Shown: piece after piece, positions 1-54,016 of the stretch
Numbering within the stretch: the stretch's first letter is position 1
Layout: every line of letters begins with the position of its first letter
Translations under genes and position numbers: made by a program
Notes under the pieces: generated by a model
What the model was told of the DNA's origin: nothing
Seen by the model: only the letters and a program-made list of their open reading frames with translations
Database searches by the model: none
NCBI RefSeq assembly: GCF_001403795.1
Contig: NZ_CXSU01000011.1
Location: 818,409 to 872,424, forward strand
From: Jannaschia donghaensis
Lineage (GTDB): Bacteria > Pseudomonadota > Alphaproteobacteria > Rhodobacterales > Rhodobacteraceae
Length of the DNA: 54,016 nucleotides
Direction of reading: 5' to 3'

Positions 1-2048
1 CCACGCCCGACCTGAGCCCCGAAAACGACCTGACTGGGTTTCTGACCGGGGCATTCGTGTTTGCCGCGACGGATACCGACTTGCCGGACGGTCTGCCCGA
101 CGTGCGTGTCGCCCCCGATCTGGCCCCCGGCCTTCTGCTGGCCGATATCGCCGCGGCGCAGGATATTCTTGGCACGCAGCGGATCAGTCGTTTGCTGATC
201 CTTCCGGGGGCGCGCGACGGGCTGACCCCGCTTCCGACGCTGATCCCCGGGTCCCGCATCGTGGAGCCGCAGGGCGGTGCCGACGTTGCCCGCCTGACGG
301 ATAGTTTTCACCTGAACCTGACGGCTTTCGGCCTTCTGGCTTTTGCAGTCGGGCTGTTCATCGTCCACGCCGCCATCGGTCTGGCGTTCGAGCAGCGTCG
401 CCCGCTGTTCCGCACGTTGCGCGCGCTGGGCCTTCCGGCGTCGCGGTTGACGATGTTGCTGGCGGTGGAGCTTGTGGCCTTTACCTTGGTCGCCGGAACG
501 CTGGGCATCCTGCTCGGCTATCTCGTCGCGGCGCTTCTGCTGCCGGGCGTGGCGGCAACGCTGTCCGGTCTGTATGGGGCAGGCGTCGCGGGGCAGCTTT
601 CGCTGTCCCCGGTCTGGTGGCTGTCGGGCTTTGCCATGGCGGGCATCGGGCTTGCCGTCGCCGGCGGCCAGAGCCTGTGGCAACTCGCCCGCCTTCCCGT
701 GCTTGCCCCGGCAATGCCGCGCGCCTGGGCGCGGGCGCGGGCCGCCACGCTGCGCCGGCAAGCCTTTGGCGGTGCGGGCCTTTTGGGTCTTTCCGCACTG
801 CTTGCCCTGTTCGGCACGGGCCTGGTCGTGGGCTTTCTGTGTCTGGGCGCACTTCTTCTGGGCGTGGCGCTTGTTCTGCCGCCGCTTCTGTCGCTGGTCC
901 TTGATTTTGGCAGCAGGGCGGCGAAGGGCGCGGTTGCGCAGTGGCTTTGGGCCGACGCGCGTCAACAGGTCCCGGCGCTCAGCCTCGCGCTCATGGCATT
1001 GCTTCTGGCGCTGGCCGCGAACATCGGCGTGGGCACGATGGTCGGCAGTTTCCGCGCGACCTTCACCGGATGGCTGGATCAGCGACTTGCAGCGGAAGTC
1101 TATCTTTATGCCTCCGATGAGGCGCAGGCGGCTGAGATGCGTGCGTTTCTCGACGGCCGCGTCGATGCGGTCCTGCCGGTCACGCTGGCCCCCGCCACGC
1201 TGGAAGGAGCCCCCGGCGAAATCTTTTCGCAGACCGATCACGCGACATTCCGCGATAACTGGCCAATGCTGGACGCGGTGCCGGACGCCTGGGACCGGCT
1301 TGCCGCAGGAAAGGGCGCGCTGGTCAACGAACAATTGGCCCGGCGGGAAGGGCTTTGGGCCGGCGATACCGTCGATCTAAGTCAGGGCGGAACGCGCACG
1401 ATCCTGGGCGTGTATTCCGACTACGGCAATCCGAAGGGGCAGGCGATCCTCAACGAAGACACCTTCGTCGAGGTCTTTCCCGAGGCGCAGTTCCTGACAT
1501 TTGGGCTAAGGCTCGACCCCGCTCTTGCCGGACCCTTGGTGGCGGATTTGTCCGATCGTTTTGACCTGCCCCCCGACCGGATCGAGGAACAGGGTGCCGT
1601 CAAAGCTGCCGCCCTCGGCATCTTCGAGCAGACATTTGCGGTGACCGCCGCACTCAACGTCCTGACGCTTGGCGTGGCGGCCTTCGCGCTCTGGGCGTCG
1701 CTGACGACGTTGGGCACGATGCGCGTGCCACAGGTCGCGCCGGTCTGGGCCCTGGGCCTGACACGCGCGCGATTGGCGCAGGCAGACATCGTCCGTGCGC
1801 TTCTGCTCGCGGCGTTCACCGCCATCCTGGCGGTTCCGACCGGTGTCGCGCTCGCCTGGGTCCTGCTGGCAGTTGTCAACGTGCAGGCGTTTGGCTGGCG
1901 ACTGCCCCTGCTGCCCGATCCGCAAAGCTGGGTCGTGTTGGCCTTGGCCGCGATGGTGGCCGCGGGGCTGGCGGCCCTGCTGCCGGCATGGCGTCTGTGG
2001 CGGATGGCCCCCGCCGATCTCGTGAAGGTCTTCGCGCATGAACGTTAG
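1..2048 (+). CDS. FtsX-like ABC transporter permease, 5'-truncated by window edge
   Basis: The reading frame is open from the first bases of the window (about position 3) to a TAG at 2046-2048, so this is the C-terminal two thirds or more of a larger inner-membrane permease. The visible part alternates hydrophobic blocks (for example near 330-400, 470-560, 590-660, 770-900 and 1620-2030) with a large extracytoplasmic domain around 1080-1600, the usual FtsX/MacB plan with two four-helix-like halves. The AttH-like gene starts inside its last codons (11-base overlap). In AttEFG-H type loci the permease pairs with an ATPase and the secreted AttH protein, so the partner ATPase probably lies just upstream of the window. 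The substrate is unknown; lipoprotein or other envelope export is inferred from the family. Confidence 0.85.
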   Translation, partial: TPDLSPENDLTGFLTGAFVFAATDTDLPDGLPDVRVAPDLAPGLLLADIAAAQDILGTQRISRLLILPGARDGLTPLPTLIPGSRIVEPQGGADVARLTDSFHLNLTAFGLLAFAVGLFIVHAAIGLAFEQRRPLFRTLRALGLPASRLTMLLAVELVAFTLVAGTLGILLGYLVAALLLPGVAATLSGLYGAGVAGQLSLSPVWWLSGFAMAGIGLAVAGGQSLWQLARLPVLAPAMPRAWARARAATLRRQAFGGAGLLGLSALLALFGTGLVVGFLCLGALLLGVALVLPPLLSLVLDFGSRAAKGAVAQWLWADARQQVPALSLALMALLLALAANIGVGTMVGSFRATFTGWLDQRLAAEVYLYASDEAQAAEMRAFLDGRVDAVLPVTLAPATLEGAPGEIFSQTDHATFRDNWPMLDAVPDAWDRLAAGKGALVNEQLARREGLWAGDTVDLSQGGTRTILGVYSDYGNPKGQAILNEDTFVEVFPEAQFLTFGLRLDPALAGPLVADLSDRFDLPPDRIEEQGAVKAAALGIFEQTFAVTAALNVLTLGVAAFALWASLTTLGTMRVPQVAPVWALGLTRARLAQADIVRALLLAAFTAILAVPTGVALAWVLLAVVNVQAFGWRLPLLPDPQSWVVLALAAMVAAGLAALLPAWRLWRMAPADLVKVFAHER

Positions 2049-3054
2049 AATTATCTTGTTCGGCCTGTTGATTGCCATGCCGGTCCACGCGCAGGGATTT
2101 GCCGGTCTGGGACAGGGCGGTGACGGTTTCGCCCTGCCCACGCCCGATCCGTCGTTCGACTTTCCCGCCGATCACGGACCGCATCCCGACTATCGCATCG
2201 AATGGTGGTATCTGACGGCAGCCTTGCAGGACGAAGCGGGCACCTCTTACGGTGTGCAATACACCTTGTTCCGGTCGGCGCTGACGCCCGAGGGGCCGCA
2301 GGTCTGGATGGGTCATTTCGGGCTGACAACCCCGGAAGAGCATTACAGTGGGGAGCGGTTCGCCCGTGGCGGCGTCGGTCAGGCCGGGGTCACGCCGGAC
2401 CCGTTTGCCGCCTGGATCGACGACTGGCGTCTGGCGGGGCCGACCTTCGACGACCTGACGCTGCGGGCCGCGACGTCGGAGGCGGCGTACGATCTGACGC
2501 TGACCGCCGAAGGCCCGTTGGTGTTTCACGGTGATGGCGGGTTTTCGATAAAGTCATCGGCGGGGCAGGCCAGTTACTATTATTCGCAGCCTTTCTACAC
2601 CGTGACGGGTACGCTGGATCTGCCCGACGGTCCCGTCCAGGTGTCGGGCAAGGGATGGCTCGACCGCGAATGGTCCTCGCAACCGCTGGAAGGCGATCAG
2701 GAGGGGTGGGACTGGTTTTCGCTGCATCTGGACGATGGGACGCGCTTGATGGCGTTCGCCCTGCGCGGCGGGGAGGGGTTTCACTATGCGTCGCATATCG
2801 CACCGGACGGCACGCTGACGCCCTACTACGGCGACGCGCTGGATCTGGCACCGCTTCGCACGGCATCCGTCGAAGGCCGCGACGTTCCGGTGGACTGGCG
2901 TCTGGCGCTGCCGGCACAGGACATCGACCTGACCGTCCGCGCGGTGAACGACGACAGTTGGCAGGGGACGCTTTTCCCTTATTGGGAAGGACCGGTGACG
3001 GCGACGGGAACTCACGCGGCCACGGGATTCCTCGAAATGACCGGCTATGAGTGA
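2038..3054 (+). CDS. AttH/CrtC-like lipocalin-domain secreted protein
   Basis: 338 residues. The first 19 form a clear Sec signal peptide ending in VHAQG, so the protein is periplasmic or exported. Just inside the mature part is the family hallmark PDYRIEWWYLTAAL, followed by beta-rich sequence with WLDREWSSQPL and a C-terminal FLEMTGYE tail. This is typical of the AttH / carotenoid-hydratase-like (CrtC N-terminal plus lipocalin-9) superfamily. It is translationally coupled to the upstream FtsX-type permease (overlap of 11 bases), matching AttEFGH-type loci. The name 'carotenoid 1,2-hydratase' often attached to this fold would be misleading here, because no carotenoid genes are nearby. The ligand or enzymatic activity is not evident from sequence. 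Confidence 0.85.
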   Translation: MNVRIILFGLLIAMPVHAQGFAGLGQGGDGFALPTPDPSFDFPADHGPHPDYRIEWWYLTAALQDEAGTSYGVQYTLFRSALTPEGPQVWMGHFGLTTPEEHYSGERFARGGVGQAGVTPDPFAAWIDDWRLAGPTFDDLTLRAATSEAAYDLTLTAEGPLVFHGDGGFSIKSSAGQASYYYSQPFYTVTGTLDLPDGPVQVSGKGWLDREWSSQPLEGDQEGWDWFSLHLDDGTRLMAFALRGGEGFHYASHIAPDGTLTPYYGDALDLAPLRTASVEGRDVPVDWRLALPAQDIDLTVRAVNDDSWQGTLFPYWEGPVTATGTHAATGFLEMTGYE

Positions 3055-3589
3055 CCCGTTTCTGAACCTTGCGACCCTCTGGTCCCACGTCTGGGACAGG
3101 CTGGATCGCGGTGTCGCGCAATCGGATGACCCCTTCCGCTTCGTGACGCTGGCCACCGTCGGGCCATTGGGGGCACAGGCCCGGACCGTTGGCCTGCGCG
3201 CCGCCGATCGCGACGCGATGACAGTCGAGGTTCATTCGGATCTGCGCACGGCGAAGGTGCGCGCGGTGGAACATGACCCGCGCGGCGAAATCCTGCTGTG
3301 GGATCAGGCGACCCAGTTGCAGGTCAGGCTTGCGGTTCATCTGACGCTCATCCCCGCGGATCAGGCGCGGTGGGCGCGAATCCCGCCAGAGGCGCGTTTG
3401 AACTACGGGACCGACCCTGCACCCGGCACGCCGGTGGACCGCCCGGAGGTCGTGACGCGCACGCCGCAACGTGATCGATTTGTGGCCCTGTCCGGTCAGG
3501 TCGAGCGGATGGACGTCGTCTCCCTCGCTCACGATCCCCATCGCCGTGCGAAATTCGACGGACCGTCGGGGCGGTGGGTCGCCCCCTGA
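3047..3589 (+). CDS. Pyridoxamine 5'-phosphate oxidase-like FMN-binding protein
   Basis: 180 residues, overlapping the end of the AttH-like gene by 8 bases and so probably the third gene of that operon. The order FRFVTLATVG, RTVGLRAADRDAMTVEVHSDLRT, KVRAVEHDPRGEILLWD, then a C-terminal arginine-rich SGQVERMDVVSL is the split-barrel FMN-binding plan of the Alr4036-type pyridoxamine-phosphate-oxidase-like group. It is shorter than true PdxH and lacks an obvious PLP-site signature, so a generic flavin- or heme-linked oxidoreductase role is more likely than vitamin B6 synthesis. Physiological substrate unknown. Confidence 0.75.
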   Translation: MSDPFLNLATLWSHVWDRLDRGVAQSDDPFRFVTLATVGPLGAQARTVGLRAADRDAMTVEVHSDLRTAKVRAVEHDPRGEILLWDQATQLQVRLAVHLTLIPADQARWARIPPEARLNYGTDPAPGTPVDRPEVVTRTPQRDRFVALSGQVERMDVVSLAHDPHRRAKFDGPSGRWVAP

Positions 3590-3591
3590 CG

Positions 3592-3620
3592 CTAACCGCT
3601 TTTTCACGTTTGGGGCCTAG
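3592..3620 (+). promoter_or_regulatory. Probable motB promoter, CtrA-like box plus GGCCTAG element
   Basis: CTAA-N7-TTCA at 3592-3606 is a two-mismatch version of the CtrA consensus TTAA-N7-TTAA. It is followed by TTT and GGCCTAG at 3614-3620, then a GGAGGG Shine-Dalgarno sequence before the motB ATG. The same arrangement, TAACCG then 15-16 bases later GGCCTAG, occurs upstream of radC (43941-43970). That repetition is the main reason to take this weak box seriously. Confidence 0.4.
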
Positions 3621-3643
3621 ACCCCTGCGTCGGAGGGCTGCGC

Positions 3644-4459
3644 ATGGCTGGCAAGGACGACAACACACGACCGATCATCATCAAGCGGAAGAAGATCATC
3701 GCCGGGGGACACCACGGTGGCGCGTGGAAGGTCGCCTACGCCGACTTCGTGACCGCGATGATGGCGTTCTTCATGCTCATGTGGCTGCTCAACGCGACCA
3801 CCGACAAGCAGCGCAAGGGGCTGGCCGACTACTTCAGCCCGACCATCGCGTTCAGCCCGACTTCGGGCGGTGGGGACGGGGCCCTCGGCGGTCGGTCGAT
3901 GTCCGCCGACGCCAGTCGGATCCAGATGGGGCGTGGTGGCATCGCGCCCACCAACGCCAACGGAACCACCGAAGAGGACGCGACGCTCGCCGCATTGGAA
4001 GCGGCGATTATGGGCAAGGGCGGTGACAGCCTTATCGACAAGGATATCCTGAGACATGTGACGGTCCGGCTGACGGATCAGGGTCTGGTGCTCGAATTCT
4101 TTGCATTGCCCGGATCGCCGTTGTTCACAAACGATGCGCCGACGCCGCTCATGCGGGATTTGCTCGCATCCGTGGTGCCCGAACTTTCCGATCTGCCCAA
4201 CGCTCTCGCCATCGAGGCGTTCGCCGCGTCGGAGCCGCTTGTCACGCGGGACCCGCAGGTCTGGCCGGTCACGCAACAGCGCGCCGATATCATCCGTCGA
4301 ACCCTGCCCGAATTGGGGCTGTCGTCACGTCGCATCGTCCGGGTCACCGGTCATGCGGATCATCGACCCGTCGCGGCGAACCCGCTGTCCGCGCGCAACG
4401 ACCGGATCGAACTGGTGGTTCTGCGGACCACCGTCCCCCCGCGGGAGGCGTGGCGATGA
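3644..4459 (+). CDS. motB: Flagellar motor stator protein MotB
   Basis: 271 residues. A basic N-terminus (residues 10-20) precedes the single membrane helix YADFVTAMMAFFMLMWLL, in which Asp34 sits at the position of the proton-carrying aspartate of MotB (Asp32 in E. coli). The C-terminal half is the OmpA-like peptidoglycan-binding domain (LVLEFFALPGSPLF, then RADIIRRTLPELGL and VTGHADHRPV with NDRIELVV). It anchors the stator to the cell wall and, with MotA, couples ion flow to rotation; MotA is not in the window. Start chosen at the ATG with GGAGGG eight bases upstream. It heads the flagellar block motB-flgE-flgK-flgL-flgI, with flgE after a 162-base spacer. Confidence 0.93.
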   Translation: MAGKDDNTRPIIIKRKKIIAGGHHGGAWKVAYADFVTAMMAFFMLMWLLNATTDKQRKGLADYFSPTIAFSPTSGGGDGALGGRSMSADASRIQMGRGGIAPTNANGTTEEDATLAALEAAIMGKGGDSLIDKDILRHVTVRLTDQGLVLEFFALPGSPLFTNDAPTPLMRDLLASVVPELSDLPNALAIEAFAASEPLVTRDPQVWPVTQQRADIIRRTLPELGLSSRRIVRVTGHADHRPVAANPLSARNDRIELVVLRTTVPPREAWR

Positions 4460-4512
4460 TCGAAACCACGAAGAATTTGACTCTTCATCGGCCGAAGTCG
4501 CCCTGGAAAATA

Positions 4513-4537
4513 ACCCGGACGTTAGCCGGGTCTTAAC
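4513..4537 (+). promoter_or_regulatory. CtrA-like box overlapping a short hairpin, upstream of flgE
   Basis: TTAG at 4522-4525, seven bases, then TTAAC at 4533-4537 is a one-mismatch match to the CtrA site TTAA-N7-TTAAC. It lies about 85 bases before the flgE ATG. The same stretch can form a hairpin, ACCCGG (4513-4518) with CCGGGT (4526-4531) around a 7-base loop, which could end motB transcription. There is no T-tract, so I favour the CtrA reading. Confidence 0.5.
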
Positions 4538-4621
4538 CTTGCGGTGGGAAGGATGCCGTGACGCGGCGTGGACGCCCAGACAATTGCCCGCACCCCGAGA
4601 TGTTTTCCAGAAAGGATCGCA

Positions 4622-5932
4622 ATGACGATTTCCTCCTCCCTGAATGCCGGTGTCACCGGCCTGAACGTCAATGCCAGTCGGCTTGCCACGATATCGGACA
4701 ACATCGCGAATTCGGCGACCTTCGGGTACAAGCGATCGGTCGCGGACTTTCACTCCCTCGTTCTTGACCAAAGCCGGGGGGCCTATTCCGCCGGGGGCGT
4801 CCGGGTCACGACCAGCCGGGCGGTCGAGCAGCGCGGCACGCTCATCACAACGAACAACCCCACCGACCTGTCGGTCACCGGGCGCGGCATGTTGCCGGTG
4901 ACACCGATCACGTCGGCGATTGCGGGAAATGGTGACTATCCCCTTCGCATGACGTCGACCGGATCGTTCAGGGCCGATGCGAACGGCATCCTGCGGAGCG
5001 CAAGTGGCCAGGCCCTTCTGGGATGGCCCGCCAATCAGGACGGAAACATTCCGGGCTTTCCGCGCGACACCGTCGGGGGGCTGCAGCCGGTGCGCGTCGA
5101 CGCCAATCAATTCGAAGGTGACGCGACCACCCGCATCTCACTTGGCGTGAACCTGCCCGCGACCGATACGGCGGCCGATGCATCGGGCGACCCACGTGTC
5201 ATGGCGCTGGAGTACTTCGGCAACATGGGGCAGGCGCAGAACCTCGACATCAATTTCACCCCGACCCTTCCCGTGGCCCCTGACACCGCCGCGACGAACG
5301 AATGGACGGTCACGATCAACGACGAGGCGCAGGCCGGGGCATTGGTTGGGGAATTCACGATCACCTTCGATGATACACGCGACTTCGGCGGCACCATCGC
5401 ATCGGTCGTGCCCGGCTCGATCGGTAGCTATGACCCGGCAACCGGTCTGATCGACGTGACCGTTCAAAGCGGCCCGCTGGAGGTCGACATCGGTCGCCCC
5501 TTCGAGGCGCGCGGCCTTTCGCAGTTGTCTGACACGTTCGCGCCGCTTTCGGTGACGAAGAACGGCTCCCCTGTCGGTAATCTCGCGTCGATCGAGGTCG
5601 ATGCCCTGGGAATGCTGACGGCGATCTACGACAGTGGGTTCACCAAGACACTCTATCAGATCCCGATCGTCGACGTGCCGAATGCTAACGGCCTCAAGCC
5701 CCTCGCCAATCAGACCTACCAAGTCTCCTCCGACAGCGGCGCGTTCTATCTTTGGAACGCAGGCGACGGGCCGGTTGGCGATGTAATCGGTTTCTCGCGC
5801 GAGGAAAGCGCGACCGATGTCGCCTCCGAGCTTACGCAGCTGATCCAGACGCAACGGGCCTACAACTCGAATGCCAAGGTCATCCAGACCGTGGACGAGA
5901 TGTTGCAGGAAACCACCAACATCAAACGCTGA
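4622..5932 (+). CDS. flgE: Flagellar hook protein FlgE
   Basis: 436 residues from the ATG at 4622, which has AGAAAGGA just upstream; an in-frame earlier start (4568) would add 18 residues that do not fit the family. The N-terminus MTISSSLNAGVTGLNVNASR followed by LATISDNIANSATFGYKRS is the conserved rod/hook D0 helix (ANxxTxGYKR-type motif). The C-terminus LTQLIQTQRAYNSNAKVIQT with DEMLQETTNIKR is the matching C-terminal helix shared by rod, hook and hook-associated proteins. The middle is the variable hook domain. FlgE polymerises into the hook outside the cell. flgK follows after 27 bases. Confidence 0.93.
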   Translation: MTISSSLNAGVTGLNVNASRLATISDNIANSATFGYKRSVADFHSLVLDQSRGAYSAGGVRVTTSRAVEQRGTLITTNNPTDLSVTGRGMLPVTPITSAIAGNGDYPLRMTSTGSFRADANGILRSASGQALLGWPANQDGNIPGFPRDTVGGLQPVRVDANQFEGDATTRISLGVNLPATDTAADASGDPRVMALEYFGNMGQAQNLDINFTPTLPVAPDTAATNEWTVTINDEAQAGALVGEFTITFDDTRDFGGTIASVVPGSIGSYDPATGLIDVTVQSGPLEVDIGRPFEARGLSQLSDTFAPLSVTKNGSPVGNLASIEVDALGMLTAIYDSGFTKTLYQIPIVDVPNANGLKPLANQTYQVSSDSGAFYLWNAGDGPVGDVIGFSREESATDVASELTQLIQTQRAYNSNAKVIQTVDEMLQETTNIKR

Positions 5933-5959
5933 TCGCCAGCCTAACCCCGGAGAATTCGC

Positions 5960-7405
5960 ATGAGCCTTTCGTCGTCCCTGAACGTCGCCGTCGCGGGCCT
6001 CGACCTGAGCGCCCGCCGCGCGGAAACGGTCGCACAGAACGTGGCGAATTCCGATCGCGCTGGGTATGCGCGCCGGGAACTGGAGGTCGGCGGCCCCAGC
6101 GTCGGAAGCCCCGGTTCGACGTCTTCAGTGTCCCGCGATGTCGATCCACGTCTGACGGCCTTTCGACGGGAGTCCCAATCCCGTCAGGCGGGAGACGAGG
6201 TGACCTCGTCCTTCTTCGGGCGGATCGACGCTGCGATTGGGGATCCGGACAAGACCGGAAGCCTCCAGGACCGTCTCGCCCGCCTCGACGCCGCGTTTGT
6301 CGCAGGGGCCGCCGAGCCGCAATCCCAGGTCAGATTGCAGGAGATCGCCGAAGCCGCAGTCGACCTGTCGACGCTTCTGAACGATCTGGACGACGGGGTA
6401 ACCGAAGCGCGTCAAAACGCGGATCAGGACATCGGCAAGGCGGTGACGCAGCTGAATTCCGATCTGGCCGACGTCGCTCGGTTAAACACGGATATCAGAC
6501 GTCAGAGCCTGGGGGGTCATAATACCGCCGATCTGATGGATCAGAGGACCGTTCTGATCGACCGTGTATCGCTCCAAATTCCGCTTCGCGAATTGCCACG
6601 TGACGACGGGAGCATTGCGCTCGTGTCATCTGGTGGCGTCATGCTTCTCGACGGGCGTCCTGCCGAACTCGGCTTTTCCTCGCGCGCGCCGCTGACGCCG
6701 GAAATGAGCTTTCCGACGCAACTCTCCGGCTTGACCGTGAATGGCCGCGCCGTCGCGGTGTCCGGAGGATCATCGGGCATTCCCGGCGGCGGCCTCGCCG
6801 CCCTGTTCGATTTGCGCGATATCACCGCGCCCGATGCGACCGCGCGGCTCGACAGCCTTGCAGCCGATCTTATCGACCGGTTCGAGGATCCCGCTGTCGA
6901 TCCGACGCGAGCTGCGGCCGCCCCGGGTCTTTTCACCGAGTCTGGTGGCATTCTCGCCGCCACGCCCGACGCTGGTCTCGCCGGTCGGATTGGCGTGAAC
7001 ACGCTGGTGTTGCCGAGTGCCGGAGGAGACGTCTGGCGGCTTCGCGATGGATTGGGGGCCGCCGTTCTGGGTGCGGGCGGTGAAGCCGGTCTTTTGCTGC
7101 GATATGGTACGGCGATGGCGGATCGCGCGCCGCCCGCACTTGCCGGATTGCCGGATAATTCAACCGATATCGTCGGCCACGCGGCAGCCCTTAAATCCAT
7201 GTTTTCGGCCGACCGCCTGAAAAACGAGGATCGGCTCGCATTCAGCGCGGCCGAAGCCCAAGGGCTTGTCGATCGGCGAGACGGAGGTGCGGTCGACGTG
7301 GACGACGAGATGCGTCGGCTGATCGAGATTGAGCAGGCGTATGCGGCCAATGCTCGGATCATCCAGGCCGTGAGCGACATGATGAACCGATTGACGGAGA
7401 TCTGA
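5960..7405 (+). CDS. flgK: Flagellar hook-associated protein 1 FlgK
   Basis: 481 residues. The N-terminus SSLNVAVAGLDLSARRAETV with AQNVANSDRAGYARR is the hook-filament junction form of the D0 helix, and the C-terminus DDEMRRLIEIEQAYAANARI followed by IQAVSDMMNRLTEI is the FlgK-type end. Length and position between flgE and flgL agree. FlgK forms the first junction ring between hook and filament. It has a good start context (CGGAGAATTCGC before ATG) and its stop is one base before the flgL ATG, so the two are translated together. Confidence 0.92.
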   Translation: MSLSSSLNVAVAGLDLSARRAETVAQNVANSDRAGYARRELEVGGPSVGSPGSTSSVSRDVDPRLTAFRRESQSRQAGDEVTSSFFGRIDAAIGDPDKTGSLQDRLARLDAAFVAGAAEPQSQVRLQEIAEAAVDLSTLLNDLDDGVTEARQNADQDIGKAVTQLNSDLADVARLNTDIRRQSLGGHNTADLMDQRTVLIDRVSLQIPLRELPRDDGSIALVSSGGVMLLDGRPAELGFSSRAPLTPEMSFPTQLSGLTVNGRAVAVSGGSSGIPGGGLAALFDLRDITAPDATARLDSLAADLIDRFEDPAVDPTRAAAAPGLFTESGGILAATPDAGLAGRIGVNTLVLPSAGGDVWRLRDGLGAAVLGAGGEAGLLLRYGTAMADRAPPALAGLPDNSTDIVGHAAALKSMFSADRLKNEDRLAFSAAEAQGLVDRRDGGAVDVDDEMRRLIEIEQAYAANARIIQAVSDMMNRLTEI

Positions 7406-7406
7406 G

Positions 7407-8408
7407 ATGCTGACCGATGGATTCCTTCTTCCCCTCTTCACGCAGCGGGATTTCTCTTCCGACACGCGCGTGAGGATGGATCATCTTACGCAGGAACTGG
7501 CGACGGGACGACAGTTCGATACTGGCAGGGCCCTGAGCAGCGATTTTTCGTCCTATTCGCGTGTCGCCCACGAGTTGCGCACGATCGATGCCCGACAGGA
7601 TGCGCTTTCGCGCGCGTCCATCTGGACGGACATCGCACAAGGCTCCTTGGGTGCGATCGACGCGATCGGCAAGGGCCTAGCAGACGGTTTGACGGTCGCG
7701 CTGTCATCGCCCGATCCACGTGCCATCGCGAACCTCGGCGGCTCGGGCCAGTCTGCTCTCGCCGATATCGCCGCGATCCTAGGCACATCCGATGCCGGAC
7801 GGGCGATCTTTGCCAATGGCGATGCGACGGGGACCCCACCCTACGACATCGCCGTGCTTCGTGCGGAGACGTCGTTGCTGGCGCAAACGGCTCCGGACAT
7901 CGCCACGATGTTGCAGGCATTCGATGACTATTTCGCTCCGGGCGGTGCGATAGAGATTTCGGCCCTTTCGCCTTATCCAGCGCAACCCGTAAAATTTCCC
8001 CTGGGGGAGGGGGCAGCCGTCGATGTTCCGGTCGAGGCGGGGGATCCGGCGATCCGCGACGCTCTGAAACAGGCCGCTCTGATCGCGGCACTGCCGGATG
8101 CTGGTTTCCTTATATCCGCGGATGATCGTCAGGCGCTTGCTTTGGAGTTGCCGCGCCGGTCGGTCGCAGCGGGCTCCGAACTTGCAGCCATGCGCGGTGG
8201 CCTCGGCAGCGTGGAGGCGCGCCTGAACCTTCTGTCGGAGCGTCTCACGGACGACCGGACCCGTCTGGAAGCGCGTCGAACGGACGCCGTTGGAACCGAC
8301 CCCTTCGACGTGGCGAACCGATTGCAGAACGAAATGTCGCGTCTTGAGACCATCTATGCCGTAACCGCAAGACGGTCGCAGCTCAAGCTCACGGACTATC
8401 TGCGATGA
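7407..8408 (+). CDS. flgL: Flagellar hook-associated protein 3 FlgL
   Basis: 333 residues with a flagellin-like N-terminus (TRVRMDHLTQELATGRQFD) and a C-terminal helix (FDVANRLQNEMSRLETIYAV then TARRSQLKLTDYLR). These fit FlgL, the second junction protein onto which the flagellin filament assembles. Identification leans partly on position: it starts one base after flgK and overlaps flgI by four bases. A divergent flagellin is the alternative, but flagellin genes normally stand alone and are more conserved at both ends. Confidence 0.87.
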   Translation: MLTDGFLLPLFTQRDFSSDTRVRMDHLTQELATGRQFDTGRALSSDFSSYSRVAHELRTIDARQDALSRASIWTDIAQGSLGAIDAIGKGLADGLTVALSSPDPRAIANLGGSGQSALADIAAILGTSDAGRAIFANGDATGTPPYDIAVLRAETSLLAQTAPDIATMLQAFDDYFAPGGAIEISALSPYPAQPVKFPLGEGAAVDVPVEAGDPAIRDALKQAALIAALPDAGFLISADDRQALALELPRRSVAAGSELAAMRGGLGSVEARLNLLSERLTDDRTRLEARRTDAVGTDPFDVANRLQNEMSRLETIYAVTARRSQLKLTDYLR

Positions 8409-9538
8409 GCTTGGTCGGCAGAATGCCGAGGGCTGCAGCATTGGTCTTGTTGGTCCTCGGCACCGTCTGGGCCATTCCCGGCCCCGTTCAGGCGCAGTCA
8501 ATCAGGATCAAGGACCTCGTGGAATTCGACGGTGTGCGGGGCAATGACCTCGTCGGCTACGGTCTTGTCGTCGGATTGAACGGAACCGGGGACGGTCTGC
8601 GCAACGCGCCGTTTACCGAAGAAATCATGAGCAATATTTTGGAACGCCTGGGGGTGAACGTCACCGGTGAGCAGTTTCGACCGAGAAATGTAGCGGCAGT
8701 GATCGTTACCGCCGCACTGCCGCCGTTCGCACGGTCGGGGGGGCGGATCGATGCGACGGTTTCCGCAATCGGTGACGCGGATAGCCTGCTTGGGGGCACA
8801 TTGGTCATGACGCCCCTGACTGCGGCGGACGGGGAAATCTATGCCGTAGCACAGGGGACGATCATCGCCGGCGGCGTGTCGGCCACCGGGGACGCAGCGA
8901 CCGTCATCGAGGGTGTGCCGACCGCCGGCGTCGTTCCGGCGGGTGCGCGGGTCGAGCGGGAGGTCGATTTTGACTTTTCGACGATGACTCAGATTCGGCT
9001 CGCACTGCGCAACCCCGATTTTACCACCGCGCTGCGCGTGGAGACCGCCATCAACCGCGAAATCGGGCGCAGCGTCGCGCGCATGTTGGATGCCGGTACG
9101 GTGTTGCTCGACATCTCGCGGACGGGGCGATCGTCCCCCGCCCACGCACTCAGCGCGATCGAGAACGTGTCAGTCACGCCCGAACAACGCGCGCGCGTTG
9201 TCGTCGACCAAGCGTCCGGCACGATCGTCATGGGCAGCACCGTGCGCATTTCCGAAGTGGCCGTGTCGCAAAACAACCTGACCTTGCGGATCGAGGAGGC
9301 CCCGGTCGTGGTGCAGCCGAACCCCTTCTCCGAAGGCGAAACCGTGGTCGTGCCGCGCACCGGGGTTGCCTTGCAGGAGGAGCCGGGTCCGGGTCTTGCG
9401 CTCGTCTCCGGCGGTACGACCCTATCCGACGTGATCGCAGGGTTGAATGCGCTTGGCGTCTCGGCGCGGGACATGATCGACATCCTCAAGAGCATCAAGG
9501 CCGCCGGGGCGCTGCACGCGGAGTTCATCGTGAGATAG
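8405..9538 (+). CDS. flgI: Flagellar P-ring protein FlgI
   Basis: 377 residues. A signal peptide (about residues 1-30, ending VQAQS) is followed by the family signature IRIKDLVEFDGVRGNDLVGY and GLVVGLNGTGDG. Later come NVAAVIVTAALPPFARSGGR and the C-terminal block ending ALGVSARDMIDILKSIKAAG and ALHAEFIVR. FlgI is exported by Sec and forms the peptidoglycan-level bushing around the rod. The ATG overlaps the flgL stop (ATGA). It is the last flagellar gene of the block; flgA and flgH partners are not in the window. Confidence 0.95.
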   Translation: MSLVGRMPRAAALVLLVLGTVWAIPGPVQAQSIRIKDLVEFDGVRGNDLVGYGLVVGLNGTGDGLRNAPFTEEIMSNILERLGVNVTGEQFRPRNVAAVIVTAALPPFARSGGRIDATVSAIGDADSLLGGTLVMTPLTAADGEIYAVAQGTIIAGGVSATGDAATVIEGVPTAGVVPAGARVEREVDFDFSTMTQIRLALRNPDFTTALRVETAINREIGRSVARMLDAGTVLLDISRTGRSSPAHALSAIENVSVTPEQRARVVVDQASGTIVMGSTVRISEVAVSQNNLTLRIEEAPVVVQPNPFSEGETVVVPRTGVALQEEPGPGLALVSGGTTLSDVIAGLNALGVSARDMIDILKSIKAAGALHAEFIVR

Positions 9539-9600
9539 CGGAGGGCAAAAGCGCGCCGCGCGCCTTGTTCCCCGGAGGGTCGGCCTATACATCCGGTTGG

Positions 9601-10407
9601 ATGTTGAACCGCCTGTCCCGCCCTTTTCGTCCGAATGCCAAACGCGTGTCCGTGCTGCGCCTGCAAGGGGTAATCTCGGGGGCGGGCGGCCGGGCCGGCC
9701 TAAGTCATTCATCCTTTGCGCCGCTCATCGAGCGTGTGTTTCGAAAGGGTAAGCCCGATGCGGTTGCCTTGGCGATCAACTCTCCCGGTGGCTCGCCCGT
9801 TCAGTCCGCGCTGATCGGCGCGCAGATCCGCCGCTTGGCTGACGAATTGTCCCGTCCGGTCCACGCTTTCGTCGAGGATGTCGCCGCGTCCGGCGGCTAT
9901 TGGCTCGCAGCTGCGGCGGATGACATTTGGGTCGACGAAAGTTCGATCACCGGAAGTATCGGCGTCATCTCGGCAAGTTTCGGTTTTCCCGAACTCTTGG
10001 CGCGATACGGGGTCGAGCGGCGTGTTCATACCGCCGGCGAGGACAAGTCCATGCTCGATCCCTTTCGCCCCGAGCGCGCGGAGGACGTGGAGCGCCTCAA
10101 GGCCCTACAAGCGCAGATCCACGAACATTTCATCGCTCACGTCAAGGATCGGCGGGGGTCGAAGCTCTCGACGGATCGCGATCTGTTCACCGGAGAAATT
10201 TTTGTCGGCAAACGTGCCGTCGAGGTCGGGCTGGTCGACGGGGTCGCCCATATGGTGCCGAAGCTGCAGGAGCTTTACGGCGAGAAGGTCCGCCTGTCGT
10301 ACGTCGGTCAGCGGCGTCCGCTGTTGCAGCGGCTGGTGCCCGGAATATTGGGAGACGCACTTCAATCCGTCGAGGATCGTTCGGCCTGGGCCCGGTTCGG
10401 CCTCTGA
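9601..10407 (+). CDS. S49 family serine peptidase (SppA/SohB-like)
   Basis: 268 residues from ATG 9601. An upstream in-frame TTG exists, but its extra residues do not look like the family. The catalytic dyad is visible: Ser97 in VEDVAASGGYWLA and Lys149 in TAGEDKSMLDPFR. They are 52 residues apart, the same spacing as Ser147/Lys199 of B. subtilis SppA. LAINSPGGSP (58-66) and SSITGSIGVIS are the other S49 signatures. This short form has one S49 domain and only a weak hydrophobic N-terminus, so it may be a cytoplasm-side membrane-associated signal-peptide peptidase. The stop overlaps the start of the 53-residue protein that follows, suggesting linked function. Confidence 0.88.
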   Translation: MLNRLSRPFRPNAKRVSVLRLQGVISGAGGRAGLSHSSFAPLIERVFRKGKPDAVALAINSPGGSPVQSALIGAQIRRLADELSRPVHAFVEDVAASGGYWLAAAADDIWVDESSITGSIGVISASFGFPELLARYGVERRVHTAGEDKSMLDPFRPERAEDVERLKALQAQIHEHFIAHVKDRRGSKLSTDRDLFTGEIFVGKRAVEVGLVDGVAHMVPKLQELYGEKVRLSYVGQRRPLLQRLVPGILGDALQSVEDRSAWARFGL

Positions 10408-10568
10408 TGATTTTCAAGATCGTCACGCTTTTCCTGATCGGGATTGCCGTCCTTGCCATGTTCGGACGGTTGCGATTTCCCAGTGGTGCGCGCATCGGAT
10501 CACGCAAATGCCGCACCTGCGGCGTACCCCGCGTCGGACGCGGCCCGTGTCCCTGCGGCAAGGTCTGA
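10407..10568 (+). CDS. Small membrane-anchored zinc-ribbon-like protein (53 aa)
   Basis: A 53-codon gene whose ATG overlaps the TGA of the S49 peptidase (TGATG at 10405-10409). One N-terminal membrane helix (IFKIVTLFLIGIAVLAMFG) is followed by a basic linker and a C-terminal CRTCGVPRVGRGPCPCGKV. The pattern C-x2-C then C-x-C resembles a compact zinc ribbon. It ends just before the antiporter gene. No family name recognised. The tight coupling to the S49 peptidase suggests a partner or regulator of that protease, which is inference. Confidence 0.7.
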   Translation: MIFKIVTLFLIGIAVLAMFGRLRFPSGARIGSRKCRTCGVPRVGRGPCPCGKV

Positions 10569-10574
10569 CGCGGT

Positions 10575-11501
10575 ATGGCTCTCGAATTTCTGATGGTCGC
10601 TGTGGGTCTGGTGATCCTGATCCTTGCGGGTGACACGCTGGTAAAAGGGGCCGTCAATCTGGCGCTCCGCCTGGGTATTCCAGCTCTGGTCGTGAGCCTG
10701 ACGGTCGTGGCGTTCGGGACGTCGGCCCCCGAACTTCTGGTCAGCGTGCAGGCGATTCTGGACGGGGCACCCGGGCTGGCACTTGGCAATGTCGTCGGGT
10801 CGAACACGGCGAATGTCCTTCTCGTCCTGGGGATACCTGCGCTGATCGCGGTGATGCATACCGCCGGTCACGACACGCGCCGCGACTATCTCTACATGCT
10901 GGCCGCCACGGTCTTGTTCATCGGGTTCTGCCTGACCGGAACGATCGTATGGTGGCACGGGATCGTTCTTTTGACCGCGTTGGCCACGGTCCTGACGGCG
11001 ACCTTCATGGCCTCGCGCGGAGAAGAAATCGAAGTCGAAGGGGCGGAGCCAGGCCTGTCCGGATGGAAGATGGGCATCTATCTGGCGCTGGGATTGGTTG
11101 GTTTGCCGATCGGCGCGAGCCTTCTGGTCGAAGGGTCCACCTCCATCGCGCGGGCATATGGCGTCAGTGAAACGGTGATCGGCCTGACCCTTGTCGCGAT
11201 CGGAACATCGTTGCCGGAACTGGCGACGACCGTGATGGCGGCGATCCGGCGCCATGCGGACGTGGCCCTGGGCAACGTGATCGGATCGAACCTGTTCAAC
11301 CTTCTGGGGATCATGGGGGTTGCCGTCCTTGTCGGGCCGGTGCCTGTCGATCCCGGATTTCTGGCCAAGGACCTGTGGGTCATGCTGGGCGCGACGCTTT
11401 TGCTGGTACCTTTCGTCTTTCTGGGGCGCGATATCACGCGCGGCTGGGGTATCGGTTTGTCGGGTCTGTATCTCGCCTATTTGGCGTGGGCTTTGTCTTG
11501 A
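10575..11501 (+). CDS. Calcium/sodium antiporter, CaCA family (YrbG-like)
   Basis: 308 residues, almost entirely hydrophobic, with the duplicated alpha repeats of the Ca2+/cation antiporter superfamily. The first has VAFGTSAPELLVSV and GNVVGSNTANV (about residues 45-80); the second has AIGTSLPELATTV and GNVIGSNLFN (about 210-245). About ten membrane helices with an acidic central linker (EEIEVEGAEPG) fit the YrbG/NCX-type plan. It probably exchanges Ca2+ or Na+ for H+ or Na+ across the inner membrane. The start has no strong Shine-Dalgarno sequence but lies six bases after the previous stop. The next gene begins inside its stop codon. Confidence 0.93.
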   Translation: MALEFLMVAVGLVILILAGDTLVKGAVNLALRLGIPALVVSLTVVAFGTSAPELLVSVQAILDGAPGLALGNVVGSNTANVLLVLGIPALIAVMHTAGHDTRRDYLYMLAATVLFIGFCLTGTIVWWHGIVLLTALATVLTATFMASRGEEIEVEGAEPGLSGWKMGIYLALGLVGLPIGASLLVEGSTSIARAYGVSETVIGLTLVAIGTSLPELATTVMAAIRRHADVALGNVIGSNLFNLLGIMGVAVLVGPVPVDPGFLAKDLWVMLGATLLLVPFVFLGRDITRGWGIGLSGLYLAYLAWALS

Positions 11502-12268
11502 GGGCACTGGTTACCGGTGCCGGGGGGCGGCTGGGGGCCGCGATGGCCGTCAGGCTGGCGCAGCTGGGCCACGACGTCGCCGTTCATTTCGCGTCCAGTG
11601 ACGAAGGTGCCGCGGAAACGGCCAGCGCCGTGGAGGCGGCGGGTTGTCGCGCCGCGACGCTGCAGGCCGATCTGCTTGACGTTACCGCCTGCGAGGCGCT
11701 GGTCGGGCGGGCCCGCGACGCCCTGGGCGGTCCGGTCACGGTGTTGGTCAACAACGCCTCGATTTTCGAGCATGATACGATCAGGTCTGCGACGCGCCAA
11801 AGCTGGGACCGTCATTTCGGGTCGAACCTGCGTGCGCCCCTTATCCTGACGCAGGCCTTCGCCGCCCAAGCCCCCGCCGCCGCGTCCGACGGGGAGCCGC
11901 TTGCGTCCGGAAATATCATCAACATGGTGGATCAGCGGGTGCGCAAACTGACCCCCGAATTCATGACCTACACCCTGGCCAAGGCCGGTCTGTGGACCCT
12001 GACGCAAACCACTGCGCAGGCATTGGCACCCGCGATCCGCGTGAACGCGATCGGGCCCGGTCCGACCCTGCGCGGGGAACGCCAATCTGCAGCCCATTTC
12101 GCCGCGCAACGGGCGGCGACGGTCCTGGGACGGGGGGCCGACGTCGATGACATCACCGCGGCCCTAGCCTATATTCTGGGCGCGAAGTCAGTGACGGGGC
12201 AGCTCATCTGCGTCGACGGGGGACAGCACCTGGGTTGGCAAACCCCTGATGTTCAAGGCATCGAGTAA
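11498..12268 (+). CDS. Pteridine-reductase-like short-chain dehydrogenase (FolM/PTR1 type)
   Basis: 256 residues if translation starts at the TTG at 11498, which overlaps the antiporter stop; a GTG at 11486 is the alternative. The NADP motif is TGAGGRLG, as in FolM and PTR1 (R where classical SDRs have G). NNAS follows at 85-88, and the catalytic region is INMVDQRV...FMTYTLAKAG. Asp145 occupies the place of the usual catalytic Ser, thirteen residues before Tyr158 with Lys162. That Asp/Tyr/Lys triad is the PTR1 (pteridine reductase) arrangement and argues for a dihydrofolate/dihydrobiopterin-type reductase rather than a FabG-like enzyme. No folate genes are adjacent. Co-transcription with the antiporter is likely but probably incidental. 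Confidence 0.82.
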   Translation: MRALVTGAGGRLGAAMAVRLAQLGHDVAVHFASSDEGAAETASAVEAAGCRAATLQADLLDVTACEALVGRARDALGGPVTVLVNNASIFEHDTIRSATRQSWDRHFGSNLRAPLILTQAFAAQAPAAASDGEPLASGNIINMVDQRVRKLTPEFMTYTLAKAGLWTLTQTTAQALAPAIRVNAIGPGPTLRGERQSAAHFAAQRAATVLGRGADVDDITAALAYILGAKSVTGQLICVDGGQHLGWQTPDVQGIE

Positions 12269-12573
12269 GTTGGATCTGTCATGCCGCAGGGGAACTTCGC
12301 CGAAGTTTGTCCACCTGAGCCTCGATCTGACAATTTGACGGCGCGAGGAGCGGAAAAACACACCACAGAGAACGGTGTTGCAGAAATAATGTAGTTTTCT
12401 CAGTATATTGAGGATTTCTCATATCGGCGACGAATATGACGGAAATGTAAAATCTGCTTTGTTGGACAGGGGCTTCGCAATTCCGCCCCCAGTGTTATCC
12501 ACATGGAGGGGCCGTCGCGCGGCCCTTGAACCTGAATACAATCCGGGGCAGCGCCGGGGGGAATCACACGTCG
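12269..12573 (+). promoter_or_regulatory. AT-rich intergenic region before uvrC, with exact DnaA-box sequence
   Basis: 305 bases without a credible gene. A 15-base hairpin AACTTC-GCC-GAAGTT (12293-12307) follows the SDR gene and may be its terminator. From about 12355 to 12460 the DNA is strikingly AT-rich for this genome, with two TTTCTCA direct repeats (12396-12402 and 12415-12421). At 12495-12503 lies TTATCCACA, an exact match to the strong DnaA box; TTGTCCACC at 12307-12315 is a weaker 7/9 match. A GC hairpin (12507-12527) and GGGGGGAA before the uvrC ATG complete the region. It is most simply the uvrC promoter region; DnaA control or titration is inference. Confidence 0.45.
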
Positions 12574-14442
12574 ATGACCGAAACGTCAGACCAGACCGCC
12601 AAGCCGACCGGCCCGACCGTGATAAAACGGTTCCTGCGCACGCTCGACGGCTCCCCGGGGGTGTACCGGATGCTGGATGGCGAGAACCGGGTTCTTTACG
12701 TCGGAAAGGCGCGGAATCTGAAGAACCGGGTGGCGAACTACACGCGGTTGCAGGGGCATTCCGGTCGGATCGCGCGGATGATTTCCGAGACTGCGTCGAT
12801 GATGGTCCTGACGACGCAGACGGAACTCGAAGCGCTTCTTCTCGAACAGAATCTGATCAAGCAGCTCAAGCCGCGCTACAACGTTCTTTTGCGCGACGAC
12901 AAGAGTTTCCCCAATATCGAGGTGACGACCGCCCATACGTTTCCGCAGGTCCGCAAGCACCGCGGCAAAAAGGGGAAGGGACAGTACTTCGGCCCCTTCG
13001 CCAGTGCGGGGGCGGTGAATCGTGTGCTCAACCAGTTGCAGCGCGTCTTCCTGCTGCGCAATTGTTCGGACAGCGATTTCGAGGGACGTACGCGGCCTTG
13101 CCTGAATTATCAGATCAAACGGTGCAGCGCCCCCTGCGTCGGCTTTATCAGCCCCGATGACTACGCGGAATCGGTGAAGGATGCCGAGCGGTTCCTGCGC
13201 GGCGAGACGACGGGCATTCAGGAAAAGCTGGCCGAGGAGATGACGACCGCCTCGGAAGAAATGGAGTTTGAGCGTGCCGCCGCCCTGCGCGACCGGATAA
13301 AGGCGTTGACCAACGTCCAATCGGTGCAGGGCGTGAACCCGCAGGGCGTGCCCGAAGCGGATGTCGTCGGCCTGCACATGGACGGCGGCCAAGCCTGCAT
13401 TCAGGTCTTCTTCATCCGCGCGAACCAGAACTGGGGCAATGTCGACGTCTATCCGCGCGTGGCCGATGACATGTCGCCGGCCGAGGTGATGGAAGCGTTC
13501 CTGGGCCAGTTCTACGACAACAAGGAACCGCCGCGCATGCTGCTTCTGTCTCATGGGGTCGAGGAGGAGGACCTGATCGCGGAGGCGCTGTCGACCAAGG
13601 CCGGGCGCAAGGTGCAGATCCTTGTCCCACAACGCGGCGAGAAATCGGAATTGGTGGAGGGGGCCATCCGCAACGCCCGCGAAAGCCTAGGTCGCAAGAT
13701 GTCGGAAAGTGCGACGCAGACACGCCTGCTTCGGGGTATCGCGGAGGCATTCGATCTGCCGGCTCCGCCCCGCCGGATCGAGGTTTACGACAACTCGCAC
13801 ATCCAAGGCAGCCACGCCGTCGGTGCGATGATCGTTTCCGGAACGGACGGGCTGGAAAAATCGCAGTACCGGAAGTTCAACATCCGCGACACCGAGATCA
13901 CACCCGGCGACGATTTCGGAATGATGAAAGAGGTGCTGACACGACGCTTCAAGCGGCTGCTCAAGGAGGATCCCGATCGCAAGTCGGAGCTTTGGCCCGA
14001 CCTTCTGCTGATCGACGGCGGCGCGGGCCAGGTGTCGGCGGTGCGCGAAATCCTGCGCACGCTGAACGTGGAGGATGTCGCAATGGTCGGGGTCGCGAAA
14101 GGCGTCGACCGGGACCACGGCAAGGAGGAATTCTATCGCACTGGCCAGCGGCCGTTCGCGCTGCAACGCAACGATCCCGTCTTGTACTTCATCCAGCGCC
14201 TGCGCGACGAGGCGCACCGCTTCGCGATTGGAACGCACCGGGCCAAGCGGGCCAAGGCCCTGATCGCCAATCCGCTAGACGAAATCGCCGGAGTCGGACC
14301 GGGGCGCAAGCGCGCGCTGCTCAAGCATTTCGGGTCGGCCAAGGCGGTCTCGCGCGCTGCTCTGGCGGATATGAAAGCGGTGGAAGGAATTTCGGAAGCC
14401 CTCGCCGAGAAGATCCACGCGCATTTCCACGACAAGGGGTGA
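12574..14442 (+). CDS. uvrC: Excinuclease ABC subunit C
   Basis: 622 residues from the ATG at 12574 (GGGGGGAA about ten bases upstream); an in-frame TTG at 12526 would add 16 unlikely residues. The N-terminal GIY-YIG nuclease domain is seen as [20 protein letters not shown] (from residue 29), which makes the 3' incision. The UVR motif [14 protein letters not shown] comes mid-protein. The RNase-H-like 5'-incision domain includes [15 protein letters not shown] and LLIDGGAGQ, and a C-terminal helix-hairpin-helix pair has [19 protein letters not shown]. All are as expected for full-length UvrC of nucleotide-excision repair. pgsA follows after 68 bases, the same order as in E. coli. Confidence 0.96.
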
Positions 14443-14510
14443 CGGAATTCTCCGATCGGCACGTGTAATCTTTATGGTGCCGCGTCGGCCGGCGCGTTAG
14501 GAATGCCGAT

Positions 14511-15179
14511 ATGACCTGGACGATCCCTAATATCCTGACGGTCCTGCGATTGTTTGCCGCCCCCGGCGTCGCCATCATGTTCCTGTTCTTTGCCCGGCCC
14601 TGGGCGGATTGGTACGCGTTGGTCCTATTCGTGACGGCGGCCGTGACCGATTGGTTCGACGGCTGGATCGCGCGGGAATGGAACCAGGAAAGCCGTTTCG
14701 GCGCGATGCTCGACCCAATCGCCGACAAGGCGATGGTGGTGATCGCGCTGTTGGTCATTACCGGTTTTTCGGGGATGAATCCCTGGATCCTGCTGCCCGC
14801 GACGATCATCCTGTTCCGGGAAGTCTTCGTCAGCGGCCTGCGCGAATTCCTCGGCAACACGGCTGGTCTGCTGAAGGTGACGCAGCTGGCCAAGTGGAAG
14901 ACGACGGCGCAGATGGTTGCGCTGTCCGTGCTTTTCTCGACCGGTATATTCGAGCATCACTTCGCCGAACGCGTGCAGGGTATGGACGAAGAGATGATCG
15001 AAAACATCCTGAGCGGGGAGGTCGCGGACGAGTTGTCTCTGGGTCTTCTGCTTTGGGCCCGTGATGCGACTTTCTACGCCGGGGTTCTGCTGTTGTGGGT
15101 CGCGGCGGCGCTTACGGCGCTGACCGGGTGGGATTACTTCGCGAAGTCGAAACCTCATCTGGCGGACCGACCGCAGTGA
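14511..15179 (+). CDS. pgsA: CDP-diacylglycerol--glycerol-3-phosphate 3-phosphatidyltransferase
   Basis: 222 residues, multi-spanning membrane enzyme. The N-terminus MTWTIPNILTVLRLFAAPGV leads to the CDP-alcohol phosphotransferase motif D-G-x2-A-R-x8-G-x3-D-x3-D, here DWFDGWIAREWNQESRFGAM followed by LDPIADK. It makes phosphatidylglycerophosphate, the first step to phosphatidylglycerol and cardiolipin. An insertion near residues 140-185 (HHFAERVQGMDEEMIENILSG region) is longer than in E. coli PgsA, as is common in alphaproteobacteria. It lies between uvrC and moaD and its stop overlaps the moaD start. Confidence 0.93.
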   Translation: MTWTIPNILTVLRLFAAPGVAIMFLFFARPWADWYALVLFVTAAVTDWFDGWIAREWNQESRFGAMLDPIADKAMVVIALLVITGFSGMNPWILLPATIILFREVFVSGLREFLGNTAGLLKVTQLAKWKTTAQMVALSVLFSTGIFEHHFAERVQGMDEEMIENILSGEVADELSLGLLLWARDATFYAGVLLLWVAAALTALTGWDYFAKSKPHLADRPQ

Positions 15180-15427
15180 CCGTGCAAATCCTTTATTTCG
15201 CCTGGCTGCGCGAACGGATCGGGATCGGGCGCGAGGATGTTGAAACCAACGCCGCCACGGTCGCCGATTTGATCGCGCAGCTGCGGGCGCGCGAAGACCG
15301 GTACGACACCGCATTTTCCGATATGTCCGCCGTGCGCTGCGCCGTGGATCAGGTGCTCGTCGATCTCGACGCGTCGCTGGCGGGCGCGCGGGAAGTGGCG
15401 TTCTTTCCGCCGATGACGGGGGGCTGA
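15176..15427 (+). CDS. moaD: Molybdopterin synthase small subunit MoaD
   Basis: 83 residues starting at a GTG that overlaps the pgsA stop (GTGA); a second GTG two codons later is possible. It has a ubiquitin-like fold sequence (VQILYFAWLRERIGIGRE at the start) and the required C-terminal Gly-Gly (FFPPMTGG). There the sulfur-carrying thiocarboxylate forms before transfer to precursor Z (cPMP). The stop overlaps the moaE ATG, so both subunits of molybdopterin synthase are made in a coupled way. Confidence 0.93.
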   Translation: MTVQILYFAWLRERIGIGREDVETNAATVADLIAQLRAREDRYDTAFSDMSAVRCAVDQVLVDLDASLAGAREVAFFPPMTGG

Positions 15428-15876
15428 TGGTCGATCTTCGGATCATCGTGTCCCAGGATGACTTCGACCTCGGGGTGGAGGCGGAACGGCTGGAAACGGG
15501 CCCCGACACGGGGGCCGTCGTAACCTTCACCGGGCGGGTCCGCGACGTGGCCGGCGGCCTTCGGCATATGGAGATCGAGCATTATCCCGGCATGACCGAA
15601 CGCGCCCTGACCGATATCGCGCAGGACGCGGCCGATCGCTGGTCCCTTTCGGCGGTGACAGTGATCCACCGACATGGGCGGCTGATCCCGGGCGCGCGGA
15701 TCATGATGGTCGGGACAGCTGCGCGACACCGCGATGCGGCGTTCGAGTCGGCGTCGTTCCTGATGGACTACCTGAAATCCCGCGCACCGTTCTGGAAGAA
15801 GGAAGTGCGGGAGGATGGGGCGGAGTGGGTCGCGTCGAAGGACAGCGACGAGGCGGCGCTGGACCGCTGGGTCTGA
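15427..15876 (+). CDS. moaE: Molybdopterin synthase catalytic subunit MoaE
   Basis: 149 residues. The sequence AVVTFTGRVRDVAGGLRHME, then IEHYPGMTERALTDIAQDA, VIHRHGRLIPG and the end SRAPFWKKEVREDGAEWVAS match MoaE throughout. They include the Arg/His and Lys-Lys residues that bind precursor Z and the MoaD tail. It converts cPMP to molybdopterin using sulfur carried by MoaD. Start ATG overlaps the moaD stop (TGATG). The gene ends three bases before the convergent Hint-domain gene. Confidence 0.94.
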   Translation: MVDLRIIVSQDDFDLGVEAERLETGPDTGAVVTFTGRVRDVAGGLRHMEIEHYPGMTERALTDIAQDAADRWSLSAVTVIHRHGRLIPGARIMMVGTAARHRDAAFESASFLMDYLKSRAPFWKKEVREDGAEWVASKDSDEAALDRWV

Positions 15877-15878
15877 CG

Positions 15879-16928
15879 TCAGCGCGGCGACGCACGGCGC
15901 AACAGATGGGCGGTGTCCAATCCATCCAGATCGGCCGCCGTCGCCTCGACACCGTGGTGCGGCACCTGGCTCAGATCGCCGAGCGATCCCCGAAGCTCAC
16001 CGGCAAGATCCTCGCCCAGCCCGGCAAGCACTTCTGGCGAAACCAGCAGGCTCTCGGCCGGGATGCCGGCGACATAGATGATTTCGTGCGCATCGAACAG
16101 AAGGTGGAAATAGTCGACATGCCCGGCCGCAGCGCGGGTAATGTTGTCGCCGTTGACCAGATGCCGCGCCCGGACCAGCACTTCGGCACGTCCGGCCCCC
16201 AGAGTGTCGGTCCGCTGGTAGATGAACAACCGATGATCCGGGGAAAGGCACAACTCCTCGGCGTTGTTCAGGGCGTCCTGCGCGATGATGATGGGCGCGT
16301 TCGAACCTTCGGCCCGGACGGTCTGCATCCCGATCCAGCGAACCGGCTGCGGCCCGTGATCCCGGGTCAGGACGCGATCGCCCTGCTTAAGATCCTCGAC
16401 CGGCGTTTGCAGACCGTTCGCCATCGTGACGCGGGTGCCCCGCGTAAAGCTGACCTGTGCGACGCTCGACAGCTCCCCCTCGATCTCGGCCGAGGCGATC
16501 AGGCTATATTCGTCCGACGCAGACAGCGGCCCCAGGGGCAGGGCCAGGCGCGTCCCCTCCAGATCCAGGACCAGAACCTCGACCGTGCCGCCGCGTTCCC
16601 CCATGATCTGATGACGCGCCAGCGGCAGGACGATCTGCCCGGCCTTGCCGACGGAAGATGCCGCCGCCACGACCGTGTCGCCGCCTTCCTGCGTCAGGAT
16701 CAGCTCCGATGGGCGGGCCCGATCGTCGAGCGTGTAGACGTCGCCCGCCACCACCTCGGACAGCGTGCCGATCGCATCGCCCATCAAGGCCCCCATCTCC
16801 ACCCTCAGCGCTTCGGCGGGATAGACGGTGCATCGGCTCAGCGTCGAAAGGGGGGGCAGGATATCGGCCATCTGTTGAATATGGCCTCCGGGCAGGACGA
16901 AAACAGGGCGAAGGAACGGTCGTTCCAT
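15879..16928 (-). CDS. Stand-alone Hint-domain protein
   Basis: 349 residues. The second half holds a Hint (hedgehog/intein) domain: FTRGTRVTMANGLQTPVEDL, then KQGDRVLTRDHGPQPVRWIG, SPDHRLFI and ARHLVNGDNI. This is the 'Hint_2' type common in Roseobacter-group genomes, usually at the C-terminus of secreted proteins. The block that normally starts with Cys reads VSFTRGTRV, so the splicing nucleophile seems absent or replaced, and the 'extein' N-terminal half is unrelated to anything I recognise. No signal peptide is obvious. The start context is poor for a Shine-Dalgarno sequence. Function unknown; calcium-binding exoproteins often carry this domain. Confidence 0.7.
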   Translation of the reverse strand: MERPFLRPVFVLPGGHIQQMADILPPLSTLSRCTVYPAEALRVEMGALMGDAIGTLSEVVAGDVYTLDDRARPSELILTQEGGDTVVAAASSVGKAGQIVLPLARHQIMGERGGTVEVLVLDLEGTRLALPLGPLSASDEYSLIASAEIEGELSSVAQVSFTRGTRVTMANGLQTPVEDLKQGDRVLTRDHGPQPVRWIGMQTVRAEGSNAPIIIAQDALNNAEELCLSPDHRLFIYQRTDTLGAGRAEVLVRARHLVNGDNITRAAAGHVDYFHLLFDAHEIIYVAGIPAESLLVSPEVLAGLGEDLAGELRGSLGDLSQVPHHGVEATAADLDGLDTAHLLRRASPR

Positions 16929-17014
16929 GAAATTTCTTATCAGATTCGCCGGTTCCGAAGGTGATCCCCGATGTCGCAGGTGCTAAGGCCACCCGACAAA
17001 AGGGAGGATACACG

Positions 17015-17794
17015 ATGGATCTGGGCATCACGGGAAAACGCGCGTTGGTCTGCGCATCGTCCAAGGGTTTGGGGCTGGGGTGTGCACAGGCGTTGGCCGA
17101 AGCTGGTGTGGACCTTGTCATGAACGCCCGCGGGGCCGAGGCGTTGGAGGCTGCCGCCGCCGACATCCGGTCGCGCTACGGCGTGGAGGTCACGACCGTC
17201 GCCGCCGACGTCACCACGCCCGAGGGGCAGGCGCAGGTCCTTGCCGCCGCCGACAGCCCTGACATCCTGGTGACCAATGCGGGCGGGCCTCCTCCGGGGT
17301 TGTGGTCGGACTGGACGCGGGACGATTTCATCGCGGCCCTCGATGCGAACATGCTGACGCCGATTGCGCTGATGAAGGCGTGTTTGCCCGGCATGATGGA
17401 CCGGGGCTGGGGCCGCGTGGTCAACATCACGTCGCAATCCGTCAAGGCACCGATCGCGGTGCTGGGGCTGTCCAACGCGGCACGCACGGGTCTGACGGGG
17501 TATGTTGCGGGAACCGCGCGTCAGGTCGCCCCCGCGGGCGTGACGATCAATAATCTGCTGCCCGGCATCCACGCAACGGACAGGGCCAAGTCACTGGACG
17601 AAGGCGTCAGCCGCGCGCAGAACATCAGCACCGACGACGCGCGGGAACAGCGGCAGGAAACGATCCCCGCCCGCCGCTATGGCACCGCGGCGGAATTCGG
17701 GCAGACCTGCGCCTTCATGTGCTCGCAGCATGCGGGCTTCATGGTGGGGCAGAATATCCTTCTTGATGGCGGCGCTACGAACGCGACGATCTGA
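17015..17794 (+). CDS. SDR family oxidoreductase with atypical active site
   Basis: 259 residues from ATG 17015, preceded by AGGGAGGA. The Rossmann motif CASSKGLGLGCA (TGxxxGxG-like), NAGG at 88-91 and Ser140 in VVNITS are present. However, at thirteen residues after Ser140, where SDRs have Tyr-x3-Lys, the sequence is S153-NAA-R157 (LGLSNAARTGLTG). The whole protein otherwise resembles the FabG-like subfamily that carries LSN(A/G)AR at this site, so this is a family feature rather than an error. Whether it is a working reductase is unclear. It is divergent from the Hint gene and overlaps the 3' end of the opposing TspO-like gene by 20 bases. Confidence 0.82.
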   Translation: MDLGITGKRALVCASSKGLGLGCAQALAEAGVDLVMNARGAEALEAAAADIRSRYGVEVTTVAADVTTPEGQAQVLAAADSPDILVTNAGGPPPGLWSDWTRDDFIAALDANMLTPIALMKACLPGMMDRGWGRVVNITSQSVKAPIAVLGLSNAARTGLTGYVAGTARQVAPAGVTINNLLPGIHATDRAKSLDEGVSRAQNISTDDAREQRQETIPARRYGTAAEFGQTCAFMCSQHAGFMVGQNILLDGGATNATI

Positions 17795-18488
17795 TCTGCC
17801 ATGCCGTCAGGGCGGCCACGCAAAGGGCCGCCCCGATGCCGAACAGGCCGACCAGCGTAGTCCCGTTCTGGACGAAGACACCCACCAGGGCCCATGTCAC
17901 GGCGACCCCGTACATCAGGCTGGCGCGCGCCTTCAGGATCGCGACGCTGATGGCCAGCGCGATCGCCAGCGCGACGATCGCCCAGCCGACCGGCCCGAAG
18001 GGGGCGACGCCGAAACCCGGCAGGTTGATCCCGATCGAAACGCAGCTGGCGGCCGTAAGCCAACCGGCATAGAGCCCCACAGGCGCGCGCAACAGCCAAA
18101 GATCGTGCCCGGGCGTCTTGAGCAGTGCCAGCAATGCCGCGATGAGCATCACCCAGATCAGGACGGTCGCCCAGATCGGCGAGGCGACGGCAACGGCCAG
18201 CCACGACGTCCCGACCCCTAGACTGACGATCAGGGGCAGGCGTGTCGCGTCCCATGCCGGGTCGTCCGCACGTTTCCACAGGCCGAACACCGCCATGGCG
18301 ATCAGCCACAGATAGATGGGCCCCCAGATCGCGAAGGCATATCCTGCGGGCTGGACGGGCGGTTCTTCGATGGGGACGGGGAACTGGTCGGGATCGAACC
18401 CCGCAAAGCCGTCTACGAAAAACGGTGAGACCGCGAATGCGATGGACAGGACAAGAACGAGAAGGGCACGTATTTTCATCCCCCGCAT
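17775..18488 (-). CDS. TspO/MBR-like (tryptophan-rich sensory-type) membrane protein
   Basis: 237 residues with about six or seven hydrophobic segments and many tryptophans. The N-terminus is a helix or uncleaved signal (KIRALLVLVLSIAFAVSPFF), followed by YAFAIWGPIYLWLIAMAVFG. The FAIWGPIY motif is typical of the long tryptophan-rich proteins related to TspO/MBR. It is longer than canonical TspO (about 160 residues), so binding of tetrapyrroles should not be assumed. Two starts are possible (18488 or 18479). The 3' end overlaps the convergent SDR gene. Confidence 0.6.
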   Translation of the reverse strand: MRGMKIRALLVLVLSIAFAVSPFFVDGFAGFDPDQFPVPIEEPPVQPAGYAFAIWGPIYLWLIAMAVFGLWKRADDPAWDATRLPLIVSLGVGTSWLAVAVASPIWATVLIWVMLIAALLALLKTPGHDLWLLRAPVGLYAGWLTAASCVSIGINLPGFGVAPFGPVGWAIVALAIALAISVAILKARASLMYGVAVTWALVGVFVQNGTTLVGLFGIGAALCVAALTAWQIRSSRS

Positions 18489-18562
18489 CTAACCTGTTTC
18501 TACCCCGACGCCAGAGGGGCGGCCCTGGAAACACCCCGGCATGGCGTTCGGCCGACGCGGCA

Positions 18563-18604
18563 GCGGCCCCGTCATTCGCACCTTCGCACGGATGACGGGG
18601 CCGC
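18563..18604 (-). terminator. Strong inverted repeat after the solute-binding-protein gene
   Basis: GCGGCCCCGTCAT (18563-18575) and ATGACGGGGCCGC (18592-18604) are perfect 13-base inverted repeats around a 16-base centre that can extend the stem by up to three more pairs. It begins seven bases beyond the stop of the minus-strand solute-binding protein, where a transcription terminator would sit. There is no run of U on either strand, so it may act as a stabilising 3' hairpin or a Rho-dependent boundary. Confidence 0.5.
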
Positions 18605-18610
18605 CTGCGA

Positions 18611-20068
18611 TCACTCGGACCAGCTGACGCCCGTGAGGTCGTTCGCCTGTGTTGGCGCATTTTCCCAAAGTCCGTCGATCCGCGCGTCGGCGACGCCCGT
18701 CTTGGCCAGTTGGAACAGATAGGCGTTCACGGCGTCGTCCGCGATGACCTGCTGCGCCTGTTGCAGCATGGCCGTTCGTTCGCCCGCGTCCGTTGTTGTC
18801 TCGATACGCTCCATCAGGTTCTGGAAATCCGCGTTGTCGTATTGGAAATAATAATCGGGCCGGGCGTAGATGTTGATGTCCGCAGGCTCGGTATGGCTGA
18901 CGATGGTCAGGTCGAAATCCTTGCCGCGGAACACCTGTTCCAGCCATTGCGCCCATTCCAGATTGGAAATCTCCGTCTCGATCCCGACTTCGCGAAGCTG
19001 GCTTGCGATGATCTCTCCGCCACGCCGGGCATAGACGGGGGGCGGCAGCATCAGGCGCAGGGTCAGATCGGTCGCGCCCGCCTCCTCTAGAAGGGCCTTC
19101 GCCTTGGCGGGATCATAGGCGGACTGGCCGGTCAGGTCGACGTAATCGGGGTTGTGCGGCGCGAAATGCGTGCCGATGGGCGTGCCGTATCCGAACATCG
19201 CGCCGTCGATCACGGCTTGCCGGTCGATCGCATGGGCGATGGCCTGCCGCACCTTCACATCCGGAATTGCGACGTTGTTGATGCCAAGGATCGTCTCGCC
19301 TTCGGTCGATCCGACGATGACGGTGAAGCGAGGGTCGGCCGCGAAATTCGACAACGTTTCGGGGGCCGGGAAATTCGGAAAGGCGTCGATGTCCCCGGCC
19401 ATCATCGCGGCAAAGGCGGCGTTGGGATCCGAGACGAATTTGAACGTCGCGTCCGTCAGCGCGGGGGCGTCGCCCCAATATGCGTCGTATGCCGTCAGGT
19501 CCACCCGGTCGCCCTGCACCCATTGCCCGAACCGGAACGGCCCGGTGCCCACCGGCATCGTCGCGTTGGTTTCGGCGGTTTCGGGGGCCACGATCACAGC
19601 GTCCCCCCACGCCAGGTTGAAGCCCAGGTTCCCGTTCGGGGCCGACAGGGTGATCTTCACCGTCGCGGGATCAACCGCTTCGACGCTTTCGATGCCGTCG
19701 AACAGGGCCTTTTGCGCGTTCGTGCTGTCGTCGGCGCGGGCCCGGTCCAGCGAAAAGACGACATCGTCCGCGTCCATTGCGCTGCCGTCGTGGAAGGTGA
19801 CGCCGTTGTGCAACGCAAAGGTCCAGACGGTGCCATCGTCGGACACGTCCCAGCTTTGCGCCAGCGCCGGTTGCACCGATCCGTCGGGGCCGAAGCGCGT
19901 CAGCCCTTCGAAAAGGTTGGCATAGACCACTTCGTCGATCGCCGCGGCCGCCCCGCCGGTGGGGTCAAGGTTCGGCGGCTCCAACTGCATGCCGATGGTG
20001 ATGTCGGTCTGCTGCGCCATCGCGGTCGTGGTCAGCAGGGCAAGCGCGGCCGTGGTTCTGATGAGCAT
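18611..20068 (-). CDS. ABC transporter periplasmic solute-binding protein, peptide/nickel type (SBP_bac_5)
   Basis: 485 residues. A signal peptide (MLIRTTAALALLTTTAMAQQ) precedes the family pattern LEPPNLDPTGGAAAAIDEVV, ALAQSWDVSDDGTVWTFALH then NGVTFHDGSAMDADDVVFSL, and VGTGPFRFGQW. This is typical of DppA/OppA-like proteins that capture peptides or similar oligomeric solutes in the periplasm. No permease or ATPase gene lies beside it, so it must work with a transporter encoded elsewhere or as a sensor. A strong inverted repeat follows its stop. Confidence 0.92.
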   Translation of the reverse strand: MLIRTTAALALLTTTAMAQQTDITIGMQLEPPNLDPTGGAAAAIDEVVYANLFEGLTRFGPDGSVQPALAQSWDVSDDGTVWTFALHNGVTFHDGSAMDADDVVFSLDRARADDSTNAQKALFDGIESVEAVDPATVKITLSAPNGNLGFNLAWGDAVIVAPETAETNATMPVGTGPFRFGQWVQGDRVDLTAYDAYWGDAPALTDATFKFVSDPNAAFAAMMAGDIDAFPNFPAPETLSNFAADPRFTVIVGSTEGETILGINNVAIPDVKVRQAIAHAIDRQAVIDGAMFGYGTPIGTHFAPHNPDYVDLTGQSAYDPAKAKALLEEAGATDLTLRLMLPPPVYARRGGEIIASQLREVGIETEISNLEWAQWLEQVFRGKDFDLTIVSHTEPADINIYARPDYYFQYDNADFQNLMERIETTTDAGERTAMLQQAQQVIADDAVNAYLFQLAKTGVADARIDGLWENAPTQANDLTGVSWSE

Positions 20069-20128
20069 GGGGTCTTCCTTCCGTAAATCGGTGCCAGTAA
20101 GGCATCGACGCGGGCAGGGGGCAAGACA

Positions 20129-20707
20129 CTACCCAGCGGCATAGCTTTCTACGATCTCCACCATCCGATCGGTCGACAGGATCGGCGGAAGCAGGGTCAA
20201 GAACCCGCCGTCGCCATCCATGACGAAGATGTGCGAGCCATGGGCATAGACGTCCACACCGCGCGGGTCGGTAAAAAGCAACGTCCGTTCGACGTGAAAC
20301 AGATCGCGCACGCGGGCCAGATCTGTCTGTGATCCCGTCAGCCCGGTCAGACCGGGTGCAAAGGTTTCCAACGCGGGTCCCATCGTCTCGACCGTATCGG
20401 TTTCCGGATCGACGGTGATGACCAGCGGCGTGACCTCGATGCCACGGGCCGACAGATCTCGTGTCATGTCCGACATGATCGGCAGGGCGACGGTGCAGAT
20501 CGCTTCGCAGGTGGCATAACCGAAAAACAGCAGTTGCAGTCGACCGTCGGGGTCGGCCTGTGTGCGGGCGTTGCCATAGTGGTCGGTCAGCACGTAATCC
20601 CCCCCGAAATTCGACGGGAAAAGCGTGTCGGGCAGGGGTGCCTCCAGCGTGGCCTGCTGCGCGATCGCCGGAAGGGCCAGCAGGCACGCCAGGATCGCGG
20701 TGCGCAT
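20129..20707 (-). CDS. SCO1/SenC family copper chaperone or thiol-redox protein
   Basis: 192 residues from ATG 20707, with a signal peptide (MRTAILACLLALPAIAQQ). The SCO signature is present: LFFGYATCEAICTVALPIMS with Cys67-x3-Cys71, and the third copper ligand His159 in YAHGSHIFVMDGDGG. SCO proteins deliver copper to the CuA site of cytochrome oxidase or reduce its cysteines, in the periplasm. It is the third gene of an overlapping operon of three secreted cysteine-containing proteins: the ATG overlaps the stop of the upstream gene (TGATG on the minus strand). No oxidase subunit gene is nearby, so its client may be one of the two companions. Confidence 0.9.
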   Translation of the reverse strand: MRTAILACLLALPAIAQQATLEAPLPDTLFPSNFGGDYVLTDHYGNARTQADPDGRLQLLFFGYATCEAICTVALPIMSDMTRDLSARGIEVTPLVITVDPETDTVETMGPALETFAPGLTGLTGSQTDLARVRDLFHVERTLLFTDPRGVDVYAHGSHIFVMDGDGGFLTLLPPILSTDRMVEIVESYAAG

Positions 20708-21267
20708 CAGAACCAATCCTTGAAGAACGCCTGATCGACGTCGGGGCCGAGGCCCAGATACCCCTCCTGCTCGATCTCGTTCAGAATGCGCGGATCGCGG
20801 CGAAACCATGGGCCCGATCCTTCGGCACCTGGGTTCTTTGCCGCCCAATCGTCGGTCCAGGTGTTCGCGCGCTGCCAGTCGCCCCCTTCGGGGCGAAGCC
20901 GCTGCACCAGATACACATTCGTCGCGCCGATTTCCGGGTCGTCGATCAGCAGACCATCGACCTCGATCTTCTGGCCGCAGAAGGGGGCCAGGTCGGCCAC
21001 GGCCCCGTTGAAGGCCGACTGCGCGTTCTTGAGTGGGAAGACCATCGCATTGTCCTCCTGCCGGATCAGCACGACCTGACGCGCACCGCCGCCGCAATCG
21101 TCGGCACAGTCGCCGGTCAGGACGCACAGCGGGTCGCGGACGACGGCGGTGAAAAGGGCCTTCTTCTCGCCGAACAGGCCCCATTCGCGGGCCTCCGACC
21201 CGTCGGAGAAATCCTGGGCGATGGCGGGCGCGGCGGCGAGCGCGGCAATCAGGGCGAGGCGGATCAT
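20707..21267 (-). CDS. Secreted cysteine-containing protein of unknown function, SCO operon
   Basis: 186 residues with signal peptide (MIRLALIAALAAAPAIAQDF). The mature part has Cys48, Cys54 and Cys58 in DPLCVLTGDCADDCGGGARQ, and Cys97 in LAPFCGQKIEVDG, a cluster suited to disulfides or metal. The rest is beta-rich (VDGLLIDDPEIGATNVYLVQ) with an acidic, Trp-containing C-terminus. I do not recognise a named family. Its start overlaps the end of the upstream gene by four bases and its stop overlaps the SCO start, so the three are made together. A metal-site protein served by the SCO chaperone is a reasonable inference. Confidence 0.75.
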   Translation of the reverse strand: MIRLALIAALAAAPAIAQDFSDGSEAREWGLFGEKKALFTAVVRDPLCVLTGDCADDCGGGARQVVLIRQEDNAMVFPLKNAQSAFNGAVADLAPFCGQKIEVDGLLIDDPEIGATNVYLVQRLRPEGGDWQRANTWTDDWAAKNPGAEGSGPWFRRDPRILNEIEQEGYLGLGPDVDQAFFKDWF

Positions 21268-21710
21268 TCCGGTGCCTCCGAATTCGGGATGGCGAAACCG
21301 GGGATCACCCCGAAATCTTCGTGCGTCGCATTGACGATATCGCGGTCGGCCGTGATCTCCTCGACCACGAGATAATTCAGTCCGTCGCGGCGATAGAGCA
21401 TGCCGTCCGCCTCGATCGTGTGGGATGCGATGTGCAGGCTTGTGTCCCCGCCGGCCGTGGTATCGTCGCCGTCCATCTTGAGCACCATGTACACCGTGCC
21501 GTCGGGGGCCAGCAGGCCAACCGGGATGCCGCCCGCGCTGCACCAGAGGGCGCAGGTATGATGCGCGGAACCGACGACGGCGTCCGGCCCGCCCATCACG
21601 CCCGAGAAATAGCACCAGGTGTCGATCACTTCGCCGGTGATCTGAACCCGCTCGCCGTCGGCCGCATGGACCGGGGCGGCAAGGAACAGCAGGGGAATGA
21701 GTGCGCGCAT
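21264..21710 (-). CDS. Secreted WC/CxxxC protein of unknown function, first gene of SCO operon
   Basis: 148 residues from ATG 21710, with GAAGGAGA upstream; a longer frame start would disrupt the signal peptide (MRALIPLLFLAAPVHAAD). The mature protein begins with ITGEVIDTWCYFSGVMGG and then GSAHHTCALWCSAGGIPVGL: Cys33, His50-His51 and Cys53-x3-Cys57, a likely metal or heme-type site in a small beta-rich (OB-like) domain. I have no secure family name. It leads the operon, followed with four-base overlap by the second secreted protein and then SCO. Confidence 0.75.
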   Translation of the reverse strand: MRALIPLLFLAAPVHAADGERVQITGEVIDTWCYFSGVMGGPDAVVGSAHHTCALWCSAGGIPVGLLAPDGTVYMVLKMDGDDTTAGGDTSLHIASHTIEADGMLYRRDGLNYLVVEEITADRDIVNATHEDFGVIPGFAIPNSEAPE

Positions 21711-21765
21711 AATCGTCTCCTTCTCATTCTTCGAAGTTGACGCAGGGGCGGCGCGATCTGGCAAA

Positions 21766-22404
21766 TCACGATTTTCCGATGGCTTCGCACAGATCGGCCA
21801 GAAGGCAGGTGTCGCACCTGGGCGCGCGGGCCCGGCAGGTCCGCTTGCCGTGGGTCAAAAGCAGGACATGGCCGTCGGGCAGGAACGCCGCGGGAAGCCG
21901 CGCCTCCAGCGACGTGGCCGTCTGTTCCTCGGTCTTGCCCGTCGCAAGGCCAAGGCGGTTGCAAACCCGGTGAACATGGGTGTCGACGGCCACGGTCGCC
22001 TGACCGAATGTGAAATGCAGCACGATGTCCGCGCATTTGCGACCCACACCGGGCAGCGACATCAGGCCCTTGCGCGTCGTCGGCACGATACCGTCGTGAT
22101 CTTCCAACAACGCGGCGCACATCTTGCGCAGGTTGCGGCATTTGACGTTGTAGAGGCCCGCGGGCCGGATTGCCGCCGTGATCGTCTCGTCCGACAAACG
22201 CAGGATGTCCTGCGGCGTATCGGCCAGCGCGAATAGCGCCTTGGATGCGGCGGCCGTGTTGCGGTCCAGCGATTGGGCCGACAGCATGCAGGACACGACC
22301 GAACGGAACGGGTCGCGCCCGCCCTTGGACGACGGCGGCCTGACGTCCGGCATCGCGGCGCGCAGGCGGGTCATGGCGTCGATGATCCGGTCTTCCGTCA
22401 ACAT
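21766..22404 (-). CDS. nth: Endonuclease III
   Basis: 212 residues. The helix-hairpin-helix SLPGVGRKCADIVL contains the catalytic Lys123, and the catalytic Asp141 is in VAVDTHVHRV, with the same 18-residue spacing as Lys120/Asp138 of E. coli Nth. The C-terminus carries the [4Fe-4S] cysteines in the C-x6-C-x2-C-x5-C pattern (CRARAPRCDTCLLADLC). It is a bifunctional DNA glycosylase/AP lyase for oxidised pyrimidines. It runs in the same direction as its neighbours but is separated from the SCO operon by 55 bases. Confidence 0.95.
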   Translation of the reverse strand: MLTEDRIIDAMTRLRAAMPDVRPPSSKGGRDPFRSVVSCMLSAQSLDRNTAAASKALFALADTPQDILRLSDETITAAIRPAGLYNVKCRNLRKMCAALLEDHDGIVPTTRKGLMSLPGVGRKCADIVLHFTFGQATVAVDTHVHRVCNRLGLATGKTEEQTATSLEARLPAAFLPDGHVLLLTHGKRTCRARAPRCDTCLLADLCEAIGKS

Positions 22405-22440
22405 GGGCGACGATTTAAGCCGGATGGCCTGCGCCGCAAG

Positions 22441-23709
22441 TCACGTCAGCAGTTTGGCCAGGGTCAGCGCCATCACCTTGCCCGCGTCCATCATGTCATC
22501 TACGCCGATCCATTCGTCGGGCTGATGCGCCAGGTCCAGAATGCCGGGCCCATAGGCGATGCAGTTCTTCAACCGCCCGATCCGGTCGATATGTTTTTGG
22601 TCGTAGGTGCCGGGGCTGACGACAAATTCCGCCGACTTGCCCATCACCTCGCGGATCGCGGCCTCGACCGTGCGCACGACGGGCGCGTCTTCGGAGGTCA
22701 TGCTGGGCTGCACCTCGAACAGATCGCGGATTTCGTAGCGGAAATCAGGGCGCTTTTCCCGGATCCGCTCCATCATTTGCGTCACTTCGCGCTTCACGTC
22801 GGCGATGTCCTCCTCAATGAGGAAACGCCGGTCAATCGTCAGGGTGCAACGGTCCGGCACGCAGGCCGATGGCAGGCCGGTGTAATCGGCATCCTGCACC
22901 GGCTCGCCTCCGTGGATGGCGTTGATGTTCAGCGTCGATTGCTTGGCCCCGTCGGGCACCACGGGCATCTCGGTCCGCTTGCCGGCCAGCAGGGGAAACA
23001 GCGTCGCCTCCATTTCGTCGAGGACGGCACCCATGTGCCGCACCGCGCAATCGCCCAGAAACGGCATGGAGCCGTGGGCGATGCGCCCATTCGTCTCGAT
23101 CTCCGCCCACCAGACGCCGCGATGGCCCAGACAGATACGATCCTTGTTGAGCGGTTCGGGAATGATGACATGCTGCACGCGGGCCGGGTCGAAGAACCCC
23201 TTCTGCGCAAGGTATGCCACGCCGCCGAAACCGCCCGATTCCTCGTCCGCGGTCGCCGAAATCTCGATTGCGCCCGCAAAGTCTGGCCGCAGGGCGACGA
23301 AGGCTTCGGCGGCCACGATGCTGGTCGCCAGCCCGCCCTTCATATCGCAGGCCCCGCGCCCCCAGACGCGCCCGTCCGAATGTTCCGCACCGAACGGGTC
23401 CTTCGTCCAGCCGTGGCCCACGGCAACGACGTCGTGGTGGCTGTTGAAATGGACGCATTCGCCGGGACGCGACCCTTCCAGCCGACAGATCACGTTCCAG
23501 CGCGGATACCGGTCGCTGTCGCCCGGTGCGCCTTCGGCCCGCACCATTTGGACCTGCCAGCCCTGTGCGCCCATGCGATGTCCGACCCAGTCACAGATGT
23601 CGCGGTAACGTCGGCCCGGCGGGTTCAGCGTCGGAATTTGGATCAAATCCTGAGTGCAGGAGACAAGCGCCGCGCGTCGGGTTTCGATCTCGGTCAACAG
23701 GCGGTCCAT
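22441..23709 (-). CDS. M20 family metallopeptidase (ArgE/DapE-like deacylase)
   Basis: 422 residues from ATG 23709, with GAGGAGAC just upstream; a longer frame exists but lacks a ribosome site. The zinc-site motifs are FNSHHDVVAVG, GRGACDMKGG, SATADEESGGFGG and, near the C-terminus, PGTYDQKHIDRIG. They fit the 'acetylornithine deacetylase or succinyl-diaminopimelate desuccinylase' group, which hydrolyses N-acyl amino acids with two zinc ions in the cytoplasm. The exact substrate cannot be told from sequence. It is divergent from the AAA+ operon and 36 bases upstream of nth. Confidence 0.88.
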   Translation of the reverse strand: MDRLLTEIETRRAALVSCTQDLIQIPTLNPPGRRYRDICDWVGHRMGAQGWQVQMVRAEGAPGDSDRYPRWNVICRLEGSRPGECVHFNSHHDVVAVGHGWTKDPFGAEHSDGRVWGRGACDMKGGLATSIVAAEAFVALRPDFAGAIEISATADEESGGFGGVAYLAQKGFFDPARVQHVIIPEPLNKDRICLGHRGVWWAEIETNGRIAHGSMPFLGDCAVRHMGAVLDEMEATLFPLLAGKRTEMPVVPDGAKQSTLNINAIHGGEPVQDADYTGLPSACVPDRCTLTIDRRFLIEEDIADVKREVTQMMERIREKRPDFRYEIRDLFEVQPSMTSEDAPVVRTVEAAIREVMGKSAEFVVSPGTYDQKHIDRIGRLKNCIAYGPGILDLAHQPDEWIGVDDMMDAGKVMALTLAKLLT

Positions 23710-23835
23710 GTCGTCTCCTCGTGGCGGCTTGGCAACATTGGGGGCTTTCCGATGGCTTGACCACTCCCGCGACACGAAATCGTCCCCATCTGTCAGCTAT
23801 AGAACGACAAATGATTCAAAGAGGGGACGCATCCG

Positions 23836-24906
23836 GTGGCCAATTTCGAGACCCAAGTGAAGGAAAGCCAGGCGCAGGTCGCCCAGGCACAGTCGAAGAT
23901 CGTGGAGGTGACCAGCCGGATCGAGGCCGCGCGCTCCAAGCTCGACCAGGGGATTTCCATCGACGTCGAGAATGCCACCCTGGAAGAGGTACACGCCCAC
24001 ACCGATCTGATGAATGCGAACATCGCGGAACTCATCATGGGTCTGGACGATGTGACCGCCGGATTCTCCAAGGATTTCGACGAGATGCGGACCAAGACCG
24101 GGATGGAGAGCTTCATCGGCATCTTTGCCCGCGGTAAGTCCGAGTCGATGCGCCAGGAGCGTTTGCGCTCCGCGTCGATCGACGACAAGCTGCAGGACCT
24201 GATCTCCAAATCCGACACCATCACCAAGTTGCTCGAGGGGCAGCTGGCGACGCTCAACGATCAGAAAGCGCGGGTCGAAACCAACCTGAGCGCGACATTG
24301 GTCGACCGCGAGGCCGCCGTCTCCGAGCTGGAGCGTATCCGTTCCGAGATCACGGCGATGGACCCCCGCCTGATTGATCTGGAGAATAAGATCAGCGTCG
24401 AACAGGACGCATCCAAACGCACCCAGCTGGAGACCGATCTGGCCGAGGCCAACACCCGCCACAACGAGCTTGTCCAGGCCGAGCAGGTGGCCCTTGCCCG
24501 CTCGCAAACGCTGGAACGCTATATCGAGAAGGGCAAGACCTGGGTCGACAGCCTTCAGAACCAGGCGGCGACCCAGATGGTGCTGATCAACAAGCTGGCC
24601 ACGGACACCAAGCAGCGTGTTGTGCTCTACGACGCGCTGTCGAAGTCGCTCAAGACCGCCCAGCAGCAGGACGTCGCCCACCGCATCAACGAGATCGGGG
24701 TCAAGACCGATCAGGAGGCGCAGCAGGCCATGGCCGCCATCGGGGCCGCCACCAACACCCGCATGGCCGAGATGCTGGAAGCGCACGAGGATCATATGGT
24801 TTTCGCCCGCGACGTCCTGGAGGCCAAGCAGAAGGCCGACGAACGCTTCGCCCGCCGCTTCGGTGCCATCGTGGAGAAGCATGACAAGAACCTCTACGGG
24901 GGGTGA
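23836..24906 (+). CDS. Coiled-coil protein, first gene of the AAA+ operon
   Basis: 356 residues from a GTG with AGAGGGGAC about ten bases upstream. It has no signal peptide and no membrane segment. It is dominated by long amphipathic helices (roughly residues 1-45, 110-230 and 250-345) rich in Glu, Gln, Lys and Ala, with a short non-helical part near residues 85-105 (TGMESFIGIFARGKSES). Its overall build recalls TelA (toxic-anion resistance) proteins, but I see no decisive motif, so the family is left open. It probably forms an oligomeric scaffold or adaptor for the AAA+ protein encoded two genes downstream. Confidence 0.8.
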   Translation: MANFETQVKESQAQVAQAQSKIVEVTSRIEAARSKLDQGISIDVENATLEEVHAHTDLMNANIAELIMGLDDVTAGFSKDFDEMRTKTGMESFIGIFARGKSESMRQERLRSASIDDKLQDLISKSDTITKLLEGQLATLNDQKARVETNLSATLVDREAAVSELERIRSEITAMDPRLIDLENKISVEQDASKRTQLETDLAEANTRHNELVQAEQVALARSQTLERYIEKGKTWVDSLQNQAATQMVLINKLATDTKQRVVLYDALSKSLKTAQQQDVAHRINEIGVKTDQEAQQAMAAIGAATNTRMAEMLEAHEDHMVFARDVLEAKQKADERFARRFGAIVEKHDKNLYGG

Positions 24907-24955
24907 GCCGCGTGCCGCACCTGTTCGTCGCGGGCCGTCAGTCGGGACGGACCGG

Positions 24956-26071
24956 ATGTCGCTGAAGGTCGATCTTGTCCGCGACCATTCGGGCCTGCAG
25001 GAAAACCGGCAGGCCCGGAGGTATTTCGCCAAGTTCGAGAAGATCCTCGAATACCTGCCGCGCATCGCCGGCGAGATGGAGCGCGATGGCCGCCTGACCC
25101 GCGCCGAACTGGTCGTTGTGGGCGGGCATCTGGATGCGCTGGGCCACACGTTCCGCGCGCTCAGCCACAAGTATCTGATGACGGGGCGCGACACCGGCGT
25201 CTTTCTCGGATCGCTCATGGTGGATCGGCACGCATCCGGTTTCCCGGTCTTGCAGGAACTGCTGTCCATGGCGTCGGACGCGGCACAGGCGGACGACGCG
25301 CTTGCGCGCCTGCCGGACGTCGCCGAACTCAAACGTCAGATGATCCAGACCATCGTGGGCGAACGGCGCATTCCGACCCATCTGCAATACGCGATGTCCC
25401 AGCGGCTCTACCTCGATGAACTTCGGCAAAAGGATCTGTTCTGGCCGCGCAACGACGTGCGGATGCAGGTGCTGCCGGGGTCGGGGACGCGGCATCTTCT
25501 GCATTGGTCGGCCTGGGACGGGCAGCGGAACCTGCCGGTGATCTGGTTGATGGAGGTGGAGGATGTGGGCGGTCGTCAATTGCCCGGCGACTTCGCCCGG
25601 ATGACGCGGGTCAGGGGCCATCTGATGGCCCAGGCCCTGCCGGACCTCAAACTGGTGACGGTCGCCACCGGCTTCGACGACGATTTCGAGGATATCCACC
25701 CCAAGCGCCTGCAACGATTGACGGTCGGCCCGATGTATTCGTCGGCCTTCACCCTGCAGACCGAAGGGCTGGGCAAGGTGCTGGAGGCCGCGCGCGCCCC
25801 GGCGGGCGAGGATTGGGCGCTGGCCTGGACGTTGGAGACGCTGGTGTCCCGCGACACGACGCAGGAACGGGCCGGCTGGTTCTCCTCGGTCGAAAAACAG
25901 ATCTGGGACCTGCCCGATATGCACGCGGGCAACACCGGGGCCACCCGGATCGAACGGGCCGCGATTTTGCCTGAACGCGTTTATCAGGCGTTGACGGAAA
26001 CGCCGGCACCGGGGTTTTCGGATGTCGTGAAATACGTCGTCGGGGACGGGCGTCTGTGGCGCGCGGATTGA
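24956..26071 (+). CDS. Conserved-looking soluble protein of unknown function, AAA+ operon
   Basis: 371 residues from ATG 24956. It has no signal peptide or membrane helix. The N-terminal third is helical (RRYFAKFEKILEYLPRIAGE and HLDALGHTFRALSHKYLMTG). The remainder mixes beta and helical stretches such as NLPVIWLMEVEDVGGRQLPG and IHPKRLQRLTVGPMYSSAFT. I recognise no domain. Codon use and GC match the genome, and it sits 49 bases after the coiled-coil gene and 33 before the AAA+ gene, so it is probably part of the same operon. A substrate-recognition or regulatory partner for the ATPase is only inference. Confidence 0.75.
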   Translation: MSLKVDLVRDHSGLQENRQARRYFAKFEKILEYLPRIAGEMERDGRLTRAELVVVGGHLDALGHTFRALSHKYLMTGRDTGVFLGSLMVDRHASGFPVLQELLSMASDAAQADDALARLPDVAELKRQMIQTIVGERRIPTHLQYAMSQRLYLDELRQKDLFWPRNDVRMQVLPGSGTRHLLHWSAWDGQRNLPVIWLMEVEDVGGRQLPGDFARMTRVRGHLMAQALPDLKLVTVATGFDDDFEDIHPKRLQRLTVGPMYSSAFTLQTEGLGKVLEAARAPAGEDWALAWTLETLVSRDTTQERAGWFSSVEKQIWDLPDMHAGNTGATRIERAAILPERVYQALTETPAPGFSDVVKYVVGDGRLWRAD

Positions 26072-26104
26072 TGGCATGGAATTGGACGCAAGGAAGGACG
26101 CGAC

Positions 26105-28021
26105 ATGAGCCTGTCGGGTGACGCAATGGAACTGACCGAAGCCGAGATCACGGCCCGCTATGACGCGGCGCTTGCGCTGCTGTCGGGGTTCGATCACGCC
26201 CCTCGCTTTGGCAAGGCGTCCGACGCCCCGCGCGTCGAGCGGTCGCCCGGGATCGGCACGCGGTCGCGGTTTCGGTCCACCACGCCCGGCCTGGTCACGC
26301 GCCGGACGGTGCCGTCCGCCGGGGTCCATCTGCGCGATACGGTGGAGGGCGACGGCCTTGTCACACCCGCCCGTGCGCAGGTATTGCAGGCGATGCGCCG
26401 CGCGCTTGCGATCGCGCTGGCCGTCGGGGCCAAGTTGGAGGACCGATCGGGTTTGGACGCGCTCAAGGCCGCGAACCTGGCCGGACGCCTGCCCGATGCC
26501 GACCGCGCGAAATTCACCGAATTGTTGGAGGCCGAGGCGCTGGCCGTGGGTCATGTCTTCGCCAACGCCACCGCTTTTCTGATCTCGCCCCTGCGCGGAT
26601 CCATCTCGGTCGAGGTGCCGTCCCCCGAGGAGGTTCTGGCCGACAACGCGCAGATCATGCTCGAAGGTCTGCTCTGGGAAATCGACCAGCGGCTTTCGGG
26701 GGTGGAGGAGGAACGCCTTGTCGCCACGCTTGCCGCGCAATGCGAGGTTCTGCTCGACCGTTTGGCCGACCGGGCGCGCAATGCCGCGCGCAGTGCGATC
26801 TTCGCCGACGTCTCCTACCGGATCGAAGCCGACGACCTGAGCCTGAACGGTTTTGCCCCGGCCCTGCGCGCGGCCGGCAAACCGCTCGTGATGCAGTTCA
26901 AGAAACCGCATGAAGTCGTGGGCAACCACATCGCCAAGCATCAGGCGCTCAAGCTGTCGAAGATGCTGATGGCCTATGATTTCGAGCGCAAGCTGAACCC
27001 CTTCGCCGACCTGGGCGGCTTCATCTTCACCTTCATGGGCGACGGCGCGCCGGGGACGGGCAAGACCACGCTGATCCAGATGATGGCCGGACTGATCCAC
27101 GGCTATTGCGACGTGGCGGGCTATCCGTTCCGGTACGAAAACCTGTCGACCGACAGCATCGACAGTTATCAGGGCAAGTCGGCGCAGAACGCCAAGGCCT
27201 TCATCAACGGCGTGCTCGACCCGAACGTGATCGGTTTCGGAACCATCGACGACATCGACCAATTGGCGGGCAAGCGCGGCGACCGGCAGGCCAGTGCGGG
27301 CCAGTTGGAGATCACTTCCGTTCTGATGGAGAGTTTCGCGGGCGCGAACACCGTCGTGCGGGGCAACTGCACCTTCGGCATGTTCTCCAACTACCCCGAG
27401 AACGTGGACGACGCCCTGCGCCAGCGGGCGGGCGCGCGGTTTCTGGTGGACGGGCCGCAAACGCGGGACGATTACATCGACATCCTTTCGCTGCTTCTGG
27501 GCAAGCGGCACGACATCCCGCTGGGCGACCACGATCTGTTCGCCGCGCAGGAATTGACCCGCGCGGTGGCCGAGAGTTTCGCCAAGCATTCTCGCCCGGC
27601 GGAACAGAAGCTGGCCGAGGTATTCGACGACGTCCGCGGCAAGATCGGTGAGCTGGACACGATCGCCAGGATCGGCACCTATCTCAAAGGTATTCAGGCC
27701 GCCGACGAACGTTTCACCGGGCGCGCGATCAAGAACATCACCGACGCTGTAAAAGTCCGCGCGATGGATGTCGAACTGCCCGATGCCTGGTTCGAGGACC
27801 CCGCGACCTTCATGCATAGACCCTACGATACCAAGATGGAGATGGTGGGCGAAATGCGCGTGCCGATCACCACCGAGATGGTGATCCAGGAGGTGAACCG
27901 CTACGCCGATTCCGAATTCCGCTATGCCGATAAGTCCGATGAGGCCGCTATCGAGACGGCGGTTCGCGACATGGGCCGGATGGAGGAAGCCAAACGGCGC
28001 TACATGGCTGGGAAGGCATGA
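26105..28021 (+). CDS. AAA+ ATPase with long unassigned N-terminal region
   Basis: 638 residues. A helical N-terminal region of about 290 residues has no recognisable domain. The ATPase core follows: Walker A GDGAPGTGKTT (about residues 312-322), Walker B in VIGFGTIDDIDQ (about 376-387), sensor-1-like FGMFSNYPEN, and a likely arginine finger in LRQRAGARF. The C-terminal about 130 residues are helical and acidic. It is single-ring AAA+ by motif count. No protease, helicase or VWA domain is fused. The gene is central to the operon 23836-31000, and its stop overlaps the next start by four bases. Role unknown: remodelling of a membrane complex made by the neighbouring small membrane proteins is plausible. 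Confidence 0.88.
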   Translation: MSLSGDAMELTEAEITARYDAALALLSGFDHAPRFGKASDAPRVERSPGIGTRSRFRSTTPGLVTRRTVPSAGVHLRDTVEGDGLVTPARAQVLQAMRRALAIALAVGAKLEDRSGLDALKAANLAGRLPDADRAKFTELLEAEALAVGHVFANATAFLISPLRGSISVEVPSPEEVLADNAQIMLEGLLWEIDQRLSGVEEERLVATLAAQCEVLLDRLADRARNAARSAIFADVSYRIEADDLSLNGFAPALRAAGKPLVMQFKKPHEVVGNHIAKHQALKLSKMLMAYDFERKLNPFADLGGFIFTFMGDGAPGTGKTTLIQMMAGLIHGYCDVAGYPFRYENLSTDSIDSYQGKSAQNAKAFINGVLDPNVIGFGTIDDIDQLAGKRGDRQASAGQLEITSVLMESFAGANTVVRGNCTFGMFSNYPENVDDALRQRAGARFLVDGPQTRDDYIDILSLLLGKRHDIPLGDHDLFAAQELTRAVAESFAKHSRPAEQKLAEVFDDVRGKIGELDTIARIGTYLKGIQAADERFTGRAIKNITDAVKVRAMDVELPDAWFEDPATFMHRPYDTKMEMVGEMRVPITTEMVIQEVNRYADSEFRYADKSDEAAIETAVRDMGRMEEAKRRYMAGKA

Positions 28022-28329
28022 TCGCGACGGTCGTCCTCCCCCTCGCCCTTCTGGCCCTGACGGCTTGGGTCGTACCCTGGGTGCTATCTAAAGTACTGCC
28101 GGAAGGGGTGTTCTGGCTTCTGCTGATCGGCGTATTGTCTGCGGTCGCGCTGACCGTCGTGTCGGCGCTCGGGTTCTACGTCCTCTATGGGCAGGCCGGA
28201 GAGGCGGTGCTGGACGCGGCCCCCTGGCATTTCGTCGTGCTGTCCGCCCGCGCAGCGTTGGTCTGGGGACCGGTGATGGTGCTGTCGCTGGCGAACATTC
28301 CGAAGGGCTGGAAGGAGGCGGTGTGGTGA
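28018..28329 (+). CDS. Small three-helix membrane protein, AAA+ operon
   Basis: 103 residues. Three hydrophobic segments (about 2-24, 28-55 and 66-92) make this a small inner-membrane protein with no recognised family. It starts inside the stop codon of the AAA+ gene (ATGA overlap) and overlaps the next gene by four to seven bases, so it is translated together with both. Presumably it is part of the complex on which the ATPase acts. Confidence 0.7.
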   Translation: MIATVVLPLALLALTAWVVPWVLSKVLPEGVFWLLLIGVLSAVALTVVSALGFYVLYGQAGEAVLDAAPWHFVVLSARAALVWGPVMVLSLANIPKGWKEAVW

Positions 28330-28751
28330 GTGGGTTCTTTGCATTCTCCTTCTTGTTGGCCCTGTGCTTCTACGCACCACGCTTTATCGCACCTTTTCTC
28401 CCCCGGACGGCCTTCGGATTGGTCAGCAACGGTATTTCGGTTCTGTCCTGTGTAACTTTGGTCGAATTATTCACCTACCATCAGATCACTCATGCAAGTT
28501 CTGGAGACGCGCTAGTTTCTACGGCGCGGTCGCTCATCGGGTGGATACCAATGACGTTTTGGGGCGTCTCGCGCCTACCTAGGACTTGGACGAAGGCCGA
28601 CTGGGATCGTATTCCGTACACGTGGGCTGGGTTGGGGCTATGGACAGGATACCACGAAGGTGCTGCGCGCCTGCCTTCCACTGGAGACGACGACGCAGAT
28701 TTTAAACGTCGCGGTGAAGTCGATCAGGCGCCGTGGGGAGAATTTCACTGA
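28326..28751 (+). CDS. Small membrane protein with atypically low GC, AAA+ operon
   Basis: 141 residues from a GTG at 28326 (GTG 28323 one codon earlier is equally possible). Three hydrophobic segments are visible (about residues 4-24, 30-50 and 65-85), then a soluble tail with WTKADWDRIPYTWAGLGLWT and an acidic end. The base composition is visibly different from the genes around it: about 55 of the first 100 bases are G or C, with AT-ending codons common, against roughly two thirds GC nearby. It overlaps the preceding gene and its stop overlaps the next ATG. No family recognised. It may be a fast-evolving or recently acquired member of the operon. Confidence 0.65.
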   Translation: MSGFFAFSFLLALCFYAPRFIAPFLPRTAFGLVSNGISVLSCVTLVELFTYHQITHASSGDALVSTARSLIGWIPMTFWGVSRLPRTWTKADWDRIPYTWAGLGLWTGYHEGAARLPSTGDDDADFKRRGEVDQAPWGEFH

Positions 28752-30070
28752 TGAACCGCCTCATTCGCCACGGCCTCATGTTCGCCGGTCTCTTCGAGGT
28801 TTCCTCCCCCGCTCTGGTCGAACGCTACAACCGTGCGCTCGAACATCTCTCCGGCAAGCGAACGACACTCGACCACTTCCATATCGACCTGTCTGGCTTC
28901 TCCCCCGAGGTCGGGGACGAGCTGGACGACATGGGCTATCTCAATCCCGGTGGCTGCAACCGGCAGATCATTCTGCTGTCGACGCAGCAGCGCAACGCGC
29001 CCTTGCTGGAAATGAAGTTCTCCACCTCGGCCACCATCATCCGCGACTTCATCGATGCGAACGAGGCGCAGCTGTTTCGTCTGACCGCCCGCGATGCCGT
29101 GGCCGGCGAGTTGCAGAATTCGGTCTATTCCGTGCCGCACCCGCAATCGCTTCTCGATATACGTTCCGTCACGGTCGAGGCCGATACGACGACCGGTATC
29201 GTGCGCGACGCGGCCAAGCTCGACACGCTCATCACGCGTTTCAACGAAGATCCCGACGCATGGTGGGACGACGTATTGGTCGCGCAGATGATCGGCCTGG
29301 CGCGCACGACGGGCGATGTGACCCGCGCACCCGTCACCTTCCAGACGCCCAATTTCCGGCAGGACGATTTCTGGACGTCGCACCACGGCGGTCTGTATGT
29401 CTTCCGCTCGGTCGAACATCCGGCCGTTCTTGCGGCATTGCCATTCGACGCGTCCGGTATCGACATGATCGACGTGACGGACACGAACGCCGTCGCCACG
29501 TTCTTCGTGCGCAACGGCCTGCTACAGCCCATCGTGGAGGGACGGGGGGAGGCCGCCGCCGGCATCCTGCGCGAAAAACTGGAGCATCTGGCCATCGACG
29601 CCTTGGGCCACGCGGGCCACCTGCCGGACCGCACCGACGACCGCGCCCTGCGCCGCGCCATGCAGACCCACGCCGATGCACTGCCGGTGGCGGTCAATGC
29701 GCTGGGTGCGATGCTGGCCTGGGCGGAAGGGCGCGGCGACTGGCCCCGGATCGACAGCAGCAATCCGGCATATTTCCACACGATGCGCGCCGCCCCAGGG
29801 CCGTTGCGCGATCTGGTGAACATGGTCCTTGCCGAACTTGCCCCGCAGGATTTTCGGCAACTTCATATCTGCCACAAGCCGCTTTTCTACGCCCGCTACC
29901 GCGCCATGCCAGAGGCGTTGAAGGAGTGGGTCGCGGAACGCCTGGCGCGCGACTATGCTGCCGATAAGGCGGGGGTGTGGAAGCATCTGTATGCGGCGGA
30001 TGTGCCGGCCGACATGCCGAAGGTAAAGCGCGAAGGCTGGCCCATCGCAAACAGGGGGCCCTGGGGATAA
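28751..30070 (+). CDS. Conserved protein of unknown function (possibly DUF6638), AAA+ operon
   Basis: 439 residues, starting at an ATG that overlaps the previous stop (TGATG). It has no signal peptide or clear membrane helix. An N-terminal FHIDLSGFSPEVGDELDDMG and later MIDVTDTNAVATFFVRNGLL, together with a C-terminal HICHKPLFYARYRAMPEALK, look like conserved segments. I believe it corresponds to the roseobacter family DUF6638, but that assignment is from memory and unverified. It has no catalytic motif I can name. A full-length, well-formed gene in the genome's own codon style, so not a remnant. Confidence 0.75.
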   Translation: MNRLIRHGLMFAGLFEVSSPALVERYNRALEHLSGKRTTLDHFHIDLSGFSPEVGDELDDMGYLNPGGCNRQIILLSTQQRNAPLLEMKFSTSATIIRDFIDANEAQLFRLTARDAVAGELQNSVYSVPHPQSLLDIRSVTVEADTTTGIVRDAAKLDTLITRFNEDPDAWWDDVLVAQMIGLARTTGDVTRAPVTFQTPNFRQDDFWTSHHGGLYVFRSVEHPAVLAALPFDASGIDMIDVTDTNAVATFFVRNGLLQPIVEGRGEAAAGILREKLEHLAIDALGHAGHLPDRTDDRALRRAMQTHADALPVAVNALGAMLAWAEGRGDWPRIDSSNPAYFHTMRAAPGPLRDLVNMVLAELAPQDFRQLHICHKPLFYARYRAMPEALKEWVAERLARDYAADKAGVWKHLYAADVPADMPKVKREGWPIANRGPWG

Positions 30071-30071
30071 T

Positions 30072-30338
30072 ATGTTCGGTCTGTTACGTCTTTTCGTCGT
30101 GCTGATGGTTTTGCTGACGATCGTTTACTGGGCGCTCGTCTTTTATCTGCGCGCGGGCGAACGCGACCGGCTGGAGGCCGAGTGGGAGGCCGAGCAGCCG
30201 CCCCTGCCGCGTGAACGTTATGTCGAAATCGGCATCCGCGACTATCAGGGTAGCCTGCGCCGCAAATTGCTCTGGGGGGTGTATATCGTGCCCATCGGCA
30301 CCATCTGCGCATTGATCTACTTCGTGAACTACGCCTGA
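30072..30338 (+). CDS. Small two-helix membrane protein, AAA+ operon
   Basis: 88 residues. A membrane helix at 7-27 (LFVVLMVLLTIVYWALVFYL) is followed by a charged segment (RAGERDRLEAEWEAEQPPLP) and a second helix near 67-86. It starts two bases after the preceding stop. The next gene follows eleven bases later. No named family; a small subunit or assembly factor of the same membrane complex is the simplest idea. Confidence 0.7.
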   Translation: MFGLLRLFVVLMVLLTIVYWALVFYLRAGERDRLEAEWEAEQPPLPRERYVEIGIRDYQGSLRRKLLWGVYIVPIGTICALIYFVNYA

Positions 30339-30349
30339 GAGGCCGCCCG

Positions 30350-31000
30350 ATGACCTATGTGAAATGGATATTCCTGCTTCTGGTCGCGGCGATCGTCGGC
30401 GCGTTTTTGCACTACACCCTGCCGCAGACCGATATCGTGCGCATCGTCGGCACGGAAAACCGCCGTATCGATTTCGGCGAGAATTCGATTTTCTGGGCCT
30501 CGCCCGACGTCGGCACGACGGGCCTGACGACGCGCGACGTGCGTTTCATCGAAACGGTGCGCGAAGGCGGGCGTCCGTCGGTCTATCGCAACGAGGATAC
30601 GGGGTGGGGCTGGCCGCCGTACTTCAAGCTCGACTCCTCGAACCTTCAGGCCGAAGCGCGGGATCTGACCTCTACCTCTGCCGCGCCGCAATGGGTGGCG
30701 CTGACACATTACGGCTGGCGTTCGGAACTCCTTACGATCTTCCCCAACGCGGTGGGCGTGCGCCCGGTCGATGGGCCGGACGCGACGACGATCCCGTGGT
30801 TCAACATCATTTTTCTGACCATCCTTGCGGCGATCGTCTGGGCGATCACGGTTCGCATCATTCGCTTTCGCCGCAATCGCATTGACCCGATCCTGGAAGA
30901 TGCGGGGGAGGCGTGGGACGATGCCGGCAATGCCGTGTCCGCGCGGCGCAAGGGGGTCCGCGCCTGGCTCGACACTTGGAAGAGCAAGCCGCGGAACTGA
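30350..31000 (+). CDS. DUF1523 family membrane protein
   Basis: 216 residues. An N-terminal membrane helix (VKWIFLLLVAAIVGAFLHYT) precedes an extracytoplasmic domain containing the family signature SVYRNEDTGWGWPPYFKLDS followed by SNLQAEARDL. A second helix lies near 145-170, and a basic cytoplasmic tail ends the protein. The signature is that of DUF1523, a family of unknown function common in Rhodobacteraceae. It is the last gene of the AAA+ operon and converges on the minus-strand nuclease gene with only 12 bases between the stops. Confidence 0.85.
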   Translation: MTYVKWIFLLLVAAIVGAFLHYTLPQTDIVRIVGTENRRIDFGENSIFWASPDVGTTGLTTRDVRFIETVREGGRPSVYRNEDTGWGWPPYFKLDSSNLQAEARDLTSTSAAPQWVALTHYGWRSELLTIFPNAVGVRPVDGPDATTIPWFNIIFLTILAAIVWAITVRIIRFRRNRIDPILEDAGEAWDDAGNAVSARRKGVRAWLDTWKSKPRN

Positions 31001-31012
31001 ATGGGCGTTTGC

Positions 31013-32071
31013 TCAGGCGGCGTATTTCAGCGCCGTGGCCCGCAGCCTTTCGGCGAAGCCCAGCATATCGTCGAGTGAATTGATCGGCTGACGGTCCTCG
31101 GCCTCTCCGTCGAACAACCCCACGAATTTCTGGCTCCGGTTGAAGTGCAGGCGCAGCAACGGCTTGCGATTGTTGTCGTCGAGCAGGATCGCGCAGTAGC
31201 TCTTGGCGTCGCGCAGGACGATCCTGTCTCCGGCGACCGTTCCGCGCAGCAGGGTCTTGACCGTCAGCCAGCCCTCTATCTCCGCCTCGGTCGTGACGGT
31301 CTCGGCCTTGGCAAGGGGTTGGGCCGCCGCCTGTTCGCTGGGCGTGTCGTCCAGCGCGGTGTTCAACCGCGACCGGACCCGATCACGAACGATATCGGTC
31401 AGGGCCATGCCGATCCCGGACGCGATCATCGCCCGGATCTCGGAGTTGAGACGCCCGTCATAGACGTCGGAGGCCACCAACTTGACCAACCCGTCCGACG
31501 GCTCTGCCATCCATGTGGTCAACGTCTTCTTGATGGCTGATACGTATTTCAGGCGTTCCGCCTGTGCCAAAATGTTGTCCAGATCGAACCCGTCGCGTGC
31601 GAACTTCTCCAACTCGGCGACGGCCTGCGCGGAGTAGTCGAGCAGATCGAAGGTGAAGAACGGTCTCCGGTCCAGCTTGTTTGCCTCCTCCAGGTCGGAA
31701 TGAAACCTGAACTCCCGCCCGTTGGTGAGAACCGCGAAACGGGCTTTGGTCACGCTGAAATAGCGGTAGAGCTGGGCAAGGTGCTTTTCCGACAATGTCG
31801 TCGACATGCCTTTGCACTCGATCAGGATCGACACCTCGCCATCGCGCATCACGGCGTAATCGACCTTCTCACCCTTTTTGCCAACCGCGTCGGCGGTGTA
31901 CTCGGGCACGACTTCGGCGGGGTTGAACACATCGTACCCCAAAGCTTGCAGAAACGGCAGAACAACGGAGGTTTTCGCCGCTTCCTCGGTCCCGATGGTG
32001 GCTGCGTGCAATTCGACCCGTTTTGCGAGTTGCGACAGCGCCTGATCCAGATTGCTCAACGTAATCTCCAT
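31013..32071 (-). CDS. PD-(D/E)XK nuclease-like protein, HsdR_N type, stand-alone
   Basis: 352 residues from ATG 32071 (a TTG three codons earlier is the alternative). The N-terminal domain has AAKTSVVLPFLQALGYDVFN then PAEVVPEYTADAV, and the nuclease motif VDYAVMRDGEVSILIECKG (Asp, then Glu-Cys-Lys). This is the type I restriction HsdR N-terminal fold. No helicase, methylase or specificity gene is nearby, so it is not a classical restriction system. The C-terminal part (about 255-352) is a small beta-rich domain, WLTVKTLLRGTVAGDRIVLR. Solitary proteins of this kind are widespread and may act in defence or DNA turnover. Its start codon lies inside a perfect palindrome and near-leaderless promoter (see separate entry). 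Confidence 0.85.
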   Translation of the reverse strand: MEITLSNLDQALSQLAKRVELHAATIGTEEAAKTSVVLPFLQALGYDVFNPAEVVPEYTADAVGKKGEKVDYAVMRDGEVSILIECKGMSTTLSEKHLAQLYRYFSVTKARFAVLTNGREFRFHSDLEEANKLDRRPFFTFDLLDYSAQAVAELEKFARDGFDLDNILAQAERLKYVSAIKKTLTTWMAEPSDGLVKLVASDVYDGRLNSEIRAMIASGIGMALTDIVRDRVRSRLNTALDDTPSEQAAAQPLAKAETVTTEAEIEGWLTVKTLLRGTVAGDRIVLRDAKSYCAILLDDNNRKPLLRLHFNRSQKFVGLFDGEAEDRQPINSLDDMLGFAERLRATALKYAA

Positions 32072-32111
32072 AGTTTTCAAAACTATGGCTATGCAAGCGT
32101 TGCGCTGTCAA
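32068..32111 (-). promoter_or_regulatory. Promoter with palindromic operator over the nuclease start codon
   Basis: On the minus strand, a consensus -35 TTGACA (32106-32111) is followed after 18 bases by CATAGT (32082-32087), a 4/6 match to the -10 box. The predicted start is then only three to five bases before the ATG, giving a nearly leaderless mRNA. The -10 box and the start codon are the two halves of a perfect inverted repeat: CCATAGTTTT (32068-32077), one central base, AAAACTATGG (32079-32088). A protein bound there would block both polymerase and start codon. Confidence 0.6.
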
Positions 32112-32128
32112 CACGGCCGCCCGGAAGG

Positions 32129-32473
32129 TCAGTCGTCCCGCACTCCCAGTTTTGCCTTGGCGTCCGGGTCGACCGTCGTCGGCCCCCACAGCGGCACGCC
32201 CGACCGGAACGCGGCGCGGCCGATCATATGCGCGCCGACCGGGGCCGTGATCAGCAGGAACACGACGATGGCGATCGCGCGGGCCACGGTGGGCGCGTCG
32301 GCGAAACCGGCGGCGACGGCCAGCATGATCAGGCCGCTGGCCAGCGTGCCGGCCTTGGTCGTCGCATGCATCCGGATCAGAACGTCCGGCAGGCGCAGGA
32401 TGCCAAGACCCGCGATGAAGGCGAAAAACCCGCCCGACAGGACGCAGAACGACAGGAAGAGTTCCAGGATCAT
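32129..32473 (-). CDS. mnhG: Na+/H+ antiporter subunit G
   Basis: 114 residues with three membrane helices and the family motif GILRLPDVLIRMHATTKAGT (about residues 24-43), which is diagnostic of MrpG/MnhG/PhaG. It is a small subunit of the seven-part Mrp complex and the last gene of the operon; the start overlaps mnhF by four bases. A C-terminal soluble tail (PTTVDPDAKAKLGVRDD) extends beyond the last helix. Confidence 0.93.
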   Translation of the reverse strand: MILELFLSFCVLSGGFFAFIAGLGILRLPDVLIRMHATTKAGTLASGLIMLAVAAGFADAPTVARAIAIVVFLLITAPVGAHMIGRAAFRSGVPLWGPTTVDPDAKAKLGVRDD

Positions 32474-32808
32474 GGGGGGCCTCCGTGGTCGTCGGCGCGG
32501 TGCAGGTGTGCGGCGTCGGGGCGCCTGACCTTCCGCTCCACGAAGCGGGCGAGAGCGACGGTGGCGAAAAAGCCGATCAGCGCCGTCACGACGGCCACGT
32601 CGAGAAAGGTCGTCGTCCCGGTGTCGATGGCGTAGAGGCCGCAGAACGCAACGATCAGCACCGTCATCGTGTCGAGCGCGACGACCCGGTCCGGCAGGGA
32701 CGGACCCTTGATGAGCCGCACCATCGCCAGGAGGATGGCGGCCATCACGAGCACGAAGGAGATCTGCACCGAGGCGTTCAGGATCGGCATCTGTTCGATC
32801 AGCGTCAT
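32470..32808 (-). CDS. mnhF: Na+/H+ antiporter subunit F
   Basis: 112 residues, three membrane helices. The motif MVRLIKGPSLPDRVVALDTM is characteristic of MrpF/MnhF/PhaF. The C-terminal cytoplasmic tail (KVRRPDAAHLHRADDHGG) is His-rich, which is unusual but may be neutral. It lies between mnhE (13-base gap) and mnhG (four-base overlap). Confidence 0.92.
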   Translation of the reverse strand: MTLIEQMPILNASVQISFVLVMAAILLAMVRLIKGPSLPDRVVALDTMTVLIVAFCGLYAIDTGTTTFLDVAVVTALIGFFATVALARFVERKVRRPDAAHLHRADDHGGPP

Positions 32809-32821
32809 GTCGGCGTCCCCC

Positions 32822-33298
32822 TCATTCCAGTGCCTCCCGCACCCAGCGTTCCATTCCGTTCTCGATGTTCGCCGCGATCTTTTCGGGATCGTCGGCGAAC
32901 ATGGCGTGGATGACCAGCGTATTGCAGTCCTCGGTCACGTCGAGGCTGAGCGTGCCGGGAGTGAGTGAGATCAGATTGGTGACCAGCAGCACCTCTGCCT
33001 CGCCCTTCGCCTTGAGCGGGATGCAGATGATGCCGGGGCGGGCGCGGTGGCGGGGCGTCAGCACGTCCCACGCCACGGAGACGGAGGAGACGACGAGTTC
33101 GTAGTGGAACAGCACCAGCAGCTTCAGCCAGCGCCAAACGCGGACGAAGTAATTCCCCGGCTCGCCGAACAGCGGTTGGATCACCCACAACGCGACGAAC
33201 CCGACAACGAACCCGATGCCCAGTCCACCCAGTGTAAATTGCCCCGTCAGCGCGGCCCAGGCCACGGCCAGCAGCAGATTGAGGAGAAAGACACTCAT
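32822..33298 (-). CDS. mnhE: Na+/H+ antiporter subunit E
   Basis: 158 residues. Membrane helices at the N-terminus are followed by the conserved cytoplasmic half: ELVVSSVSVAWDVLTPRHRA then RPGIICIPLKAKGEAEVLLV and LISLTPGTLSLDVTEDCNTL. This sequence is typical of MrpE/MnhE/PhaE. It is needed for full activity and assembly of the Mrp complex. The start overlaps the mnhD stop by four bases. Confidence 0.95.
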   Translation of the reverse strand: MSVFLLNLLLAVAWAALTGQFTLGGLGIGFVVGFVALWVIQPLFGEPGNYFVRVWRWLKLLVLFHYELVVSSVSVAWDVLTPRHRARPGIICIPLKAKGEAEVLLVTNLISLTPGTLSLDVTEDCNTLVIHAMFADDPEKIAANIENGMERWVREALE

Positions 33299-34803
33299 TG
33301 CACCGCCTCCGGCGCGCCCAGGACCGCCGTCAGATAGGCCGTCGGATCAAGTAGGTCTTCTGCCGCCCGGGTGGCGATGCCGACGAAGGGTTCGGGAAAC
33401 AGGCCGATGATCACGGTCAGCGTCGCCAGCCCGGCGATCGGGGCCAGCATCGCAAAGCGATCCCCTGCGGGCAAGGTCGACAGCGACGGCACGATCGCAC
33501 CGGGATGCGGCTTCCAAAAGGCGCGTCCCCAGATCTTCGTCATGGAATAGATCGTCATCAGGCCAACGGCCAATGCGGCCGCGGCCACAAGCCATAACTC
33601 CAGGTCGAGCGACGCTTTTACCAGAACGTATTTCGCCCAGAAGCCCGACAGCGGCGGAAATCCGGCCAGCGAGAAGGCGGGGATCAGGAACAGGAAGGCC
33701 AGCAGCGGCGCGCCCTTGTAGAGACCGCCGATGTGGTCGATCTCGGTCGAGCCGGCGATGCGGTTCGTCACCCCTGCGACCAGAAACAGGTTCGCCTTCA
33801 CGATGATGTGGTGGACCAGATAGAACACCGCGCCGGTCACGGCGAGCGGGGTGTAAAGCGCCAGGCCCAGTACCATATACCCGATCTGACTGACGATGTG
33901 GAACGACAGGATGCGGCGGAAATCGGTCTGCGCCGCCGCCCCCAGAACGCCGGTGATCATCGTCGCGACTGCGACCCACAACATCAGCCCGTGGGTCCAG
34001 CCGATGTCCTGCGTGAAAACCAGCGTGAACATCCGCATCATCGCATAAACGCCGACCTTGGTGAGCAATCCCGCGAAGACCGCCGAGACGGAGAATGCGG
34101 GCGTATGGTACGCTGCCGGCAGCCAGAAGAAGAGCGGGAAGACCGCCGATTTGATCCCGAACCCCACCAGGAACATCGTCGCTATCACCGTGACCAGACC
34201 GGGGTCCGCATCCTGCACCTTGTAGTGCAGGTCGGCCATGTTCAGCGTGCCCGTTACGCCGTAGAGCAACCCGATCCCGGACAGAAACAGGATGGTCGAG
34301 ATCAGGTTCAGCGTGACGTATTTGATGCCCGCATCCATTTGGACGCGTCTGCCGCCCATCACCAGAAGGCCGAAAGAGGCGATCAGCATCACCTCGAACC
34401 AGACATAGAGGTTGAACAGATCGCCGGTCAGGAAGGCCCCGGTGACCCCGGCGATCAGGACCTGGAACAAGGTGTGATAGCCGACATGCTCCATATCTTC
34501 AGTCACGTCGCCCACAGCATAGATCGACACCGCCAGCGCGGTGATCCCGGTGATGACGACCATGACGGCCGACAGGGTGTCGGCCACCAGCGTGATGCCG
34601 AACGGCGCGGCCCAGGTGCCCATCTGCGCGGCCTGTATCCCATCGGTCAGCACCCGCGACAGAAGCATTCCCGCCGCGACCAGCATGCAGGCCGACCCGG
34701 CGACCGAGATCCACCGCGCCTCCGTCCCCTTGCGAAAGAAGAACGCCAGGATGGCCGTGACGAAGGCGATCAGGATTGGCAGCGGCAGGAGAACGTCGCT
34801 CAA
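33295..34803 (-). CDS. mnhD: Na+/H+ antiporter subunit D (NuoN/NuoM-like)
   Basis: 502 residues with about fourteen membrane helices. It is homologous to the proton-pumping membrane subunits of complex I. The key Glu is in FNLYVWFEVMLIASFGLLV (helix 5) and the key Lys in GFGIKSAVFPLFFWLPAAYH; HIIVKANLFLVAG carries the helix-12-type Lys. It forms one of the two ion channels of the Mrp antiporter with MnhA. Overlaps with mnhC and mnhE (four bases each) show coupled translation. Confidence 0.95.
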   Translation of the reverse strand: MSDVLLPLPILIAFVTAILAFFFRKGTEARWISVAGSACMLVAAGMLLSRVLTDGIQAAQMGTWAAPFGITLVADTLSAVMVVITGITALAVSIYAVGDVTEDMEHVGYHTLFQVLIAGVTGAFLTGDLFNLYVWFEVMLIASFGLLVMGGRRVQMDAGIKYVTLNLISTILFLSGIGLLYGVTGTLNMADLHYKVQDADPGLVTVIATMFLVGFGIKSAVFPLFFWLPAAYHTPAFSVSAVFAGLLTKVGVYAMMRMFTLVFTQDIGWTHGLMLWVAVATMITGVLGAAAQTDFRRILSFHIVSQIGYMVLGLALYTPLAVTGAVFYLVHHIIVKANLFLVAGVTNRIAGSTEIDHIGGLYKGAPLLAFLFLIPAFSLAGFPPLSGFWAKYVLVKASLDLELWLVAAAALAVGLMTIYSMTKIWGRAFWKPHPGAIVPSLSTLPAGDRFAMLAPIAGLATLTVIIGLFPEPFVGIATRAAEDLLDPTAYLTAVLGAPEAVQ

Positions 34804-35159
34804 GGCTTCTCCTCCGGCTCGGCCAGGCGCATGTCGTCGGAATCGAGCGTGCCCATCGTCTGGTAGGCGCGGTACACCAGCACCAGGGCAAACGCGAACA
34901 GGCCGAAACCGATGACGATCGCCGTCAGCACCAACGCCTGCGGCAGCGCGTTCGCCACGCCCGGCGGCGGCGCATCGGCACCATACGCAATCAGCGGCGG
35001 GGCCTCGGGCGTCAATCCGCCGGACGCGAAGATCAACAGGTTGGCAGCATTGGAGATCAGGATCAGGCCGAACAGGAAGCGCAGCACATTGCGCGCCAGC
35101 ATCAGATAGACGGCCGCGGCGACCAGTGCGCCGACCATGAGGGCGATCAGGAATTCCAT
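34800..35159 (-). CDS. mnhC: Na+/H+ antiporter subunit C (NuoK-like)
   Basis: 119 residues with three membrane helices. The segment NVLRFLFGLILISNAANLLI followed by FASGG is diagnostic of MrpC/MnhC, which is homologous to NuoK of complex I. The C-terminus is acidic. It overlaps mnhD by four bases and is separated from mnhB by one base. Confidence 0.94.
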   Translation of the reverse strand: MEFLIALMVGALVAAAVYLMLARNVLRFLFGLILISNAANLLIFASGGLTPEAPPLIAYGADAPPPGVANALPQALVLTAIVIGFGLFAFALVLVYRAYQTMGTLDSDDMRLAEPEEKP

Positions 35160-35160
35160 C

Positions 35161-35580
35161 TCAGACCTCTTCTTCCAGCGCGAAGACCATCGTCAGAACC
35201 GCGCCCAGCACCACCAGATAGACGCCAATATCGAACACGAGGATCGTCGACAGCGGCGTGCCCTTGTCCGTCTCGGTGGCCCCGATGAACAGCCATTGCC
35301 CTGCGAACAGGCCATCGCCGGGAATGAACCCGGCCAGACCGGCCAGAAGGGCAAGGCCAAGCCCCGCCATCGCAATCGTTTGCGGGTCGATCCGAAGGGC
35401 GACGCGGGCCGCCTTGCTGCCGTGGGCCACGGCATAGAGGATGAACCCCGTCGCGCCGATCAACCCGCCGATGAACCCGCCGCCGGGTTCGTTGTGGCCC
35501 CGCAGTAGCATCCAGATCGAAAACATCAGGAGCAGCCCGACAAGGAGGCGCGTCGCCGCGCGCACGATCAGGGAGGTCAT
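35161..35580 (-). CDS. mnhB: Na+/H+ antiporter subunit B
   Basis: 139 residues with four membrane helices. [20 protein letters not shown] (about residues 26-45) and [20 protein letters not shown] are the hallmark segments of MrpB/MnhB. Here MnhB is a separate gene rather than fused to MnhA as in rhizobial PhaAB. It overlaps the mnhA stop by four bases. Confidence 0.95.
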
Positions 35581-37814
35581 GGCGTCGGCCTCCGCGTGCC
35601 CTTGAGCAGCGCATAGGCCCCGAGCGCCGCGATGGCGACGACAGCGATTTCCCCGAACGTGTCCAGCGCGCGGAAATCGACCAGGATTACGTTCACGATG
35701 TTGCGCCCGTAGGCGAGGGGGGCCGAAGCCTCCTCGAAGAAGCGGGTCAGTTCCATGTCGATCGGCGCGGCCTGCACGGCCAGCATGATCACGGTCGTCA
35801 ACGCCCCGACGGACAGCGCCAGGATCAGGTCCAGGCCGCGCACGGTCTTGACGTATTCACGGTTGAGATACGGCAGCTTGAGCATCGCCACCGCGACCAG
35901 AACCACCTGCAGAACCTCGACCAAAAGCTGCGTGATCGCGACGTCGGGCGCGCCGAAGATGATGAAGATGAGCGCCACGCCGATGCCGACCACGCCAAGT
36001 GAAGCCACCGCCGTCATTCGCGAATTGGTGACCGCCGTAAGCAAGGCACCGGCCACGATGAAGATCAGGACGGCCCAATGCTTGAACTGCAGATCGTCCA
36101 ACGGCGGGATCACCGGCGTCAGATCCGCCCGCCAGACCGACGCCGCCATGGCCAGCGCAAGCGCGAGAAACGTCACGAAGATGTAGCGGCGCAACTTGCC
36201 GGTCTGGATCATCCCGGTCAGGCCCTTCGACCCGGCGGCAACCCCGTCCATCAACCGGTCCCAGCCGGGATCGAACCGTGCCTTGAACCGCGACAGGCCG
36301 GCCCGCAGCCGTCCGTGAACCAGATACAGCAGGAACCCGACGCCAAAGGTCGCCAGCGACAGAAGGAAGGCGGTGTTTACCTCCTTGAAGAGGTAGAGAT
36401 CGACCTCGACGGGCCCGCCGGCCACGGCCGCGGCCGCCGGGCGGACCAGCGTTTCGGCCCAGTCCGGCATCACGCCGAACGTCAGACCCATGCCCGCCAG
36501 CAGGACCGGCCCGACCAACATCGGCCAGGGCCCCTCGTGCGCCTTGACCGGCGTTTCCGCCAGCTTGCCCACGAAGGGACGAAACGCGACGATACCACCG
36601 GCGACGAACATCAGGACCGACGCGGAAAAGATGCAGCCCAGCACCCAGATCATCGCGGGCGCGTCCAGCGCGGCCTTGTACATGAACTCCTTGCCGATGA
36701 AGCCGAACAGGGGTGGCAAACCGGCCATGCTGGCCGCCGCGACCATCGCCACCAGCATCGTGACCGGCATTGCTCGCCCCAATCCGCGCAACACCGTCGC
36801 GTCGCGCGTGCCGGTGCCGTGATCGACCACGCCGATCATCAGGAACAGTGCCGCCTTGTAGAAGCTGTGCACGATAAGGAAGGTCATCGCCGCCTCGATG
36901 GCATAGGGCGTGCCGACCCCGATAAACATCACCAGCGTGCCAAGTGCCATCAATGTGGTGTAGGCCAGGATCTGTTTGATATCGGTTTGCCGGATCGCGA
37001 CCAGCGACGCGAAGACCGCCGTCACGCCGCCCGCAATCACCAGCGTCCAGAACCAGATGTCGGTCCCACCAAGGGTCGGGTTCATCCGCGCCAACAGGTA
37101 AACGCCGCCCTTCACCATCGTCGCCGAATGCAAATAGGCGCTGACCGGTGTCGGCGCGGCCATGGCGTTGGGCAGCCAGAAGTGGAACGGCACCTGGGCC
37201 GACTTGGTGAAGGCCCCCGCGATGAACAGCCAGAAGATCGCCAGATACATCGGATGATCGGTCAGCGTCCCCTCGATCGCGGAAATCTCGAAGGTGCCCG
37301 CCGCCGTGCCCAGCACGATGATCCCGGCTAGGAACGCCAGTGCCCCCATGCCCGTCACGACCAGCGCCTGAAGCGCGTTGCGCCGGGCCTTGGCGGCATC
37401 CGCGTCGAACCCGATCAGCAGGTAGGACGACACCGTCGTCACTTCCCAAAACACGAACAATGCCAGCAGGTTGTCCGACAGAACCAGCCCCAGCATTCCG
37501 ACCATGAACACCATCAGATAGCAGACGAAACGCGTGTAGTGTACGTGTCCGACCAGATAGCTGGACGCATAGAGCGTCACCAGCGTCCCGATCCCCGTGA
37601 TCAGCAGCGCGAAGGTCAGTGACAGCCCGTCCAGCAATATGCCCAGCGACACGCCCAGCGACGGAACCCAGTCCAGCCGCCAGACAAGGACCTCGCCGGT
37701 GGCCACGGCGGGAATATGCTGCGCGAACCAACCGAACAGGGCCAAGGGCAACAGGATGGAGATCCATCCGGCGGGCCCGCCCAGAAAGCGACTGTCTGTA
37801 TGCGTATTCGCCAT
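35577..37814 (-). CDS. mnhA: Na+/H+ antiporter subunit A (NuoL-like)
   Basis: 745 residues, first and largest gene of the Mrp operon, with about twenty membrane helices. The NuoL-like part has [20 protein letters not shown] (channel Glu), [20 protein letters not shown] and [20 protein letters not shown] (channel Lys). The C-terminal part ([20 protein letters not shown], then [20 protein letters not shown]) is the MrpA-specific extension. The complex exchanges Na+ for several H+ and supports salt and alkali tolerance in the inner membrane. The operon is divergent from an OxyR-like regulator across 98 bases. Confidence 0.95.
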
Positions 37815-37873
37815 CCGGCCCTCTTTGCTTGGGCAGGAAATAAACGAAAGCTTTGATTGTTCAAGTCACCCGA

Positions 37874-37903
37874 CTATCTTAACTTCGATAGACAGGAGCT
37901 ATC
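37874..37903 (+). promoter_or_regulatory. OxyR/LysR-type operator between mnhA and the LysR gene
   Basis: ATAG at 37888-37891, seven bases, then CTAT at 37899-37902 has exactly the spacing of an OxyR half-site (ATAG-N7-CTAT). A further upstream CTATC at 37874-37878 pairs with GATAG (37887-37891) around eight bases. The AGGAG Shine-Dalgarno sequence of the LysR gene (37894-37898) lies inside the N7 spacer, so binding would also mask its own ribosome site. This suggests autoregulation and possibly control of the divergent Mrp operon. Confidence 0.55.
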
Positions 37904-37912
37904 GCGCCGAAA

Positions 37913-38833
37913 ATGCCGACATTGCAACAATTTCGCTACCTCGTCGCGGTCGCCGACACGCTGCACTTCCGCCGCGCCGCCGAGTCGGTGCACGTGACCC
38001 AGCCGACCCTGTCCACCCAACTGCGCGAGTTGGAGGAGAAATTGGGCGTGCAACTGGTCGAACGGTCCCGCTCCGGCGTGACGCTGACGCCGATCGGGCA
38101 TGACATCGCCACGCGCGCGCGGGGTCTTCTGCGCGATGCCGCCGATATCGCGACGCTGGCCCGATCGGGGGCGGATCCGCTGGCGGCGACGATCCGGGTG
38201 GGCGTCGTCGGCTCCCTCGGGTCCTATTTCCTGCCCCTCGTGATTCCGACGCTTCATGCGTCCTATCCCAAGCTGAAATTCTATGTCCGCGAAGGCACGG
38301 CGCTGGACCTGTTGACCCGGATGCGCGCCGGCACGCTCGACCTGCTGTTCTTTCCGACCCCGCTCGACGATCCGACGCTGCAGGTGGCGCCGCTGTTCCA
38401 CGAACCGCTCCTGGTGGTGCTGCCGTCGGATCATCCGTTGACGGCGAATGCCGTCGTCGACCGCGCCGCCCTGCGCGGCGAGACGGTGATGACGTTGGAG
38501 GCGGGGCACCGGCTGCACGACACCGTGGCCGACCTGTGCACTGAAACGGGGGCCGTCCTGTCGCTCGACTACGAGGGTACGTCGCTCGACACCCTGCGGC
38601 AGATGGTGGCGACCGGGCTGGGCCTGTCGGTCCTGCCCGCGCTCTACGTCCGCTCGGAGGTGGCGCGGGAAGATCTCGTGACTGCCCGCCCGCTGTCCGA
38701 TCCCGCGCCAGGGCGGGACATCGGCATGGTCTGGCGACAGACATCCGCGCAGGGTGATGCGTATCGCGCACTGGCCGCCGCCATCCGCGACACGTTGCGG
38801 CGCACCGCACCCGAAGTGCGGGTCATCGACTAA
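37913..38833 (+). CDS. OxyR-like LysR family regulator lacking the first redox cysteine
   Basis: 306 residues. The N-terminal winged helix has FRYLVAVADTLHFRRAAESV then HVTQPTLSTQLRELEEKLGV, very like OxyR, and the effector domain has OxyR-type GETVMTLEAGHRLHDTVADL. E. coli OxyR has Cys199 and Cys208 in this loop. Here the aligned positions are Arg200 and Cys209, so the peroxide-sensing cysteine is missing while the resolving one remains. A disulfide switch as in OxyR is therefore not possible within one subunit. It probably senses something else or acts constitutively. Divergent from the Mrp operon; an OxyR-spaced box overlaps its Shine-Dalgarno sequence. Confidence 0.85.
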   Translation: MPTLQQFRYLVAVADTLHFRRAAESVHVTQPTLSTQLRELEEKLGVQLVERSRSGVTLTPIGHDIATRARGLLRDAADIATLARSGADPLAATIRVGVVGSLGSYFLPLVIPTLHASYPKLKFYVREGTALDLLTRMRAGTLDLLFFPTPLDDPTLQVAPLFHEPLLVVLPSDHPLTANAVVDRAALRGETVMTLEAGHRLHDTVADLCTETGAVLSLDYEGTSLDTLRQMVATGLGLSVLPALYVRSEVAREDLVTARPLSDPAPGRDIGMVWRQTSAQGDAYRALAAAIRDTLRRTAPEVRVID

Positions 38834-38881
38834 TCCGAACTGGCCCTATCGTTGCCGATACGGACGGGGCAGGTTGATCGA

Positions 38882-39628
38882 ATGGCCGACCTCGATCTGC
38901 TCCCCGCCGACCTTGCCCTGCTGGCGGCCATTGCTTTCGCCGCCGGTCTGGTGCGCGGATTTTCCGGCTTTGCGCTTTCCGCTCTCGTGATGGCGTCGGC
39001 CGTGCTGATCGTGCCGCCCGCGCAGCTGATCCCGATCTGCTGGGTGCTGGAAATGACGGCGTCCCTATTGATGGTGCGGGGCGGGGTGGCGGATGCGGAT
39101 CGGCGCATCGCGTTCGGTCTGGCCTTCACCTCGGCGCTTGGGGTGCCGCTGGGGCTTTATTTGACGACGACCCTGCCGGTCGACGCGACGCGGGTTCTGG
39201 CCCTGACCGTCCTGGTCACCCTGGCCGTCCTGCAACTCGCCCGCATCCGCCTTGCGGTCCTCGCCACGGATGGCGGCCTGTATGCCACGGGCCTGATCGC
39301 TGGCATCGTGACCGGCATCGCGTCCATCGGCGGCATGGTCGTGGCGCTTTACGTCTTGGCACAGGACCGGCCGGCGCGGGTGATGCGCGGCTCTCTGGTC
39401 CTGTTCCTATTCGTCTCGTCGGTCTTTTCGCTGATGTGGTTGCTGGGCTACGGCGTGATGACCGGCCAGGCCTTTGCGCGCGGCGCCATCCTCGCCGGGC
39501 CCTGTGCCGCGGGTGTCATTTTGGGCAAGCGGATGTTCAATCCGACGTTGGAGCCCTATTACAAACCCTTCGCGCTGTGCCTGCTGATCGGTCTGGCCAG
39601 CCTCAGCCTGCTGCGGACGATCGTATAG
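38882..39628 (+). CDS. TSUP family membrane permease (TauE/SafE-like)
   Basis: 248 residues with about eight membrane helices. ALLAAIAFAAGLVRGFSGFA, LALTVLVTLAVLQL and the second-half repeat TGLIAGIVTGIASIGGMVVA are the duplicated TSUP pattern found in sulfite, sulfonate and other organic-anion exporters. Start chosen at ATG 38882; an earlier frame start has no support. It lies 48 bases after the LysR gene in the same direction, so it may be a target or co-transcribed partner. Substrate not predictable from sequence. Confidence 0.85.
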   Translation: MADLDLLPADLALLAAIAFAAGLVRGFSGFALSALVMASAVLIVPPAQLIPICWVLEMTASLLMVRGGVADADRRIAFGLAFTSALGVPLGLYLTTTLPVDATRVLALTVLVTLAVLQLARIRLAVLATDGGLYATGLIAGIVTGIASIGGMVVALYVLAQDRPARVMRGSLVLFLFVSSVFSLMWLLGYGVMTGQAFARGAILAGPCAAGVILGKRMFNPTLEPYYKPFALCLLIGLASLSLLRTIV

Positions 39629-39639
39629 CGCGGCGTGGC

Positions 39640-41949
39640 TCAGACGCCGAACGGGATCCAGATCGTCTGCACATCGGTCGCCGCATTCAGGAACGGCGCG
39701 GCATCCGTCGCCGTCCAGTCGCGCGACCGCCCGTCGTTGACCCAAGTGCGTTTCAGGTCCACCGCCGCTTCGCGTTCCACCGTCGCCGCGATATCGGCCG
39801 AGGAGAAACTCCAGACGGCATCGACGTCCATATGCCCCGCCAGATGCGGCGCAAGTTCCGCATGGTCGCCGGTCAGGATGTTGATGACGCCGCCCGGCAC
39901 GTCCGATGTCTCGATCACCTGTACCAGGTCGGTCGCAGTCAGCGGTGCGCTTTCAGGGGCGACCAGGACCAGGCGGTTGCCCGTCGCCAATGCCGCGCCG
40001 ATCACCTGCGCCAACGCCACCAACGGACGGTCTTCGGACGCAAACGCCCCGATCACGCCCATCGCGGGGTTCAGCGTCAGGGCCAGCCCGCCCATCGGCA
40101 CACCCAGCGTCCGACCATCGTGCTTGTCGGCCCAGGCGGCCCAGCGGAACAGGTGGCGCACCGCCTCCGTCGTTTCGCCCTTGGCCCCGGTCTGCGCCGT
40201 CAGGCGAGCATCGAATTCATCCGCCCGCGCCGACAGATTTTCCGCCAGATAATACAGGATCTGGGCCCGCATATGCCCGGTCGATCCGGCCCAGGACGCC
40301 GCCGTCCGGGCCGCGTCGACGGCATTGCGCACGTCCTTGCGGTTCGCGACGCCGACGTCTCCGACGGTGCCCTTGGGCCCGATAACGGGTCGGGTGTAAC
40401 CGCCGTCGGGCCGGACCTGCTTGCCGCCGACGAACATCTTGGGGGAGCGGTCGACGTCGGACAACACCACCTGCGCGCCACCCGAAGAACTTAGCTTCGC
40501 AAGCGCCTTGCCCACCGCGGGGCGGACATAGGCGCCCAAGCCGGCAATGCCGCCCTCGCGCCCGAAACCGGATTCCCGCATGCCACCGAAGGGGGCCGCA
40601 GCGTCCAGCATGTTGGCCCCGTTCACCCAGACGACGCCCGCCTTGATGCGCGGTGCGGTGTGCAAGGCCACGTCGATGTCCTGCGACCAGACGGAGGCGG
40701 CCAGTCCGAACCGCGTGTCATTGGCCAGCTGCACCGCTTCGGCCGGGGTGCGGAACGTGGTGGTGGCCAGGACGGGGCCGAAAACCTCCTCGGCCATCAG
40801 GGGATCTGCCCCGTGCAGATCGGTCACCAGGATCGGCGGCAGATAGCATCCGTCGGGGCAGGTGCCGCGCGTCACGGTGCCGGACGTACGCTCCAGAATC
40901 GCAAGAACGTTGGCGCGGTGATCGGCGTGGACCATCGCGCCCATGTCGACCGATTTGTCCAATGGATCGCCGACGCGGATCTTGGCCATGCGTGCCTTCA
41001 GGCGGGCGTGGAAATCCTCCGCGATGCCTTCCTGCACCAACAGGCGGGACCCGGCGCAGCAGACCTGACCGCCGTTGAACCAGATCGCATCCACGATCCC
41101 TTCGACAGCGGAGTCGATGTCGGCATCTTCGAACACGACGTAGGGGCTCTTGCCGCCCAGCTCCAGCGTCAGGCCCATGGCGCGGCCCGCCGTCTCCCGG
41201 CGCAGGACGCGGCCCACTTCAGTGGACCCGGTGAAGGCCAGCTTGTCGATCGGGCTGGCGACCAGCGCGGCCCCCGTGTCCCCATCGCCCGTCACGATGT
41301 TGACCACGCCCGGCGGCACGCCCGCGGACGTGCAGATGTCGGTAAAGGCCAGCGCGGTCAGGGGTGTCCATTCGGCGGGCTTCAACACGACCGTGTTGCC
41401 CATGGCCAGCGCCGGCGCGATCTTCCACGACAGCATCAGCAGCGGAAAATTCCACGGCACGATCTGGCCGCAGACGCCCCAGGGTTCTGCGTTCGGCATG
41501 GTTTCGCTGCGCAACGCCGCATGGCCCGCGTGATGGTAGAAATGCCGCGCGGCCTTGGCGACGTCGATGTCGCGGGATTCGCGGATCGGTTTACCGGTGT
41601 CGAGCGTTTCCATAACGGCGAACAGCCGCGCGTGCTTTTGCAACCCCCGCGCGATGGCATAAAGAACGCGCGCCCGGTCATGGTCCGATGTGGCCGCCCA
41701 ACCCTTGGCGGCCTTGCGCGCGGCTTTGACGGCCTGCGCCACATCCGCCTCGGTCCCTTGCGTGACCTGCGCCAGCGTTTCGCCCGTCGCGGGGTTCACG
41801 GTGTCGAAGGTCGTACCGGGCTTTTGCCGCTTGCCATCGATGAAATGTCCAAAGGCGCGCCCGTGGGTGTCAAGCCAGTCGTCGGCTTCGGTCCGGCTTT
41901 CGGGGGCAGGACTCCAGTCCATGCTTTCAAAGATGTCGGCCACGGTCAT
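39640..41949 (-). CDS. ALDH16-like double-domain aldehyde dehydrogenase
   Basis: 769 residues from ATG 41949, with AGAAGG upstream. Residues about 1-490 are a complete aldehyde dehydrogenase: LELGGKSPYVVFED carries the general-base Glu region and FNGGQVCCAGSRLL the catalytic Cys. Residues about 510-769 form a second ALDH-like region (VANRKDVRNAVDAARTAASW, NPAMGVIGAFASEDRPLVAL, GGVINILTGDHAELAPHLAG) that stops before any catalytic Cys, so it is non-catalytic. This two-domain build is that of ALDH16. The neighbour upstream, deoC, releases acetaldehyde from deoxyribose 5-phosphate, which makes acetaldehyde a likely substrate. Confidence 0.88.
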   Translation of the reverse strand: MTVADIFESMDWSPAPESRTEADDWLDTHGRAFGHFIDGKRQKPGTTFDTVNPATGETLAQVTQGTEADVAQAVKAARKAAKGWAATSDHDRARVLYAIARGLQKHARLFAVMETLDTGKPIRESRDIDVAKAARHFYHHAGHAALRSETMPNAEPWGVCGQIVPWNFPLLMLSWKIAPALAMGNTVVLKPAEWTPLTALAFTDICTSAGVPPGVVNIVTGDGDTGAALVASPIDKLAFTGSTEVGRVLRRETAGRAMGLTLELGGKSPYVVFEDADIDSAVEGIVDAIWFNGGQVCCAGSRLLVQEGIAEDFHARLKARMAKIRVGDPLDKSVDMGAMVHADHRANVLAILERTSGTVTRGTCPDGCYLPPILVTDLHGADPLMAEEVFGPVLATTTFRTPAEAVQLANDTRFGLAASVWSQDIDVALHTAPRIKAGVVWVNGANMLDAAAPFGGMRESGFGREGGIAGLGAYVRPAVGKALAKLSSSGGAQVVLSDVDRSPKMFVGGKQVRPDGGYTRPVIGPKGTVGDVGVANRKDVRNAVDAARTAASWAGSTGHMRAQILYYLAENLSARADEFDARLTAQTGAKGETTEAVRHLFRWAAWADKHDGRTLGVPMGGLALTLNPAMGVIGAFASEDRPLVALAQVIGAALATGNRLVLVAPESAPLTATDLVQVIETSDVPGGVINILTGDHAELAPHLAGHMDVDAVWSFSSADIAATVEREAAVDLKRTWVNDGRSRDWTATDAAPFLNAATDVQTIWIPFGV

Positions 41950-41996
41950 TTTGCGCCTTCTCTGCTTTTTCAAATCGCCGGGCGTGCCGGTCCGTT

Positions 41997-42950
41997 TCAG
42001 CCTGCGGGATGCCGGTGACCGGCCGAATACCGGCCCGTGACGTGATGCTCCAACTGCCGCTCGATATCCCCCAGCAGGGACGAAGCGCCGAAGCGGAACA
42101 GGTCGGGGCGCAGCCAGCGGTCGCCCAGTTCTTCCTTCAGAAGCGCCAGATAGGTGATCGCGTCTTTCGATTTGGACACGCCGCCCGCCGGTTTGTAGCC
42201 GACCTTGAATCCGCTCATCGCCTCGAAGGACCGGATCGCGCGCATCATGATCAGGCTGACGGGCAGGGTGGCGTTGACGCTTTCCTTGCCGGTCGATGTC
42301 TTGATGAAGTCCGATCCGGCCATCATCGTGACCATGCTGGCGCGGGCCACGTTCTTGAGCGTGCCAAGCTCGCCGGTGGCCAGGATCGCCTTCATGTGCG
42401 CCGTGCCGCAGGCCGCGCGCATCTGCGCCGTCTCGTCATAAAGGGCCTGCCAGTCGCCGGTCAGGACGTGGCGGCGGGAGATGACGATGTCGATCTCGGT
42501 GGCACCGGCGGCGACGCTCTCCTCGATCTCGCGCAGGCGCAGGTGGAACGGCGACAGGCCGGCCGGAAACCCGGTCGACACGGCGGCAACAGGAATGCGG
42601 CCCTGCACGGCGTCCACGGCCGTCGGCACCATCTCATGATACACGCAGACCGCGCCGGTGGTCAGATCGGGCAGGCCGATCGCGTCCAGCAGGTCGGGGC
42701 GCACGGGTTGCAGCGCCTTGGCACACAGACGACGCACCCGACCCGGCGTGTCGTCGCCCGACAGCGTGGTCAAATCGATCATGCTGACCGCGCGGGCCAA
42801 CCAGGCGGCCTGATGGTCCTTCTTGAGCGACCGGCGCGCGGGCAGGGTCGCGGCGCGCCGTTCGACGGCCGATGTATTCACGCGCACCTCCGCGACGACC
42901 GCGGGGTCGAAGGGCAAGCCGGCGTTGCGGGGCAGGTCGGTTGCAGTCAC
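41997..42950 (-). CDS. deoC: Deoxyribose-phosphate aldolase
   Basis: 317 residues from a GTG at 42950. The aldolase core shows TEIDIVISRRHVLTGDWQAL, the acidic/Lys region KAILATGELGTLKNVARASM, FIKTSTGKESVNATL and MSGFKVGYKPAGGVSKSKDA. The Schiff-base Lys lies in the second-last of these motifs and the last contains the phosphate-binding KPAGG. It is the longer eukaryote/actinobacteria-like form of DeoC. It cleaves 2-deoxyribose 5-phosphate to acetaldehyde and glyceraldehyde 3-phosphate. Upstream of and in the same direction as the ALDH16-like gene (47-base gap), forming a deoxynucleoside breakdown pair. Confidence 0.93.
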   Translation of the reverse strand: MTATDLPRNAGLPFDPAVVAEVRVNTSAVERRAATLPARRSLKKDHQAAWLARAVSMIDLTTLSGDDTPGRVRRLCAKALQPVRPDLLDAIGLPDLTTGAVCVYHEMVPTAVDAVQGRIPVAAVSTGFPAGLSPFHLRLREIEESVAAGATEIDIVISRRHVLTGDWQALYDETAQMRAACGTAHMKAILATGELGTLKNVARASMVTMMAGSDFIKTSTGKESVNATLPVSLIMMRAIRSFEAMSGFKVGYKPAGGVSKSKDAITYLALLKEELGDRWLRPDLFRFGASSLLGDIERQLEHHVTGRYSAGHRHPAG

Positions 42951-43064
42951 GCGCGATCCGTCGGTTTGGGCAGCATCAGGGAAAAAGACGTGCCACGCCC
43001 CCCGGGGGAGTGCAACCGTGACGCGGCTGCCGCGCGACGGTGGCGGTGCCGCCCCGCTGCCCGG

Positions 43065-43859
43065 TCAGTCGGCGGTGCGAAGGGTGCCGGCGAACCTGTC
43101 GAAGATGGCCGACGATGCGGCGACGACGTGGCCGTGGGTCAACAGGGTCTGTCCGGGGCGCAGGGGTTCGACGAAGCCGCCCGCTTCGCGCAGGACCAGG
43201 GTGCCGGTCGCAAGATCCCACAGGTTAAGCCCGCGCTGCCAGAACCCGTCAAGGCGACCGGCGGCGACATGGCACATGTCGAGCGACGGAACACCCGATT
43301 GGCGCACGCCGGCGGTCACGGGCATCAGTTGGGCCAGGTCCTTGATGGCGGCGGGCAGGTATTTCTCGTTCGCCGCCGGAACATTGGTCGCGAACAGGCA
43401 GTCGATCAGGGAGATGCGCCCGGCCACGCGAAGACGCGTGCGCCCGTCGAGCCAGGCCCCGGTACCCTTTTCGGCCCAGAACAATTCGTCGCGCAGCGGG
43501 TCATAGGTGACGGCGCTGACGATGTCGCCCTTGTGCTGCAGCGCGATGGAGACGGCCCAGTGGGGCATGCCGTGCAGAAAGTTCGCGGTGCCATCCAGCG
43601 GTGTGATGACCCAGTGGCGGGTGGGGTCGGTGCCCTCGCTCTCTCCGCTGGCGGCCTTCCAGCCGTAATTCGGACGGGCGTGGGACAGGTCTTCGCGAAT
43701 GATCTCGTCGGCGGACGCGGCGGCCTTGGTTACGAAATCGCGCGGGGCCTTCAGGCCCGTCTGCAGGTTCTCGACCTCACCGAAGTCCTTGAGAAGACTG
43801 CGACCGGCCTTGCGCGCGGCCTTGGTCATCACATTCAGGTTCGCGCTGCCTTGCTGCAT
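43065..43859 (-). CDS. Inositol monophosphatase-like protein with missing metal ligands
   Basis: 264 residues, full length and colinear with SuhB/IMPase proteins. The family needs an acidic residue after the VT motif, a Glu in a (G/E)EE loop and two Asp in DPLDGT. Here these read DFVTKAAASADEI (Ala47), YGWKAASGESEG (Ala69-Ala70) and VITPLDGTANFLHG (Thr87, with Asp89 kept); the third motif WDLATG keeps Asp215. Three of the metal ligands are thus gone while the rest of the protein is intact. It is probably a non-catalytic paralogue with a binding or regulatory role. A normal copy is expected elsewhere in the genome. Confidence 0.82.
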   Translation of the reverse strand: MQQGSANLNVMTKAARKAGRSLLKDFGEVENLQTGLKAPRDFVTKAAASADEIIREDLSHARPNYGWKAASGESEGTDPTRHWVITPLDGTANFLHGMPHWAVSIALQHKGDIVSAVTYDPLRDELFWAEKGTGAWLDGRTRLRVAGRISLIDCLFATNVPAANEKYLPAAIKDLAQLMPVTAGVRQSGVPSLDMCHVAAGRLDGFWQRGLNLWDLATGTLVLREAGGFVEPLRPGQTLLTHGHVVAASSAIFDRFAGTLRTAD

Positions 43860-43940
43860 CTCGTCGCTCCGGGGGTTCGATCAGACGCTGCCTTTAACGG
43901 AGGTCGCGACGCGGGACCAGCCCCCGTGCGCCCCTTGGCG

Positions 43941-43970
43941 TTAACCGGTCGTTTACCATTTTCGGCCTAG
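43941..43970 (+). promoter_or_regulatory. CtrA-like box and GGCCTAG element upstream of radC
   Basis: TTAA (43941-43944), seven bases, TTTAC (43952-43956) is a one-mismatch match to TTAA-N7-TTAAC, and GGCCTAG follows at 43964-43970. The same order and nearly the same spacing precede motB at 3592-3620. Position about 35 to 60 bases before the radC ATG fits a promoter. Confidence 0.5.
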
Positions 43971-44003
43971 CATCCGCAAAAATGAACCTTGGGGGAGGGA
44001 TCG

Positions 44004-44951
44004 ATGAAACACCACGGCTCCACGTTCTCGCGCCTGACCGGCCTGGTTCAGGACCGCCTGTCGGGCGGCAAACGCCCCGAGATCCCGACCTACCCATCGG
44101 CCCCCGGTTTCCGGGAGGCACCGCAGCAAGGCCTTTCCGATCTGGAGGCGCGGATGCCGCCTTCGGGAACGGTTACGCAGCCAGCGACGCCCCCGCGGTG
44201 GCAGCCACGGTCTCGTCTGTCGGACAGCGAAAGCGCCGGTGGCGGTCTGGTTCAGCAGCCCGACGGGTCGATGCGGCCCCATTATTGGGGACACCGGGAG
44301 CGGTTGCGCAAACGTTTCCTGTCGGGCGGCCATGCGCCGATGCCCGAATACGAACTGCTGGAGCTGATGCTGTTCAACGCGATCGACCGGATCGACGTGA
44401 AACCGCTGGCCAAACGCCTGCTGGCCGCTTTCGGGGATCTGAACGGTGTCGTCGCCGCGTCCGAGCGCAATATCCTGCGGGTCGAGGGGGCGACGGCCAA
44501 GGTCTTCCTGCAGCTGCGCATCGCCGAGGCCTTCGCGCACCGCATGGGGCAGGCGAAGATTCTGGACCGCGAGATCCTGTCGTCGTGGTCCGACGTCGTG
44601 GGCTATTGCCGCACGACGATGGCGCACCGCGACACCGAGCAGTTCCGCGTTCTGTTCCTCGACCGGCGCAACCGCGTCATCGCCGACGAGGCGCAGGCCG
44701 AGGGGACGGTCGATCACGTGCCCGTCTATCCGAGGGAAATCGCGCGCCGCGCGCTGGAACTGAACGCCTGCGCGTTGATCCTCGTTCACAACCATCCGTC
44801 GGGCGACCCGACGCCAAGCCGCGCCGACATCGAGATGACGGCAAAGGTAGTTGCCGCCTGTGGCGCGTTGGACATCGTGATCCACGACCACATGATCATC
44901 GGCAAGGACGAGGAAGTGTCGTTCCGGTCGCTGGGCCTGATCGAGGACTAG
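44004..44951 (+). CDS. radC: RadC family (JAB/MPN domain) protein
   Basis: 315 residues from ATG 44004, with GGGGGAGGGA four bases upstream; a TTG in frame at 43989 lies inside the leader and is less likely. The N-terminal 90 residues are a variable, proline-rich extension. A helix-hairpin-helix-like region follows (HRERLRKRFLSGG, PEYELLELMLFNAIDRIDVK). The C-terminus is the metal-binding JAB/MPN domain with LILVHNHPSGDPTPSRADIE (H-x-H-x10-D). The family is named RadC but its role in repair is doubtful; it is often linked to recombination or competence. A CtrA-like promoter precedes it. Confidence 0.92.
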   Translation: MKHHGSTFSRLTGLVQDRLSGGKRPEIPTYPSAPGFREAPQQGLSDLEARMPPSGTVTQPATPPRWQPRSRLSDSESAGGGLVQQPDGSMRPHYWGHRERLRKRFLSGGHAPMPEYELLELMLFNAIDRIDVKPLAKRLLAAFGDLNGVVAASERNILRVEGATAKVFLQLRIAEAFAHRMGQAKILDREILSSWSDVVGYCRTTMAHRDTEQFRVLFLDRRNRVIADEAQAEGTVDHVPVYPREIARRALELNACALILVHNHPSGDPTPSRADIEMTAKVVAACGALDIVIHDHMIIGKDEEVSFRSLGLIED

Positions 44952-44976
44952 GGGGCGGCGCACCGCCCCCGCCACG

Positions 44977-45645
44977 TCAGAAGTTCTGCGGGAACATCGC
45001 ACGCATCGCGGCCTCGTCCATTTCGCCCTTGAACTGGAACTTCGTGGCCCAGTCGCCCGCTTTTGTGGCGGCGGGACGGGCGTTGACCTTGTCGAACCAG
45101 GCCTGGACTTTGGGATAATTGGTCAGGCCGCCGTCCTTCTCCATCACGAAGCCGGCCGCGCGGACCCAGCCCCAAAGCGCCATGTCGGCAATCCCGTAAT
45201 CTGCGCCGCCCAGCCAGGGGGACGATGCCAGACGGTCGTCCAGAACCCGGTAATGGCGCGCGATCTCTTTGGCGTAACGGTTGGTGGCGTAGTCGCTGTC
45301 GGTGTGGACGCGGGTGAAATGAACCGCCTGACCCGAATAGGGCCCAACGCCCGAAGCGACGAAGAAGAACCACGACAACATCTCGCCCATCGCGGCCCCT
45401 TCGGCGGGCAGGAATTTCCCATGCTTCTGCGCGAGGTAGAGCAGGATCGCGCCGGAATCGAACACGGCCTGACCGTCGTCTTCGATCGCCGGCAGCTTGG
45501 CGTTGGGGTTCACGGCCAGAAAGTCGGCGGCGTGCTGCTCCCCTTTGCGGGTGTCGACGGGCACGATGTCGGGCGCAAGACCCAGCTCCTCGATCATCAG
45601 CGCGACTTTGAAGGGGTTCGGCGTAGTGTGGAAAAAGACTTTCAT
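44977..45645 (-). CDS. Glutathione S-transferase family protein
   Basis: 222 residues. The thioredoxin-like N-terminal domain (KVFFHTTPNPFKVALMIEEL, NPNAKLPAIEDDG with the cis-Pro, and VFDSGAILLYLAQKHGKFLP) precedes an all-helical C-terminal domain with LASSPWLGGADYGIADMALW, where the hydrophobic-staple Asp lies. Resembles the YghU/Nu-class group. It is divergent from a TetR regulator across a 76-base gap, which suggests that the regulator controls it. Confidence 0.9.
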   Translation of the reverse strand: MKVFFHTTPNPFKVALMIEELGLAPDIVPVDTRKGEQHAADFLAVNPNAKLPAIEDDGQAVFDSGAILLYLAQKHGKFLPAEGAAMGEMLSWFFFVASGVGPYSGQAVHFTRVHTDSDYATNRYAKEIARHYRVLDDRLASSPWLGGADYGIADMALWGWVRAAGFVMEKDGGLTNYPKVQAWFDKVNARPAATKAGDWATKFQFKGEMDEAAMRAMFPQNF

Positions 45646-45721
45646 CGGGGCCTCCGGGCCTGTCGGTTGAGAAGATGTGTAACGGGTGCTACTTTAATCG
45701 GGTGAGGTCAAGGATAAGATA

Positions 45722-46288
45722 ATGATCGCTACAGAAAGAAAGCGGGGTCGACCGCGCGCCTTCGATGCGGAAACGGGATTGGATATCGCCCTGCGCGCCT
45801 TTGCGCAGCGGGGGTTCGATGCGGTCGGCGTGGCAGATCTGTGCGCGCTTATGGGGGTGAAACCGCCCAGCCTCTATGCCGCCTATGGCTCCAAGCGCGA
45901 CCTTTTCGACCGGGCCGTTGCGCGGTACGGCGCGGGAACGGCGGCGGTGTACGACGCGGCCATCGCGCAGGCGACGGACCTGCCCGATCTCAGGCGGCGT
46001 GTCCTGACGGCGGCGCTGGATCTTTATCTGCGGGATGCCGGGCTGGGCTGTCTGGTCATAAGCACCCTGAGCAGTACGGCGGACCCGGATCTGCGCGATG
46101 CCCTGTCGGACCTGGTGGCCGCCCGGCGCGCGGGCATGATCGCGCGGGCCATCGCCCTGGGGGCCACACGCCCGGAAGCGGAGGCCGAGGTGATGGCGAT
46201 TTCGGTCGCGATGATGGGTCTGTCGGCGGCGGCGCGGGCGGGTCTGGGGGCGGAGCCTTTGCGCGCCGCGCTCGACCGGCTGATCTAG
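45722..46288 (+). CDS. TetR family transcriptional regulator
   Basis: 188 residues. The N-terminal helix-turn-helix region KRGRPRAFDAETGLDIALRA followed by FAQRGFDAVGVADLCALMGV and KPPSLYAAYGSKRDLFDRAV is typical TetR (AcrR-like). The C-terminal ligand domain is all helical with AGLGCLVISTLSSTADPD. Divergent from the GST gene, a frequent arrangement for a self-repressing detoxification pair. The 3' end overlaps the convergent metR gene by four bases. Confidence 0.9.
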   Translation: MIATERKRGRPRAFDAETGLDIALRAFAQRGFDAVGVADLCALMGVKPPSLYAAYGSKRDLFDRAVARYGAGTAAVYDAAIAQATDLPDLRRRVLTAALDLYLRDAGLGCLVISTLSSTADPDLRDALSDLVAARRAGMIARAIALGATRPEAEAEVMAISVAMMGLSAAARAGLGAEPLRAALDRLI

Positions 46289-47202
46289 CCGCGCTGCAGC
46301 TTGAGCGGTTCGGTCCGCATCAGCCGCAGGACGTGCGACATGAACGGTTTCGCCGCATCCGTCTGTCGGATCGCGGCATAGAGCCTGCGCGTCACACCGC
46401 GTTCGGTCAGGGGCCGGGTCACGTAGTCCGAATTGTAGCGCACCTCCCGCACGACCCAGTCGGGCAGGACGGCGACGCCGCGGTTCGATGCGACCAGAAG
46501 CAGGATCACGGCCGTCAGTTCGACCTGCCGGATGGCCGCCGGTTCGACGCCGGCAGGGGTCAGCAATTGGGAAAAGATGTCGAGGCGGGGCCGTTCGACC
46601 GGATAGGTGATCAGGGTCTGGCCCGCGAAATCTTCGGCTACGACGAAATCCTTCGCCGCCAGCGGATGGGCGGCGGAGGCGAGGAAGACCGGCTCGTAAT
46701 CGAACAGCGGCGCGAATTCAACGCCGGCCAGGTCGGCGGGATCGGAGGAGACGACAAGGTCCACTTCCTCCTTTTGCAGGGCGGGCAGGGCCTGGAACTG
46801 CAGGCCGGGGCGGATGTCGACATCGACGTCGGGCCAGGCGCGGCGGAACTGCTCCAGCACGGGAAACAGCCATTCGAAACAGGCGTGGCATTCGATGGCG
46901 ATGTGCAACCGGCCCGTGCGCCCGGTCTTCAGGCCGTCGAAATCCATCTCGACCGCCTCCACCTGCGGCAGGACTTCGTTGGCCAACCGCAACAGCCGCT
47001 GGCCGGCTGCGGACAGCGTCATCGGCTTGGAGCGGCGCACGAACAGCTCCATCCCGATCTGCTCCTCCAGGTTCTTCACTTGATGGGATAAGGCGGATTG
47101 CGTGATGTTCAGCCGCTCCGCCGCGCGCGCCAGACCACCGCAATCGTGGATTGCCCGGATGGTGCGCAGGTGGCGGAATTCGAGGTGCAATCTGGCGGCC
47201 AT
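46285..47202 (-). CDS. metR: LysR family regulator MetR
   Basis: 305 residues from ATG 47202; the frame is open upstream but has no start signal. The helix-turn-helix reads HLRTIRAIHDCGGLARAAER then LNITQSALSHQVKNLEEQIG, and the effector domain includes GRLHIAIECHACFEWLFPVL, which matches MetR (homocysteine-responsive activator of methionine genes) closely. It is divergent from metF across 88 bases containing an inverted repeat, the classical MetR arrangement. Confidence 0.87.
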   Translation of the reverse strand: MAARLHLEFRHLRTIRAIHDCGGLARAAERLNITQSALSHQVKNLEEQIGMELFVRRSKPMTLSAAGQRLLRLANEVLPQVEAVEMDFDGLKTGRTGRLHIAIECHACFEWLFPVLEQFRRAWPDVDVDIRPGLQFQALPALQKEEVDLVVSSDPADLAGVEFAPLFDYEPVFLASAAHPLAAKDFVVAEDFAGQTLITYPVERPRLDIFSQLLTPAGVEPAAIRQVELTAVILLLVASNRGVAVLPDWVVREVRYNSDYVTRPLTERGVTRRLYAAIRQTDAAKPFMSHVLRLMRTEPLKLQRG

Positions 47203-47209
47203 CGGCGTC

Positions 47210-47239
47210 GGCTCATGTTGATGATGAGGATTATGAGCC
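47210..47239. promoter_or_regulatory. Inverted repeat in the metR-metF intergenic region
   Basis: GGCTCAT (47210-47216) and ATGAGCC (47233-47239) are perfect seven-base arms around 16 bases. A shorter TCAT-N4-ATGA element (47213-47224) is nested in it. The E. coli MetR site TGAA-N5-TTCA is not present in that exact form. Position between two divergent genes, one a LysR regulator, makes it the likely MetR operator. Confidence 0.45.
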
Positions 47240-47290
47240 TGTCTCACGAAACCGCAATCGCCGACAAGGGTTCAACTGCAAAGGAGCCCC

Positions 47291-48157
47291 ATGATGTCCG
47301 CGCCCAAGGTGTCGTTCGAATTCTTTCCGCCCAAATCGCTCGCCGGGTCGTTCCGGCTGTGGGATTGCGTCAGCACGCTGGCCCCGCTGGCCCCCGAATG
47401 GGTGTCGGTCACCTATGGTGCGGGCGGCACGACCCGTGACCTGACCCGCGAGGCTGTGGGCGCGCTGGGCCAGGCATTCGACTTGCGCGTGGCCGGCCAT
47501 TTGACGTGCGTGGACGCCAGCCGGGAGGAAACGCTGAACGTGGCGCGCGATTTCCGCAAGGCAGGCGTCCGGGACATCGTGGCGCTGCGGGGCGACCCGC
47601 CCAAGGGCGCGGACGGTTTCGTGCCGCATCCCGACGGCTTCCGCACGTCGGTCGAATTGATCGGCGCGCTGGCGGACGAGGGGTTCACGGTGCGGGTGGG
47701 TGCCTATCCCGACGTGCATCCCGAGGCGACCGACGCGGGGGCTGACATCGACTGGCTGCGTGCCAAGATCGACGCCGGCGCGTCCGAGGCGATCACCCAG
47801 TTCTTCTTCGACGCCGACACGTTCCTGCGATTCCGCGACCGCTGCGCGGCTGGGGGCATCGATGCGCCGATCGTGCCGGGGCTGATGCCGATCGAAGACT
47901 GGGCCAAGGCGTCGCGGTTCGCCGATGCCTGCGGCGCCGTCATCCCCGACGACCTGCGCGCGGCTTTCGACGTGGCGCTGCGCGACGATCGGGCCGACCT
48001 GCTGGCCATCGCGCAGGCTGCCGAACTGGCCGACGCGTTGGTCGGGGAAGGATGCGAACATCTGCACTTCTACACCCTCAACCGCCCCGAACTGACCCGC
48101 GATGTCTGCACCGCCTTGGGTCTTGCCCCGCGGCCCGCGCTGCGCGACGTGGCCTGA
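47291..48157 (+). CDS. metF: Methylenetetrahydrofolate reductase
   Basis: 288 residues starting at ATGATG (either ATG is possible), with AAGGAG upstream. The segments VSFEFFPPKSLAGSFRLWD, WVSVTYGAGGTTRDLTREAV, DIVALRGDPPKGADG, and ASEAITQFFFDADTFLRFRD with VPGLMPI cover the FAD/folate barrel of MetF. The conserved catalytic Glu is in EFFPPK. It reduces 5,10-methylene-THF to 5-methyl-THF for methionine synthesis. Divergent from metR. Confidence 0.95.
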   Translation: MMSAPKVSFEFFPPKSLAGSFRLWDCVSTLAPLAPEWVSVTYGAGGTTRDLTREAVGALGQAFDLRVAGHLTCVDASREETLNVARDFRKAGVRDIVALRGDPPKGADGFVPHPDGFRTSVELIGALADEGFTVRVGAYPDVHPEATDAGADIDWLRAKIDAGASEAITQFFFDADTFLRFRDRCAAGGIDAPIVPGLMPIEDWAKASRFADACGAVIPDDLRAAFDVALRDDRADLLAIAQAAELADALVGEGCEHLHFYTLNRPELTRDVCTALGLAPRPALRDVA

Positions 48158-48223
48158 CGCCTGCTTCCCCCCAAAGATCGGGGCGGCTAGGGTTGGCAAA
48201 GCACACGCCGCCCCGGAGGTTTC

Positions 48224-48703
48224 ATGTTCGCCACGTCGTCCGACGATCTTGCCAGTCGAGATCGGGTCCTGTCGCTGTCGGGTCTGCACTTCATGGAGGC
48301 GATGCGCGACGGCACCCTGCCACAACCGCCCATCGGGCGTGTTCTGGGCTACTGCGTGACGGGGGTCGAGGCGGGCCGCGTCGTGTTCACCGGCACGCCC
48401 ACCTTCGATCATACCAATCCGCTGGGGTCCGTGCACGGCGGCTGGTACGGCACGTTGCTGGACAGCGCGATGGCCTGTGCCGTCATGACGACCGTGCCGA
48501 AGGGCCGCGTCTATACCACGCTGGAATACAAGGTGAATATCGTCCGCGCGATCCCGCTGGGCACGGAAATCCTGGCCGAAGGCGTCGTTCGCCACGGTGG
48601 GCGGTCGACGGGTGTGGCCGACGGCACCATTCGTGGCGCGGCGGACGGCACGCTCTATGCCACCGGTTCGACGACCTGCCTGATCATGGATGGCACCGCA
48701 TGA
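48224..48703 (+). CDS. PaaI-type hotdog-fold thioesterase (first of a pair)
   Basis: 159 residues with GGAGG before the ATG. The hotdog signature is NPLGSVHGGWYGTLLDSAMA, with the His-Gly-Gly and Asp of the PaaI family, then VYTTLEYKVNIVRAIPLGTE. It probably hydrolyses an acyl-CoA. The stop overlaps the start of a second, different PaaI-like gene by four bases, so the two may form a heteromer or act on related acyl-CoAs. Substrate unknown. Confidence 0.88.
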   Translation: MFATSSDDLASRDRVLSLSGLHFMEAMRDGTLPQPPIGRVLGYCVTGVEAGRVVFTGTPTFDHTNPLGSVHGGWYGTLLDSAMACAVMTTVPKGRVYTTLEYKVNIVRAIPLGTEILAEGVVRHGGRSTGVADGTIRGAADGTLYATGSTTCLIMDGTA

Positions 48704-49122
48704 GCGTCTTCGATTTCGACGCGACGCCGGCGCGCATCACGGACAGCTTTGCCCGGCAGGGCCTGATGCGCACATTGGGCGCAACCTTGGAAAAAGTGAT
48801 CGAGGGCGAGGTGCGGATCGCCGCCACCGTCTCGCCGCGCAGCGCGCAACAGCACGGAGTGGGGCATGCGGGGCTGACGTTCTCCTTGGCCGATTCCGCG
48901 GCAGGCTACGCCGCCTTGACGACGATGGAGGAGGGCTTTGAGGTGGTGACGAGCGAGTTCCGCATTTCCCTTCTGGCCCCGGCGCGGGGCCGGTTGGTGG
49001 CGACGGGCCGGGTGATCCGGCCGGGGCGGCGGCTGATCGCGGTGGCCGCCGACGTGCACGGCGACGACGGGGCGCATGTGGCGACCGCGCTGGGCACGAT
49101 GGTCCCCGTGGCCGCGACATGA
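48700..49122 (+). CDS. PaaI-type hotdog-fold thioesterase (second of a pair)
   Basis: 140 residues from ATG 48700 overlapping the previous stop. It shows QQHGVGHAGLTFSLADSAAG with YAALTTMEEGFEVVTSEF and LLAPARGRLVATGRVIRPGR, the usual PaaI/YdiI build, in which HGVGHAG stands where others have HGG. It has its own divergent sequence, so it is not a recent duplicate of the gene before it. The stop overlaps the ACT-domain gene. Confidence 0.87.
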   Translation: MSVFDFDATPARITDSFARQGLMRTLGATLEKVIEGEVRIAATVSPRSAQQHGVGHAGLTFSLADSAAGYAALTTMEEGFEVVTSEFRISLLAPARGRLVATGRVIRPGRRLIAVAADVHGDDGAHVATALGTMVPVAAT

Positions 49123-49535
49123 CCGGGGAATACGACCTTGCCGTCCTGTTCGCGGGGATGGAGCCGGTGCTGGGCGATGACATCTGGCTGTTCGTGACCC
49201 TGCCCGACCGGACCCGCGCCGCACGCCTCGACGCCATTTTGCGGTTCGAGGAAGCGGAGGGGACAACCCTGATCGTGACCGAGGCGGTCGCGCAGGCCGA
49301 AGGGCTGGACGGTGTTTTCCCGTCGCGAATGATTACGCTGAACGTCCATTCGGCGCTGGAGGCCGTGGGGTTCCTCGCCCCGATTGCCACCCGGCTGGCG
49401 GCAGAGGGGATGGGCGTGAACCCGGTGGCGGGGTTCTTTCACGACCATCTGTTCATCCCGGCGGACCGGGCCGAAGACGCGATGCGCGTCCTGCGTGCGA
49501 TGCGGGCCGAAGGTCAGCCGTCGTCGCGGACCTGA
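49119..49535 (+). CDS. ACT domain-containing protein (DUF2241 type)
   Basis: 138 residues. The segments EPVLGDDIWLFVTLPDRTRA, EGTTLIVTEAVAQAEGLDGV and MITLNVHSALEAVGFLAPIA with FFHDHLFIPADRAEDAMRVL match the short stand-alone ACT proteins of the DUF2241/COG3602 group. They carry ligand-sensing ACT folds with no enzyme attached. It is the third gene of an overlapping set with two thioesterases. The 3' end overlaps the opposing DsbA-like gene by 22 bases. Confidence 0.83.
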   Translation: MTGEYDLAVLFAGMEPVLGDDIWLFVTLPDRTRAARLDAILRFEEAEGTTLIVTEAVAQAEGLDGVFPSRMITLNVHSALEAVGFLAPIATRLAAEGMGVNPVAGFFHDHLFIPADRAEDAMRVLRAMRAEGQPSSRT

Positions 49536-50248
49536 TCCACGATTTCCTGCAGACGATCCGCCTCCACGAAACCGGGAACGCGGGTGTCGCCGATGACGAA
49601 GCTGGGGGTGCCGGTGAAGCCCAGCGATTCGGCCAGGCGGCGGGTGGTGTCGATGTGTTCGTTGACGGCGTCGCTGTCCATGTCGGTGCGCAATCTGTCG
49701 ACGTCGAGGCCGAGTTCGACGGCGATCTGCATGACCGTCGCTTCCTCGATGCGGGTGTTCGACCCCATCAGCGCCTTGTGCATTTCTTCGTATTTGTCCT
49801 GCGCGCGCGCGGCCAGCGCGGCGCGCGCCCCGAAGACCGATCCTTCCGACAGGATCGGCCATTCGCGGTATACCACGCGAACGTCCGGATCGGCGGCCAT
49901 CAGCGCCTCCAGTTCCGGACCCGCACGGCGACAGAACCCGCAATTGTAGTCGAAGAATTCCACCACCGTGACCGACCCGTTCGGGTTGCCGACCACCGGC
50001 GCATTGGGGTCGTTGGTCAGCGTATCGCGGCTGGACGACAGGGTCGCCTGGGCCTGCGCTTCGGCTTCGGCGGCGTCGCGCGCCTGCAGGATGGCGACGG
50101 CTTCCATGATGATGTCGGGGTTTTCCAAGATTGCCTCGAGCGCCAACTCCTTCACGTCTTCCGGGGTCAGCTGCTGCGCAGATACGGGTGCTGCGACAGC
50201 ACAGGTCACGGCAAGTGTGGCAAGAAACGGGAGGTTCGGCGCGCGCAT
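49514..50248 (-). CDS. DsbA family periplasmic thiol:disulfide oxidase
   Basis: 244 residues. A signal peptide (first about 24 residues, ending VSAQQ) and a helical linker (about 30-75) precede the thioredoxin fold. The active site is Cys103-Gly-Phe-Cys106 in VVEFFDYNCGFCRR, and the cis-Pro is in GFTGTPSFVIGDTRVPG. The long N-terminal helical region is typical of the Com1/ScsC-like DsbA branch. It faces a DsbD/ScsB-like reductase across 155 bases, forming a thiol-redox pair. Its end overlaps the ACT gene. Confidence 0.92.
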   Translation of the reverse strand: MRAPNLPFLATLAVTCAVAAPVSAQQLTPEDVKELALEAILENPDIIMEAVAILQARDAAEAEAQAQATLSSSRDTLTNDPNAPVVGNPNGSVTVVEFFDYNCGFCRRAGPELEALMAADPDVRVVYREWPILSEGSVFGARAALAARAQDKYEEMHKALMGSNTRIEEATVMQIAVELGLDVDRLRTDMDSDAVNEHIDTTRRLAESLGFTGTPSFVIGDTRVPGFVEADRLQEIVDQVRDDG

Positions 50249-50403
50249 GGGCTGTCCTTCGGGCGGAGGTCACGGAGTCGTGACGAAGGTGACGCGCGGA
50301 GGGGGCGGGCGCAACCTTGGATCGACGGGGCGAATGGTCACGTTCGTGTCAAATACCGTCCCGCCCCCTCGCTCCCCGGCGTTGCGACGCCTATTGCAAT
50401 CAC

Positions 50404-52407
50404 ATGCTCCGCCTGTTGACCTGCCTTGCCCTGATCCTTGCCACGCCACTGGCCGCCGCCACGTCCGACGTCGTGCGCGGCAATGCCGTCGAGGGCCGTC
50501 TGATGTCGGTCGAGAACGGCGTGGGGCCGGGCGGGGCGACGGTATCGGCCGGTCTGCACGTCGTCCTCGACGACGGATGGAAGACATACTGGCGCAGTCC
50601 GGGCGAAGTCGGCCTGCCGCCCGACCTGAACTGGGAGGGGTCGCGGAACATCGCGTCGGTCACCCTGTCCTATCCCGCGCCCACCCGGTTCGAGGCCTTC
50701 GACATCCAGAACTTCGGCTACGGTGAGGAGGTCGTCTATCCCCTGACCGTGGTGTTGGAGGAGCCGGGCGTGCCTGCGCGTCTTGACCTGCGGGCAAACC
50801 TGCTGGTCTGCGCCGAGATCTGCGTGCCCGAAACGCTGGAGATCGCGCTGGATTTGCCCGCCGGCGGGGGCATCGACGCAAGGACAGCCGCCACGCTGTC
50901 CGATTGGATCGCCAAGGTGCCGGGCACGGGGGCGCAGGCCGGCCTGATGCTGCAATCCGTACATCTGGACGAAACCGCACTGACGGTCCTCGCCACCTCC
51001 GATACGCCATTCTCGTCCCCCGACATTTTTCCCGAACATGGCGATTGGGCCTCGTTCGGCAAGCCGGCGCTTACGCTCGCCGATGGGGGCCGCACGTTGC
51101 ACGCCATCCTGCCGGTCCTGTCCCCGGGCGACGGCCCGCTGACGCTGACCCTGACGGACGGGGCACGGGCGGCGACGCTGGATGCGACCCTGTCCGCGAC
51201 CGCGCCCGCGGTCCCTGCGTCGGGTGCGGCGCTGTGGTGGATGGTGCTGGTGGCGGCTTTGGGCGGGCTGATCCTGAACGTGATGCCCTGCGTCCTGCCG
51301 GTCCTGTCGATGAAGCTGGCCGGAGCGTTGCAGGCGCGCAATCGCAGCGTGGCGCAGGTGCGGGCCGGGTTCCTGGCCTCGGTGGCCGGTGTGATGGTGT
51401 TCTTCGTCGGGCTTGCCGGGGTCGTGATCGCGGCCAAGGCGGCGGGGATGGCCGTCGGTTGGGGCGTGCAGTTCCAGCAGCCGGTCTTCCTGGCGCTGAT
51501 GATCGGGTTGATCGTGGTCTTCGCCGCCAGCATGTTCGGTTTCTTCCATGTCGGCCTGTCGTCGGGGGCGATGACGACGATGGCGCGGACCGAAGGGCGC
51601 GGCGGCTGGGGCGGCGATTTCGCCACCGGAATGTTCGCCGCCGTCATGGCCACGCCCTGTTCCGCGCCATTCATCGGGACGGCCGTGACCTATGCGCTGA
51701 CCCACGGCCCGGCGCAGATCGTGGCGGTCTTCGCGGCGATGGGACTGGGCTTGGCCGCGCCCTATCTGGCGGTTGCCATCCGTCCCGGTCTGATCCGACG
51801 GCTGCCGCGGCCCGGCGCGTGGATGGTGACCGTGCAGCGCATCCTGGGCGGTGTGCTGTTGCTGACGGCGGTCTGGCTGGTGACGGTTCTGGCGGGCAGC
51901 GCGGGCTGGACGAACGCCCTGATTGTGGGCGGTTTGGCCGCCGGGCTGCTGGTCGCGCTGGCGGCACGTCGCTGGGCGGGCGCGGTCGTGGCGGGCGGGC
52001 TGGCGGCGGTGATGCTGGCCGCCGTCGTCGTGCCCGCGCCGGACCGGCCGGCGACCGCCGTCGATGCCGGATGGGCCGTCTTCGAGGAGGCGCGCATCAT
52101 GCAGGAGGTGGCCGCCGGAAATGTCGTCTTCGTGGACGTCACCGCCGACTGGTGCCTGACCTGCAAGGCCAACAAGCGACTGGTGCTGGACCGGGGTGCC
52201 GTGGCCACGGCGCTGGCCGGGACGGTGGCGTTGCAGGCCGACTGGACACGGCCCGATGATGCCATCGCCGATTACCTGCGGCGCAACGACCGCTTCGGCA
52301 TTCCCTTCGACGCGGTCTATGGCCCCGGTGCGCCGCAGGGCATCGTCCTGCCCGAACTGCTGACCGATACTGCCGTTCTGGACGCGATCGCGACGGCCGG
52401 CGGCTGA
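50404..52407 (+). CDS. DsbD/ScsB-like protein-disulfide reductase
   Basis: 667 residues from ATG 50404. The N-terminal signal and periplasmic DsbD-like domain contain LLVCAEICVPETLEIAL with two reactive cysteines. The central eight or so membrane helices carry NVMPCVLPVL and MATPCSAPFIG (the paired membrane cysteines of the CcdA/DsbD fold). A C-terminal thioredoxin domain has DWCLTCKANKRLVLDRG (Cys-x2-Cys). It carries electrons from cytoplasmic thioredoxin across the inner membrane to periplasmic thiol proteins; the sequence type is the ScsB rather than the E. coli DsbD branch. It is divergent from the DsbA-like gene, a plausible redox partner. Confidence 0.9.
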   Translation: MLRLLTCLALILATPLAAATSDVVRGNAVEGRLMSVENGVGPGGATVSAGLHVVLDDGWKTYWRSPGEVGLPPDLNWEGSRNIASVTLSYPAPTRFEAFDIQNFGYGEEVVYPLTVVLEEPGVPARLDLRANLLVCAEICVPETLEIALDLPAGGGIDARTAATLSDWIAKVPGTGAQAGLMLQSVHLDETALTVLATSDTPFSSPDIFPEHGDWASFGKPALTLADGGRTLHAILPVLSPGDGPLTLTLTDGARAATLDATLSATAPAVPASGAALWWMVLVAALGGLILNVMPCVLPVLSMKLAGALQARNRSVAQVRAGFLASVAGVMVFFVGLAGVVIAAKAAGMAVGWGVQFQQPVFLALMIGLIVVFAASMFGFFHVGLSSGAMTTMARTEGRGGWGGDFATGMFAAVMATPCSAPFIGTAVTYALTHGPAQIVAVFAAMGLGLAAPYLAVAIRPGLIRRLPRPGAWMVTVQRILGGVLLLTAVWLVTVLAGSAGWTNALIVGGLAAGLLVALAARRWAGAVVAGGLAAVMLAAVVVPAPDRPATAVDAGWAVFEEARIMQEVAAGNVVFVDVTADWCLTCKANKRLVLDRGAVATALAGTVALQADWTRPDDAIADYLRRNDRFGIPFDAVYGPGAPQGIVLPELLTDTAVLDAIATAGG

Positions 52408-52409
52408 CG

Positions 52410-52943
52410 TCAGAGCAGGGACGCGCCGACGCGGGTCAGATGGTCGTTGACCAATGCCGTTTCGTCCGACGACAAGATCTGCGCGCGCGGATATTCCGGT
52501 GCGGCCCGGTCGTTGCGCACCGGCGTGGTCCAACCGGCGGTCGTGTCGAAAAACCGCGCCACGCCGTCTTCGCCGAATTCGCGCAGGAAACCCTGGACCA
52601 CCACGTCGAGATAGCTGAGCAGGATCGGGCGGATGTCGTCGGGCGTGCCGTGCAGGTCGTGGGGGATGTGATAGATCTGCGGACCTTCGGGCAAGGCGCT
52701 GCGCAAATATCCCGTTTCCCGCGTGTCCAGCGCCGACCAATCGCCCGCGGGCACGTCCGCTGCCAGCCCGTCGATGCGCACGCCGGTCGCAGGCTCTCCG
52801 GTCAGATAGGCGACATGGTTGATCGGCGTCGCCCGCCAGACCCGCCGCCAGCCCGTCACCGTCATGCGCGCGGTGCCCGGATAGGCATGGGTCTGCGTGT
52901 TTACCAGGCTGCCATAGCCGAAGAAGCGGTTCATCGTCGTCAT
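52410..52943 (-). CDS. Gamma-glutamylcyclotransferase-fold protein
   Basis: 177 residues from ATG 52943 (a second ATG three codons later is possible). The nucleotide-like N-terminal motif RFFGYGSLVNTQTHAYPGTA with the FGYGSLVN signature, and ALDTRETGYLRSAL carrying the catalytic Glu region, place it in the GGCT/AIG2 fold. These enzymes act on gamma-glutamyl amino acids or similar amide bonds. The C-terminal half (SYLDVVVQGFLREFGEDGVA) is longer than in small GGCT proteins. The stop is two bases after that of the DsbD-like gene. Confidence 0.8.
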   Translation of the reverse strand: MTTMNRFFGYGSLVNTQTHAYPGTARMTVTGWRRVWRATPINHVAYLTGEPATGVRIDGLAADVPAGDWSALDTRETGYLRSALPEGPQIYHIPHDLHGTPDDIRPILLSYLDVVVQGFLREFGEDGVARFFDTTAGWTTPVRNDRAAPEYPRAQILSSDETALVNDHLTRVGASLL

Positions 52944-52991
52944 GCGTATTCTTCTCTTGATCGCGAGGCGCATGTTTCGTATCGGAAACGC

Positions 52992-53146
52992 GCACGTCCG
53001 GGAGACTCTGATCCCACGGACAGGGCCGAAGGAGCAACCGCCCCGGTAAACTCTCAGGCAAACGGACCTGACGTGCAAAGACACTCTGGAGAGTGCCCCG
53101 GATCGGGGCCGCCGAAGGGATAGCGATCTCAGGCGACAGGACAGAG
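52992..53146 (+). ncRNA. Tandem glycine riboswitch upstream of gcvT
   Basis: Two aptamers are visible. In the first, GCACGTC (52992-52998) pairs with GACGTGC (53070-53076) and encloses CCGAAGGAGCAACCG and AAACTCTCAGGCAAACGGAC. In the second, CTCTG (53084-53088) pairs with CAGAG (53142-53146) and encloses GCCGCCGAAGGGATA and ATCTCAGGCGACAGGAC. These are the conserved glycine-aptamer sequences, side by side as in the cooperative gcvT riboswitch. The gcvT start follows 45 bases later, so glycine should switch on the cleavage system. Confidence 0.95.
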
Positions 53147-53159
53147 GGGGCATCGAAAC

Positions 53160-53175
53160 GGGTCGCGCGCGACCC
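53160..53175 (+). other. Perfect 16-base palindrome between riboswitch and gcvT ribosome site
   Basis: GGGTCGCGCGCGACCC is self-complementary and ends three bases before the TTGGAGG ribosome-binding site of gcvT. It may be part of the riboswitch expression platform by pairing with or exposing the GGAGG, or a simple stem. There is no T-tract, so translational control is more likely than termination. Confidence 0.4.
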
Positions 53176-53190
53176 CTTGGAGGTGCCGAC

Positions 53191-54016
53191 GTGGATGATC
53201 TGACCCTGAAGACGCTGCCGCTGGATGGCCTACACGCCGACTTCGGCGGCAAGATGGTGCCCTTCGCGGGCTACTCCATGCCGGTTCAGTATCCGGCGGG
53301 TGTGATGGCCGAACATCTGCACGTGCGCGCCAGGGCGGGCCTGTTCGATGTGTCCCACATGGGTCAGGTCGTCGTCCGCGGCGGCGGAGCGGCGGCGGCG
53401 CTGGAAACCATGCTGCCGATCGACGTTCAGGGGTTGGTCGAGGGGCGTCAACGCTACGGCTTGCTGATGCTGCCGAATGGCGGCGTGGCAGACGACCTGA
53501 TGGTGGCGAACCGGGGCGATCACCTGTTGTTGGTGGTGAACGGCGCGATGAAACATCTCGATATGGAGATCCTGGCCGCCGGCCTGCCGGATCTTTCGGT
53601 CGACCTGCTCGACGATCGCGCGTTGCTGGCCCTGCAGGGCCCGGCGGCGGAGGCGGTGCTGGAGGCGATGGTGCCCGGTGTCGCCGCGATGCGGTTCATG
53701 GACGTGCGCACATTCGTCTGGAACGGCGCGGAGCTGTGGATCAGTCGTTTTTTTTTCAAGCAGAAGACGGCATACGAGATTTCGGTCCCTGCGGAAGATG
53801 CCGACGCCTTTGCCCGCGCGTTGCTGGCCCACGATGACGTCCTGCCCATCGGTCTGGGCGCGCGCGATTCGCTGCGGCTGGAGGCGGGGATGCCGCTTTA
53901 CGGTCAGGACCTGACGGCCGAGATTTCGCCGGTGGAGGCGGGGCTTGGCTGGGCGATCCAGAAGGTCCGCCGCACCGATGGGGCCCGCGCGGGCGGCTTT
54001 CCCGGGGCTGACCGGG
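53191..54016 (+). CDS. gcvT: Aminomethyltransferase GcvT, 3'-truncated by window end and containing an adapter artefact
   Basis: Open from GTG 53191 (GGAGG seven bases upstream) to the window end, 275 codons. The T-protein pattern is clear: LPLDGLHADFGGKMVPFAGY then SMPVQYPAGVMAEH, GLFDVSHMGQ, ALLALQGPAAEAVLEAM, PIGLGARDSLRLEAGMPLYG and SPVEAGLGW. It transfers the aminomethyl carbon of glycine to tetrahydrofolate. At about residues 187-194 the family motif SGYTGEDG reads FFFKQKTA, which is an Illumina adapter translated in frame, not a natural change; see the separate entry. Flanking sequence remains in frame and normal. Confidence 0.93.
   Translation, partial: MDDLTLKTLPLDGLHADFGGKMVPFAGYSMPVQYPAGVMAEHLHVRARAGLFDVSHMGQVVVRGGGAAAALETMLPIDVQGLVEGRQRYGLLMLPNGGVADDLMVANRGDHLLLVVNGAMKHLDMEILAAGLPDLSVDLLDDRALLALQGPAAEAVLEAMVPGVAAMRFMDVRTFVWNGAELWISRFFFKQKTAYEISVPAEDADAFARALLAHDDVLPIGLGARDSLRLEAGMPLYGQDLTAEISPVEAGLGWAIQKVRRTDGARAGGFPGADR
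53748..53780 (+). other. Illumina P7 adapter with T-run embedded in gcvT (artefact)
   Basis: A run of nine T (53748-53756) is followed by the 24-base P7 flow-cell oligonucleotide, beginning CAAGCAGAAG and ending CATACGAGAT (53757-53780). In reads that run past an insert, this adapter appears next to a homopolymer, which reverse-complemented gives exactly this T-run plus adapter. The last part (GAAGACGG then TACGAGAT) resembles the natural gcvT codons for GEDGYEI, which explains mispriming or assembly at this site. Bases here should not be treated as genome sequence. Confidence 0.97.

Follow-up and report, generated by a model that had tools for sequence, protein, structure and literature searches.

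An apparent in-register overwrite of gcvT by an index-free Illumina P7 oligonucleotide in a Jannaschia donghaensis assembly, very probably a flow-cell priming artefact

The gcvT gene in the assembled genome of Jannaschia donghaensis contains nine T residues followed by the complete 24-nt Illumina P7 sequence. Judged against the same gene in relatives, this graft is an in-register overwrite rather than an insertion, with no base gained or lost. Very probably it is a sequencing artefact that arose when the T10-P7 oligonucleotide grafted on the flow cell misprimed within gcvT. The window analyzed here is a 54,016-nt stretch of contig 11 (positions 818409-872424) of the 3.48-Mb genome, and positions below refer to it (Table 1).

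Table 1. Features at the gcvT end of the window.
Feature	Position	Strand	Assignment	Basis
Glycine riboswitch aptamer	52989..53079	+		Rfam RF00504, 56.2 bits (gathering 32)
gcvT, 5′ part	53191..54016	+	aminomethyltransferase, glycine cleavage T-protein	open frame, PF01571, relatives
T9	53748-53756	+	most likely nine of the ten T in the spacer (T10) that precedes P7 on the flow-cell oligonucleotide	sequence read-out
Illumina P7, 24 nt exact	53757-53780	+		0 mismatches
Normal gcvT sequence, collinear with relatives	53781..54016	+		flank alignments

Results

A P7 sequence lies within an otherwise normal gcvT gene

The P7 match is the only one in the window when up to three mismatches are allowed, and the only one in the whole genome at up to two. 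None of 100 dinucleotide shuffles of the window contained a P7 match, and a reversed-P7 control found no match in the whole genome. The exact match, the empty shuffles and the single genomic copy rule out a chance origin. P5 (24 nt, up to two mismatches) was absent from the whole genome. Downstream of position 53780 the sequence continues directly into gcvT, with neither an index nor a TruSeq or Nextera read-primer sequence. The base at the tenth position 5′ of P7 is a G, as it is in the 20 relatives displayed, and the first T of the T9 tract may be native.

From its start in the window, the gcvT frame stays open as far as the last base of the window, with WISR-FFFKQKTA-YEIS as the translation across the graft. 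Its product matches the folate-binding domain GCV_T (PF01571) with an E-value of 3.8e-71 over profile positions 3-255 of 255. Clear GcvT relatives are 45-81% identical; those used below to judge register and priming show 64-81% protein identity within the genus and 55-61% outside it. Several relatives share WISR upstream and YEIS downstream of the graft. A pattern of the SGYTGxDG type was found in 24 of the 29 loci of relatives (23 SGYTGEDG, 1 SGYTGDDG), the other five having no match to the pattern used; the motif is missing from this record, where it is overwritten. An initial annotation made from the sequence alone had described nine T and a full P7 at 53748-53780, read in frame as FFFKQKTA where GcvT proteins have SGYTGEDG and flanked by normal gcvT. 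All of this was borne out, the gene on either side being collinear with relatives. That annotation had also proposed a comparison with relatives for the uniqueness of the eight residues; the 15-nt adapter core occurred in none of the 29 gcvT loci.

A genuine GcvT variant carrying FFFKQKTA would account for the open frame. An open frame is, however, no evidence for a variant, since five of the six reading frames of T10-P7 are open. The eight residues translate an exact synthetic oligonucleotide, they stand in place of a motif that the pattern search found in most relatives, and the genome has no other strong gcvT: its remaining GcvT-like matches are much weaker (best 2.7e-18 against 5e-180), so that there is no second clear copy. 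We therefore regard a genuine variant as practically impossible, in agreement with the initial annotation, which had called any novel GcvT variant drawn from this record false. The gene is still classed as gcvT, and we judge that the motif change is not present in the organism itself.

The surroundings are those of an ordinary gcv operon, with the glycine riboswitch upstream of gcvT. The roughly 80 nt that follow the aptamer (53080-53160) look by eye like a second aptamer but fall below the Rfam threshold. Inside gcvT, a run of 178 N begins right at the window end, 236 nt 3′ of P7. Past this run the C-terminal end of gcvT is recognized in a different frame, so that the run is probably a scaffold gap whose length was only estimated; what looks by eye like gcvH comes next.

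Compared with relatives, the graft replaces bases without an indel

Register and priming were judged from the sites of relatives, which stand in for the native bases of this strain. With 300-nt flanks, the indel across the graft was 0 in all 23 gcvT relatives measured (24 tried; L026 gave no flank match), including the ten comparisons that had gaps elsewhere within the flank alignments. With 90-nt flanks it was 0 in 20 of 20 (23 tried; L022-L024 gave no match). The last eight P7 bases (53773-53780) equal the aligned gcvT bases of three relatives (L005, L007 and L020), and the other 20 measured relatives have one to six of the last P7 bases in common. On this comparison, positions 53773-53780 are probably identical to the native bases and would correspond to the priming 3′ end of the oligonucleotide. 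The erroneous part of the record would then amount to about 25 bases (24-25), at 53748-53772.

These alignments bear on an assembly chimera, in which unrelated pieces would have been joined at an adapter. Unrelated contigs could become joined through adapters at their ends, and the N run is close by. Against this, both sides belong to the same gene, in frame and collinear, and no measured relative showed an indel. A chimera is extremely unlikely. The initial annotation had offered mispriming or an assembly chimera and had spoken of a fusion; its mispriming half agrees with the 3′ resemblance and recurrence described below, and the chimeric fusion agrees less well with a site that is in register with no inserted or lost base. 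It had also advised distrust of the last few hundred bases of the window. The wrong bases number approximately 25, and the 236 that follow P7 are collinear gcvT. Whatever the origin of the graft, resolution is poor here, with the N run starting right after the window.

P7 copies without an index are rare in public sequences

Commercial flow cells carry a T10 spacer on the grafted P7 oligonucleotide. A surface-immobilized 5′-T10-P7 primer is printed in the text of PMC11123353. Scans for T8-P7 found at least 120 loci in genome contigs and at least 120 in viral contigs, and the counts that follow are samples of these. Among the matches listed, 249 P7 copies lie in 240 loci plus three loci of genome G351. 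A standard index with read-primer follows 232 of them, which leaves 17 of 249 without such sequence by a strict motif. By a looser motif, and excluding the three G351 copies, 235 of the 246 copies among the matches listed are indexed and 11 are index-free; one locus (L090) has only 9 nt 3′ of P7, so its class is unsure. The P7 copy in the window falls in the rare index-free class.

A run of exactly ten T was the commonest next to indexed P7 (83 of 235 copies among the matches listed), and T10 alone preceded P7 in 52 of the 84 listed copies with 12 nt or less upstream. With weaker matches counted, T10-P7 occurred in 71 of the 50,697 phage records. The corresponding figures were 33 of 72,556 for plasmid records and 9 of 5,426 for E. 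coli genomes. The record details considered here cover 30 of the 71 phage and 30 of the 33 plasmid matches. Within the family, T6-P7 occurred in just two of 394 genomes, this one and G351, which rules out a family-wide shared event. G351 itself has three T-tract P7 copies (L153, L154 and L155); those on its contigs 15 and 49 are index-free, and the copy on contig 48 is outside the index-free list.

The absence of an index 3′ of P7, together with the T tract, points to the grafted flow-cell T10-P7 oligonucleotide and not to a library adapter. Read-through into a library adapter, or an untrimmed adapter assembled into the contig, is suggested by the fact that P7 belongs to library adapters, most listed copies being of the indexed kind. 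Yet read-through would place an index and a read-primer between insert and P7, and neither is found in the window. Where indexed adapters could be measured, moreover, they were insertions and not in-register overwrites. H2, H3 and H5 in E. coli add 29, 48 and 79 nt relative to K-12, and the adapter in phage G4507 adds 177 nt relative to G10400. Library-adapter contamination is highly unlikely.

Other index-free sites are also in register

For five index-free sites with a near relative, the indel was 0 at each: an E. coli prophage tail gene, Vibrio phage D173, Klebsiella phage Marfa, Shinella katG and one viral contig. For the E. coli prophage gene, each of the seven other records listed gave one continuous alignment of 1034 against 1034 bases. 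The viral contig has other gaps within 400 nt of the site and none in the 90-nt flanks. Over a span of approximately 1 kb, three of the five listed relatives of Shinella differ by one base, and the sole relative measured (H122) is locally at 0. For Marfa, a one-base difference over approximately 1 kb was seen in 8 of 10 listed relatives (its own two records excluded), and the extra base relative to phage EI lies approximately 420 nt away from the graft.

There were exceptions. In kdpA of E. coli, an index-free partial oligonucleotide whose last two bases are missing is out of register at +13, and the index-free site on G351 contig 49 gave an indel of 0 against one relative and of -12 against another. 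Some copies lay outside the comparison. In E. coli these were H9 (weak match, no K-12 alignment), H7 (K-12 match of just 134 nt at 70%), H4 (an insertion sequence there in K-12) and H6 (beside an efflux gene). The copies of phages G4500, SaPL and phiLBG22 were indexed by eye and also stood outside it. The relatives search returned only its own two records for Proteus phage Saba and only the query for viral contigs L178 and L218, which placed these outside the register test; the Deinococcus plasmid, an indexed copy, likewise returned itself alone. On G351 contig 15 the upstream flank gave no match.

Intact sites in relatives resemble the P7 3′ end

We scored intact sites of relatives against P7 by a 3′-anchored alignment (match +1, mismatch -1, gap -2). 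The five index-free sites scored 13, 13, 13, 17 and 11, and the intact gcvT site scored 7 to 15 across 20 relatives. Among 107,801 other window positions on both strands, 163 reached at least 7, 16 at least 9 and three at least 11, and none reached 13. This background covered every position except 179 near the graft, and the counts were the same with and without an early stop of weak extensions. The sites of relatives thus resemble the 3′ end of the oligonucleotide above chance, as expected if mispriming took place. Both at gcvT and at the E. coli site, optimal pairing requires a one-base bulge. A bulged pairing at a site that is nevertheless in register suggests that the register was set by sequencing cycles or by consensus columns and not by the pairing.

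The same sites are overwritten in several records

The 18 Vibrio phage records of the D173 group align 1034 against 1034 bases in one piece. The full 34-nt oligonucleotide is present in 5 of the 18, and some match to T10-P7 was counted in 11 Vibrio records. In D59 and D65, P7 follows a T tract that is cut short, with native bases visible in register, and in D68 the site is intact; a further four records show 99.7-99.8% identity. Most of the Vibrio records belong to one accession series and may share a sequencing run, in which case the recurrence would not be independent. In the Klebsiella phages Marfa and EI the oligonucleotide is at the same site (L294, L324). The portal gene of EI is annotated as two pieces. 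Among the plasmid matches listed, T10-P7 hits lie at matching positions in several Salmonella (approximately 94 kb) and Klebsiella (112,868 bases) records, which suggests recurrent mispriming.

Discussion

Proposed origin of the overwrite

Taken together, resemblance, register and the missing index are best explained by mispriming of the grafted oligonucleotide. During cluster amplification, 5′-T10-P7-3′ would anneal by its 3′ end within gcvT library molecules, at the codons of the conserved EDGYEI stretch, which are similar to the end of P7. Its extension would yield shorter, index-free strands in which T10-P7 is joined straight to gcvT. Reads coming from the downstream side, where the gap lies, would then call P7 and the T tract instead of the native bases. 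If the assembly keeps those calls in register, 24-25 bases would be overwritten with no indel and with the frame open. Register could be kept by two routes. A mixed cluster that includes full-length strands would revert to native calls once the short strands end; alternatively, consensus building or polishing would lay clipped reads over the native sequence. We infer the surface priming, and either of these routes, from the sequence pattern. Mixed clusters as a general phenomenon have been described (PMC3163567).

A P7-only PCR primer could instead have misprimed in solution at the library-enrichment step. Copying of the molecule on the flow cell would then have supplied the T tract, and the assembler or a polishing step the join. 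This primer, too, has P7 at its 3′ end and would prime there as well, and clipped reads could be placed over native sequence in register by consensus building or polishing. Clusters grown from molecules made in solution would, however, lack a full-length strand, and their reads would be expected to end after the T tract, giving contig ends. Here the contig continues into native sequence, an observation that argues against priming in solution but is not decisive. We consider this origin unlikely and favor priming by the grafted oligonucleotide.

Implications

For gcvT itself, the result concerns data hygiene only: the record is unfit for claiming a GcvT variant. With the length unchanged and most T10-P7 frames open, such an overwrite could survive annotation. 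We lean towards regarding index-free, in-register overwrites by flow-cell P7 as a distinct class of systematic error, characterized by sites predictable from their similarity to the P7 3′ end, recurrence between separate deposits of an organism or its relatives, no indel, five of six open frames and an origin in mixed clusters. If this is true, quality checks based on frameshifts and gaps would overlook them. The scale in public data is given by the T8-P7 loci, at least 120 each in genome and viral contigs. Most sampled P7 copies are indexed, and the index-free class is easier to overlook because length and frame tend to persist. Masking P7 together with its T tract, and not indexed adapters alone, would catch this class. 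Among the papers searched, no description of this overwrite event was found, and the strings FFFKQKTAYEI, KQKTAYEI, FFQAEDGIRD and T10-P7 (31 nt) matched in none of them. The initial annotation had named P7-derived FFFKQKTAYEI peptides as contaminants of protein databases; at the DNA level, P7 is common across public collections.

Comparison with known sequences

With the Illumina P7 grafting oligonucleotide (T10-P7), the window shares all 24 P7 bases and the adjoining T run, from which it differs in having T9 and not T10. Library-adapter contamination, in which P7 is accompanied by an index and TruSeq or Nextera sequence, has the same P7 and T tract; the window differs in that it lacks index and read-primer, overwrites rather than inserts, and carries the graft in the interior of a contig, even though an N run lies 236 nt away. 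Compared with GcvT proteins (PF01571), the gene around the graft is normal, and eight residues are exchanged for the translation of the adapter.
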